Under the pieces are notes generated by a model. It made no database searches and was not told where the DNA came from. It saw only the letters and a program-made list of their open reading frames with translations. From NCBI GenBank assembly GCA_033398695.1, contig CM065814.1:79812358-79876357 (forward strand): 64,000 bases of DNA, given 5' to 3'. Positions 1-64,000 of this stretch are shown here, in pieces (position 1 is the stretch's first letter; every line of letters begins with the position of its first letter). Source of the DNA: Orobanche coerulescens. Taxonomy: Eukaryota > Streptophyta > Magnoliopsida > Lamiales > Orobanchaceae. A program made the translations under genes and the position numbers.

Positions 1-614
1 AATAAAAGTGTTTCTAAAACATTGAAAATATCTCAAAACATTTTGGTCCTCGAGGTAGAAGAATTTGGAAACATATTGTGGCACCTTGGATGTACCACGA
101 GAAAATAATTCGTTTTAAAAGTACATCTCGAACTTTATTTTCTAAGATACTTAAGATTTTCAAAGATAATTCAATGGGCTAGAATGCCCAAAAATTTCAG
201 GTAAATACACGAAACATTATAGCGCCGTAGGTCCCGCGCTGGAACTCACCAGGCTAAAAACCATTTACAACGTCAAAAAGGCCGATGACGGTAATATTTC
301 AAAAACTTGCAAAAGCTATTTACAAAATACTAAATACCGTCATAATAATTTCGCCAAAACATCAAGGCCATAATGCCACAAACTCTGTTAAGGGAATCGG
401 TTTTCGAAATAGAACTCAGTCGGTAAAATACCGAAAGCCATTACAAAAGAACTCACGCAGCGGATAAAAAAAATAAAGTCAAACATGCACAATCCAGCAA
501 CACTACTCCTCATACAAACGAAATATGAGGGTCAAATAACCGCATATCAAGAAATCAAAATCCATAAGAGGATTCCGTCACTTAACAAATAATCATAAAA
601 ATAGCTCGTGTCAC
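1..614. repeat. Old LTR debris, no gene
   Basis: No coding frame here looks real. Around 220-262 the sequence (GCGCCGTAGGTCCCGCG...) resembles the reverse complement of the terminal part of a Tekay-type LTR and matches the layout at 26759-26795, so this is probably a degraded minus-strand gypsy LTR fragment. The rest is unassigned. The boundary with the copia pol remnant lies near 615-630. Confidence 0.4.
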
Positions 615-3085
615 ATGAGGCACAACACAAAGAATGATGTACTTGTATTGCCTAAGGGGCATAAGAACATTGTATACATTCTGGTCATGGATCGAAAAGG
701 CTTTTCATTTTTCATTGGTGATGGTTCTTGCAAAATTTGTTTTCGTAATAAATTAGTAGGCACTGCCACATTATTAAATAGATTGTATCATATAAACATA
801 AGTAACAAAGTCATCATGAACACTATGACTAGAAATCATAGTAGGAATGACACTAATCAAGTTTTAAAATGGCATCTTAGACTTGGTCATATTGTTCAGA
901 CCAAGGTTTACAAAATGGAAAAAGGATGGACTTATGGGGCCATTGGGATCAGATCCCTTTCCAATTTGTGAATCTTGCCTTATAGGCAAAATGACTAAGT
1001 CTCCTTTCACAAGGACTTTTGAAAGAGCTGCTGATAAACTTGGATTAGTCCATACCGACGTGTGTGGTGCTTTGGAAGCAGCACGTGACGGATATAAGTA
1101 TTTCATTACGTTCACGGATACTAGGTATGGTCATGTATACTTAATGAAACATAAATTCGAGTCCGTTAAGAAATTCCAGGAATTTAAGGCCCTAGTCAAA
1201 AAATAAACTGGTAGGCACTCCGGTCGGACTAAGGTGGCGAGTATATGATCACTGAGTTTGACGAATTCCTATAGGAGCATGGAATAGTGTCACAACTTAC
1301 ACCTCTAGGAACTCCTCAGTTAAATGGTGTGTCACAAATAAGGAACCGAACCTTGTTGGACATGGTTCGTTCCATGCTTAGCTACACCGACTTACCGATT
1401 TACCTGTGGGGTTATGCACTCCTGACTGCTGCTCATATCTTGAACAGATGTCCTTTCAAATCCTTTCCTATAACTCCGCATGAGATGTGATAGGGTAGGA
1501 AACCAAGTTTTAATCATATTAGGGTTTGGGGATGTCCCGCATATGTCAAGAAGACTAAGGTGGAGAAATTGGAAGCAAGGTACGTGAAGGGACGTTTTCA
1601 TTGGATTCCCATATGGAACGATGTGTTATCTATTCTACATGCCCGAAGATCGAAAGATCATTGTTGCTTTGCAAGCATACTTCCTCGAAGATGAGTTCAT
1701 TCAGGAAGGTGGAGCAGGTAGAAGTATTTCTTTGGAATAATACAATGCAACTCCCCAGGAGACACCCGTATAAGAAGATTGAATCGAACCTTCTGAAACA
1801 CAAGTACAACCACCTCGTAGGTCTAGTAGGATGTGTCAATTACCTGAGAGATATGGATTTATGCACCTGGAGGAGCTGGGTCTCCATGAGGTTACAGGTG
1901 ATAGTCAAGAGATCGACCCCACGACCTATGACCCTAGCAATGGTGGATGTAGACTCCATGAAATGGACTGTAGCACTCTTCACGCAGTTGGGACCTTCAT
2001 TTTGACGAGGCAGTCAAAGAGTTTGATTTCATGAAAAATGAAGAAGAAGCTTGTGTATACAAGAGGGTTAGTGGGAGCAAGATCGCATTCTTAATACTAT
2101 ATGTAGATGACATTCTACTAATAGGAAACAATGTGGGAATGCTCAGTTCGGTGAAAGCTTAGATTTTGAGTTGGTTTTCAATGAAAGACTGTGAGAATAA
2201 ACCTATATTCTTGGGATTCGACTCTATTGGGATAGAGCGAAGAGAATGGTAGGTCTTTTCCAAGCCCTCTATGTAGATAAAATATTAAAGCGATTTAAGA
2301 TGGATTATTCTAAAAGAGAGTTCGTACCAATACAACATGGAATAAAACTCGCCTTGAAGATGTGTCCATATAGTGAGGAACAACGAAAGGAAATGAGTAA
2401 TACACCATATGTTTCGGCCATGGGTAGCCTTGTGTATGCCTTGTTGTGTACTAGACCTGATACGCATGCTGCGAGCATGATAAGTAAGTTTCAGGCAAAC
2501 CCAGGTAAGGAACATTGGACTGCCGTAAAGAACTTTCTCAAGTACTTTAGAAGGACTAGAGATCTGGTTCTTATATATGGTGGTGGAGAACTGAATGTGA
2601 CGGGCTTCACTGATTTAGACTTTCAGGGACATAAAGACGACTCTGTGTCTACTTCTGGCTACATTTTACTCTTAATGGAGGAGCAGTATCTTGGAATAGT
2701 TCCAATCATAGCATGACTACTAATTCCACATGTTAGGCTGAGTATCAAGCGGCTTCGGAAGCCTCCAAATGAAGGGTTTTAGATTAAGAAGTCACTGGGT
2801 GAACTTCAAGTGACACCATGTGTTGCGCTGCTTGTTTTCGGTTTTATATGATAACATTGGAGCGGTAGCACATGCCTAGGAGCTGAGGTCTCACAATGGT
2901 ACAAAAAGCATTGAGAGAAAATCTCATCTCGTGAGAGAATTTGTTCGCAAAGGATAGATTGAGCTGCATTGAGTAGACTCAGTAGACAACGTCGCTGATC
3001 TACGGACCAAGCCACTTTCTCAGATGAGCTTGGAAGCCTCATCTGGAGAACATGAGTATTAGATACCCTAGTGTGTGGCATTGAG
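615..3085 (+). pseudogene. Angela-type copia pol remnant (GAG_pre-integrase, IN, RT end, RNase H)
   Basis: A decayed Ty1/copia polyprotein lies here. In order, I see the end of the protease/linker region, a GAG_pre-integrase domain (WHLRLGHI, then CESC) near 870-1000, integrase core (HTDVCG; later GTPQLNGVSQIRNRT at about 1309-1350), the RT tail with YVDDILLIGNN at about 2101, and RNase H (TDLDFQG, about 2608) running into a C-terminal DNVADLRTKPLSQ stretch near 2990. Gag and most of protease are missing at the 5' end. Several frameshifts and stops make it non-functional. RT lacks everything between the SMKWT region and FDEAVKEF (junction about 1962-2005), a lesion shared with the minus-strand copy at 33722-33780. 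The integrase wording and ~2 kb LTR suit the Angela lineage, but clade placement is by eye. Confidence 0.85.
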
Positions 3086-3086
3086 T

Positions 3087-3099
3087 GTAAGTGGGAGAT
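3087..3099 (+). other. Polypurine tract of the plus-strand Angela copy
   Basis: The purine run AAGTGGGAGAT directly precedes the 3' LTR start TGTTATGAG. The same sequence, GTGGGAGAT, borders the LTR of the minus-strand copy at 29708-29718. In LTR retrotransposons this site primes plus-strand DNA synthesis. Confidence 0.75.
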
Positions 3100-4040
3100 T
3101 GTTATGAGTATGCCCTCGAATGCCACTCATAGGATGTTAGTGTGAGGGCATTGTACTTGTTGTTATGTAAATCATTATCAAAAGGCAATTGTATGTTTCT
3201 TTATTTACTGGTAGTCACTGGCATTCCTGACTAGTAAACATATAGACAGAAACTAGTCCTTGTATTTGAGAGCAAAATGTTCCACTCCTTATTGGATAAG
3301 GGGATTGGCACTGGAAAGGTTTATGGCTCAAATACTTAATCGTTCACAAGTCGATAAAACTTGACTGGGCATTAAGTTTATGTGAAGACTTGTATGACGT
3401 GTTCTTTAACTTAGAGAGTGCCTTTCGAATGTTAATGGTTAGTGGGAGCACACGTTATAGGTATGCAAATGAGATTAGTATACTCTAACTGACTCACCCT
3501 CGATTCGTCACATAGATTTCACTTGAGGACAGTCAATGATGGAATCGAAAGGTTGTGATAGGTATTCGTGAACCTTCAGCTTGAGGATTTAGGAGGGATG
3601 TACTTGTGACGTTAAGATTTCCACTAGAGTAGTTCGACCCAGAAAACTGGAAGGTAGCGGTCAACCTCGACATGCATCTTGACGGGCAAGTAGCAGGTTC
3701 TACTAACTGCCAAGATAGGATTCTTTCTCCTGTAAGTGAACGGGTATATGTACTATGCGGTTATTAGCAGATGAGATCATAAGTCTTTGGCCAAAGCATT
3801 GGAACTAGTTGTCTTGGATACACGAGATCTCAGTGATCTCGATTTGCATTAACTCATGTGTTGGTCACAAGAATGATGAAGACTATCCTCACTGTACCAA
3901 CAAGAGTCTTTTCTAGCGCGCTTTGTCCTCACTCACGTGCACCTGCGATACTTTCTAGGGGGCCACCCATCCCATAACTACTCCAGGCTAAGCACGCTTA
4001 ACTTTGGAGTGTCTATGAGATGGATTCCAGAAAAGAAGAT

Positions 4041-4045
4041 GCATC
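4041..4045. repeat. Target site duplication GCATC, left copy
   Basis: GCATC precedes the Tekay element start at 4046 and recurs at 13335-13339 after its end. The related uninterrupted locus near 17290 has one GCATC followed by TTGTTGG, confirming the insertion point. Confidence 0.9.
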
Positions 4046-4570
4046 TGTAATATTCGTGTTTTCTATTTTCGGTAATTTCTATTTTTGGTGTATGTTCGTT
4101 TCGGACAGCTCGCTTAGCACTGTGTTGGGATTCTGAATCTATTTTGTTCTTGGAGTTTTTCCGTCTGGTCGAGTTTCGAGGATGTTTTTACATAATTTCA
4201 TCTTGAATTATATCTTGTCGCATGTACATTCGATTCTCGTAAAACTTGTTCGTTTTCGTTGTTTCTTGATTTGTATAAGTTTTTATGGTTGGGTTGGTCG
4301 TGTTGAAACTTTCGGTTTGTTAATCCGACCTTGTATCGCGATTTTTCGGGCACTTGGGCCGTTCTTGTAATTTTCATAAGTTTGGGGAATTTCGCTTTAT
4401 TTGCTGAATTTCAGGCTCTCTAGTGATCGATATTATATTCTCTTTCAACGCTCAACTTTGTCATCTCGATTATTACGTGTTTATCTTTCCGGATTCTGGT
4501 CTTACTTCGTATTTCGGCACTTTTGTGCTGTTGGCAGCAGTGTATTGTGCAGTACTTAACTGCTGCCTGA

Positions 4571-4863
4571 GTAGCGCACGGTACTCCGGACTTACTTGCG
4601 TGCGCTATCACTGTGTGGTTAGCGTACGCTAACCTGGGGTTCGTAGCGTGCGCTAACGATTTCAGCAGTCTGGGACAGTAGGTTCAAGATTGCTTGATCT
4701 GGACCAGCAACAGACGCTAATTCAGCGTTAACGCACGCTAATTCCTAGTACTAGCGCACGCTAACCATGTTAGTTTGCGTACACTAACTGGAGGACAGTA
4801 GGCAGACTGTTCTTCCACGCCCCGTTAGCGCACGCTAATGCTTGTGCGTAGCGTGCGCTAAGA
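4571..4863 (+). promoter_or_regulatory. Array of TAGCG-YR-CGCTA inverted repeats in the LTR
   Basis: About nine or ten perfect or near-perfect copies of the inverted repeat TTAGCG-YR-CGCTAA lie in 290 bases (for example TTAGCGTACGCTAA at about 4619-4632, and copies ending at 4862), stopping just before the TATA box. Position and repetition suggest an upstream promoter or enhancer array. The 3' LTR repeats it at about 11710-12002. No matching transcription factor is recognised. Confidence 0.7.
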
Positions 4864-4869
4864 CTGTTT

Positions 4870-4879
4870 TATATAAATA
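4870..4879 (+). promoter_or_regulatory. LTR TATA box of element A
   Basis: TATATAAATA follows directly after the inverted-repeat array. The same box is at 12011-12020 in the 3' LTR. It probably sets transcription start about 30 bases downstream. Confidence 0.7.
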
Positions 4880-5510
4880 AGACAGCAAGAGTCAACTTCG
4901 TCATTTTTCCTTCATTTCTTATCCTTCTCGGCTTTGAGCGATTCCAGGCGAGGGTTAGGGCCAATTCCGACTGTAGATCATCTTTACTACCACCGTGCAT
5001 TCCTTGCGTGAATTCTTCAAGTTCCTAATCACTTTCCACCATCCGAATCAAGGTAAAAATTCCCAAAACCCTTGTTTTGAGATTTTGGGGGAATTTTCGA
5101 AATTTCTTGGGATTTGACTCTTTTAGTCCGAATTATCTCTGGGTTATCGCTAGACTTCGATTCGTGTACTTGTAATCCTTCGTTTTATTGATAAATTGTG
5201 GTTTTAAACTTCAAGTTTTCCATTGTTCGTCACTTATAGTCGACGATACCCAAGTCATGACCGACGAATCGTTCCAAGGGGTAGAATTAGGATTAATTCT
5301 TATCTTTCCGCATTATTGAGACTTGTTGTATACCGTATTTGTGTTAGGAACGGATTTGAGAGGATTGTTCGGACCGAAACCTATTCCTTCGTCGTTTCCT
5401 TCGTTTCATTTCACTCAAGGCAAGTACATGTATTACATCTCGTTATGTATGTTGTGATTTTCGAAATGAATGATGAATTGTGATTTTTGGGTGCGTGAGT
5501 TGTGTTCCTT

Positions 5511-5726
5511 CCACCCGGAGTGTCCGACGGGATGTCTGGGGGTCGATACTAAGGGGTACGACCGCAGAAGCGAATTGGGTGCGTGTGTGATTGAACTTCC
5601 ACCCGGAGTGTCCGACGGGATGTCTGGGGGTCGATACTAAGGGGTACGACCGCGGAAGTGGTATCCCACCCGGAGTGTTCGACGGGATGTCTGGGGGTCG
5701 ATATTAAGGGGTACGGCCACGGGATA
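5511..5726 (+). repeat. Three-copy tandem module in the 5' LTR
   Basis: Units beginning CCACCCGGAGTG start at about 5511, 5599 and 5666. The 3' LTR has only two (12652 and 12719), which explains most of the 92-base length difference between the LTRs. The module lies in the transcribed part of the LTR. Confidence 0.85.
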
Positions 5727-6285
5727 CCAGTTGTGATTTTGTGATATCGTGATGATTGGAACTGATTTGATTGCCATTGTAGTATTCCGGAATATTTATG
5801 GCAAATGACTTATGTTTGAGATGATTGTGTAAAAACCGTATTTTGTATATAATGTTGTGTAATTGTGTACTTGCACTAGCCATTCGAATGCTAACCCCTT
5901 AAATGGGGGAAATGCGTCTTATGCATTTCAGGTACCGGGAGAGCTGAGGAGCAGGCACGGGACACGCACGCAAAGGATGGGATGGCTTGATGATGTGGCT
6001 CAAGTCTGTATTTTTATGTTTTGTCATTGCATGTGTCGAGTACTGGAGTTAGACTGTTCACTTTGAAACTTGGTTTAAGTCCCCTGCGTGGACAATGAAT
6101 TGGTATTTATCTTATGTTCATATACTCCGTTAAAATGTTTTGGCCGAGGCCACGGCCTTACTTACTTTTTGGAGTGCATCATTTGGGATTATATTGTGGT
6201 TTATGTGTCATGTGTTAGCCTGGTAGACCTCACGAGGGTTCTACGGCGTGTAATGTCCCATTTGTGAATTGGGGTGTTACATTTA

Positions 6286-6297
6286 TGGTATCAGAGC
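6286..6297 (+). other. Primer binding site of element A
   Basis: TGGTATCAGAGC, the standard plant site complementary to the 3' end of initiator tRNA-Met, lies four bases after the 5' LTR. Confidence 0.9.
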
Positions 6298-6540
6298 TTA
6301 GGTTTTGAATACCTAGGCTGTCGGTGAATTTTGGGTCTGTCAGTTATGTCGTTAGAGTCAGTCGTTGAGCCTAATATCATCACGCTACCGTCTTTTCGTG
6401 CGACCCGTGGCTGTAAGTCTCCTCGAACTCTTATATTTCTGTAATTTGTTTTCTTGCGTTGTTCGGAATTGTGACTTGTGTTACCAACTTTGTGAATTGT
6501 GAATCTTTCTGATCTTGTTCTTTTCTTTTTCTCCTTCAGT

Positions 6541-7740
6541 ATGTTGAGAGGTCGTGGTAGACTGGCTAGGGGACGCGGCCGAGGCCGTGGTCGTGGTGCT
6601 GATAATGAGGAGGGATCACTTTCTCAGTCCTCTGCGGACTCAGCCTCTCACTCAGTGCCGTCGGGTAATAATGCCGACGCTGGCTATCACAGATTTCAGC
6701 TTGGTAGCCCAACTTACTCAGATAGCTCAGGGTGGACGCCAGAATCCTCCCCCGACACCGGAAGAGGAAGCTAGTAAGTGGCTTCAGACGGTGACTAAGA
6801 TGCACCCACCTCGTTTCTCCGGATCTTCTGACCCTTTCGGTTGGGAGAATTGGCTCTTTCAGTTGTACAGAACCTTCGATGCCGTAGCTTGTCCCGAAGA
6901 TAGGAGGGTACATATTGCCCCGTACCTCCTAGATAAGGAAGCTGCGGAGTGGTGGGAGGCCGTTACGCCCAGAGACCGTCGAGCTACTTGGGAGGAATTC
7001 AAGGCTGCTATGGAAGCAGAATATTGTCCACCGCCAGTTAAGGAGCGCAGAATTGTGGAGTTCTTCACCGCTACACCTCAGGATGTTCCTATTTCTCAGG
7101 CCATCATTACTTACAATCAGCAGTTGGGTTTCGTGAGAGATCAGGTGATGACGGAGGCTGATAAAATCCGTTACTTTAATATGCGCATGAAACCGCATAT
7201 CAGGCAGAGTATGGCACCGCTCATGTGTGCCACTTTGAAGGAGTATCAGGATCGCGCTCTAGCGATCGAGATGGCCGCACCGGAATCAGAGTTGGGTGCC
7301 GAGGCCAAGAAACAGAAAACAGTTGGCAACTTTTCAACCGGCAAGAGTGGCCGATTTTTGAGAGCACAGTCTGCCCCTACACCGGGGAAGAGGCCATTTC
7401 ATCAGGCTGGGGGATCTCAGAGTAACTGCGGGCCATTGCTGCTTCTGGTGGCAGGGTTTGTTTTAACTGCAACCAATATGAGCATTTGATGAAGGATTGC
7501 CCTTTTCCTCTAGTTTCTTGCTTCACTTGCGGGCAGACCGGGCATCGGGCGACTCATTGTGAGAGGGCCACCAGGGCTGTTAGAGTTCCGACTAATACTG
7601 CCGATCAGAGGGATCACAGCAATCCAGCTACTCATATTCCGCCGAGTTCGGGTCGTGGTAGGGGATGGGGTCAGCCGGATCACCGTGCAGCCTCGAGTTC
7701 GGGTTCAGTTCACCCCCAATTGTTTCAGATGAGGCGCACA
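6541..7740 (+). pseudogene. gag: Tekay gag (element A), frameshifted
   Basis: The start at 6541 gives an arginine/glycine-rich N-terminus (MLRGRGRLARGRGRGRG). The frame must change near 6680-6700 to enter the retrotransposon gag domain (PPRFSGSSDPFGWENW, later AAEWWEAVTPRDR, about 6800-7000), and again near 7420-7450 to reach two CCHC zinc knuckles (7459-7500, with C-X2-C-X4-H-X4-C spacing, and CFTCGQTGHRATHC at 7519-7560). Gag forms the virus-like particle and binds RNA. With two frameshifts it cannot make a full protein. Confidence 0.85.
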
Positions 7741-10700
7741 GAGGAGGCAGACATTCCGGTGGCGTCAGGTACCACTCAAATCCTTACTCATCCAGTTTCA
7801 GTGCTTTTTGATTCGGGTGCTACCCATTCCTTTATTGCATCAGATTGTGTGAGTCGTATTGGTTTTGACTGCTTGTTTGAGTGTGAGCCATTTGTAGTGA
7901 GTACGCCCAGTGGGGATCGTATGGTTGGGGACCGGGAAGTTAGGGATTACCCAGTGAGGACCGGGAGCCGAGATTGGCCCTCGAATCTCATTGTTATAGA
8001 CCTTAAGGGTGAGGATTTGATCCTCGGGGACGATTGGTTGGATCGTCACGGTGCTATCATGAACTATCGGACTCGTACTATCTCGATCGTGGCCGAGGAC
8101 GGCACCGATCATACTCTAGTCGGTTGTAAGCTGGGTAGATCGGGGAGTGTGATTAGCGCCTTGAAGGAAATGAAACTTCTGAACCATGGTTGTGTTGGCT
8201 ACTGGTGTTACGCTCTGAAGGCGGAAGATGGTGGAGTTGATTTATCGTCAATTCCAATTGTTAGTGAATACCCTGATGTATTTCCGGACGACTTGCCGGG
8301 ATTACCACCACAGCGAGAGGTGGAGTTCCCTATTGATCTAGAGCCGAATGCGGCCCCTATTTCTCGAGCGCTGTACCGTATGGCACCGTCGGAGATGTTA
8401 GAGATGTAGAATCAGTTGGGAGAGTTGTTAGATAAAGGGTATATTCGACCGAGCGCATCGCCTTGGGGTGCGCCTGTACTTTTTGTTAAGAAGAAGGATG
8501 GATCGCTTCGTTTATGCATCGACTATCGAGAATTAAACAAGCTAACCATCAAAAATAAATACCCTTTGCCTAGAATTGACGATTTGTTTGATCAGCTTCA
8601 GGGGGCGACAGTCTTTTCGAAGATTGATTTGTGATCGGGCTACTACCAGTTGAGGATTCGGGACGTCGATATTCCGAAAGCTGCCTTTCGGACGAGATAT
8701 GGCCATTACGAGTTTGTGGTTATGCCTTTCGGGCTAACCAATGCCCCAGCAGTGTTCATGCAGTTGATGAAAAAAAGTTTTTATTGAGTATATGGACAAA
8801 TTCGTAGTCGTCTTTATTGACGATATTCTTATCTATTCACGGAATCGGGAGGAGCACACCTTACATCTCCGGATTGTGTTAGACACTTTGAGGGCTGAGC
8901 AGTTGTACGCGAAGTTCTCTAAGTGTGAGTTTTGGCTCGAGGAAGTGATGTTCCTCGGGCATGTGATTTCAGCAGAAGGAGTTCGGGTAGATCCGCAGAA
9001 GATAGAGGCAGTGATGGCTTGGGAGCCGCCTAAGAATGTGAAGGAGGTGAGGAGTTTTCTGGGTCTTGCCGGCTATTACCGTAGATTCATTGAGGGATTT
9101 TCTAAGATCGCTAGACCACTCACTCAGTTGCTCCAGAAAACTCAGAAGTTCTAGTGGACTACAGACAGACAGGACAGTTTTGACGAGTTAAAGAGACGAT
9201 TGACTACCGCACCCATTTTAGCATTGTCTCAGGGGAACGAGGATTTCGTAGTGTATAGTGATGCTTCGGGCCTCGGCCTAGGATGTGTTTTGATGCAGAG
9301 AGATAGAGTTATTGCTTATGCGTCCCGCCAGTTGAAACCATATGAGGCGAATTACCCCACGCATGATTTGGAGTTAGCTGCGGTCGTTTTCGCCTTAAAG
9401 ATCTGGAGGCTTTATCTCTATGGGTCATCGTGTAAGATTTTTACGGACCACAAAAGTCTGAAGTACATCTTCAGCCAGAAAGAGTTGAATATGAGGCAGC
9501 GTAGGTGGTTAGAGCTAATTAAAGATTATGACCTCGAGATACTTTACCATCCGGGTAAGGCCAACGTAGTAGCTGATGCGTTGAGTCGGAAACCGATGGC
9601 TTTACAGATGTTAGAGGTACTTACACCACAGAGTAGGATCCAGAGAGATTTCATCTGTCAGAATATCGAGGTTTGGGTTCAGAGAGTGCAGGTCCAGTTA
9701 TGTGCGTTAGAGATCACTTCGTCCTTGACTGATGACATCAAGGCGAAGCAGTATGACGATCCGTTTTTGGTCCAGTTGAGGGAGGATGTGAGGAAGGGGA
9801 AAGCCCCTGGATTTGTGGTTCAGGATGATGGCGTTCTGAGAGTTCGCGGCAGATTATGTGTACCAAATGTTATTGAGCTGAGACAGAAGATCTTGAGCGA
9901 AGCTCATACCACGCCTTACTCCATACATCCTGGTACGAGTAAAATGTACAAGGACGTGCGGAGTAACTACTGGTGGAGTAATTTGAAGACAGACGTTAGC
10001 GAGTTTGTGTCGAGATGTTTGACCTGTCAGCAGGTTAAGATCGAGCATCAGCGACCCGCGGGGTTTTTGCGACCACTTCCTATCCCGGAGTGGAAATGGG
10101 AGGATATTTCTATGGATTTCATTACCAGTATGCCTAGGACTCGGACTGGAATGAACATGATTTGGGTTATTGTCGATCGACTGACCAAATCAGCTCATTT
10201 CCTGGGTATTAAGGACACTTAGGGTCCAGAGAGACTGGCACGAGTGTTTATTGCAGAAATCGTGAGATTTCATGGGACTCCTAAGAGTATTGTTTCGGAT
10301 CGTGATGGCCGGTTCGTGTCACATTTTTGGCAGGCTGTTCATCGATCTTTGGGGACTGAGTTGAAACTCAGTGCATCTTACCACCCTCAGACTGACGGGC
10401 AGTCAGAGCGGACGATCCAGACGTTAGAGGATATGTTGAGAGCCTGTGCCCTAGATTGGAATGATGATTGGGAGTCGCACTTGTCGTTGATCGAGTTCAC
10501 GTACAACAATAGTTGGCACGCCTCGATCAAAATGGCACCATTTGAGGCATTGTATGGGAGGAGGTGCAGATCGCCGTTGTGTTGGGACGATGCGTCTGAG
10601 ATGATTGGTACCGAGCCCGATATGGTAGTTGAGACGAGAGAGAAGATTACTCTGATTCGTGATAGATTGTTGACGGCCCAGAGTCGGCAGAATTCTTATG

Positions 10701-11155
10701 CCGACACGCATCGCCGGCCGTTGGAGTTTGAGGTGGGAGACCATGTTTTGCTTAAGGTGTCGCCGACACGGGGAGTTTACCGCTTCGGCCGGAAGGGTAA
10801 ACTTAGTCCGAGATATATTGGGCCGTTTTAGATCTTAGAGAGAGTGGGAGAGCTTGCCTATCGGTTAGGCTTGCCGTCGTCTTTGAGTCACGTTCATAAC
10901 GTATTTCATGTTTCCCAGCTTAGGAAGTACGTATCGGACCCTAGCCATATTATTGATTTTGGAGAGATCGAGTTGGGACCCGACATTACCATCGAGGAGA
11001 GGCCGATTCAGATTTTAGAGCGTCGGGTGAAGCAACTTAGTCATAAAACCATTCCTCTGGTTAAAGTTCAATGGTCAAGACATGGATCCGAGGAAGCCAC
11101 ATGGGAAACGGAAGAGAGTATGCAGTCGAGATACCCCGAGTTGTTCGCGTTGTAA
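7741..11155 (+). pseudogene. pol: Tekay pol: protease, RT, RNase H, integrase, chromodomain (element A)
   Basis: Domains in order: aspartic protease (LFDSGATHSFIA, 7804 on); RT ([16 protein letters not shown] near 8490, [11 protein letters not shown] near 8718, catalytic FIDDILIYS near 8813-8839); RNase H ([13 protein letters not shown] near 9260); integrase zinc finger ([10 protein letters not shown]...CLTCQQVK, 9900-10035) and DDE core (SMDFI, VSDRDGRF, YHPQTDGQSERTIQ, 10100-10430); and a chromodomain ending in EEATWETEESMQSRYPELF before the stop at 11155. Lesions: TAG at 8407, TGA replacing the Arg of KIDLRSG at 8632, a frameshift in an A-run near 8770, and stops at 9152, 10220 and 10829. 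Confidence 0.92.
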
Positions 11156-11176
11156 GTTTCGGGACGAAACTTATTT

Positions 11177-11190
11177 TTAGGGGGAGATAA
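11177..11190 (+). other. Polypurine tract of element A
   Basis: AGGGGGAGATAA immediately precedes the 3' LTR. Confidence 0.8.
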
Positions 11191-13334
11191 TGTAATATCC
11201 GTGTTTTCTATTTTCGGTAATTTCTATTTTTGGTGTATGTTCGTTTCGGACAGCTCGCTTAGCACTGTGTTGGGATTCTGAATCTATTTTGTTCTTGGAT
11301 TTTTTCCGTCTGGTCGAGTTTCGAGGATGTTTTTGCATAATTTCATCTTGAATTATATCTTGTCGCATGTACGTTCGATTCTCGTAAAGCTTGTTCGTTT
11401 TCGTTGTTTCTTGATTTGTATAAGTTTGTATGGTTGGGTTGGTCGTGTTGAAACTTTCGGTTTGTTAATCCAACGTTGTATCGCGATTTTTCGGGCACTT
11501 GGGCCTTTCTTGTAATTTTCATAAGTTTGGGGAATTTCGCTTTATTTGCGGAATTTCAGGCTCTCTAGTGATCGATATTATATTCTCTTTCAACGCTCAA
11601 CTTTGTCATCTCGATTATTACGTGTTTATGTTTCCGGATTCTGGTCTTACTTCGTATTTCGGCACTTTTGTGCTGTTGGCAGCAGTGTACTGTGCAGTAC
11701 TGAACTGCTGCCTGAGTAGCGCACGCTACTCCGGACTTACTTGCGTGCGCTATCACTGTGTGGTTAGCGTACGCTAACCTGGGGTTCGTAGCGTGCACTA
11801 ACGATTTCAAATGCAGGGACAAGAGGTTCGAGATTTGCATCGACTGTGCAACAGACGCTAATTCAGCGTTAACGCACGCTAATTCCTAGTACTAGCGCAC
11901 GCTAACCATGTTAGTTTGCGTACGCTAACTGGAGGACAGTAGGCAGACTGTTCTTCCACGCCCCGTTAGCGCACGCTAATGCTTGTGCGTAGCGTGCGCT
12001 AAGACTGTTTTATATAAATAAGACAGCAGCAGTCAACTTCGTCATTTTTTCTTCATTTCTTATCCTTCTCGGCTTTGAGCGATTCCAGGCGAGGGTTAGG
12101 GCCAATTCCGACTGTAGATCATCTTTACTACCACCGTGCATTCCTTGCGTGAATTCTTCAAGTTCCTAATCACTTTCCACCATCCGAATCAAGGTAAAAA
12201 TTCCCAAAACCCTTGTTTTGAGATTTTGGGGGAATTTTGGGAATTTCTTGGGATTTGACTCTTTTAGTCCGAATTATCTCTGGGTTATCGCTAGACTTCG
12301 ATTCGTGTACTTGTAATCCTTCGTTTTATTGATAAATTATGGTTTTAAACTTCAAGTTTTCCATTGTTCGTCACTTATAGTCGACGATACCCAAGTCATG
12401 ACCGACGAATCGTTCCAAGGGGTAGAATTAGGATTAATTCTTATCTTTCCGCATTATTGAGACTTGTTGTATACCGTATTTGTGTTAGGAACGGATTTGA
12501 GAGGATTGTTCGGACCGAAACCTATTCCTTCGTCGTTTCCTTCGTTTCATTTCACTCAAGGCAAGTACATGTATTACATCTCGTTATGTATGTTGTGATT
12601 TTCGAAATGAATGATGAATTGTGATTTTTGGGTGCGTGAGTTGTGTTCCTTCCACCCGGAGTGTCCGACGGGATGTCTGGGGGTCGATACTAAGGGGTAC
12701 GACCGCGGAAGTGGTATCCCACCCGGAGTGTTTGACGGGATGTCTAGGGGTCGATACTAAGGGGTACGGCCACGGCATACCAGTTGTGATTTTGTGATAT
12801 CGTGATGATTGGAACTGATTTGATTGCCATTGTAGTATTCCGGAATATTTATGGCAAATGACTTATGTTTGAGATGATTGTCTAAAAACCGTATTTTGTA
12901 TATAATATTGTGTAATTGTGTACTTGCACTAGCCATTTGAATGCTAACCCCTTAAATGGGGGAAATGCGTCTTATGCATTTCAGGTACCGGGAGAGCTGA
13001 GGAGCAGGCACGGGACACGCACGCAAAGGATGGGATGGCTTGATGATGTGGCTCGAGTCTGTATTTTTATGTTTTGTCATTGCATGTGTCGAGTACTGGA
13101 GTTAGACTGTTCACTTTGAAACTTGGTTTAAGTCCCCTGCGTGGGCAATGAATTGGTATTTATCTTATGTTCATATACTCCGTTAAAATGTTTTGGCCGA
13201 GGCCACGTCCTTACTTACTTTTTGAAGTGTATCATTTGGGATTATATTGTGGTTTATGTGTCATGTGTTAGCCTGGTAGACCTCACGAGGGTTCTACGGC
13301 GTGTAATGTCCCATTTGTGAATTGGGGTGTTACA
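11191..13334 (+). repeat. 3' LTR of Tekay element A
   Basis: TGTAATATCC to GGGGTGTTACA, 2144 bases, nearly identical to the 5' LTR. There are two exceptions: it has two rather than three tandem modules (12652, 12719), and a patch at about 11807-11855 is strongly diverged from the matching 4667-4714. Confidence 0.92.
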
Positions 13335-13339
13335 GCATC
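13335..13339. repeat. Target site duplication GCATC, right copy
   Basis: Matches 4041-4045. The Cassandra LTR sequence TTGTTGGTATGAG resumes directly afterwards. Confidence 0.9.
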
Positions 13340-13390
13340 TTGTTGGTATGAGTAGTCCAAATCAATTTATTTAACCACTTTCTAGTGCAG
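13340..13390 (-). repeat. Cassandra 3' LTR, middle piece
   Basis: These 51 bases match 17300-17350 of the intact Cassandra 5' LTR and continue the copy that ended at 4045. Homology stops after TCTAGTGCAG; about 70 bases of LTR are missing before it reappears at 16731. Confidence 0.8.
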
Positions 13391-13465
13391 ATTCTATTTG
13401 GTAAAATTGTATGTGTTAGATGTTTTCCTAAAAGTATGTTTGTTGTCTAACATTTTTGATGAAAG

Positions 13466-13713
13466 ATTGCTGAATTAAAAAGAGAAGTTAAAGTATCTAT
13501 AATCCGTGAAGCAGTAATATATTTAATTAGACATTCTTCTTTAGATAAAAAATGGAAAATATATTGCATAAAAAATAATATGCATCCAAAGAAATTTTCA
13601 AAAGATGTGCCTAATCGTTGGAATTCGACTTACAATTTGTTAAATGATAGTTATGAATATCGTATTGCATTATGCAATTTTTATAATGAAGAACAAGTAC
13701 ATTCTAGTCCGGA
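13466..13713 (+). pseudogene. hAT transposase fragment
   Basis: A frame without start or stop reads IAELKREVKVSIIREAV..., then FSKDVPNRWNSTYNLLNDSY. The DVxxRWNSTY pattern with following hydrophobic helix is characteristic of plant hAT-superfamily (Ac/Tag1, RICESLEEPER-like) transposases, in the core before the dimerisation region. Only about 80 codons remain. No terminal inverted repeats or 8-base TSD were found, so it is a broken piece. Confidence 0.75.
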
Positions 13714-14909
13714 TCTAGAACTGTTCAATCGGATTAAGATAATTCGATTAACCCTTTAATCAAACAATTAAATTACTGCATGAGATCCTAAAGTGGGTTT
13801 TCATATTTATTATTCCACTGCGTTTTTACTTCGATTATTTTGTATTCATTGCCTTATGGCAGGCCATGTCTTAGCTCCAACAGTATCAGGCGCGGATCTT
13901 CAAGCAGGAGCAAGAAAAGCTATGGGTTTCATAAGATAAAACAGTCGCCTCCCTCGAGCTCATCGGGTCTAAAATCAATGCTCATGATAAGAAAATTGAT
14001 GACCTAACTATCTATATCTAAAAGATCATAGGATATTACCTTTGAAGCGAATTGATTGCTTTTGTCTTGATCACCTTGTATTTCTACCTTTAGACCTTTT
14101 AGAGTATGATCCGTCTTAACCCGAATGTTGTGTGGGTGGATTATTCGGATAACCATGTATTCGTTCAAAGATGTTGGTCGTGGAAAGGTTAGCGTCTCCG
14201 GCTTGAGCTAAACTAATATTTCTAGATTATGATAATCATCCTGTTGCATTATTCCGTGGCTACTTCAATCAAGTATCATGGCCAATTACTTGGAAAATCG
14301 AACTTTCGATTCTTGTTATCGGATATGAGAAAATGCACTGGAAGTGTTTAAAGTTTATTCACATAAATCGTTCGCAAGTCAATAAATTTAAATGGGCATT
14401 AAGTTTTATTAAGACTTCTATAACTGATGCTAGGACGTGTGCATGTCTTGATAGCATAGTTATAAGTATATAGGTGGGACCAGTATAAGCGTTAAAAACT
14501 TCCTACTTTCGTATGAGGGACATGATGCGAAAATTTAACTCAAAATAAGAATTAAGGCAGAGGGAGGTACACTATTCAGAAAATCATGCTCGCTTCCAAA
14601 GATTGATGATTTTTAGTTCAAGAGTTTCACTAATCTTGGGGCGACGGCCTATATTGCTAGGAGTAATAAGGAGAGTCTAGAATCTAAAGTCCACATCGGC
14701 AGGATTTGAAACTGGATTAACTGATCGAATTGATTTCGTAATCAAACAGTAAAACAGTAATAGTAGATTACGAGCTGTAACCTATCAAGCAAAAATTGAA
14801 TTTTATTGATTGAGATCAAAAGATTACAATGCATAAAAAAGAAAGTTACAGAGATTGCATAATGCTAGGTACAATGATAAAGGACCATCCATGTTAACTC
14901 CTGTAATGA
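13714..14909. other. Unassigned repeat-derived DNA
   Basis: No gene seen. About 14330-14420 (ATCGTTCGCAAGTCAATAAA, GGGCATTAAGTTT) is a degenerate copy of the Angela LTR part at 3340-3400. About 14085-14130 is similar to 15765-15815 (TTAGAGTATGWTCC...GTTGTGTGG), a possible old repeat pair flanking the fragment mosaic. Confidence 0.45.
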
Positions 14910-14993
14910 GTCAGAAATTCGCGTGGGACGAGAAATGTCAGGCTAGATTTGATGAACTTAAGGGAAGATTGACAACGGCACCAATATTAGCAT
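14910..14993 (+). pseudogene. Gypsy RT/RNase H junction fragment
   Basis: A 28-codon stretch (FAWDEKCQARFDELKGRL, then TTAPILAL) corresponds to the RT-RNase H connection of gypsy pol, compare 9160-9228. It ends abruptly and joins unrelated sequence. Confidence 0.75.
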
Positions 14994-15108
14994 TACTAGA
15001 TGTATTCTCATCAGGGAGTCTACCATGTTCAATCGGTTTAAGACACTGGAGGATGCTGTGAAGGAGTTATCAAGGATCCTGTTAGACCCTGGAAAGATTC
15101 TTACATTT

Positions 15109-15306
15109 CAACCCACCTACCTTTGACGGGGAACCCGACGATATCAAAGCTAAACTCTGGATGGAGAAAACTAAGGGAATTTTCAACGCCCTTCAGTATA
15201 CTAATGAACAACGGAAATTACTGGATGCATTCCGACTCGAGGCTGCAGCTCATGACTGGTGGAGCAGTGTCAACGAGCGCTGGGCTGCCGAGAAGGATCC
15301 AGAATG
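15109..15306 (+). pseudogene. Gypsy gag fragment
   Basis: A 65-codon frame starts NPPTFDGEPDD, includes EQRKLLDAFRLEAAAHDWW and ends at TGA. This is the core of a gypsy retrotransposon gag domain, from a lineage different from the three Tekay elements here. Confidence 0.75.
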
Positions 15307-15453
15307 AGAAATCCCTCTCAATCATCAAGATCAGATCAGATAGAGGAGGAGAATTTCACAACAGAGCAATCACTGAGTACAGTGATCAGAATGGGATCCA
15401 GCACGAGCTCACTGTAACCAAGACTCCACATCAGAATGGTGTTTCCGAAAGAA
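15304..15453 (+). pseudogene. Copia integrase fragment
   Basis: In the next frame the sequence becomes copia integrase: IIKIRSDRGGEFHN, then QNGIQHELT and TPHQNGVSERR, containing the second Asp and catalytic Glu regions of the DDE core. It directly abuts the gypsy gag fragment, so two retrotransposon superfamilies meet within a few bases. Confidence 0.8.
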
Positions 15454-16095
15454 GATTTTTCACTTCATTTCTTCTTCTCTCCGAGGGATTGAGACGAGGG
15501 CGATTAGGGTTCGAGTTCTTGGCAGATTTTGCTCCATCCAAGGGTGTTTTGGAGAGTCTTAGATAATTATAACATCATCTAATCTGTTGTTCTTCTTCGT
15601 ATTGAGGTAAAATGTTACGTCTGTAATGCTCTACTCAGAGCTCACTACCCCGATCACATGTAAGTTATCGTACGCAACCGTCCTACTGTTTTTGGGTTTT
15701 ACATGTATCAAATACAATAAATAAGAGCAAGATAAGCGAAGTGGTTTTTGCTTTTGATCGCTTCCTCAAAACCTTCTAGAGTATGTTCCCGCCTTAATCC
15801 GGGCGTTGTGTGGCAAATGAGCTACCAAATCTTGCTTGATAGTTGAGATGGATTGGTCGAAACAAGTTTCTCACAACTCTCGATTGTAGATTTGATTCGG
15901 TATTATTAGGATCATGGCATTGTTAGAATCATAATCTAAATCCAAGTGAGGTTTTTCTAGTATGGATAGAAAGCTATAAAGGTTGTTTCCTTGCCCAATA
16001 GATACGAGCCGAAATCCGATAATCATGTTGGAACAATATTTTTTGATACATATTTTAGCAAAATAATTATTATTTTGTTACACATTTTACTATCG
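15454..16095. other. Unassigned stretch between pol fragments
   Basis: No gene seen. Includes the repeat similar to 14085-14130 at 15765-15815. Confidence 0.4.
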
Positions 16096-16206
16096 TTATT
16101 GATGAATCGGGTATTCTTTGAATACTTGGATAAATTCGTGGTTGTTTTCATTGATGACATCTTAATTTATTCGAAGGATCCGGAAGAGCATGCAGAGAGG
16201 CTAACT
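16096..16206 (+). pseudogene. Gypsy RT fragment with YxDD-type box
   Basis: About 37 codons carry LMNRVFFEYLDKF then [18 protein letters not shown], the catalytic segment of gypsy RT. Both edges are abrupt. Confidence 0.8.
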
Positions 16207-16266
16207 GTTTTAAACAGTGAGAATCAGCTACACTTGCTCATGTCAAATTTGAGTTTTCTAAAGTGA

Positions 16267-16730
16267 CACAGCTGAGTAATACACAAGAAATGGAAATAAC
16301 ATCCTTGAAAGCATCTATGCCAACTTCGTTTCCGCTGTATTTTATTTCCAACAAATACTTGGTCTAGTAAATGGCTCCAAGAGGTGATCAGGAAGCACCC
16401 TTGCTTTTCCAGTCCAATTGGGCTGTGTAAAACCCCCTAAATTCGATGGTTTATCACCGGCTCCTCCGGCACTATAAGGCCGAGCTCTACTCGGCACTAT
16501 GAATGACCGGATCCTCCATCACTAAAATACCGAGATCGCCTCGACACTATCAATGGAAGATATGAAAATGAAAATACAACGGCCGAACCAACTCGGCCAG
16601 AACATCCAAAACAAAACAAGTGAACAGGTACTGAAAATGAAAGCTTATTCATTCAAAAGAGTTGCGAACGATTACGTATTTGAGCCATAAACCTTTCCAG
16701 TGCTGACCCCCTTATCCAATAAGGAGTGAA
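16267..16730. repeat. Reverse LTR fragments
   Basis: No gene. TGTAAAACCCCC at about 16427 resembles a reversed gypsy LTR end. About 16640-16730 (GCGAACGATTACGTATTTGAGCC...) matches the reversed Angela LTR at 29468-29530 and runs straight into the Cassandra 3' LTR tip at 16731. Confidence 0.5.
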
Positions 16731-17089
16731 AATGCTGGACCGAAACCCAACAATCCCCCTCCCAGTACCTGCCAGCATCTCAGCCCCATAGTTTGGAAAC
16801 CTCCGTGAACTAGATTTAATCACACAGCCCTCTCGTGGTTGGATTCATTCACACAGTTCTCCAACACTTGACATCAGCATCTATTCCAGCTCCATCTACT
16901 TCTGCTGTGCCAGTATCTCAGTTCCAGCATACTAGATTTGATCACATAGCCCTCGAGCACCTGACAACCTCCACAGCGCCAACATCTTAGTTCCAGCCAA
17001 CTGGCAACATTTGCTGCATGCCCACCTCTTAGTTCCAACACTCTGGCAGTCTCCACTATGGGACACTTCAAGGGAATCCGCACCCGTGA

Positions 17090-17106
17090 CCTGCTCCGAT
17101 ACCAAT
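17090..17106 (-). other. Cassandra primer binding site
   Basis: On the minus strand ATTGGTATCGGAGCAGG starts immediately after the LTR end. It matches the initiator-Met type site TGGTATCAGAGC with one change. Confidence 0.7.
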
Positions 17107-17423
17107 TGTTGGTCCCAAGAATGATGAAGACTATCCTCATTATACCAATACGAGTCTTCTTTAGCGCGTTTTGTCTTCACTCATGCGCACCTGAGATACA
17201 TTCCAGGGGGTCACCCATCCCATAACTACTCCAGGCCAAGCATGATTAACTTTGGAGTTTCTATGAGATGGATACCAGAAAAGATGATGCATCTTGTTGG
17301 TATGAGTTGTCCAGATCAATTCATTTAACCACTTTCAAGTGCAGACCTCATAGGCCGAATCGCAATCCGCGCCTCGCGCATTTTTAAGCCCATGCAGGCA
17401 TGATGCTGGACCGAAACCCAACA
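17107..17423 (-). repeat. Cassandra 5' LTR
   Basis: A complete 317-base LTR with TG...CA ends on the minus strand. It contains the 5S-like segment in the LTR sense direction. Its unbroken run through GATGCATC|TTGTTGG (about 17285-17305) is the empty-site equivalent of the Tekay insertion at 4046-13334. Confidence 0.8.
17186..17275 (-). promoter_or_regulatory. 5S rRNA-derived segment of the Cassandra LTR
   Basis: On the minus strand the segment reads as a diverged 5S rRNA: the parts around CCAAAGTTAATCATGCTTGG and GATGGGTGACCCCCTGG correspond to the 5S internal control region and 3' domain. It is not a 5S gene, because it is embedded in an LTR and diverged throughout. In Cassandra families this segment is known to keep RNA polymerase III promoter motifs. 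A second copy lies at 3941-4022. Confidence 0.75.
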
Positions 17424-18198
17424 TCGTGCATAACGTCGAGTAGAGATAGGGTTTGACTGACCATTACCCTATAACTTGACAGGGACATTTGAAATAAAGG
17501 TTTATATGTATACTGATATTCACGATAAAAAGGTTTTGGACTGATCCCCATCATTCGTTCTCAGTTAAGGTACAGTGTAGGACGCTAGGCTGGCTAGGTG
17601 GTGCTACTACTCTTTGGTTCCTCCCATTGTTAACTGAGATGGACCCACCGAATCGCGCAATAGGATTGATGATGGAATGAATCGATCTTATTCTCTCTTA
17701 ATAAATACTAGATATTGGATATCTAATTTATTAGAGATTGGATGTCTAATTAATTTCGAGACATTGGATGTCTAAATTAATTTATTGGATAAATTAATTT
17801 ACGGCCTGATGAATTAAATATATTACTCGGTGACTAGTTTAATTCATAAATATAATTATTTCTTAGAGAAATTAATTACATTATTTTGTATTTGATATAA
17901 TTAATTAATTGATATAAATACATCAGAACAGAATGAAGTTTATCTGTTTGGACACACGAGAGACCGAAACGAACCGAACTCCTTCTAGCTTCTAGATGGC
18001 CGCCCCTCCCCCTATTTCCTCCCACTTTCCTTTTGCCTTCTTTCCTTTAATTGAGGGAAGTCTAGACTAAGGGAGTTGGCATGTGGTGCATGATTGGGAG
18101 AAGGTGGACTTTACCATGTGAAGTGGTACAAGTTGAAGACAAAAGGGTAAAAAGACTTATCATCCACCATTTGAGGGGAATCTCACGGACATATGCAA

Positions 18199-18203
<5 letters not shown>

Positions 18204-18237
<34 letters not shown>
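18204..18237. repeat. (GA)n microsatellite
   Basis: About 16 GA units lie inside the right half of the plus-strand Angela LTR; the corresponding part of the other copy lacks them. Confidence 0.9.
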
Positions 18238-18238
<1 letters not shown>

Positions 18239-18746
18239 GTCTTTGTCTTGTTCATCTTTCTTCTTCATTTTCTTGGAGAAAAATTGAGATAGAAAGAAGT
18301 TTTCCAAAAATAATTAGAGTGCTTAGGAAAATCAAGAGAGAAAATACATATATATACACTTAAAGTGTTATAGGTAATATTACCAAGCTCTAACCACTTT
18401 GTTCTAGCCATATCCTTGGAGGATAACAATATGGGAGTTATTCCGATCGACTTCCGGTGCGTGGAAAGTAGAGGCACAGTGTTTCGGTGCTTGGGATTTT
18501 CTAAAGCTTGACGAATCAGATTCATGGCGGAGATCACCATTAGCTTGGAGAATATGATTTGTGGAGGAGATCACAAACTACAATCATTTAATCAACGGAT
18601 TACAAGGGTATGATTTCGTATCTTCCTCTTTGTTCGTTTTATATTCGTATATACGTAGCTTGAATTGATCATCTTGAGGGATTCTTATTGCACTTTGTCA
18701 TTTTCGCTTCCACTGCGCCCTTCGTTTTTATATGCGAATCCCAATA

Positions 18747-18765
18747 GATATTTGGTATCGGTTGA
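18747..18765 (+). other. Primer-site-like sequence right after the Angela LTR
   Basis: TTGGTATCGG begins six bases after the LTR end. It matches the start of the Met-type sites used by the Cassandra and Tekay elements in this window. A primer site follows a 5' LTR, yet pol and a polypurine tract precede this same LTR. Confidence 0.45.
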
Positions 18766-19604
18766 TATGAGGCAGGTTGAGAACTTAACTTCTGGAATAT
18801 GACTCTTCCCACTCCATAATGAAACGTCCGAATTAAATGAGACTATTTATAGAGGTAACTATTCAGCTGAAGGATTAAAGAGAATTAAAGGCACTTCAAT
18901 ATGTCGTAACTCCCCACCGGATGGAGTGGAATTGGACCCTGGGGTCTTATGCATTTCATTTCATACACAATAACATAACGATATACAACCATGCCACATA
19001 TTGCAGCATATTTCTTTCTTACTTCTCGTGCCCAGTTTCCAGCACTTGAACATTAGTCGGAGTTCTGAGTTTTGGGGAGCACCTAACTCAGAAATGTGAT
19101 GTATTGCTTGAGCCGTCTACTCTTATACAGGGGCAAAATTGTCTTACGGAAAGAGTCCTACTCGCCTATCCCAAATTGTGATTTTTATTTTGTTAGAATT
19201 GTAATAGGTTGCCTTTCTTTGTAATTTTCTATTATAATTACATTGTTGGAAATTCAGAGAACTAACATAATTCTCACTGCATATCGCTCTAAATTCGCAA
19301 TCATATATACTGAAACCTATACATATACACATTGAAACATGCATAACCCTGAATTGGACGCACATAATTGCCTCGAAACTGGATGGTGGCGTCAGCGATT
19401 GCAACACATGACTGTTGCCGGCGATGCGAAGGTGAGGGCTCGTGGATTTTGTATCCTGATTATGTTTTGGATTCTGGGTTAGGTTGTGAAGTTTTTGGTT
19501 TTGATTGGATTGAGATAAGGGTGATTATTGGTACTCTGGTTGTGGTGGTTCGGAGCTGCAGGTTCTATGAACTCTGAAATGGAACTCGGAAATAGGTTAT
19601 GTTT
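18766..19604. other. Unassigned DNA
   Basis: No supported gene. If 18747-18765 is a primer site, the first few hundred bases may be copia leader. About 19190-19280 (TGTTAGAATTGTAATAGG..., ATTGTTGGAAATTC) has the feel of a decayed copia LTR, unproven. Confidence 0.3.
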
Positions 19605-19938
19605 TGTAATACTACGAGTATCCCATGCTGTTTAAAACTTTGTACCTCATTTTAATGATTAAATAATGGGCTCCATCGTGATGCATGTACTTTTATACGT
19701 ATTATGTGTGGACCGTGTTGTGGCGTATAAAATCATGAAAGTACTAATTTGTTTTGTGTTGTGACTTTCTGATGTTGATGATATGTCGGTGACTTCCCTG
19801 GATGTTGTTGAGAAATTATCGATGCGAATATGACAGTGGCTAACGTCTTATTCCCCGAGAAATTGCTGAGTGAGTATAAAGGAAAGTCGTGTTATAAAGA
19901 TTAAACATAATATTATAACTTAATGCATTAATCGAATC

Positions 19939-20253
19939 TTACGTACGTTACTGGCACAACATTACGTACGCTATCCCCATTGCATTACGCACGTTAGAGA
20001 GTAGGCTTTACGTATTTAAAGCAGTCTTAGGATGATATTCACAATCCCGCGTGGTTGGGGCAACTTTCGGCGCGACAACGATAGCTAGTCAACTGAGCAT
20101 TATGTACGTAACTCAGCAACTCATTACGTACGTAATGAGCTTTGGAAATTCGGGCAGTAGCCTATGAGAATCACTTACATATGTTAACTCTCTGGAAGGA
20201 ACGTACGTAAAGATGATTACGTACGTAAACCCTTAGGCATTACGTACATAATG
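19939..20253 (+). promoter_or_regulatory. Array of TTACGTACGTAA-type inverted repeats
   Basis: Roughly nine copies of palindromic TTACGTACGTAA and variants (ATTACGTACGCTAT, TTACGCACGTTA) occupy 315 bases just upstream of the TATA box. This is a related but distinct version of the TAGCG-YR-CGCTA motif of elements A and B. Confidence 0.65.
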
Positions 20254-20265
20254 CTAGCCTGATGT

Positions 20266-20272
20266 TATAAAA
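20266..20272 (+). promoter_or_regulatory. LTR TATA box of element C
   Basis: TATAAAA follows about 13 bases after the inverted-repeat array. Confidence 0.55.
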
Positions 20273-21289
20273 TGGCATTTCCTCTTTCATTTCCTCCGAC
20301 CCTTAAACACTTGTTCTCGCCCAAATATCACTTTCCACCCCATCAAATCGAGTTTTAAGCCTTCCTATCTGTGTATTATCATAGTAGAGTGGATTGAACA
20401 AGCTCCGGAGAAGGTTTTGAAGGTGTTGTCCTCCTGTTCTTCGTCGTTTCTTGTTGTTCTTCCTCGTATCTCGTCAAGTAAGGTAAGTTTATCAACCTTT
20501 GAATTCGTCTCAATGTCGTTAGTTGAGTTGTACTAGATTCGAATGCCTTGGGTAGCTTAGAACTCTTGATAATAATCGAACCAGTGGGACTAATCATAAT
20601 CGTTAATCAAAACCTATCAAGCTAGTATTTTGTATGACTTGTGGTAGTAATCATACTCGGATTGTACAAATCGTAATCGAACTTGTAAATTACCAACATC
20701 ATGGAATCATAATGTTATGGGTTGTGATTGTAATTTGATTATCGTATTGTAAACTCATTGGTAATTCCTTAACAAATTACTCGTCAATTATCGAATTGGA
20801 TTGGTGATCAAATACATTAGGAATACGCGAGAATTATGCTTGTTCGTTCTTTCCTAGAGATTATGGAATTTCGAAATTGAGTAAGTAACAAATTGCGGAT
20901 GGCTATAGTTGTAGTCTTAATATAAAAGTTTTGTGCAAGAACAATATAGCTAAATAAGGTTATAAATCAAGAATTAGTGGAACAAGGAATTTAGTAATTC
21001 GCATTGTCGTTAAACACGGGATTTTGGTTTCGATATTATAAAACTAACTAGGTTAAAATCCGATTGGTATGGGGCAAATTGTTGCTATTCATCATTATCA
21101 CCATTAGGTATTAATCGACAAATATGTAATAAGTTGAGCTCTCGGGTGTGGTCGTTCGAGCCGTTGTGTATCAAGAGAGTAACTCTCGTCAAAACTAAGG
21201 CAAGTGAAACTTGCTCGGATTATGTTACATTAAATTCAAAAATTTAATGCGTGTTCTATTGTGAATTGTGTTTGTTCTATTTACCCGTG

Positions 21290-21465
21290 TCCGGATTATT
21301 CCTATGTAGATACTTCCGTGACCCTTGGCTGCGGCCTTGGGAGTTTATATGTTGATACATCTATACACAACTGTGTTGAGGGATAAAACCTGAATGGTAC
21401 CCACGTCCGGAGTAATCCTGTGTAGATACTTATGTGACCCTTGGTTGCGACCTTGGGAGTTGTGT
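21290..21465 (+). repeat. Two-copy tandem module in LTR C
   Basis: Two units around GTGTCCGGATTATTCCTATG and CGTCCGGAGTAATCCTGTG, each followed by GTGACCCTTGG, mirror the module arrangement in element A downstream of the TATA box. Confidence 0.65.
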
Positions 21466-21918
21466 GTTGATTGAAAAGATAGTATTGAGTATGATGTGAT
21501 CTAATGCCAAACCAAACATTGATATTGTATTGCAAGTTTATCTTATACCTTCGATGATTTTCCATTCATATTGTCTGACCTAGGTCGACTGGCACGATTC
21601 GTCGTGTCAGGCGAATTTATTGAATATGTGCAGGACATTCCCGAAGGTTCTAGTCAGGCTTAAGCGGTGTTTGGATGAAGCCCTGTTATTTCGTTTTCTT
21701 CTCTTTTAAAATTCCGAATATTTCAAATTGATGTAATAACTGTGTGGTCGGACTTATTTCCTAACGTACTTTGTTCTCAAATTTTATCATCATGGGATTA
21801 CCTTCATAAATAAATCATTAACGGATATATTTTTAAATCTTAATAATTTCCCTTGTGGGTCCCTCACGAGGTTCACGGCACTGTAACATTCTGGTGAGTT
21901 TTTGGGGGGTTACAGAAA

Positions 21919-21932
21919 ATGGTATCGGAGTG
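21919..21932 (+). other. Primer binding site of element C
   Basis: TGGTATCGGAGTGC starts within five bases of the LTR end, a variant of the Met-type site. Confidence 0.65.
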
Positions 21933-22300
21933 CTGGGTTACGACCACGCTGAAATTTTTATCAAACATTATGAAATTGTTACGGGTTTCAAAGTCCAACA
22001 CTCCAAGCGACCGTAACTCCTCGAGGAATGGCAAGGTAAGAAATACGTATGTTTCTTGAAAATCATGTATGATGTTTGCATTCAATACAACTCGAAGAAT
22101 AACTGTACTGAACTGACCCTCTAGATCGAACAATAATAAAAACGGCACGTCATTGGGCTAGGAGAATCGTGAATGACGCTCAGGGCTTTACTGTGAACCA
22201 GCAGGAAAACAGGAACACCGATGAAACCATTCTAGTCGGAAACCAACCGCCATCCAATAATCAGAACGAACAGGAGGCGTAAAACCATAACAATAAAGGA

Positions 22301-23209
22301 ATGGACCCGGCTTTCATTCAGACTCTCGCCCAGGCCACTGCAGTAGGGACCGCTCAGGCCAACCGAGCGGGGCGAGTACCAGTCATTAATGTGGAGGAGA
22401 ACACTGGGAAGGACCGATGGCTGGAAGAGATGCTGAAGGCTAGACCACCACTATTTGACGGTTCGGGAGATAAACATGTGGATGACTGGATCTCTGAAAT
22501 GGAGACTGCTTTCGAGGTAATCGGTTGCCCAGAGAACCGAAAGGTGCCACTATGAATCAACCAGCTCCACGATACTGCAGCCCAATGGTGGAGGACCTAC
22601 AATCCGGAAGATAGAGTAGTCGGGTGGACGGAGTTTTCCAAACTGTTGAGAGACGAGTACTACCTGTGTCGCCTAAAATCGCTTCTCGCATGCATTTTCT
22701 TCAAAGGTGACCACGTAACTTCCGGTGCTAGAAATCATTCAAGCCTATAGGATAGAACTAAGCTATGTCTCACAGATGGTTCCATCTGAAGATCAACGAA
22801 TTTGTCACCTTGCACAATGGGTGCCGGAAGATGTTCAACGTTACGCAGCTGGATTTCACTGCACAACTCTGAGGGCATATGAGGACGTAGTCACAGCATA
22901 TGCCGGTACTATTGTTAGTTCTGATACCGGGCATAACCAAAAGAAGAAGAAGACGTTTAACCAGTCCGGGAGCACCAGAAAAATGAACTCGAGAACTGGG
23001 TTCTCCTCTAAATCAGCAGTTTCATACCAACAGAAGGGCACATCTAATCGGTCCCTTCGCCGGAGTTGTTTCAATTGTGGCGTAGCTGGACATACCATGA
23101 GTCAGTGTCGTAAGGTGGCTACGAAGTGTTTTTCATGTGGAAAAAGTGGACACATGTCCCGCTACTATTCGTGGGTCAATTCTACACCAAATTCAGCTCC
23201 TCAGAGTTA
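22301..23209 (+). pseudogene. gag: Tekay-type gag (element C)
   Basis: The frame from 22301 (MDPAFIQTLAQATAVG) enters a gag core (RPPLFDGSGDKHVDDW) and hits a stop at 22553. The domain continues as INQLHDTAAQWWRTYNPEDR in the same frame. A frameshift leads to the 22725 frame with two zinc knuckles: CFNCGVAGHTMSQC (23067-23108) and a second at 23127 whose last cysteine is replaced by tyrosine. It cannot produce intact Gag. Confidence 0.8.
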
Positions 23210-25104
23210 GCAAGGTTCAGTACAGACATCCAGGGCACCCGCCGTGTCCGACTATCGATCTCTACCTTACCAAACTCCACCATATGGTGCCGGAAGAGGA
23301 CGTGGGCGCGGGGGAGGTGATGCACCATCCTCGGGGACACCACCATCCCGTGTGTTCGAGTTGAGGGCTACTGATGACCAGACCTCACCTGCTGTCTCAG
23401 GTATACTTCTTATTAATTCCCAGCATGTTCATGTACTATTTGATACTGGAGAGACGCACTCGTTTATATCTATGGAGTGTGTTAATCGTTAGAACCTTCC
23501 TTGTGTACTTTGTGAATCTTTTACTGTCAAGCTACCCGAGGGTAGCAGAGTTGGGGGTAATTTGGAAGTCCAAAACTGTCCGATCTGCATTGATGATCAG
23601 GGTTCGACAGCGAATCTTATGGTTTTTACACTTCAGAACGAAGATGTTATTTTGGGTATGGACTGGATGACGATGCACAGGATGATATTAGATACCTACC
23701 ACCTGACCGTTTCCATTATGACCTGTGACGGTGCCACTCACATAATCAGGGGTCGAGAACACTTCAGTACTAAAGGGTTCCTCAGCCTCCTTATAGTGGG
23801 AGTATCTTGTGACACTCGAGAAACGTATTACTGGTGTTATGTTCTTCAAGAGTGTGCATCACAGTTATCGGTTGATAACATTCCTGCGGTGAGCGAATTT
23901 CCAGACGTTTTTCCTAATGAATTGCCAGGGTTGCCACCACGACGGGAGGTCGATATCTCGATTGAGCTTGAGCCAGGAACGACGCCTATCTCCAAGGCAC
24001 CATACAGGATGGCACCAGCTGAGATGAAGGAATTAAAGTTACAACTCGAAGAATTGCTGAAGATGGCACTGATCCGTCCGAGTACTTTTGCCATGGGGTG
24101 CGCCAGTCCTTTTTGTGAAGAAAAAGGACAACTCCCTGTGCTTGTGTATCGATTACAGAGATCTAAACAAATTCACTATTAAGAACTGTTACCCACATCC
24201 TAGGATTGATGATTTACTCGATCAATTACAGGGGGCAACTGTGTTTTCTAAATTCAATTTATGGTCTGGATATCACCAATTGAGGATTCGAGAGGAGGAT
24301 ATTCGCAAGACCGCATTTTGATCAAGATATGGACACTATGAGTACATGGTGGTGTCGTTCGGCTTGACTAATTCCCCAGTTGTTTTTATGGAGTTAATGA
24401 ACAAAGTTCTGGTATATTTTCTCGATAAATGTGTGGTGGTTTTCAATAACGACATTTTAATCTATTCCCGGAGCCGATAGGAGCATGAGGAACACTTGAG
24501 GAAGGTCTTAAGTGTTTTGAGGCAACACCAACTTTATGCTAACCTTTCTAAATGCGAGTTCTGGATGCCAGAGGTGACCTTTCTGGGACATGTAATTTCG
24601 GCATAAGGCGTCAAGGTAGACCCCAGAAGATCGAGACAGTGATGAGTTGGGAACCACCTAGGAACGTCAAAGAAGTGAGGAGTTTTCTGGGATTGGCAGG
24701 ATATTATCGATGGTTCGGCGAGTCTTTTTCTTGTATCGATCGGCCGTTGACGAATCTACTAAGGAAGAGTACCAAGTTTGTCTAGACAACGGATTGCCAC
24801 GAGAGCTTCGATCAATTAAAGAGGAGACTGACTACTGCTCCGGTGTTAGTGTTACCGCAGGGCACGGAAGGATTCGTGATTTAAACAGATACATCGAAAC
24901 ATGGAGTAGGATGTGTCTTCATGCAGAACGACAGAGTTATTGCATACGCCTCTCGACAACTCAAACCGTACGAGGTGAACTATCCAACGCACTGCTTGGA
25001 ACCGGCTGCAGTGGTCCACGCTCTTAAGATCTGGAGACGCTACCTCTACGGGGTTACCTGTAAGATTTTCACGAACCACAAGAGTTTAAAATATATTTTC
25101 ACCC
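23210..25104 (+). pseudogene. pol: Tekay-type pol, truncated after RNase H start (element C)
   Basis: Protease (LFDTGETHSFIS near 23434), the FPDVFPNELPGLPPRREV linker near 23900, RT and the start of RNase H ([26 protein letters not shown]) are visible. The RT catalytic box reads FNNDILIYS near 24445 instead of FIDD, so a catalytic Asp is lost. TGA replaces Arg before SRYGHYE (24319), with further stops and frameshifts. Coding ends at about 25104, where LTR sequence begins; integrase is absent. Confidence 0.85.
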
Positions 25105-25240
25105 ACGATTCGTCATGTCAGGTAAATTTGTTGAATATGTGCAGGACATTCCCGAAGGTTCCGGTCAGGCCTAAGCGGTGTTTGGATGATGCTCTGTTAT
25201 TTTGTTTTCTTCTCTTTTAAAATTCCGAATATTTCAAATT
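25105..25240 (+). repeat. Partial 3' LTR of element C fused to RNase H
   Basis: CACGATTCGTC...TTCAAATT matches 21588-21727 of the 5' LTR. The front of the LTR and the intervening pol are gone, so a deletion joined RNase H to the middle of the 3' LTR. Confidence 0.85.
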
Positions 25241-25542
25241 TGTTATAATATCATCGATAATGATATGTGGGATCAAAAAACAATAATTCAGTCAATTATT
25301 GGATTGAAATATCTAATATAAAGACAAGTGTGTTGTATAATAGATAATATTAATTTGTTATATAGCATGTAAATTTGAACTATAAATAGACCTCTTTGGT
25401 AGAGCTTTGGAGATACAATTCATTCGAATAAAAGCTCAATTTCTTCATCTTATTTCATCCTCCTTTATGCTTATATTGTAGTAATATATATTACAATATA
25501 TAATATATATTGTGAAGTGATAAAATATCCGATTTTACAACA
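25241..25542 (+). repeat. 5' LTR of the short-LTR copia
   Basis: Starts TGTTATAATATC and ends GATTTTACAACA. Contains a TATA-type box (CTATAAATAGACC, about 25380-25392). Confidence 0.7.
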
Positions 25543-25543
25543 C

Positions 25544-25558
25544 GTTATCAGCACGAGC
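25544..25558 (+). other. Primer binding site of the short-LTR copia
   Basis: GTTATCAGCACGAGC lies directly after the LTR. It shares the TATCAG core with Met-type sites. Confidence 0.5.
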
Positions 25559-26067
25559 TCTACCGATTTAATCCCATTCCGCAGCCGGACTCGATATATT
25601 GGTACATCAGCCTTAATTCTAAAGGTATGTAACTAACTTTATTTATATTTAATTTATGTAATAATATTTAGATATGGTATTAATATAATATCATTATTGA
25701 TGATAATTAACATATTTAAGCAAATATAATAATTATGTAAATATCATCAATTTAAATTTATATACGTAAGGACCTAAGCTCAATCTTATTTTTAAGATCA
25801 TTCTTGGACTATGGACTAATTATATGTAAGACCTAAATAATAATGAATTTGTGTGAAGTGTAAAAATCTTCACCTATTTTTATTTGAAGAGTTAAAATTT
25901 CTATTTATTAGTGAAGAGTTGAATCTTCATCTATATTTTATAGAGAATTCTAATGGAGGAATATAAAATCCCCATTCATAAGACCACGAAAGATTTTATA
26001 ATCGAGTAGTGATATTTTTATTTTTAGTAGTCATGAAAAATTTTATAATCGAGTAGTGATATTATTA

Positions 26068-26079
<12 letters not shown>

Positions 26080-26104
<25 letters not shown>
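26080..26104. repeat. (TA)n microsatellite
   Basis: About eleven TA units in the copia leader. Confidence 0.9.
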
Positions 26105-26324
26105 GAATTTCCATTCTCCAAACTCTAATTACCAATGGTTAGTTTATTAAAATATATAAGAACATATTCACCAATTTTAATGATAATTAACAATAAAATA
26201 ATTTTTTTTTCATCTTTTCTCCAATGGTCATAAATGGCCATATTTCAAAAATCAAATCTATAAATACTCATATTATACTCCACACTTATTAATCATCTCC
26301 AAAATATCTACCTATTTTTATAAA

Positions 26325-26486
26325 ATGGGTAAATATTTTATGACTTTCCTCACTCTTATTACATTTTTCAATTTCATCATATGCTACACTCAAGTCGATT
26401 GCTTTAGTGAGACATATGTGATCATCATTATGATGGTCACAATTTTTCTTTTAGTTTTTAGTTGGTTTGTTGTATTTAATATTTAA
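26325..26486 (+). CDS. Small hydrophobic ORF in the copia leader (hypothetical)
   Basis: An uninterrupted 53-residue frame (ATG at 26325, TAA ending 26486) begins MGKYFMTFLTLITFF. It has two hydrophobic stretches (about residues 5-20 and 32-52) separated by a short polar segment with two cysteines (C20, C26). It could be a small secreted or membrane-anchored peptide, or a chance frame in AT-rich DNA. It lies between primer site and gag, where copia elements normally have no gene. I recognise no family. Confidence 0.35.
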   Translation: MGKYFMTFLTLITFFNFIICYTQVDCFSETYVIIIMMVTIFLLVFSWFVVFNI

Positions 26487-26604
26487 GCATGAATGGTATT
26501 TGTATTGAGTAATAATTTCAATTATACTTTGTTTAGCTGACATCATTAAATGTAATCGCTATGTGTTAATTATATTACAATCTTATATTTTGTAATAGAT
26601 AACC

Positions 26605-26728
26605 ATGTTTAATCTTAAGCTCGATTTAGCTCCCTTGAATCTTAATGGAGACAATTATATGTCTTGGACAAATGATGTGAAGACACATCTCAAGGGCAAA
26701 GGACTCGAAAATATTCTAACAAATAATG
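26605..26728 (+). pseudogene. gag: Copia gag N-terminus, cut off by an insertion
   Basis: From ATG at 26605 the frame reads MFNLKLDLAPLNLNGDNYMS and continues WTNDVKTHLKGKGL. The LNGxNYxxW pattern is typical of copia gag N-termini. The frame ends where a reversed gypsy LTR begins (TGTAACACCCCC, 26729). Confidence 0.75.
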
Positions 26729-27716
26729 TGTAACACCCCCAAGTTATTCAGGGTATATTACAGCGCCGTGAGCCCCGCCGTGGGATCCACAAGGCTAATC
26801 ATATGCGGAACTATAAATCTTGACCGAGAAGGTCTACATACAATGAACTGAAGAATAATACAAAGGGTATTCAAACCATATCCAATGTATCCCAATACAT
26901 CACAACACAAAAACAATACCTCGGCAACATAGGCCGGAACATCAAGGAAACTGAAAACATTACTCGAGTATTCAATAACCATTCTAGTACAACAACGCTG
27001 AATGGAGGAACACGAAATATAACCGAAGATAAGACACAGTATCATGCTTGCCCATCATCTTCATACCGACCCGATACCTGCCTGTCCGCTCTCCTGGAAC
27101 CTGAAATACATAAAAAGTATTTCCCCCATAAAGGGGTTAGTCGTCGAATAGCTAGTGCAAGTATATCGAATATGAAATACAATGCTCCTCGACAATAAAG
27201 TAAAAGTAACCGTCAATTCATCATTTCAAGACTAGTATTTCGGAATAACTAAATCTCATAGCATCACATCAATACATACATGATCAATTGTGGAACTGCA
27301 CCAGAGGCTACGGAACCCTCAGAGGACCCGTCGGTTCGTCCGAGAGTGGTTAACTCATATTATCCATGGAATCACACCAGAGGCTACGAAACCCTCAGAG
27401 GACCCGTCGGCCCTTCCCAGAGTGGATATAAACAATCATGCCATTCAGATATATTACTTTCAAAGTCGAGAACGTACAATCATAAATATATACTTGCCTT
27501 TGAGACATCGAGAAATCGAACGGAAAAGAGTATGAGTTCGGTAGGTCCAAGAACGCACTTCCGGTAACTAAACGATTCGCAAGGGATATGATAATCAATA
27601 ATCCATGCTCATAACTCACGAAGAAACTCCCAAAACCCACCTATGATTCACGAAACTACGAGAGTAAACAACTAGGGGTTGGAAAATCACCCAAACCCTC
27701 ACAAGTCCGAACACGG
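26729..27716 (-). repeat. Partial Tekay-type LTR, reverse orientation (LTR E)
   Basis: TGTAACACCCCC is the reverse of the ...GGGGTGTTACA end of Tekay LTRs, followed by AGCGCCGTGAGCCCCGCCG as in other family ends. Two copies of an ACCAGAGGCTACGRAACCC module at about 27300-27420 correspond to the tandem module seen in elements A and C. The LTR beginning and its body are missing because the Angela LTR starts at 27717. About 27.1-27.7 kb has no gene. Confidence 0.75.
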
Positions 27717-29707
27717 TGTTGGGATTCGGTGCCTAAAAGGAAGTCCCAGCGGAAGCGGTAAAACGAAAATTAATTCGATCCGAATCCCTACGAGGATCAA
27801 TCGAGCTACGTATATACGAATATTAAACGAAACACAAGAGATACAAGAAACATACCCTAGTATTCCGTTGATTTAAATGGTGTCCTTCTCTTGAGCTATT
27901 CCCCAAGCTTTAGTTGAATTCCCTACGATCCAATTCGCTCCAAGATCTTGGATGATCCAACACCGAAAGGACCGCGTCTCTACTTTCCACGCGCTGTAGA
28001 AATGACCGAAATGACTAAACCTAGTTATCCCCCAAGGATACGGCTAGAACAAGGTTGTAGAAGCTTGCAAATCAAGATTATAACACTCTAAGTATATAAT
28101 CTATGATTTCACTATATCACTCTCCTTTTTCTCCAAGAAAAACTTGTTATGAGATATGAAGATGATGAAGAATATTATGAAGCCTTGGAAAACTATTTTC
28201 CTCTCTCCTTTCTTCTTGCCAAAAACGTGGCTTAGCTTGTGAGGTGAGAGTTTCTCAAGTCTTCATTTATTCTTCCAACATTATCACCCCAAAATCTCCT
28301 TTTTCCATATTATAAGAGATACTATATCTCTAAAGTCATTTGTCCTTCACCTACCAAAGGCAAGACTAAGACCAAGAGTGAAAGGAATAAAGTGGGGCGG
28401 CCTCTAGAAGGAATCAGATGAATTTAGTTCGTTTCGGACTCCCGTGAGTCAAAGCAGATAAACTCTGATTCAGTTCCGATGTATTTATATCAATTAATTA
28501 ATCCAATTAATTAATCATATCAAATACATAATGACATAATTAATTTCTCCAAGAAATAATTATATTTATGAATTAAATTAATCACCCAGTAATTTATTTA
28601 ATTCATTAGGCCGTAAATTAATTTATCCAATAAATCAATTTAGACATCCAATGTCCTAAATTACATATCCAATATCTAATATTCATAATGAGAGATTAAG
28701 CTCGATTCATTCCGTTGTCAATCCTATTGCGCGACTCGGCAGGTCCGTCTCAGTCAGCAATGGAAGGAACCAAAGAGTAGTAGCACCACCTAGCTAGCCT
28801 GGCGGCCTACATTGTACCCCAACTGAGAACGATGATTGGGATCATTCAAGAACCATTCTGTCGTGAATACCAGTATACTTATAAACCCTTCTTTCAAATG
28901 TCCCGATCAAGTTATAGGGTCACGGTCAGTCAAACCCTATATGTACTTGACGCTATGCATGCGTTAATGCAAATCGAGACCATTGAGCTCTCGTGTATCC
29001 AATACAACTTGCTCCAATGCTTTGGCCAAAGACTTATGTTCTCATCTGCCAATAACCGCATAGGACATATAACCCGCTCACTAACGGGAGAAAGAATTCT
29101 ATCTTGGTATTCAGTAGGACCTGCTACTTGCCCATCAAGATGCACGTCGAGGTTGACCCCCGCCTTCTAGTTTATAGGGTCGAACTACTCTAATGAAAAT
29201 CTTGACGTCACAAGCACATCCCTACTAAATCCTCAAGTCGAAGGTTCACGAATACCTATCACAAACTTTCGATTCCGTCATTGACTGTCCCAGAGTGAAA
29301 TCCATGTGACGAATCGAGGGTGAGTCGGTTCGAGTATACTAATCCAATTATCATACCTATAACGTGTGCGCCCACTAACCATTAGTGTTAGACAGTCACT
29401 CTCCATGTCAAAGAACACGTTATACAAGTCTTCACATAAACTTAACGCCCAGTCAAGTTTCATCGACTTGCGAACGATTAAGTATTTGAGCTATAAACCT
29501 TTCCAGCGCCGACCTCCTTATCCAATAAGGAGTGGAATGTTTTGCTCTCAAATACACGGAGTAGTTTCTATATGTATATTTGTGAGTTAGGAATGCCAGT
29601 AACTACCAGTAAATAAAGAAATATACATTGCCTTATATTAATGATTTACAATTACAATGTCCTCACTCAATATCCTCTGAGTGGCATTCGAGGACATACT
29701 CCTTACA
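27717..29707 (-). repeat. Angela-type 3' LTR, complete
   Basis: On the minus strand it runs TGTAAGGAGTATG...CGAATCCCAACA, 1991 bases, with TG...CA ends. It is the uninterrupted counterpart of the split LTR at 3100-18746. Confidence 0.85.
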
Positions 29708-29722
29708 ATCTCCCACTTGCAC
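29708..29722 (-). other. Polypurine tract of the minus-strand Angela copy
   Basis: On the minus strand GCAAGTGGGAGAT directly precedes the LTR. Confidence 0.75.
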
Positions 29723-29734
29723 TCAATGCCACAC

Positions 29735-30361
29735 ACTTTGGTATCTAATACCCATGTTCTACAGATTACGCTCTAAGCTAATATGAGAATGTGGCTTGGT
29801 CAGTGGATCAGCAACGTAGTCGGATAACTCTACTCTATGCAGCACAATATATCTCTTTGCGAACAAATTCTCTTACGAGATGATACTCTCTCTCAATATG
29901 TTTGGTACTGTTATGAAACCTCGGCTCCTAGGCCTGTGCTACTACTCTATTGTTATCGTATAAAAAACGAAAATAGGCAGCGCAGCACATGATGTCACGT
30001 GAAGTTTACCTAGTAACTTCTTAGCCCTTCATTTGGAGGCCTCCGAGGCTGCTTTATACTTAGCCTAACAGGTGGAACCAGCAGTCACGCTATACTTGGC
30101 ACTATGCCAAGATACTGCTCCTCCATTAAGAGTAAATATGTAGCCAGAAGTAGACATCGAATCGTCTTTCTATCCTTGGAAGTCCAATTCAGTGAATCCC
30201 ACCACATTCAGTTCTCCACCACCATATTAAGAACCAAATCTCTAGTCCTTCTAAAGTACTTGAGAACGTTCTTTTACGGCGGTCTAATGTTCCCTAACTG
30301 GGTTAGCCCGAAACCTACTTACCACGCTCCTATCATGCGCAATGTCAGGGCTCGTATACAA
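29735..30361 (-). pseudogene. Angela-type RNase H / pol C-terminus
   Basis: The minus strand carries the RNase H end and tail homologous to 2540-3085, including the stretch before the polypurine tract, with stops. It is separated from the rest of pol by the solo LTR at 30362-33280; the TACAA duplication marks the cut. Confidence 0.75.
30357..30361. repeat. Target site duplication TACAA, left copy
   Basis: TACAA at 30357-30361 recurs at 33281-33285, bracketing the solo LTR. Confidence 0.9.
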
Positions 30362-33280
30362 TGTAATATCCGACTATAATTTTTATTTTTTATTTTTATC
30401 TGTCATTATATATTTGGATAAATTGATTATCATTGCATTTAATATTATGTTGAGGTATTATAAATTTGAACTTCATATCGTTGTTATTTCATACTCGATG
30501 ATTCGATGTTAATTGGAGAGTTACACTTTTTGAACTTTTCTATTGATGTAGCGTACGCTACGTAACATGATTAACGTACGTTAATCTTGTGCCTTAGCGT
30601 GCGTAATGGTTCCTCTGTTGCGTACGCTAAGAGGGAATCTGGCATCAGTTGACTTCAGCACGTGAACTTGTTATCCATTGGCATGCATGTGGGTGGTGTC
30701 TGAGCTGTCGTGTCGATAGAGTCAACTTTTATTAGCGTGCGTAAACCCCTTTTTATTAGCGTGCGCTAATGGCCTGCGGATCCAAGACAGTAGCCATTGT
30801 AAGCCGCTTATATACGTAATATCGACCAGTTAGCATACGTAAGTGTGTTAGCGTACGCTAAATTGTCCCGATAGCGTGTGCTAAGTCTGCACAGTCTATT
30901 TGTAGGACCAGCCTGTTTTTCATTTCTTCACAACTCCAAACCGATTCTCTCTCTATATATCGTCCCTCTGTACTCCCAAACCCATATCAACCTCCCCCAA
31001 CTTGCTTCTAAGCCTTAAATCTTGGAGTGGAGCTCTTTTCCTTGGAGATTAGGAGGTGTTCTTGAGCTTGGAGTATATTTTCTCATAGCATTGAGGTTGT
31101 TCTTCGTTTCTGGAGGTAGGTGTACTTTCCTCTCTGTATTGTTTTCATATGTTGATGTTAGTAACGAATTATACTTCATATAGAGTTAGATTAATCAAGT
31201 AAAACATAGTTTTAATCCAACATTTTTAACATTTTTGATGAATATGATAAATAAGGGTTTGAGATGGAGGTGTTCTTGATGATACAGTGATTTTAACCAT
31301 GTTGTAACTATCATGCTCATCTTATTGGACGAATTTAGTTCAGTAGAACACCTTTGAATCAGTTAACTTCACCATAATTGGATTTAACTAATAGAGTTGT
31401 TATCATAAAGTGATTAAACACCATTTTAAGTTTTCAATTACCTTGGGAAGAACTTGGCCATGTTAGAAGTAGAAGGATGTCTTCTTGCTCAGATTTCTTA
31501 AGAATCATATTCTCCTTATGTTTTAGCTCAGCAAGATTTTAAATGGTTAAGTATATTTGTGAAAACAACAACAACAACTTTTCATTAATCTAATGTGTTG
31601 AGAACTTAGAATGTTTTGATCATCATACTAGATAGATGGTGAATTCATCATGATGTTAATGGATCTTCCAGCCTTGTAAAGAAAGATTTTGATAACCTTC
31701 ATGAATATGGTGTAATCTCATAACTAATAACCTTGTTGTAAGCTTAATATTCAACTTAGATGAGAGGAGAATGATCACAATGGTGCAGATTTTACCTTTC
31801 AACATTTTAATGTTTTGGAAAGTTTAATCATCATAAGATGATCTTAACATCATACTTGGTTATTCAACATGCCCTTGATAGAATTCTTATTTATGATGAA
31901 TCATGTGAACATTCGGTAAAAGTATTGTAAACCGATTTTTATGGTTGTAATGATGTAAAAAGAACTCTTGGCATAAGACTTTGATATTTTGAGATAGCAA
32001 ACTATTCTAAGGATTATAGGGTGCCATCTTACTAATCCTATATTGATAATTGTACGAATATGTTATTGAGCAAAATGTATTTCGTTTAAGGTTGATTGTT
32101 CGAGTAAACGATATTAGTCGAGGGCCGTCCGTTCGTTCGTTCGTTCATTCATTCGTTCGTTTCGACAAGAAGAGGATTATTTCCGCCTCCATATTTAGGC
32201 AAGTTATCTTTCTTGGTTATAATGATGATTAGATTCTTGTGATGGTTATACATTTCATGTGTATGAACTGTTCATGTAATGTTTGTCGTGATTTGACATT
32301 GTCCTTGACGTTATTCCGTTTTCATCATGGGGTTGCATTCCCAAGTACGTCGCTTTGAATCGTTGATCTCGTTGGTCTTTATTTTCACTTCGGTGAGTTT
32401 TTCTTGATCCTTAATCGGATATGTGATTTATTGAATTCGTTGTCATGTTGTATCGTGACATATCCGGAATCATATCTGCATTCCGATTGGTCATTGTGTA
32501 GGATATTTAGCCAGGTGCATATATAGTCATGCGTGGATATTATTCCGCATTGGACTGTGCACATGAGACGTAGTTTCGTGAGGCTAATTAGGTACATTGT
32601 CCCACGTATATTCTGGATTCCGTATACGGGGCGGACATGTACACGGACACATTTCCGGATCGGGCATACTGTGATGTCCATCTTGTGCCATATTGTTAAT
32701 TGTTCATAATCCATGTGTGATTAGATGTGTTAGACAGTTTGTGACTGATTGTTTCATACGCCCGAGGGGTATGATTAATAGTCGGGATGTTTTTCCTTGA
32801 GATCTATATATGTGAATTGTATAATGTAGGAAGAATTAATTGTCATGTATATCTGAGCCTGTGTTTTGGGCGAAATACTTGGATTGTATTTTAGGTTGAG
32901 GCAAAGGCAAGGCATGGGAAGAGCATGTTGACGGCGAATGGTTCGAAGGATACTAGTTCGGGGGCCCCAAATCATTTTGTTATCCGGTTGTGTTAAACCG
33001 TGTAATGTTACCTTATTTCTGTTTCATTTAAATTACTATCTGGTTGTATTGATATTTTGAAGTATATTCCATCTCCATATGGTTTATACTTATATTTTCG
33101 GATCTTGTGTATCATAAGGCCGTTGGCCATATTTTAATAAACTCCTAATCGGAGTAATGACTATTTATTGTGGTTCGGTATCACAAGTAATACTTATTTA
33201 ATCTATTTTTGGATATCGCCTGGTGGGTCCCGGTTGGGGATTCACGGCACTGTAATAACCGCCGGGTTTGGGGTGTTACA
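30362..33280 (+). mobile_element. Solo Tekay-type LTR, 2.9 kb (LTR F)
   Basis: TGTAATATCC...GGGTGTTACA, 2919 bases, flanked by TACAA on both sides and with no internal region: a solo LTR left by LTR-LTR recombination. The last 60 bases and a GAAGAGCATGTTGACGGCGA segment (about 32920) resemble the LTR of element B (55339-57811). It contains an inverted-repeat array and a GTTC/ATTC microsatellite (32128-32162). No gene in it. Confidence 0.9.
30548..30885 (+). promoter_or_regulatory. TAGCG-YR-CGCTA array in solo LTR F
   Basis: About ten copies and variants, for example GTAGCGTACGCTACG, TTAACGTACGTTAA and TTAGCGTGCGCTAA. The TATA position after the array is degenerate (TATTTGTAG, about 30897). 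Confidence 0.65.
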
Positions 33281-33285
33281 TACAA

Positions 33286-35330
33286 TAAAGTATACATAAG
33301 GCTACCCACGGCCGAAGCATATGGTATATTACTCATTTCCGTTCGTTGTTCCTCACTTTGAGGACATATCTTCGAGGAGAGTTTTATTCTATGTCGCATT
33401 GGAAGGAACCCTCTTTAAGAATCATCCATCTTAAATCCCTTTAAGACTTTATCTATATAGAGGGCTTGGGAAAGACCTATCATTCTCTTCGCTCTATCCC
33501 AGTAGAGTCGAATCCCAAGAATATAGGTTTCTTCTCCCAAGTCTTTCATGGAGAAATTACTCGAAAGCCAAGCATTCACAGAACTGAGCATTCCCACACC
33601 ATTTCCTATTAGTAGAATGTCATCTACATATAGTACTAAGAATGCGATTTTGCTCCCACTTACCCTCTTCTATACACAAGGTTCCTCTTCATTTTGCATG
33701 AAGTCAAACTCTTTGACTGCCTCGTCAAAACGAAGGTCCCAACTACATGAAGACTGCTACAGTCTATTTCATGGAGTCTACATACACCATTGCTAGGTCA
33801 TTGGTCGCCGGTCGGTCTCTTGTTTATCACATGGAACCTCGTGGAAACCTAGTTCCTCCAAGTGCATAAAACTATACCTCTTAGGTAATTGAGACACCCT
33901 ACTTGACCTACGAGGTGGTTGTACTTGTGTTACAGAAGGTTCGGTTCCAATTTCTTGCATAGGTGTCTCCTGAGGAGTTTCATTGTATTCTTCCAAAGAA
34001 ATATTTCTATCTGCTCCGCCTTCTTGAATGAACTAATCTTCCAGGAAGTGTGCATGCAAAGCAACAATGATCTTTCGATCTTTGGGCATGTAGAATAGAT
34101 AACCCATCGCCTCAGATGGGAATCCAATGAAAACATCTCCTCATGGACCTCGCTTCCATTTTGTCCACCTTAGTCTTCTTGACATAGGCGGGACATCCCT
34201 AAATCCTAATGTGATTAACACTTGGTTTCCTGCCCTCCCACATCTCATGTGGAGTTTTAGGAATGGATTTAGAAGGACATCTGTTCAAGATATATGCAGC
34301 AGTCATGAGTGTATACCCCCACAGGTAAATCGGTAAGTCTGTATAGCCCAGCATGGAACAGACCATGTCCAACAAGGTCTGGTTCCTTGTTTCTGACACA
34401 CCATTTAACTGAGGAGTGCCTGGAGGTGTTAGTTGTGATACTATTCCATGTTTCTTCAGGAACTTGTCAAACTCTGTACTCATATACTCGCCACCTCGGT
34501 CCGACTAAAGTGCTTTGATATGATTACCAGTTTATTTCTCGACTAGGGCCTTGAATTCCTGGAATTTCTCAAAGGCCTCAGATTTATGTGTCATTAAGTA
34601 TACATAACCATACCTAGTGTGATCATCTGTAAACCTAATGAAATATTGATATCCGTTACGTGCTGCTTCTAAAGCACCACATACGTCAGTATAGATTAAT
34701 CCCAGTTTATCAGCGGCTCTTTCAAAAGTCCCTGTGAAGGGGGACTTGGTCATTTTGCCTTTAAGGCAAGATTCACAAGTAAGAAAGGGATCTGATCCCA
34801 ATGGACCCATAAGTCCATCTTTTTCCATCTTATAAACCTTGGTCTGACCAATATGACCAAGTCTAAAATGCCATTTCAAAACTTAATTGGTTTCATCCTT
34901 ACCACGTTTTCTAGTAATAGTATTCAAAACTACTTTGCTGCTGAGATTTAGATGATACAATCCATTTAACAATGTAGCAGTACCCACTAGTTTATTTCTG
35001 AAATAAATTTTGCAGGAACCATCACCAATAAAAAACGAAAAGCCTTTTCGGTCCATGACTGGAATGGATACAACGTTTTTTTGCCTCTTGGGTAAAACAA
35101 GTACATCTTTTAAAGTCAGAACAAAACCACATTCTAAACCCAAACGAAGTGATCCTATGTCGGTTGCCTCGACACTATGCCCGCTTCCGACAGTGATCAT
35201 AACTTCTCTAGCTCCAAGCTTCCTACTTTGTTCCAGATCCTAATTCATGGTACAAATATGAAAACTAGCACCAGAATCCAGTATCCAGGAAGTAGAAAAT
35301 ACAGTAGCAGAATAATTTGTTTCCAAAACT
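33286..35330 (-). pseudogene. pol: Angela-type pol: protease, integrase, deleted RT
   Basis: On the minus strand: protease (SWILDSGASFHIC, near 35280), GAG_pre-integrase (KWHFRLGHIGQTKVYKMEKDG, upstream CESC) near 34870-34760, integrase (YTDVCGALEAARNG; then LTPPGTPQLNGVSETRNQT near 34440), the SQLPKRYSFMHLEEL linker near 33880, and RT with VLYVDDILLIGNGVGM near 33630. RT motifs upstream of YVDD are missing through a deletion also present at 1962-2005. Stops at about 35240, 34880 and 34530 plus frameshifts make it non-functional. Confidence 0.87.
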
Positions 35331-36129
35331 AATAGTTCTGTACCTGAAGCGCCTTGAAGAATTGGACAGTCTCTAGCCCAGTGGCCCAGCTCACCGCACT
35401 TGAGACAAGCGTCCTTCTTTTTCTTGCTCTTCGGAACCATCAGGGCCTTGCCCTTACCCTTAAGGTCCTCGACTAGTGGTCCCGTCCGCTTCTTGGTCTT
35501 TTTCTTCTTGTTCTTGGACCTCCGAGATCCAGAAGAAATCACAAGGGCAGACTCCTTCATTCGCGTAGTCTTCATCTGAGACTGAGCGGTCACAAGTTTG
35601 TTCATTAGCTAGCTAAATTACATGCAATCTCATTGCAGTTGAAGTTCATAACAAACTCTAAGAAGGAATCAGGGAGAGACTGTAGGATAAGGTCGGTTTG
35701 AAGAGAAGTATCCATCTTAAAATCAAGAGCCTCCAATCTCTCTATCATGGATATCATTTTGAGGACGTGGTCCCCAACCTTCTCATCTTCCTTCATCCTT
35801 GCACCGAACAGTTGCTTGGATATCTCATATCTAGCTATTCGACTGTACTCACCATAAAGCTCGGTTAAGTGAGATAGAATCTGCCTAGCAGAAGTCATTT
35901 TCTCATGAGCTCTCTGAAGCTCATTAGACATAGAATCCATCATGTAAGCACGGACTTTTACGTCATCCTTAACCCACTTTTCATGGTTTTCAATCTCTTC
36001 CTGATTGGCTCTTGTCCGCACCGGAGGTGCCGGAATATCTATCTCCAAGACATATCCCAGTACCTCTATACTGAGAACTATCATCAGATTGCGGAGCCAA
36101 TCCACAAAGTTAGGTCCGTTCATTGTCAT
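35331..36129 (-). pseudogene. gag: Angela-type gag with zinc knuckle
   Basis: From ATG at 36129 the minus strand encodes MTMNGPNFVDWLRNLMIVL, a UBN2-type copia gag with RYEISKQLFGARMKEDEKV. A frameshift and stop at 35605 separates it from a lysine-rich segment and a CCHC knuckle (CLKCGELGHWARDC, about 35366-35407), which runs into protease. The gag body is otherwise long and well preserved (174 residues). Confidence 0.88.
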
Positions 36130-36185
36130 ATTGAGAGTTATGACTGCATTAGGTACGACAGATTAATTAGTGACTCGTTTAATTA

Positions 36186-36190
36186 TATTC
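36186..36190. repeat. Target site duplication TATTC, left copy
   Basis: TATTC at 36186-36190 recurs at 54888-54892, bracketing the Athila element. Confidence 0.88.
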
Positions 36191-37517
36191 TGTTGTTGGT
36201 TGATTCTTTAGTCTAATACTGGCAAGCGCACGATTTGTTCGATGTAGATATGCGGTGCAAGGTCGATTCCACAGGGAGGACTATAATAGTGAAGTCAAAT
36301 TATTCCTATCGTTTTGAACCAAATTATATTAAATTCTAACCTAGTCCCAAATAATTTTATTTTTGAATGGTTATAATAATTACATTAAATAACAGTAATT
36401 TTTAAGTATATTTTTGATAAATTAATTTTAAATAATTTACTAGGGTTTAGAGTCCACCAATATCTATTTATTATTTATTTTATATTTTAATTCTATGAAA
36501 TTCAGGGAATAGATTCTGAAATGAATCTCACTATTTCCCTATAGATTTGACAATAAGTACAAAATTATAATTCAAATATAGATTTTCCTTTGCTTAAAAA
36601 ATGTAATTTCTAAGCATTATATGTAACCAATTTAATGAAAAACAAATAATGAAAGAAATTAACTAATATCAATAATCACAAAGCAATGGGGAATTTATAA
36701 CTATCAAAAATACGTGATATAATTGATGAAATATATTCCTCTATTGAAGCAAAAACTATAATCGTTAAAAACATTTATTTGGAATTATTATATAAATATT
36801 AATAATAATATAGACATGGTTTCATCATAACCCCAGTAAAAGAAAATTACTCACTCATAATAACAACACAAATTTATTCAATAATATTATTACTCAAATA
36901 TAATTTTATTACACAATATTTTTATTTCTCTCCCTTACAATAATATCTCTCTCTTTTTTCTCCTTTTTTCTCTCGTCCAAAACACTACACATTCATCCCT
37001 TATTTATACTACTTCAAAATCAGTAAAATAATAATTTTTACAATTTTAAAATCCCACCCTCAATTATTTCACGGCTGCTAAGGGGTGCTGATGTCATGGA
37101 TGACATTAGCACAGAGTTGAATTTCTGATCCAATCGGGTGTTGACACGTGGCACAATATGGTCCGTCTATTTAATTGTCCTTCGAACGGTCATAACTTCT
37201 TCATACGAACTCGGATTCAGATGATTTTTTTTTAAAACGATCATCTCGACGAGACGAATAAAATGAGACCAGTCGTAAATATATTTGAATTTTGGAAAAA
37301 TATCGTCCTTGAACCAATTGATCTGTCTTGTACCGGTTGGTTAACCTGCAGATATAATTTAATTCCAATTAATTATCCAAAAATAACACAAAATTATAGA
37401 AAATTCTAATAAAATGAAATAATATAAATATATTGTAAAACGAATAAATTATCACACAAAACACACAATTATATACATAAAAAACTAATAAAAATATTAC
37501 TCAAAATATACCAAACA
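36191..37517 (-). repeat. Athila 3' LTR
   Basis: On the minus strand it runs TGTTTGGTATATT... to ...ACCAACAACA, 1327 bases. Its last ~160 bases (36191-36370), including the GTGGAATCGACC and GTGCGCTTGCC signature of this LTR class, are absent from the 5' LTR. Confidence 0.85.
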
Positions 37518-37533
37518 AATTCCCCCACACTTA
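37518..37533 (-). other. Athila polypurine tract
   Basis: On the minus strand TAAGTGTGGGGGAATT abuts the 3' LTR. Confidence 0.8.
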
Positions 37534-39274
37534 TCTTTTGCATGTCCTCGGGCAAATCTTATACCCGAGTTATAATACTCATATGCTGAAAAAATCATGA
37601 CAAAACCAATATCAAGAGAGAACAAGTGATCATGACCCAAGTGAGATCAGAGAAAAATACGATGCCGTACCAAATTCTAACAACTTCATTGAGATTCGAA
37701 TGCCAAAAGATTCAATACCCTCACAGTGGATATCACTCTTCACTCAAGTGTATATACGGGATATTCGAGAAGAGTTCACTCATATCAAAGCATAATGTGT
37801 CATTACCATATGCTTGGGCAAAAATCAAATCTCCACTACTTAAAAATAAACTCATGCATAAATCAAAAGGTCCTTCTTTTGGTTGTAACGTGGCTTTGGG
37901 TATGGGTAGAATAAAGGGAAAATTATGAGGTTTGCTAGCCAAGATCAATTGTGAATTTAGATGCATAACAAATCCTACAAATAACAATCAACACCCCCCT
38001 TCTGTAATGAAAACTCTCAAACCATCATCCCCAAGTTATTCTGTACATGGTAATTGAATATTCATCTGGTAAGGTCATACTCTTGTGTAAGAAAAAGTAT
38101 GCAATGGATCTTCTGGAAGGAATTATGTATCACTCAAGAGATAGTTCAAGTACTATTTTATGTATATATAGTGATGATTTTCGCACTTGACCTCCTGCTT
38201 TTTTTTTCTTTCAGGCCGTTTTTTTTTATTATTTTTCTTGGCCTTTATTTATATTTTTTTTTCTCGGTTCAATACTCCAATATACCTCACACCCTTTCAC
38301 TTTCAAAAAAATCTCTTAATCTCCACAATACTCTTATGAACATCGGCCCCTATTTGTCACACATCTAGTTCACAATTAAATCTTTGACTAGAGGGTGCAA
38401 ATGGATGAGTCGTCAACAAGAATGGATAATGGCTAAAGTAATGTGCTTGATCAAAGAAATAGGCTCAGGCTCAATGGGGCTTCTAAGGATAAAATTTAAT
38501 GGGTGGGAAAATATAAGCCAACAAGGGGTTAATCCTAATTGCCTTTATCATCTTAATGCAAGAGTTTATGAATGTAGTCTCGAAATGTATAAATGAGCAA
38601 GTTCTAGAATGAACACAATATATTTGACCACACAACAAAAAATATAGAGCGTATATATAAGGATTGCTCTAAGGCTCAAAACTCACAAAAAGGGTGTTGT
38701 GTACTGAATCCCATACACCTTCATCCAAATCCATTATCAAAACCAGTGAAACATCCCAAAAATGATTTTTTCACTAAAGTTTTCTCAAGAAAATGGTGCC
38801 GTGATATTCAACATTTTTTTATTTAATATTGCATATTTATATATATAGATATAGATATAGATATACACCTTCCCCCATACTTAATGATAAACAACATCCT
38901 TATTGTGTATAAAGAACAATGGAGTAAGGGTTTAAATAAGGCTTCCCTGTTTATGAAAGACGACGCTTCGCTCAAGCCTTTTTTTGGACCTGCAAGAATT
39001 AAGTGTGGCGAAACAACAAAAGAAAATATATACCCGAAAGTATAACACAAACAACCTAGATGCGCTTCAAGAGAGTCCGAAGAGTCGCCTTACGCTGCCA
39101 TCAATGCTTTTATTAAAAACAAACGAAAAAAAGTACAGTAATAAAAATAACAATATATAAATCGTGGATAGATGCACGTCAAGAGGTCGAAAAGAAACTC
39201 CTTAAGCTGCCATCATTTTCACGATTTTTACACCCACTAAAAAGTAAAAACAACAAGAGGAATGAAGTGGGATA
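37534..39274 (-). other. Non-coding region between LOG gene and 3' LTR
   Basis: No convincing gene in 1.7 kb. A second polypurine-like sequence (minus TTAAGTATGGGGGAAGG) lies at 38867-38883. An imperfect direct repeat of about 45 bases occurs at 39060-39105 and 39172-39213, spaced about 112 bases (minus strand GATGGCAGC...TAAGG...). A T-rich tract lies at 38205-38265. AATAAA-type signals occur downstream of LOG near 39110. Confidence 0.55.
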
Positions 39275-39931
39275 TCAGAGGGAAAGGAATGTATTAATTT
39301 TGCGTTTCCGCATAGTGAAATCTTCCATCCAAACAATATTAGCTAGAGTTGGGTCTGGTTCAGGAACAAATGCAATAAGTTTTTTGATCATCTCTTCTGG
39401 TGTTGTTGCAACTACTATGATTCGTTTAGCACGCTCAGAAATAAAACCTTTTTCAGAAGAGTAGTTGATGAAAGATAGTAAACCATCGAAGAAACCATTG
39501 ACATTTAGCAGACCTATTGGTTTCGTATGAATATTTAGCTGGGCTCTGGTAACCACATGAAAAAGTTCCTCAAGAGTGCCAAAACCACCGGCAAGGGTGA
39601 TAAAGGCATCAACATTATTTATCATGTGAGTTATGCGATCTTGCATATTCACAGCTCTGAACTCATATCCAATGGTTGCTCCGGTGATTTTACTTTCAGC
39701 TAGAGGTTTTGGAATGATTCCCAACACTTTTACTTCTTCCATATAGGCAGAAGCAGCACCACGTTCCATTAATCCTAGACTTCCTCCTCCGTAAACCACA
39801 TGAATGCATTTTTCTCCTAAGATACGACCCAAGTTGTGGGCTGCTTCAGTAAAGCAAGCCTCTTTCCCATGACTAGCTCCACCAAAAATGCAGATGGAGT
39901 TAAATCTTTTTGCGGAAGATGATGATTCCAT
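39275..39931 (-). CDS. LOG: LOG-like cytokinin riboside 5'-monophosphate phosphoribohydrolase
   Basis: An uninterrupted 218-residue protein, the usual length of plant LOG enzymes. LOG releases active cytokinin bases from cytokinin nucleotides in one step, in the cytosol. Visible family features: N-terminal Rossmann strand ICIFGGASHGK (13-23), VYGGGSLGLM (46-55), VLGIIPKPL (69-77), ITGATIG (82-88), the signature region LAGGFGTLEEL (113-123) and TKPIGLLNVNGFFDGLLSF (137-154). The canonical PGGxGTxxE appears as AGGFGTLEE, with Pro changed to Ala but both Gly pairs and Glu122 kept; the neighbouring conserved Arg is present (R99) while the following Lys is Ile. The frame has no introns, unlike typical plant LOG genes. 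It lies on the sense strand of the Athila element between integrase and 3' LTR. Whether it is active is unknown. Confidence 0.9.
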   Translation of the reverse strand: MESSSSAKRFNSICIFGGASHGKEACFTEAAHNLGRILGEKCIHVVYGGGSLGLMERGAASAYMEEVKVLGIIPKPLAESKITGATIGYEFRAVNMQDRITHMINNVDAFITLAGGFGTLEELFHVVTRAQLNIHTKPIGLLNVNGFFDGLLSFINYSSEKGFISERAKRIIVVATTPEEMIKKLIAFVPEPDPTLANIVWMEDFTMRKRKINTFLSL

Positions 39932-40014
39932 TTTTTTGAAAAAGAAAATTATTTAGAGAGAAAATGAAAAGAATACAAGTTTGAGGGATGCAGAAAAGAA
40001 ACAACTGCAACGTT

Positions 40015-40022
40015 TATTTATA
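40015..40022 (-). promoter_or_regulatory. Candidate TATA box of the LOG-like gene
   Basis: TATAAATA on the minus strand lies 84 bases upstream of the LOG ATG. A pyrimidine-rich then A-rich leader (TTCAAAAAAATGG at the start codon) follows, a spacing typical of a plant pol II promoter with a short 5' UTR. Confidence 0.5.
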
Positions 40023-40243
40023 GATGCAAAATAAAGTAAAAAGATTTATAAAATCTGTGACCGCGTTAATTGCACTTCAACTACTCAATAGAATAATGAA
40101 TGCATTGATTGCGTATCACTTTTTTTATTCAGAAAATCTAAAACAACGACAAAAAGTGAAGATACTCACGTGTATGTACAGTAGTTGTGATTGTCGCTCA
40201 CATCTTCCTCTGATTTTATGTTCAGAAACGGCTTAAACGCCTT

Positions 40244-40459
40244 CTATGAGTCGGGGAGAAGCTTCCCATCCAATTTTATTACAAATTGGCAAACAAGGTC
40301 TTTTAATGTCAGATTCCCAAGACGTTGTTCATATTCTAGTTTGAATTTATTCCACAAACATCGAATCCCATAATGTACGAGTCCACTAGGATGCGTGTCA
40401 AGAGAAATTTCGATATCATCTAAATTCTCCTTTTTCAGGCCATCCTTGATGAACTGATT
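40244..40459 (-). CDS. Open frame without ATG, overlapping the cysteine-rich ORF
   Basis: A 71-codon open stretch on the minus strand, from just after a TAA at 40462 to a TAG at 40244-40246. It contains LDDIEISLDTHPSGLVHYG and LTLKDLVCQFVIKLDG. It overlaps the last 25 bases of the cysteine-rich ORF in another frame and has no ATG at its beginning, so it is either a piece joined by an old frameshift or a coincidence. No family recognised. Confidence 0.3.
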   Translation of the reverse strand, partial: NQFIKDGLKKENLDDIEISLDTHPSGLVHYGIRCLWNKFKLEYEQRLGNLTLKDLVCQFVIKLDGKLLPDS

Positions 40460-40788
40460 TTATCTTCTCTGTTTGTGGAAGGAATTCCTAAAGATCGACA
40501 TCTTGAATTACAGTTCCACCTAGCACATTTGTAGCAAACGGCGATTTTATTTGCTCGTCCTTTCTTGGCATATGAACTTTTTCCAAGCCCTGGTAAAAAT
40601 CTAATTGGTGTTTCCGTGAATTCACCCGCTATTCTCACTTTGGCTTCAATAATGAATGGAATATCAAAAGGTATGTCATTATTCATAAGCAACCTCATCC
40701 TTTCAAGTCTGGCTTGGTAAAGTTTCAAAATGACTTTTTTACTAAGAAAGGGAAATCTTTTTTCAATTGTTTTCAAAGTTTGTTCCAT
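40435..40788 (-). CDS. Small basic cysteine-rich protein, function unknown
   Basis: An intact 117-residue frame starts MEQTLKTIEKRFPFLSKKVI. The N-terminal half looks helical; residues 69-79 form a basic GKSSYAKKGRA stretch, followed by C85-X2-C88-X4-C93-X3-C97, a possible metal-binding knuckle. A basic segment immediately before CxxC is also the layout of the small cysteine-rich nucleic-acid-binding proteins of several filamentous plant RNA viruses (carla-, viti- and allexivirus types); that resemblance is by eye only. It lies 119 bases after the pol stop and about 500 bases before the LOG gene, on the same strand, in the env position of an Athila element. Confidence 0.6.
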   Translation of the reverse strand: MEQTLKTIEKRFPFLSKKVILKLYQARLERMRLLMNNDIPFDIPFIIEAKVRIAGEFTETPIRFLPGLGKSSYAKKGRANKIAVCYKCARWNCNSRCRSLGIPSTNREDKISSSRMA

Positions 40789-40906
40789 AATTAAAAATAA
40801 AAAAAAATATCTACAAAAGCAGTTGTTGTGGCAAACTGAAAACTCCTACTTTACTAGCCATGGAGTATCGTTATCCGCCACTTGACCGGACAAACACAAT
40901 AGAGTA

Positions 40907-43900
40907 TTAATCCACAATATCGGGGTCCTTAAGAAGAATCTCTTCTACCTCAAAAGATTTTAATTCCAAATATCGTTTTAACCGTTGACCATTTACTTTG
41001 AAAATATTACCATTTTTTGGATTTTCAATTTCTACAGCTCCGTGAGGATAGACCGTATGAATAATAAATGGACCAGACCATTGTAAATGCAACTTGCCTG
41101 GAAATAATAATAAACGAGAGTTAAAAAGGACTTTTTGACCAGGAGAAAAAGTTTTTCTCAAAATGTGTTTATCATGAAAAAATTTCATTTTGTCCTTATA
41201 TTTCCTTGCACAATCGTAAGCATCATTTCTCATTTCTTCCAATTCATTTAGTTGAAGTTTCCTATAAATTCCAGCCATGTCTATTGAAAAATTTAATCGT
41301 TTTATGGCCCAGTATGCTCTATGTTCCAATTCAACAGGCAAATGACATGGTTTTCCAAGGACAAGCCTAAATGGAGACATTCCGATGGGTGTTTTAAAAG
41401 CAGTACGGTATGCCCACAATGCATCATTCAATCGCAAAGACCAATCTTTCCTTGTAGGATTAACAGTTTTTTCAAGAATACGTTTGATTTCTCTGTTTGA
41501 AATTTCAACTTGTCCACTTGTTTGAGGGTGATAAGGAGTAGCAACTTTATGTGTAACACCATATTTTTTAAATAATGATTCAAAAATTTATTACAAAATT
41601 TTTTTCCTCCATCACTTATAATTGCTCGTGGTGTTCCAAATTTAAAAAAAATATTTTCTTTCAAAAATTTTACCACGACTTTGTGGTCATTTGTTATGCA
41701 AGCAATTGCTTCTACCCATTTTGAAACATAATCGACGGCCACAAGGATGTAAAGATTGTCAAAAGAAATTGGAAAAGGTCCCATAAAATCTATGCCCCAA
41801 ACATCAAATATTTCAATAATTAAAATTGAGTTTAAAGGCATCATATTTCGTTTAGAAATTCGACCTAATCTTTGACATCTATCACATGTGCTACAATATG
41901 AACGTGTATCTTCGAAAAGTGTTGGCCAATAAAAACCACATTGCAGAATTTTAGCAGTTGTTTTCTTTGAACTAAAATGAACTCCACATGCATGATCATG
42001 ACAAAAGAAAATGATATTTTGTTGTTCATGTTCTGGCACACATCTCCTAATGATTTGATTAGGACAATATTTGAACAAATATGGATCATCCCAAAAGAAT
42101 TTTTTTACTTCGTTTAAAATTTTTGTTTTATCTTGATTATTCCAATGAGATGGCATGTTACGAGTAACAAGGTAATTGACAATGTCTGCATACCAAGGTA
42201 TTTGAGAAACAGACATGAGTTGTTCATCAGGGAAAGTTTCATTAATGGGAGGTTCTTTATCAGTAAAATTCACGATTAGCCTAGACAAATGATCAGCAAC
42301 AACATTTTCAAAGACCTTTTTATCTCGAATTTCTAAGTCAAACTCTTGTAACAATAGAATCCAACGGATCAAGCGAGGTTTAGCATCTTTCTTAGAAAGT
42401 AGATATTTTAATGCAGCATGATCGGAGTAAATTATGTCTTTCGAACCAATCAAGTAAGGTCGAAATTTGTCTAAGGCAAAAACGACTGCAAGCAATTCTT
42501 TTTCAGTTGTAGAATAATTTAATTGGGCATCATTTAGATTTCTACTTGCATAATATATTACAGTTGGCAATTTATTTTCTCTTTGACCCAATACTACACC
42601 GACGGCATAGTCGAATGCATCATACATTATTTCAAAAGGATGATTCCAGATTGGAGATTTGATGATAGGTTCAGAGCTCAACATAGATTTGAGTGTCTTA
42701 AAAGCTTTTAGATAATGATATCAAATACGAACAGTGTGTCTTTTGAAAGTAAATTACATAATGGCCTTGAGATTTTGCTAAAATCTTTGATGAATCGACA
42801 GTAAAAACCAGCATGGCCTAAGAATGACCGAATTTCTTTAATCGTTCGTGGGGGTGGAAGACTGGATATTAAATCAACTTTAGATTTGTCCACCTCAATT
42901 ACTTTTTCAGAAATCACATGTCCTAAGACAATTCCTTTTTTAACCATAAACTGACATTTTTCCCAGTTTAGGACAAGATTCTTCTCCTTACACCTAACCA
43001 ACACTTGGGTTAAGTGGTGTAAACATTCATCAAAGCTAGACCCGAATACAGAAAAATCATCCATAAAAATTTCCAAAAACCGCTCAACCATGTCAGAGAA
43101 AATGCTCATCATACACCGCTGAAAAGTAGCAGATGCATTGCACAAACCGAATGGCATTCGTCAGTAAGCAAAAGTGCCGAAAGGACAGGTAAAAGTGGTT
43201 TTTTCTTGATCTTCAGGAGCAATGGGAATTTGGTTATAGCCGGAATATCCATCAAGAAAACAATAATAAGCATGACCGTCTAACCTTTCTAGCATTTGAT
43301 CGATAAAAGGAAGTGGAAAGTGATCTTTTCTTGTAATAGAGTTCAATTTTCTGTAATCAATACAGACTCTCCATCCAGTTTGAATTCTGGTTGGAACAAG
43401 TTCATTTTCTTCATTCGTGATTGCAGTTATGCCAAATTTCTTTGGAACTATATGAACAGGACTAACCCAAGAGCTGTCAGAAATAGGGTAGATGATCCCT
43501 ACATCTAAGAGTTTGATTATTTCAGCTCTTACAACTTCTTTCAAATTAGGATTTAGTCTTCTTTGAAATTCTCGGGAAGTTTTCGCATTTTCTTCAAGGT
43601 GAATTCGATGCATGCATATAGAAGGACTAATACCTTTAATATCGGAGATGGTCCAGCCTATTGATTCTTTATGTTCTTTAAGGACATTGATTATTTTATC
43701 TTCTCGTTCTTCATCTAAATCATATGCTATGATGACAGGCAGGGTTTCTGATGGTCCTAAAAATGCATATTTTAGAGATTTAGGTAATGGATTGAGCTCT
43801 ATCTTTGAATCCTCAATATGTACTTCTTTATTCATTTGACTCTCAAGTGGTTCGGTTTTAGCTTTCCATTTATCATTATCCAATAATGGTGTAGACTCTA

Positions 43901-44099
43901 GTAAAGAATTTACTTCATTAATTGAACTGTCGATGTCAAAATCTGAGCCAAAATGAGCAAGACAACTTTCAAAAAGATCATCATCATCCATTTTTGGAAA
44001 GAAATAAGGATTCATACTCTCTATCATAGTTAGCTCACAGACATCATCATAATCATCATGTTGTTGAGAAATGTTGAACATATTTAGTTCAACAGTCAT
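40907..44099 (-). pseudogene. pol: Athila pol: RT, RNase H, integrase
   Basis: On the minus strand: RT N-terminal part (ISPSICMHRIHLEE near 43620, TGWRVCIDYRKLNSITRKDH near 43380) to a TGA at 43158 that replaces an Arg before RMPFGLCNA; catalytic FMDDFSVFG near 43065; RNase H ([16 protein letters not shown] near 42620, [20 protein letters not shown] near 42430); integrase zinc finger (HDHACGVHF...[11 protein letters not shown]) and core ([23 protein letters not shown]), then [17 protein letters not shown] and the C-terminus to 40907. Breaks lie near 43158, 42690-42710 and 41430. The wording is clearly Athila. Confidence 0.92.
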
Positions 44100-44900
44100 A
44101 TTTCCAAAAGAAAATTTTACGATGCCATTTCTACAGTTAATTAATGCATTTGAAGTAGCTAAAAATGGCCTTCCTAAAATGACAGGGATTTGATCTTTGG
44201 TATTCTCAATAGGTTCAGTGTCTATGACTATAAAATCAACAGGAAAGTAGAATTTATCTATTTAAATTGGAACATCCTCTACGATTCCTCGAGGTACTTT
44301 TATAGATCTATCAGCTAGTTGAAGTATCACAGATGTTGGTTTTAGCTCCCCTAATCCAAGTTGTGTATAAACAGAATATGGCAATAAATTCACACTGTCT
44401 CCTAAATCAAGCAAGGCTCGTTTAATGATGTGATCTCCAATGACACAAGATATTGTAGGACTACCAGGATCTTTATACTTAACAGGAGTTTTATTTTGGA
44501 TTATTGAGCTAACATGTTCAACTAAAAATGCCTTTCTTGGAACATTTGTTCTTCTTTTTACAGTGCAAAGATCTTTCAAGAACTTAGAAAAAGCAGGCAC
44601 TTGTTTAATAGCATCAAGAAATGGAATATTTATTCGAACTTGTTTAAAAATTTCCATTATATCTTTGTATTGCGCACTTTTATCTTTTGGAATAATTCTT
44701 TCAGAAAATGGAGCTTTTGGAACGTAAGGCTTTTCTTTTTCTTTAGAATCTTTTGATTTTGAAACTTGTGGTTCATTTGATTTTTCTTCCAGATCATAGT
44801 TAGGCTTTTGTATTTATTTTCCGCTTCTTAGGGTAGTTATGGACTGAATTTCTGCGTTAGAAGAGTTTATTTCATATTGTCCTTTAGGATTAGGGATGGA
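44100..44900 (-). pseudogene. Athila protease region
   Basis: On the minus strand 44657-44262 encodes QVPAFSKFLKDLCTVKRR and the protease centre ALLDLGDSVNLLPYSVYTQL, near 44400. The Athila form is DLGASxNL; here Ala is Asp. A stop at 44262 breaks the frame before RT, and the homologous frame continues into FYFPVDFIVIDTEPIEN near 44240-44200. Confidence 0.85.
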
Positions 44901-45135
44901 CTGACTCGGAAATTTTCCCTTTTCTCTTTCAGCTAAAGTTGTTGCAAGTTGACCAATTTGTGTTTCAAGCTTAGAAATAGCCTGTGAGTTTGATTATGCG
45001 ACTTCTTTGAGTTGATTGGAACATTTGTTGAGTAGATTGCATGAATTGTTGCAACGTATCTTTCAAAGATGGTTTCTTTGGCACTGCAGAAGGATACTGA
45101 TAAGTATTTGGAGGATATTGATTAGGACAGACATT

Positions 45136-46198
45136 TTATTGATTTGACATGTTCATTTGATGTCCTCCTTTATTCATTGGAGGCATGTTTTGCTTCCAGG
45201 AAAAATTTGGATGATTCCTCCAATTTGGATTATAAGTTGGAGTAAATGGACTGTCCGAAGATTTTCCATATGAATGTAACACATTGACTTCTTCATTAAA
45301 AATTTCTTGATTTTGTGGACCAGAGGGACAAGATTGAGATGAATGAAATGATTCCGCACAAGAAATGCAAAATTCATTTTTTGAGTTTGACGAGTGGATG
45401 GATTGCTTCAAGACTAACGCATCCACTTTTCGTACTAAATCATCTATAGTAGATTTTATTTCAACATCTTGTTTAACCTCGTAAATTCCACCTTTTTTGG
45501 GGTCGTATGCATCGATTTGGCTCTAGAGTCGAGTGAATTCCATTGTTGTGAATTAATTGAAATATTTTCTAGTGCATTCCAAGCTTCGTCTCCAATAAGG
45601 TGAAGAAATTCTCCACCATGCATTGATTGGATTAATTGGCGATTGTTTGGAGTTAAACCATCATAAAAATATTTTACCAAACGCCATATTTCAAAACCAT
45701 GATGGGACACTTAAGAATTAAAACATTAAATCTTTCCCAACACTCATAAAATTCTTCATTTTCTTTTTGGAAAAATTCTGATATTTCTCTTCTAAGACTA
45801 TCAATTTTGGACATTGAAAAAAATTTTGCGAGAAATTTATTCACTAATTGGTCCCAACTAGTAATTTTTCTTGCTTGAAGAGAATTTAGCCAGAATTTTG
45901 CTTTATCTTTGAGAGAAAATGGAAATAATCTAAGTTTGATAGATTCATCAGAGAAATTTTGGAATCGGAAAGTAGAACAAATGTCGAGAAATTCCTTGAC
46001 ATGCATATACGGATCTTCTCTTTCCAAACCGTGAAAAGATGGAAGAAGTTGAATTATTGATGGTTTAAGTTCGAAATGAGTTGCATTAGTCGTAGGCAAC
46101 ACTATGCAAGAAGGAGAATTAGCACTCACTGGAGAAAAATATTCTATTAAAGTTTTCTCTTTTGCAACTTGATTATTCCGATTTTTGATTTCGTCCAT
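45136..46198 (-). pseudogene. gag: Athila gag
   Basis: From ATG at 46198 (MDEIKNRNNQVAKEKTLIEY) the minus strand encodes a retrotransposon gag domain with FSLKDKAKFWLNSLQARKI, typical of Athila, and continues with shifts through 45710-45456 (VKYFYDGLTPNNRQLIQSMH) and 45426-45136 (CISCAESFHSSQSC, NPNWRNHPNFSW). Two frame breaks near 45700 and 45440. Confidence 0.88.
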
Positions 46199-46443
46199 TT
46201 TTTATATCAGTTTTGTTTGCTGAACTTCAGTTTTAGTTAAGGACAATCTTCTTCTCGTTAATCGACCTTTATTATTTCGTTGCCAAACTTGCATTCACCA
46301 ATATTTCCATTTTTTTAACTTTGCATACAAACCAAATTATGATAGTCGATCGAACTTCCAGATCGTTGGAGACGTCACAATGGTCGCACTTAAAATCCAA
46401 CTTTCTTCGGCATGTACAACAGAGGCCTTTTTGCCAAAATTCA
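46199..46443. other. Short stretch between Athila gag and LINE tail
   Basis: Probably Athila leader upstream of gag; nothing further seen. Confidence 0.4.
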
Positions 46444-48893
46444 AGCCAAACCAAACCAAACCAAACATATCCAGTATATCCCGCTCAGAGCAGGGTCTGG
46501 GGAGGGTAAGATGTACGCAGACCATGCCCCTACTTATTACGGTAGGGAGGCTGTTTCCGTGAAGACCCCCAGCTTAGTGCACAGCAGAATCTTGTGTGAT
46601 AAATACAAAGGAAAACATATGATTCGAAAAAGCTTGAGACCATACCTGAGCCCATGGATTGGTCCACATGGGACTTACCTAAGCGGAATTTGGCTACTTC
46701 ACTCCCGATGAACGCTGCTCTAACAAAAGAGAGGTTGGCTCTGCGCACAGCCCCCTGTCAAAATACACCACACGCAAAGACAATAGGATAAAATATATAA
46801 TAAAAGTAAAAATGCAATGCTCTAGGTCAAAACTAACCGAGACAACCTAACCCTGAGGCTCTCAACTACAGCACCGCTCCCTACAGAAGAATCCACAACT
46901 CTGATCTGGCGCCTCCAAGCGCACCTATCAACAGTCATGGTCTCGGAAAGGTTTAAGGCCTTCAAATCTAATCTCAGTTGCTCCTCCCACGTCCTCCTCG
47001 GTCTGCCTCTCCTCCTCTCCCCGACAACCATTAAACTCTCGACCCTCCTCACCGGAGCAAATGCCTGCCTTCTGCGGACGTGGCCAAACCATCTCAATCT
47101 CCCTTCCCTAACTTTCGCTGATATGGGCGCCACTTCCAGCGCGTTCCTGAAAACCCCATTCGCAATTCTATCTAACATTGTGCGACCACACGACCAACAT
47201 AACATTCTCATTTCAGCCACTTCCAACTTGCTCTCAATCAACTTCTTCATCGCCCAACATTCGGAGCCATACAACATTGCAGGTCGGATTGCCGCTCTAT
47301 AGAATTTACCCTTCATATTTAGAGGGAATTTCTTGTCGCACAGGACCCCTGTCGCTGCTCTCTACCTTAGCCACCCCACCTTGATGCGATGTGTGACATC
47401 ATCTTCACACTCACCTTCCTTCTGAATGATCGAACCCAAATACTTGAACTTATCCGTACAGGGTACGATCTGATCCTCAATCATTACCTCAACAAATTTC
47501 TCGTTGGCCTCACCACTAAAGTTACACCAGAGATACTCGATCTTAGACCGGCTCACACATAAGCCCTGGGATTCTAACTTAGCCCTCCAAAGCTCCAACT
47601 TCGAGTTCACCTCCCTCCTCGACTCCGCCACTAACACAATGTCGTCAGCAAAAAGCATGCACCACGGGATGCCATCTTGAATCCCTCGCGAAATGACGTC
47701 AAGGATTAGAGCGAAGAGAAGAGGACTTAGCGCCGACCCCTGGTGTAGCCCTATCTCAACTGGAAAATACTGGGTGTCACCAACTGGGGTCCTAACGCAC
47801 GTCCTGGCTTGGGAGTACATGTCTTGGATCGCCCTAACGAACGGCAACGACACCCTCCTCTCTACTAGGCTCCTCCAAATAACATCGCGCGGAATGCTAT
47901 CATAAGCCTTCTCTAGATCTATGAACACCATATGGAGGTCCTTACACCGCTCTCTAAACTTCTCCATAAGGCGTCTGACGAGATGAATGGCCTCAGTCGT
48001 GGACCTCCCCGGCATGAAGCTATTGCGATAATTCTTACACGCAAGTGCACGTCATCGTTTACAAGTAATAAAGTGATAAGTAGAGTATCGTTCCCACGAG
48101 GACTGAATCTCTAACTACCGATTTTTGTGTATTCCAATTTTATTTGAACAATCAAATTTGGGTTTTTGCAATTAATAACTAAAAGAATTACTAAAAGACT
48201 AGTAGAAAACGATGGCTTGAATAAAATAAATCAAATGATGAATAAGTCTAGGATTCTGAATCCACCTCAGTTTATCCGAATTTACTCTCGATTATCCGTA
48301 ATAAATAATTTTCCCAATTTATTGAAGGCGCAGATTGCTAATATATTCTACCGCCTCTCCCGAGGTCAATAGATTTATCTAAAGGCGAATAACGCACTCT
48401 ATCCCTAGGTGAATTAATTCGTCAATAGGCGAAAATCATAAAATCTCCCAAAGGCCACGTAGTTCCTATGAGTATATTCCTATCTCACAGAATAAAACGT
48501 TCCTCACCAATAGTTCCTCACCAAATCTCCTCTCCCGATTCGAAGTGAATGATTAAATCAATACAACTATTGGCCAGATAATTGCAAGCATTAAACACAA
48601 TTGGGAAAACTCAACAAAAGGTAATTAATTGGATAATCTCAAGCAATTCGTCAAAACAAAGGTTTCATCAAAACCCTAGATTAGGGCTTTAGCCTGACAT
48701 ACTAATAATTGAAAATACAGAATAGATAAATGAAAGCATAAAAATCAAACGCAAATGAAGCTCGGATTCCTCCGTTCTTCAGCTTCTGCCCTCTGCCCTT
48801 GAAGTCTTCTACTTCCCTCTTCTTCTGCCGTCTCCAAGCTTCAGCTCCAAAAGATTAAAAGATCCCCAGATAATTAATTAGGGTCTTAAACCC

Positions 48894-48901
48894 TATTTAT
48901 A
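48894..48901 (-). promoter_or_regulatory. TATA box of the solo LTR
   Basis: TATAAATA on the minus strand, in CTATAAATAGGG, downstream of the palindrome array. Confidence 0.6.
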
Positions 48902-48995
48902 GCTCAGCATATCCTCCAAATCGCGTCCGTATTCGTCGGTCGAAAACTGGCTTCGAAACGGCCCTAATTCGCGCGGACAACCAAAACCCGCCAAG

Positions 48996-49178
48996 TGTGC
49001 CGCGACGCACTAAACCTGTGCCGCGGCACAGAGCCTTCAGCTGGATGCCTGGGCGTCCTCAATTTCTTCTGTGCCGCGGCTCACCTCGGCTGTGCCGCGA
49101 CACAGAGTACAGTTTACTCTGCCTTTGGCTGGGTGTCTTCCTGTGCCGCGGCCCTGCTTCCTTGTGCCGCGGCTCATA
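48996..49178 (-). promoter_or_regulatory. Array of TGTGCCGCGGCACA-type palindromes
   Basis: Six copies of TGTGCCGCG with more or less complete palindromic second halves lie in 183 bases; the best is CTGTGCCGCGGCACAGAG near 49016-49033. Read in LTR orientation the array lies about 95 bases upstream of the TATA box. Confidence 0.65.
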
Positions 49179-52100
49179 GTCCAGATTTGCCGTTTTCGCC
49201 CGTTTTGCTTCGTTTTAGCTCCCGAACTTCAATTTCCTGTCAATCATACAAAATTAAGGCATTAAAGGCTCATTTAGACAATTTCACTCTCCAAAATACT
49301 ACAAAATAATGATAAATAAGCGTATAAAAATACGCCTAACAGAAGCCAAATTGGTTCTCTGAGATCTCCACTTCTCTTCTAACCTTGCATTCCACCACTC
49401 TTTCCAAAAGTTTCATAGTATGACTGAGGAGTTTAATACCCCTATAGTTACTACAACTCTGACCATCGCCTTTGTTCTTGAAAAAAGGCACGACAATACT
49501 ATGCCTCCACTCTGTCGGCATCTTATAGTCTTTGAGGAGGATGTTGAACAGATCTGCTAGCCACTGAACTCCGACTTCCCCCAGACAAAGCCATACCTCA
49601 ATAGGGATCTGATCCGGGCCTACAGCCTTAGATCTACCCATTTTCATTAGGGCACCCTTTACTTCCTCCTTGCTGATGCTCTTACAGGAACTAAACGAAC
49701 GAGCAGAAGATAGCCTAACTCCTTGCACCACCGAGTCACTACCTCTAGCCTCATTGAAAAGTTCGGAAAAATATCTATTCCACCGCTCCTTAATAGCCAC
49801 ATCGTTCACTAACACTTGACCCAAATCATCCTTAATAAACTTAATGGGACCTAGGTCGCGCCGCCCTCTTTCCCTAGCTTTCGCTAGTTTAAAATAGCAT
49901 TCGCTCCTTCTTTGGTGTCTAGGCACTTGTACATCTCCTCGTAAGCCTCACATTTAGCCTTAGCCACCGCCTTCTTAGCCTCTCTTTTCGCCACCTTGTA
50001 CGCTACAATCTTCAAGATTCTCTCCTCCCCATCACTAACCGACAAAAGCTCCTTAAATAGCGCTTGTTTAGCCTTAACCTTGTTTTGGACCTCCTCATTC
50101 CACCACCAAGCCTCCCTAGGTCCACTAGACCTGCCCAAAGAAACCCATACCACCTTCTCTCCCACTCTCCTAATAGCATTGGCCATGCTGGTCCACATAA
50201 GGTTAGCATCGCCCGCACGCAAAAAACCTCCTTCGCGGGTTAGAGACTCCTTGAATATTGTCGCCTTCTCACCCTTCAGATCCTTCCAGAGAATCCTACG
50301 TCTAGCTTCTCTAACCCTGCTAACAACACGACCTCTCATGGATAAATCCATAGCCAGCAGCCGGTGTTGAGAAGCACATGCCTCGCTCCGGAACACCTTG
50401 CAGTCCACGCACGCCCTAGCATCCCGACTGCGCAAAAGAAGGTAGTCAATTTGCGTGTTGTGCCCCCCACTACTGAAGGTGATGAGGTGCTCAGCTCTCT
50501 TCTGAAAAACAGAGTTAGCAATTACCAACTCATGCGCAGTGGAAAACTCCAACAATGCGGAACCTCCTGCATTCCTAACACCGAAGCCGAAACCACCATG
50601 CGCACTATGATAACCATCCACCCCTTCACCAATGTGCCCATTGAAATCACCCCCTAAAATAATAACTTGATCATCCGGAATACACCGGACCAACTCATCT
50701 ACACAGACCCAAAAGGCTTCCTTATCAAGCACACCCAAACCAACATGTGCGGCATATGCACAAACCACATTAACCACCTTCTCCCCAACCACCACTTTAA
50801 CGGACATAATCCTATCATCGCACCCCTTCATTTCCACGACGTTGTCCTTACGCTCCTTAGACAAAAGAATGCCCACACCATTGCTCGAGTTAGCAAGGCC
50901 AGAATACCACAATTTATAACCGTTCACCTCCATGGACTGCGCCCCCTTCCACCTAGTCTCCTGAATAGAAGCCACATCAACCCTTCTCTTACCCAAAACA
51001 TCCACAAGCTCCAAATGCTTACCCGACAAGGTACCCAAATTCCAACTACCAACCCGCAAATACTGCGACATCGACCAATACAAAACCCAAACGCACTATG
51101 AGAAATACAATGGGGTAGTGAAGCCAAAAATGAAAATAAGATGAGAATGACAAAGACAATATAAAAGCAAGCAAACCGCATAAAAATCGCAGTAAATGGT
51201 AGATATATGGCAGACAGAAATGAAATTTGACAGAAAAGTACAATGATACCGGACTTCGACACGCCTTGAAGACGAGGGAGGAGAAGCCACAGAAGCTGGA
51301 AACCGTTCAACTCCTGAACAGGGAAAAGGCGATCGATAGGCCGACGACACCTGGTAGCAGCATGGGAAACCTGCAAAACAGACAGCTAAAATGCAATACT
51401 ACTGTTAGATTGACGGGGAGGGATGAATGTCGCGGTGTAAAGTTATTCTTTCGGCGATACGCCGGCCAGAGGTGACCAGCAGCACGGGGCGGCGCAAGCG
51501 TAAGTTACGACAAAGCTCAGGGGTTAGTTAAAAATCACACTGTTATTTTACAGAAAAATCAGAAAAACAACCCAAATCGCCGACCAACAGAGACCAGTTC
51601 AACATAAACTGAGAACCAAAATCAAAACACGAAAAGCAGAAAAGCAGAAAATGGTAGAAAAAGGAATCGCTGCAGATATGGGAATCCCAAAAGTGAACTA
51701 GAAAGCAGATCAGGTGGTAAAACTCAACCCTTGCCAAAGCCCAGTTCAGATCGGGAGAAGAACAACCACAAAATACAGAGTTTGCCAAAGTTCTCGGCGG
51801 AGAAGAAATCCAAAAAATTCCGGCCCCGAGTATGATACGATTAAAATAGGTTACCCTTTTCTAAAAAATGGGGGATATAATTTATATAAATCCACAAGCA
51901 AGATTTTGGAACTGCAAAATCTTTACTGTGTTTCTCTCCGATGGGTGAAGAGGAAGAGAAAGGGGATTCAAAAGTCAAACAACACTGACCTCTACCCGTA
52001 AGTTCCCACACCGCCTATCTAAACCGTGCAAAAAGAAGATCGCAAAACAAAACTCAATCGCGATCTGAATCGAACCGAACAAAAATATAGATGAAAAATC

Positions 52101-52250
52101 GCTTATTAATATAGATATGAAGCTACTGAAATTCGGAAACGTTAAAGGTTTCTGAATACAAATATCCCTTTCGGGTAGAGATCTGAAAATAACAATTAGA
52201 CGAGGAGGGCGGTGCAATTAGCAGTGATAGTCGTCAGAGAAAGCTCTTTA

Positions 52251-53700
52251 TACAAGATTGATATTTAGCTTTTTTCTATTCAAATCGAACAAAGTAGTGA
52301 GTGAAAAATATCAATCCCTTGTTGAATCTTTTAAAGCATTTTATTGTTTAATTATTTTTTTTAGACTTTTTATATTTTTATTATTATTAATAATAATGAT
52401 AATTATTATAATTATTACTAAAATTATAGGATGTAATAGATTGCAAAGGAATAAATTTACTAATTGATCTACGGAAGCAATATATATTGATAAACTAAAT
52501 TGTACGACGAGAAATATTGCAACTAAACTAAATGTCTAAGAATACTGTAAATAGAAAATAACAACTAAAAACACAATCTAAATTTACCACTAGAAGATTC
52601 TACTAAAACTAAAGACAAGATATAAAAATTAAAAAAAAAATCTGTTTTTTTTTTTATATTTTTTTATTTTTTATATTTTTATATTTATTATAATTTTATT
52701 ATATTTTTAGACTAATAATATTGAGCATATATCTATATATATATATATATCCAGATATATTATTAATTTTTTTCACAAAAAAAAATTCAGATTTTTTTTT
52801 AGAAAAAAAATAAAAATTACAAACTTTCATTTTATTTATGCAAACAATAAAAATAGTTTTTTTTTATTACAAATTTTCGTTTCTCTTTTTTTTTTTATAA
52901 ATTTCCAGGTTTTTAATATTTTTTTTTAGTATTTTCCATTTTTATTAAAGTATTGTAATTTATATTTTTTTAAAAAAAAATCTGTTTTTATTAAAAAAAA
53001 TTTAAAGTTCAGAAATTTTTTATTATATATATTCCAGATTATTTAAATTATTAATTCTTAATCTGATTTTTTTTTAGATTTTTATGAAAATTAAATTTTT
53101 AATAAAACTAGCAGGTTTTACTTTCTAAAAATAAAATAAATAATTTATATTTTTATTTATTATGGAAAATAATATTCCAGATAATTTTTTAATTTATTTT
53201 TATTATTTTTTTATTTTTTTATTTTTTTCGAATTTAAATTAAAATTTTGATTTTTTAATATTAATATTCCAAAATTACAAAAATATTACCTTAAAGTCTA
53301 AAACTTTTTGTTTTATTTTCCAGATCTTTTTTTTAAAATAAAAATAAATAAGTTCTGAATTTTTTAAATTTTTTTAGATTTTTTTTATATTTTTGTATTT
53401 TTTTTGGACTTTTTATTTTCTTATTATTTTATTATTATTTTTACAAAAATGAACAGTAGCTTTTATTATTATTACTTATATTTTTATATTTATTATTATA
53501 AGTTTTTATTATTTTTCAGATTTTTTTTATAAATATAAAAAGAAAATAAATTCTACTACTAACTATTATTTATACTAACACAATGTAAAACGAATATTAA
53601 AAAGACAGATAATAATAATAATAATAAACAAAAGCAGTAAAATGAATAACTAGTAGAAGAATTCAACTAACTTGGTGACGACGGTCTTCTTGTACTTCGT
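52251..53700. other. Very AT-rich Athila leader
   Basis: Almost pure A/T sequence with long T and A runs and no open frame of note. It lies between the LINE and the Athila primer site, so it is best read as the long 5' leader of the element. The last 60 bases before the primer site are of normal composition. Confidence 0.6.
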
Positions 53701-53708
53701 TTGCGCCT

Positions 53709-53726
53709 CCCCGGCAACGGCGCCAA
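53709..53726 (-). other. Athila primer binding site
   Basis: TTGGCGCCGTTGCCGGGG on the minus strand, the standard primer site of Athila/Tat elements, just downstream of the 5' LTR. Confidence 0.9.
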
Positions 53727-53727
53727 A

Positions 53728-54887
53728 AACTTTATAATAATTGCATTAAATAACAGTAATTTTTAAGTAGATTTTTGATAAATTGATTTTAAATAATTTA
53801 CTAGGGTTTAGAGTCCACCAATGTCTATTTATTATTTATTTTATATTTTAATTCCAAGAAATTCAGGGAATAGATTCTGAAATCAATCTCACTATTTCCC
53901 TATAGATTTGACAATAAGTACAAAATTATAATTCAAATATAGATTTTCCTTCACTTAAAAAATGTAATTTCTAAGCATTATATGTATCTAATTTAATGGA
54001 AAATAAATAATCAAAGAAATTAACTAATATCAATAATCACAAAGCAAGGGGGAATTTATAACTATCAAAAATACGTGATATAATTGATGAAATAATATTC
54101 CCCTATTGAAGCGAAAATCATAATCGTTAAAAATATTTATTTGGAATTATTATATAAATATTAATAATAATATAGACATGGTTTCATCATAACCCCAGTA
54201 AAAGAAAATTATTCACTCATAATAACAACACAAATAAATAAATATTCCATAATATTATTACTCAAATATAATTTTATTACATAATATTTTTATTTCTCTC
54301 CCTTACAATAATATCTCTCTATTTTTTTCTCCTTTTTTCTCTCCTCCAAAACACTACACGTTCATCCCCTATTTATACTACTTTAAAATCAATAAAATAA
54401 TAATTTTTACAATTTTAAAATCTCACCCTCAATTATTTCACGGCTTCTAGGGGGTGCTGATGTCATGGATGACATCAGCACAGAGTTGAATTTCCGATCC
54501 AATCGGGTGTTGACACGTGGCACAATATGGTTCGTCTATTTAATTGTCATTCGAACGGTCATAACTTCTTCATATGAACTCGGATTTGGATGAATTGTTT
54601 TTAAAAACGATCGTCTCGACGAGATGAATAAAATGAGACCAGTCGTGATTATATTTGAATTTTATAAAAATATCGTCCTTGAACCAATTGATCTGTCTTG
54701 TACTGGTTGGTTAACCTGCAGATATAATTTAATTCCAATTAATTATCCAAAAATAACAAAAAATTATAGAAAATTCTAATAAAATGAAATAATATAAATA
54801 TATGGTAAAACGAATAAATTATCACACAAAATACACAATTATATACATAAAATACTAATAAAAATATTACTCAAAATATACCAAACA
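53728..54887 (-). repeat. Athila 5' LTR, shortened at its end
   Basis: About 1160 bases matching 36371-37517. Homology stops at ...AATTATTATAA, after which a few bases lead into the primer site; about 165 terminal bases present in the 3' LTR are missing. Confidence 0.85.
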
Positions 54888-54892
54888 TATTC

Positions 54893-55338
54893 TGAGTATA
54901 GAATTAAGGTCTTTTCTATTCTTGTTACCCATCTCCCACTATTTTTATCGGAATAACACACTTTCATGTGAAATCCGGAAGTATCGTCGCTCTACTTCAT
55001 AGTGGTGATCGAGTTCTTTATAAATCTTAATAGAGGGAAACCGAACAGGTTTCTAGTCTATTATTTTTCATAAAGTGGTGTCCAACACCAACCCATCTAA
55101 TGGATGATTAGATCTTCTTTTTCCCCTTATTCACTCCCCTCAACCTATACGGTTTCTATGGTTCGTGAACAAGTTAAGTTTATACCATCGACGCAAATCA
55201 GTTTCACAATTGAATCTTATCCGGCAACCTATCAGGTTTCTGGGGATAAAATTTGCTCCAACTGAAGGCATCTAATGCGCTCCCGGTAATTTATTTGTCC
55301 TCCACGAACGACTATCCCGATAACTCGGAAGCATAGCA
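54893..55338 (-). other. Leader of the minus-strand Angela copy
   Basis: No gene. By the TATTC duplication this is the continuation of the Angela leader upstream of gag (36129). No primer site recognised; the 5' LTR would lie beyond the Tekay insertion, outside the window. Confidence 0.55.
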
Positions 55339-55574
55339 TGTAATACCCAGTTGTAATTCAGTCATTACCGTTCAAGTATTTATCATTCAGTAATTGTCAC
55401 TCAGTAATTTTTTTTCACTCATTAATGATCATTCATCGTTCATTTCATTCATTGTATTCACCGTTCGGAGTATATTGGTACCGCGTATCAGTGTTATTTC
55501 ATCATTCAACCCAGTTGGATAGTCGGGCCGAGCGTATCATCATCGTCATCTTCATGGTGGGCTATGTGTGAGGA

Positions 55575-56145
55575 GTAGCGCACGCTACGTACTCTCTTTA
55601 GCGCGCGCTAATTGAGTACAGGTAGCGCACACTACCACTCAGCATTAGCGCACGCTAATGTTGTCCTGGCTGCAGTCCAGAAGGCACTGGACTGCAGGTG
55701 AGTTATAAGTAGCACACGCTACGAATGATAAGTAGCGCGCGCTAGTAGGCCGGAGTAGCGCACGCTATGCAGTCGGTATAGCACGCGCTAAGGTCGAATC
55801 AGGTTGAGTCCAGTGGCTAGTGGACTGCATTGGATTAATTCATAGCGCACGCTATGAGTGGTTTTTAGCGTACGCAATCGATATTGTAGCGCACGCTAAA
55901 TATTGATTGTAGCGCACGCTACCGCGATCAGATCAGAGGACAGAAGGTTCTGGACTCCAGTACTGGGCATCAGATAATTCGTTAGCGCACGCTAACATTT
56001 TGGGTTTAGCGTACGCTAAGTGTTCAGCCGTAGCGCACGTTACAAAAAGGTACGTAGCGCGCGCTACCGTTGTCGGACAGTGAGTACTGGACTTACCAAA
56101 TCACCCGTTAGCGCACGCTAAGAACTGGGGCTAGCGCGCGCTAAA
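55575..56145 (+). promoter_or_regulatory. About 18 TAGCG-YR-CGCTA inverted repeats
   Basis: The densest array in the window: GTAGCGCACGCTAC, TTAGCGCGCGCTAA, TTAGCGCACGCTAA and similar forms, spaced about 15-60 bases. It ends about ten bases before the TATA box. Most variation is in the central dinucleotide and the outer base pair. Confidence 0.75.
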
Positions 56146-56155
56146 CTGGAATTTC

Positions 56156-56164
56156 TATAAATTA
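56156..56164 (+). promoter_or_regulatory. LTR TATA box of element B
   Basis: TATAAATTA right after the inverted-repeat array, in the same place as in element A. Confidence 0.6.
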
Positions 56165-57815
56165 GTCAGTGCAGCCCAGATTTCATCATTTGTCATTTCT
56201 TCTCATTCTCTCTTCAGTTCCGGGCGATTTGGAGCAATTTGGAGAGTATTCTTCGAGGTGTAATCATCAATCATCATCTTCAAGCGTATAAGCCGGAGTA
56301 ATCATCATTTCATCACCTTCAAACATCAAATCTAAGGTATTAATTTCTTGGATTTAGAATTTCGGATTTTTGGGTTTTCCTTCCGATTTCTTCGTGTAAG
56401 CTTGGATTATTGTTGGAATATGTTAGATATGGATTATCTACCTTGGATAAATATATTCCTACGGATTTAATGGCTATTTTGGGGATTATTTCAAGAACCC
56501 TTGGGGTTGACTTCGGTTAATTTGGGGATTTTCCGATTGATGTTGTTGTAATCTTGAATTATGGATTCCTATTGGATTATTGATGTCATTGATATTGTTT
56601 TGCTGGTTTGAATCAATCATTTGAAAGTTGGTTTCGATAATTTGGGTTTGAATATAACCAACGGGAAGGAAATTCTCAACGTATTCGTTAGAGTACATCT
56701 ACGAGTTGGGTATTGTTGTATCGACGTTTGAGTTGGTTATAATCGTGTTTGATACGTGTATTGAATGGATTATAGGTAATTGTGTTATTCAAGGTTGTTC
56801 GAGCGCCCGACATTTCATTTAGGACGTTGTGCGTGGACGGGCATTCTTCACCGGTTGAGTAAGTTGATTCTTACTCGGTTAAAAGGATATTCACTCCTTT
56901 TGTTGTTGATCATTCATAATCATACTCATTCATCATTGTATTAACCGTATTGAGACTTGTAGTTGTCGAATAAACACTTCATTCACGAGGAACGATGGTT
57001 CCAATCATTTCATTGAGTTATCAATCACGTCACTATTATTTTCATCTCGGTGAGTCATTCTTGGCCTTGTTGAATTATTATTCATTGATGTCCTTTGCGG
57101 TCATTCTCGTTCATATGACCTTATGGGTTCATATTGTGTGGTCGGGTGTGGTTGTGTGGAATTTTTAGTCGGGCACACGATGGTCATGTATTGGGTTCAC
57201 CGATACATTTTGGACCGTGCACACGGTAACGCTTACCTTCGCGAGACTAATTAGGTACAAGGACGGGTGTGTCCGGTCATTCGTCTTGTATACTTGCACA
57301 AAACATTACGGACATACTGTGATACTCCTCTTCAGCGTAATTCATAACTAAGTATATTTCATAACTTCAGATATATCATGATTGTGTATTTTCAACCCTT
57401 GAGGATTGTTGTTACGTATGGCCCGGCCGTTGGGGATTTTGTTTTCAGTGACAACAAGCGAAACGCGGAAGAGCATGTTGACGGCGAGAGTCGATGATAC
57501 TAGTAGGGGCCCCAGTCATTAGTTTAATTGATCATTTGATCATTCTTATTTCTCTTCATTTGTATTTCCGCTGCAAATTCCGTTTGAGACGTTTATTTAT
57601 TCAGGGTGGTGTATTTTATCTTCATATAAAATATACTAGTATTCTGTTTTGTCCTGGTGTAATGTACTTAAGCTCCTCATCGGAGTATTTGGTAATATAA
57701 TGTGGTTCGGTACTACAATTATATTATTTAATTCATCAGTTTTCATTCGCCTGGTGGGTCCCAGTCGGGGGTCCACGGCATTGTAATATCCGTTTAGTTT
57801 GGGGTGTTACAGAGT

Positions 57816-57829
57816 TGGTATCGGAGAGT
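57816..57829 (+). other. Primer binding site of element B
   Basis: TTGGTATCGGAGAG lies four bases after the LTR end, a Met-type variant. Confidence 0.7.
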
Positions 57830-58308
57830 GGTTTTGAATACTGCCTTCCGAGTCATGTCTCATTTGAAATCATTGTCATCGAACTAGTATCATTGGACTT
57901 TCGCGTCACGTGTGACCCGCGCAGATGCCGAGCCAATCAGACCAAGAACTGTAAGATTTCTAACGCCATGGTGTAATTTCTGGCAATAAGAATCATTCAT
58001 TCATAATTCATCAGTTAACAATCCTCAATCATCATTTTCATTTTGACCAGGACGGTCATGTTAACTCATTAATCACTCAATTCGTTTCATTACTCAGTTG
58101 TTAATCAGGAAGATCATATCATTAATCTTGTTAACTTGTTCAAGTTAATCATTTCAAGAATTTCATCAGATAATCATGTCACCTCAGTTAATCATTCATA
58201 TAATCACTGTGTTAGAGCGTGTATGCTCATTTTCATCATTTAATGACGTAATCATAACGTGATATTCATGCGTGAGATTCAATTATCATGTGACTTTCCT
58301 ACTTCAGT

Positions 58309-60069
58309 ATGGAGAGAGCAGGCAGAGGACGTGGAGGACGAGGCCGCGGAGTGGGCCGAATTCCTAGAGGTCGTGTGAATACACGTGCGAACGCGAGGAA
58401 CAATGCTAACTCATCAAGCAGCGACGCTGCTACTCGTTCACCTGGACGTGATCATTCTCTATCGGGGAGTCGTACCCGGGACACCGCTCAGTCAGAAGGT
58501 GTTCGGGTTGACCCGCTCGCTTTTATGCAGGGCATGATGGCCCAAACGACTCAGATGGCACAGCTGATGGAGACGATGCATAACTCAGCTAATCAAAATC
58601 AACAGGCTCCTCCGCCGCCACCTCAGAGGCAAGAGAGGAGTGTGGGTAGTATCATCGGCGACATCGCTCGCCAAAGGCCACCTACTTTTGAGGTCTCATC
58701 TGAGCCAGCGTATATTGTTCATTGGCTCGAGCATTTCGAGAAGTTATTTGCTATGGTGGAGTTTCCCGAGGGACACAAAGTTTCGGTTGCGGCTTACTAT
58801 CTGGGTAAGGGCGCTCATTCTTGGTGGTTGTCGTTGAAGCCCACCGATGGATCATGTACTTGGGATCGATTCAAGACTCTCATGATGGAGAGATATTATC
58901 CGGCCCCACTCAGAGAGGCTAAACTGTCGGAATTACTTACTCCCGACCCTTCAGCGGACGATGATGTTCTCGCCATCGCCGAGAAATTTCAGGAACTTCT
59001 TCCTTTCACCTCATCCATCATTCATTCAGAGGCGGACAAAATCAAGTATTTCAGCAAGAGGTTGAAGCCCCGTATGAGACTACAGTTGCTTAATCATCAT
59101 TGCACCACTTTGGCCGAATCTATTGAGAAAGCTCTTACTTATGAGCTTACTGCTAAGGAAATTGCTAAGCAACAACCTTCTTCTGCTAGCAAGAAATCGA
59201 AGAATCGTAATCAGTCTGAAGGCGGTCAAACAACTTTCAAGAAACCTCATGCGGGCACCACTTTCTCTGAGCGACCTCCTTTGGCATCCAGACCCGCGGA
59301 ATCTCAGTCACGAGCGGCTAGTTCGGCCATCACCTGTTATAACTGTGGGGATCTTGGTCATCTCAGCACCAAGTGTCCGAGACAGACTATCACGTGTCAT
59401 AACTGTGGGATTGCTGGGCATAAGGCCCGTTTTTGCCGTAGGGACTCCAAACCTACTCCGACGTCATCTCAGGCCCTGAAGCAGTCAGCCGTTCAGAATC
59501 AAGCTACTCAGTCAGCGTCGTTTAAGACGCCAGGAGCGAACAAGGGTGGAGCTTGTAGCCATCAGACAGGAGCGTCTGGTGCCGGGACTAGCAAGCCCCG
59601 GATTTATGAGATGAAGAAGACCGACGATCCAGAGGCCCGGATGATCTCAAGTACCCTCAATATTCTATCTCAACCTGTGTGTACCCTTTTTGATACTGGT
59701 GCATTGCATTCATTCATTTCCGAGTCATGTTTGAGTAGACTACGTCTGGGTAGTGCTACTAGTTATGAGCCTTATGTCATTGGTCTACCTGATGGTAGAC
59801 GAATTATCGGAAATCGTGAGATTCAGAATTGTCCGATTCAGCTTCAGGGCCGTGTATGGCTAGCAGAACTAATCATGGTAGATTTACCGAGAGACGACGT
59901 CATTTTGGGTATTGATTGGATGGATCATCACGATGCCATCATCAGTGTCCGTAAGCGTATGGTCACTATCATTTCAGACGATGGGGTTGAATGTGTTTTT
60001 CAGGGAGGTAATCCCGGCTGTTCTGGTAAGGTCATTAACTTGATGAAAGCAACGAAATTACTCAGTTAG
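58309..60069 (+). CDS. gag: Tekay gag-protease, open frame (element B)
   Basis: An uninterrupted 586-residue frame starts MERAGRGRGGRGRGVGR. It has a basic RG-rich N-terminus, a gag core (RPPTFEVSSEPAYIVHWLEH, AHSWWLSLKPTDG), two zinc knuckles (CYNCGDLGHLSTKC at 59335-59376, CHNCGIAGHKARFC at 59395-59436) and an aspartic protease (LFDTGALHSFIS, 59686 on; VILGIDWMDHHDAI near 59900). The TAG at 60067 stops it where pol should continue. This is the best preserved gag here and might still form particles. Confidence 0.9.
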   Translation: MERAGRGRGGRGRGVGRIPRGRVNTRANARNNANSSSSDAATRSPGRDHSLSGSRTRDTAQSEGVRVDPLAFMQGMMAQTTQMAQLMETMHNSANQNQQAPPPPPQRQERSVGSIIGDIARQRPPTFEVSSEPAYIVHWLEHFEKLFAMVEFPEGHKVSVAAYYLGKGAHSWWLSLKPTDGSCTWDRFKTLMMERYYPAPLREAKLSELLTPDPSADDDVLAIAEKFQELLPFTSSIIHSEADKIKYFSKRLKPRMRLQLLNHHCTTLAESIEKALTYELTAKEIAKQQPSSASKKSKNRNQSEGGQTTFKKPHAGTTFSERPPLASRPAESQSRAASSAITCYNCGDLGHLSTKCPRQTITCHNCGIAGHKARFCRRDSKPTPTSSQALKQSAVQNQATQSASFKTPGANKGGACSHQTGASGAGTSKPRIYEMKKTDDPEARMISSTLNILSQPVCTLFDTGALHSFISESCLSRLRLGSATSYEPYVIGLPDGRRIIGNREIQNCPIQLQGRVWLAELIMVDLPRDDVILGIDWMDHHDAIISVRKRMVTIISDDGVECVFQGGNPGCSGKVINLMKATKLLS

Positions 60070-63035
60070 GGGTGTGTTGGTTATTGGTGCTATATGACCA
60101 AAACCGAGAAATCATCAGTAATGTTATCGGATATTCCGGTAGTGAGGGAATATGCCGATGTTTTCCCAAATGAGTTACCTGGTTTGCCTCCACAGAGAGA
60201 TGTGGAATTCACGATTGAGTTGGAGCCCGGTAGTCCCCGATATCGAAGGCACCGTACCGGATGGCCCCGACCGAAATGCAGGAATTAAAGAACCAACTTG
60301 AGGAGTTGTTCGAGAAAGGTTATATCCATCCGAGTGCGTCCCCGTGGGGAGCAGCAGTGTTGTTTGTCAAGAAGAAGGATGGCTCGTTCCGCTTGTGTAT
60401 TGATTACTGGGAATTGAAACGGGTGACAATCAAGAATAAGTATCATTTACCCCGTATCGATCATCTTTTGGATCAACTTCAGGGAGCTTCAGTATTTTCC
60501 AAGATCGACTTAAGATCTGGATATCATCAGTTGCAGATTCGAGAGTCGGATATCGCGAGGACGACATTTCGAACATGCTATGGCCATTATGAGTTTGTGG
60601 TTATGCCGTTTGGATTGACTAATGCACCTGCGGTATTCATGGAGTTAATGAATCGGGTTTTCATCGACTTTTTGGATCGGTTTGTTGTTGTCTTCATTGA
60701 TGACATCTTGATTTATTCTCGTGACCGAGAGGAGCACGAGGTTCACCTTCATCAGGTTCTCGACGTGTTGAGACGAGAGCAACTTTATGGGAAGTTTTCC
60801 AAATGTGAGTTCTGGATGTCCGAAGTGACTTTTCTCGGGCATGTAATTTCATCAGATGGAGTGCGTGTTGATCCTCAGAAGATGGAGGCTATCCAAGATT
60901 GGTTACCCCCGAAGAATGTTAAGGAAATCCAAAGCTTTCTCGGATTAGCCGGTTATTATCGGCGGTTTGTGGAAGGATTTTCTAAAATCGCTCAACCATT
61001 GACAAACCTTTTGCGAAAGGATAAGAAATACACGTGGTCCGACGCGTGTCAACGGAGTTTTGAGGAACTCAAGAGCCGGTTAGTTTCAGCACCTGTACTT
61101 TCCTTGCCGCAAGGGACGGAAGGATTTGTGGTTTATAGTGATGCGTTCGGGCAGGGTCTCGGATGTGTACTCATGCAGAATGGGAAGGTTATTGCTTATG
61201 CTTCACGGCAATTGAGACCTTACGAGGTTAATTATCCGACCCACGACCTGGAGTTAGCAGCCGTGGTTTTTGCGTTGAAGATTTGGCGTCATTACCTTTA
61301 TGGCGTCACCTGTCAGATTTTCACCGATCACAAGAGTTTGAAGTATATATTTACTCAGAAGGAGTTAAATATGTGACAGAGGCGGTGGTTGGAACTAATC
61401 AAAGATTAGGATATCGAGATCCTTTACCACCCGGGGAAGGCGAACGTGGTCGCCGATGCTTTGAGTCATAAGTTCGTTCAGGAGCAGATGCTTGCTCGTT
61501 TAAGAGTTCAGAAGGAGCTTCAGCAGGAATTCCTTAGACCCGAGATCGAGGTCTGGCTTCAGCGAGTTCAGGGACAGCTGTGTATGTTAGAGATTTCATC
61601 GTCACTTGAGGAGGCAATCAGAGAGAATCAGGGTTCAGACCCATCATTGTTGCGCATCCGTGAGGATGTGGCTCAGGGGAAAGCCTCTAGATTCGTGGTC
61701 CACGAGGATGGACTTTTGAGATTTAAAAATCGGTTGTGCGAACCGGCGAATGCCGAGTTGAAAAACTCGATTTTTAGAGAATCTCATGCTACCCCTTATT
61801 CTATTCATCCGGGGTCTAGCAAGATGTACAAGGACTTGAAACAAAATTACTGGTGGAGTAATATGAAGCGAGAAGTCGCAAAATTTGTTTCGAGATGCTT
61901 AACCTGTCAACAAGTTAATATTGAACATCAGCGACCGGCGGGTGTGCTGAAACCTCTCCCTATTCCAGAATGGAAGTGGGAAGACATTTCTATGGATTTC
62001 ATCACGAGTTTGCCGACGAGTCGTCGTGGCATAAATACGATCTGGGTAATTGTGGACCGCTTAACTAAATTAGCTCATTTTCTTGAGATTAAGGATACTT
62101 GGGGTCCCGAGAGACTTGCCCAGTTATTCATCAAAGAGATAGTGAGACTGCACGGTACTCCTAAAAGTATCGTTTCCGATCGTGACGGACGGTTTGTGTC
62201 TCATTTTTGGAAATCAGTTCATCATGCTATGGGAACTCAGCTTAATCTCAGTACCGCCTTTCATCCTTAGTCCGACGGGCAATTAGAGAGGACTATTCAG
62301 ACATTAGAGGACATGTTGAGGGCATGCGTCCTCGATTGGAAAGACGATTGGGAAGCCCAACTACCATTGATTGAGTTCACATATAATAATAGTTGGCATG
62401 CTTCGATTAAGATGGCACCTTACGAGGCTTTGTACGGTCGTCGTTGTCGATCTCCTTTGTGTTGGGACGACCTATCTGAATCAATCGGCACCGAGCCCGA
62501 TATGCTTATAGCCACCCGTGAGAAGGTAGCTTTGATCAGGAGTCGTTTGTTGACCACTCAGAGTCGACAGAAATCTTATGCATATAATCGTCGTCGACCA
62601 TTAGAGTTCGAGACAGGTGACCATGTCTTAGTCAAGGTTTCCCCGAGTCGTGGTATCTTCCATTTTGGGAAGAGGGGAAAGTTGAGTCCGAGATTCATTG
62701 GACCGTTTGAGATTTTGGATCGAGTAGGCGAGTTAGCTTATCGATTGGCCTTACCTCTGGTGTTGAGACCAATTAATAATGTGTTTCACGTATCTCAGTT
62801 ACGGAAGTATGTTGCTGACCCGAGTCACATACTTCAATTTGACGAAATCGAGATCATCGATGATCATTCATATGAGGAGCGTCCTATACGAGTCTTAGAG
62901 CGACGAATCAAACAGTTGAGGAACAAGACGATTCCTTTGGTAAAGATTCAGTGGTCTAGACATGGAGTCTAAGAGGCTACTTGGGAAACCGAGGATAGTA
63001 TGCGGGAGAGTTATCCCGAATTATTTGACCCTTAG
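60070..63035 (+). pseudogene. pol: Tekay pol: RT, RNase H, integrase, chromodomain (element B)
   Basis: After the stop at 60067 the frame continues (VREYADVFPNELPGLPPQRD), shifts near 60235, then runs 371 codons through RT ([35 protein letters not shown]) and RNase H. TGA replaces Arg in ELNMRQRRW at 61373, with a further TAG at about 61407. Integrase has a zinc finger (CLTCQQVNIEHQRP) and core (SMDFIT, VSDRDGRFVSHF); TAG at 62268 interrupts before SDGQ. The chromodomain end (RPIRVLERRIKQLRN, ATWETEDSMRESYPELF) has a TAA at 62970. Few lesions, mostly single substitutions. Confidence 0.92.
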
Positions 63036-63052
63036 TTTCGGGGACGAAACTC

Positions 63053-63069
63053 TTTTAAGGGGGGGTGTA
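63053..63069 (+). other. Polypurine tract of element B
   Basis: TTTTAAGGGGGGGTGTA directly precedes the 3' LTR. Confidence 0.75.
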
Positions 63070-63517
63070 TGTAATACCCAGTTGTAATTCAGTCATTATC
63101 GTTCAAGTATTTATCATTCAGTAATTGTCACTCAGTAATTTTTTTTCACTCATTAATGATCATTCATCGTTCATTTCATTCATTGTATTCACCATTCGGA
63201 GTATATTGGTACCGCGTATGAGTGTTATTTCATCATTCAACCCGGTTGGATAGTCGGGCCGAGCATATCATCATCGTCATCTTCATGGTGGGATGTGTGT
63301 GAGGAGTAGCGCACGCTACGTACTCTCTTTAGCGCGCGCTAATTGAGTACAGGTAGCGCACGCTACCACTCAGCATTAGCGCACGCTAATGTTGTCCTGG
63401 CTGCAGTCCAGAAGGCACTGGATTGCAGGTGAGTTATAAGTAGCGCACGCTACGAATGATAAGTAGCGCGTGCTAGTAGGCTGGAGTAGCGCACGCTATG
63501 CAGTCGGTATAGCGCGC
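63070..63517 (+). repeat. 3' LTR of element B, first part
   Basis: Matches 55339-55790 including seven or so inverted-repeat motifs, then stops within a motif (TAGCGCGC) where the next element begins. Confidence 0.9.
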
Positions 63518-63881
63518 TGTCACGGGACGGGAGTTCCGAAGCCCGTGCGGTGTCCCAGGGGCCCTCACACCCCGGGACCAGCCTATCCCACATAACATGC
63601 CAACTGGTTTCGCCCTGCCATGGGCTCATCAGGGAGACGGTAGTATCCCCCGACCAGTTGTGCCCTACCAGCAACGATCCCCTTCATAGTCAAGTCCTCG
63701 ACTAGCGACAAGCTCTCCGGACTAAACCGGGTCGGCATGCCTGACTCGGCTAGACCGATGCATCCGGGCAAACAATGCCTTAACGCTAATGTCGTCCCCT
63801 TTACCCCACTTGTGGCAAGCTAACCAGAAGGCATGCCTCATTTGGACGGTCAACACGGACACGACATATCGGGTCGTGACA
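63518..63881 (-). repeat. 3' LTR of the short-LTR gypsy element
   Basis: TG...CA ends with a six-base terminal inverted repeat (TGTCAC/GTGACA), GC-richer than its surroundings. No gene in it. Confidence 0.72.
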
Positions 63882-64000
63882 TCCTCCCCCACTCAAATCA
63901 CAGCACGTCCTCGTGCTGGGGAAGAATGTTTCTTTCCGCACACTGTATTGCCCCACGCACACAAAACCATCGTGGCCAAACACATACGGCACCATCCCCT
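63518..64000 (-). mobile_element. Short-LTR gypsy (chromovirus-like) element, 3' end only
   Basis: On the minus strand a 364-base LTR (63518-63881) runs TGTCACGACCC...CCCGTCCCGTGACA and is preceded by the polypurine tract GAGTGGGGGAGGA (63882-63894). This is how Reina/Galadriel-sized chromoviruses end, but too little coding sequence is present to name the lineage. The rest of the element lies beyond 64000. No TSD can be checked. Confidence 0.7.

Follow-up and report, generated by a model that had tools for sequence, protein, structure and literature searches.

The window considered here, a 64,000-nucleotide stretch of DNA from Orobanche coerulescens, holds an LTR retrotransposon on its minus strand, and two accessory genes lie between the integrase and the 3' LTR of this element. 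One is an uninterrupted frame for a protein of the LONELY GUY (LOG) family; the other, upstream of it, encodes a protein resembling the nucleic-acid-binding proteins (NABP, or CRP) of betaflexiviruses. The features are as follows.

36371..37518, minus strand: 3' LTR (self-BLAST, alignment)
37520..37532, minus strand: G-rich polypurine tract, adjoining the 3' LTR
39275..39931, minus strand: LOG-like ORF, 218 aa, uninterrupted and without intron
40247..40788, minus strand: NABP/CRP-like ORF for a nucleic-acid-binding protein of betaflexivirus type; relatives have about 181 aa, and the window copy is interrupted by a frameshift
40907..42684, minus strand: RNase H/integrase region, split between the ORFs 41428-42684 and 40907-41437
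42708..44099, minus strand: reverse transcriptase region, in two ORFs, both with PF00078
44262..44657, minus strand: protease-region ORF (PF13650 at E 0.032, below cut-off); a related piece occurs in Xanthoceras LOG gene models
45674..46198, minus strand: gag ORF (PF03732, E 1.4e-16)
46822..51376, minus strand: LINE-type sequence in the interval from gag to the 5' LTR; ends approximate, taken from ORFs
53708..53725, minus strand: primer-binding-site-like sequence just inside the 5' LTR, its complement located by string
53732..54887, minus strand: 5' LTR (self-BLAST, alignment)

The two LTRs enclose gag, reverse transcriptase, RNase H and integrase in the order of gypsy elements, and the layout is therefore that of Ty3/gypsy. 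The LTRs match at 1095 of 1147 aligned bases, with 10 gap columns (K2P 0.047). The ORF at 41428-42684 carries Pfam matches to PF17917, PF17921 and PF00665, and that at 40907-41437 matches no Pfam family at E ≤ 0.1; in the LINE-type region the endonuclease ORF at 49884-51083, the sole LINE-type ORF scanned, matches PF03372 (E 3.9e-9). We take the primer-binding-site-like sequence to fit tRNA-Asp, and it is from this sequence and the layout that the element is presumed to be of Athila type.

The sequence-only reading had placed the LOG frame inside one such element, bounded by two LTRs and a target site duplication. The LTRs were borne out; the duplication was not found. When the sequence around the outer ends of the two LTRs was scanned for direct repeats of 4-6 bp, four 4-bp matches came up, none of 5 or 6 bp, and no repeat lay at both borders; the duplication may have mutated. 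Neither the LINE-type ORFs nor the NABP-like gene had figured in that reading. A TATAAATA box with a CT-rich leader precedes the LOG start by about 90 bases (40010-40030, minus strand) and represents a possible internal promoter; octamers of this type occur 20 times in the window, counting both strands.

The LOG-like protein and its active site

The 218-residue product matches PF03641 at E 2.1e-34 and Arabidopsis LOG3 (2a33) at E 9.7e-50, which confirms the intact LOG-like frame first noted here, and both fold and family profile place it among the LOG proteins. AtLOG3 shares 48% identity with it over 173 aligned residues, no less than many of the element-type relatives do. Against the NCBIfam model CtkRMPhLog (NF058542) it scores 93.1 bits, far below the equivalog cut-off of 300, which plant LOGs may not pass either. 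The PGGxGTxxE motif is replaced by AGGFGTLEE. In the numbering of Corynebacterium glutamicum LOG, used throughout, the window protein keeps the catalytic residues Arg99 and Glu122, and the sites of Met96, His97, Lys100, Glu125 and Trp129 hold M, Q, I, H and R, so that the pocket is not that of a standard LOG. These five residues form the probable prenyl site and are identical in CgLOG, AtLOG3, OsLOG and CpLOG, according to the sections available of PMC4979012, which also give MmLOG as differing at three of them. In the accessible part of PMC5379747, alanine at the equivalent of Lys100 in CgLOGII abolished AMP hydrolysis.

The same pattern runs through the relatives. The matches listed gave 224 LOG proteins including that of the window; removal of 32 outside 195-232 aa left 192, i.e. 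the window protein and 191 relatives, 67 from Orobanche and 124 others. Among these, Arg99 is kept in 59/67 Orobanche and 115/124 other proteins, Glu122 in 63/67 and 119/124, and the whole PGGxGTxxE motif in 43/67 and 105/124. Lys100 survives in no Orobanche protein and in one of the 124 others (P0214), hence in 1/191 overall, and the count for Glu125 is the same (0/67, 1/124 and 1/191). Trp129 is present in 0/67 and 122/124, and His97 in 0/67 and 68/124. The catalytic pair thus appears mostly kept while the base and prenyl pocket has been rebuilt. Since Lys100 and Glu125 are lost, and in Orobanche Trp129 also, ordinary cytokinin activation by these proteins is doubtful as judged from their residues; of the label ‘cytokinin-activating’ given to the window gene, the fold and the catalytic pair stand and the activity is in question. 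Genuine LOGs differ among themselves in the prenyl pocket, as MmLOG shows, so a changed pocket does not prove that activity has been lost, and the reading that we consider fairly probable is the broader one, that either substrate or activity has changed.

Most of the non-Orobanche element proteins end in a basic stretch followed by LxLxL, the strict form being found in 108/124 of these and in 0/67 from Orobanche; in the window the C-terminus of the LOG-like ORF is encoded at 39275-39310 on the minus strand. We take the LxLxL tail to be EAR-like.

Spread and divergence of the LOG-like proteins

Relatives are numerous. A first search with the LOG protein returned 2654 matches and a second 7919 among 7998 scored candidates, of which 120 were listed in each case. 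Several 90%-identity clusters are large: P0001 has 244 member sequences and a representative from O. hederae that is 90% identical to the window protein, P0010 (O. minor) has 328 and P0205 (Pterospermum) has 327. The contigs column reads 1 for these clusters, and their member counts, taken as a sign of copy number, suggest retroelement-like numbers. Among the matches listed, Rehmannia and Paulownia supply relatives of like length that share 59-63% identity with the window protein; those of Malvaceae, Populus and Xanthoceras, also of like length, share 46-53%. A scan of IMG/VR with the LOG protein found no relatives.

A tree was built from 48 sequences, picked by hand out of the 192 full-length proteins, with four cellular LOGs added. 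In it the 48 element-type sequences split from AtLOG3 and AtLOG8 at 99/95. Orobanche, Rehmannia and Paulownia sequences group with two further ones at 100/99. Those of Malvaceae do not form one group, and Primulina, which we believe also to belong to the Lamiales, lies apart from Orobanche, Rehmannia and Paulownia; because of the scattered Malvaceae and of the position of Primulina, several element lineages, or transfers, are possible from the tree. A single capture of a LOG gene is the simplest reading, within the limits of a tree with only two plant host LOGs, and of a resemblance between AtLOG3 and the window protein that roughly equals that of many element sequences.

Constraint on the family and decay of the window copy

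Open frames of about 216-218 aa have been retained across divergence down to 45-63% identity. The four cellular LOGs have 52 invariant sites, of which the Orobanche consensus retains 41 and the consensus of the others 45, and the differences among Orobanche proteins fall at conserved sites in 333 of 1358 cases (24.5%, against 35.3% expected), although the rows are not independent; these conserved-site figures use a 66/125 grouping in which P0095 (O. minor) is placed among the others. Such figures point to some constraint on the family.

The state of the window copy is a separate matter. Of its 17 differences from the Orobanche consensus, 8 hit positions with a conservation of 90% or more elsewhere, against the 35% expected if changes were uniform. 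Three of the 8, G56E, G66E and P114A, together with L181M, alter sites that are invariant in the four cellular LOGs. In 20,000 simulations of neutral decay at the LTR-derived rate, with substitutions only and without indels, the start was kept and no stop was gained in 67%. The observation that gag and pol are broken and the LOG frame is not holds good, and its use as a sign of later capture or retained selection does not, because an open frame beside broken ones is uninformative when most neutral simulations stay open. The argument that absence of breaks means selection was rejected on this ground, and the substitutions at cellular-invariant sites also speak against an ‘intact, so selected’ window copy. 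With the pol and NABP-like frames broken, LOG changed at conserved sites and an open frame expected from neutrality, the window copy is probably decaying.

Decay of this kind is also what would be seen if both genes were passengers, a captured cassette copied along without helping the element, and the 8 of 17 changes at conserved sites agree with that. We nevertheless regard it as unlikely, since it does not account for frames that stay open over such divergence, for the cellular-invariant sites kept in both consensus sequences or for Orobanche differences that, non-independence aside, avoid conserved sites.

Nor do the data suit a recent capture, in which the element would have taken up a host LOG mRNA and would now be spreading a working cytokinin-activating gene. 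The LOG fold, the absence of an intron and the widely kept Arg99 and Glu122 are all as this account would have them. However, the family is diverse and widespread, the near-universal loss of Lys100 and Glu125 does not fit, and the window copy itself carries P114A. Large clusters and relatives of like length in several plant groups, at the identities given above, are the reason why capture by the window element, as originally proposed, is not supported, and we hold the whole account to be quite unlikely.

The NABP-like neighbour

Between the integrase and the LOG-like gene, tblastn with the relative P0224 covers 40247-40788 in two frames. A 116-residue piece of the window copy matches PF01623, the Carlavirus nucleic-acid-binding protein family, at 23.1 bits (cut-off 20.9), and misses PF05515 at 14.6 bits (cut-off 23, E 0.033). 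Searching the database yielded 83 relatives, among them proteins from Orobanche, Xanthoceras, Acer and Rhamnella; a precomputed PF01623 assignment exists for 81 of the 83. In an alignment of 29 of the 83, picked by hand, with the window piece as the thirtieth member, PF01623 is found in 30/30 and PF05515 in 29/30 at E ≤ 0.01, with best values of 1.5e-8 and 1.1e-8 respectively, and sixteen columns are invariant, four of them Cys. The proteins have a basic stretch followed by a Cys finger. When six members were held to the profile cut-offs, five passed PF01623 and four PF05515. PHROGs gave nothing for two NABP-like proteins, and a scan of IMG/VR with the NABP alignment found no relatives.

A match of this sort could have arisen by convergence, as a basic zinc finger with no shared descent with betaflexiviruses. 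Short Cys-rich basic motifs converge easily and the Carla_C4 match covers only about 25-40 residues. The structure model of the NABP-like protein is poor (pLDDT 59) and gave no significant fold match among viral models (best E 0.074), and a profile search of the PDB returned nothing below E 0.83. Set against this, the PF05515 matches of the six members span 53-104 residues, finger included. Four gag ORFs in the window match zf-CCHC and neither viral family at E ≤ 1, which gives no support to the idea that the viral match stems from a zinc knuckle of the general kind. Moreover, ten of the first 13 entries in the viral fold list are named as RNA silencing suppressors or nucleic-acid-binding proteins of such viruses, the remaining three being one ‘15kDa protein’ of Cherry mottle leaf virus and two without a name. 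Convergence thus appears improbable, and the comparison of sequences makes it very probable that the NABP-like protein is homologous to the viral proteins.

Recurrent pairing of the two genes

The two genes also occur together in other assemblies, as the proposal of an element-borne LOG gene would lead one to expect. In O. minor, the adjacent locus tags OROMI_009434/009435 correspond to P0078 (LOG) and P0225 (NABP), and OROMI_020769/020768 to P0070 (LOG) and P0226 (NABP), with contigs equal in size in both cases, and LOG and NABP are joined in one gene model in P0052 (O. hederae) and P0300 (Acer yangbiense). Contigs of equal size from the same source were counted between 53 LOG and 67 NABP entries, the size being that of the longest contig of each cluster; the 5 coincidences compare with a mean of 0.69 under jitter, and 4 of 5000 jitters reached 5. 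The 67 entries are 65 proteins, two of them counted under two sources (of the 83 NABP relatives, one has no contig size and 17 are NCBI-only), and two further equal sizes (950 and 1389) between different sources were left uncounted. Among the matches listed, only 2 of 11 Orobanche NABP tags adjoin a LOG tag, both lists consisting of cluster representatives. Outside the window the linkage rests on gene models, locus tags and equal-sized contigs, and we consider it highly probable that a LOG and NABP cassette is borne by the element family.

Gene models of Xanthoceras sorbifolium (P0083, P0089 and P0091) each contain two LOG-like stretches, and in P0083 and P0089 a protease-like piece sits between them. 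This piece, picked by eye, resembles the window protease region with pairwise E values of 1e-8 and 3e-8, and was unreported by tblastn at 1e-3; it counts in favour of LOG lying next to an Athila-like pol outside Orobanche too. A LOG gene model from Orobanche gracilis (P0092) also carries PF14223, which by its name we take to be a copia-type gag domain; the model is perhaps a gene-prediction artefact.

A separate processed LOG retrocopy that landed in the window element alone, for which the LINE-type ORFs within the same element might speak, was rejected as extremely improbable because in O. minor, O. hederae and Acer the LOG-like gene again has the NABP-like gene as its upstream neighbour.

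Possible roles of the cassette

The explanation that we favour, with moderate confidence, is an Athila-type Ty3/gypsy family with an inherited accessory cassette between integrase and 3' LTR, comprising an intronless LOG-fold protein and a basic NABP/CRP-like protein with a Cys finger, the latter a member of the silencing-suppressor family of betaflexiviruses. Both genes would serve the element rather than the host. By viral analogy, the NABP-like protein would bind nucleic acid and either shield the RNA of the element from silencing or change transcription in the host. Its LOG-like partner would be a nucleotide phosphoribohydrolase or a nucleotide binder whose substrate is no longer the standard cytokinin nucleotide, acting on a nucleotide in the same cell. 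A joint role of the two in counter-defence or host manipulation is suggested tentatively, by analogy, and is somewhat less probable than not. The more specific idea of a portable counter-defence cassette, in which a silencing suppressor sharing descent with those of RNA viruses travels with a LOG-derived enzyme re-aimed at another nucleotide, e.g. an immune signal, is rather unlikely as it stands. The basic, EAR-like LxLxL tail of most non-Orobanche members could direct the enzyme to the nucleus and to co-repressors.

Should the two genes cooperate, this would be a retrotransposon with an anti-silencing gene of its own, a relative of the genes that RNA viruses use. Genes would then have passed between RNA viruses and retroelements, and the means by which such elements build up large copy numbers in plant genomes despite silencing would become testable. 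Counts of plant LOG genes may also include retrotransposon genes with altered active sites; among the matches listed, database names label two Orobanche element-type proteins as cytokinin-activating enzymes.

Comparison with known systems

Ty3/gypsy elements with a YgdH/LOG domain have already been published from Citrus and Populus, in the accessible sections of PMC9289625, which cites Steinbauerova et al. 2011, and for this reason the view that a retrotransposon-borne LOG gene would be unusual holds only in part. The shared feature is a LOG-family domain in plant Ty3/gypsy elements; the account, in those sections, is without the NABP-like partner, the pocket loss, Orobanche, Rehmannia or Malvaceae. 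Athila and its relatives are known to carry extra ORFs, env-like or other, in the same position (pol to 3' LTR) and sense (PMC7264820, in the part available), and the window element differs from the env-like cases in having two genes with named non-env domain matches. PMC5967125, as far as its text is available, mentions Athila only within a list of viruses and in one reference, and among the titles and abstracts listed from the open literature none ties NABP or Carla_C4 to retrotransposons. In that literature, partly surveyed, neither the LxLxL tail nor the NABP-like partner nor the loss of pocket residues was found, and the latter two look new.

Compared with the plant enzymes AtLOG3 and AtLOG8, the element proteins differ by the loss of Lys100 and Glu125, in Orobanche by that of Trp129 and His97 as well, and in 108/124 non-Orobanche members by a basic C-terminal tail ending in LxLxL. 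The CRPs of betaflexiviruses have been reported to suppress RNA silencing, and that of chrysanthemum virus B to be a transcription factor causing hyperplasia (PMC12172455, sections available). With these Carlavirus and betaflexivirus proteins (PF01623, PF05515) the element protein shares the basic stretch and the Cys finger and, in several members, a wider domain match; unlike them, with their RNA genomes, it is a protein of about 181 aa encoded by an LTR retrotransposon, and the likeness is one of sequence.
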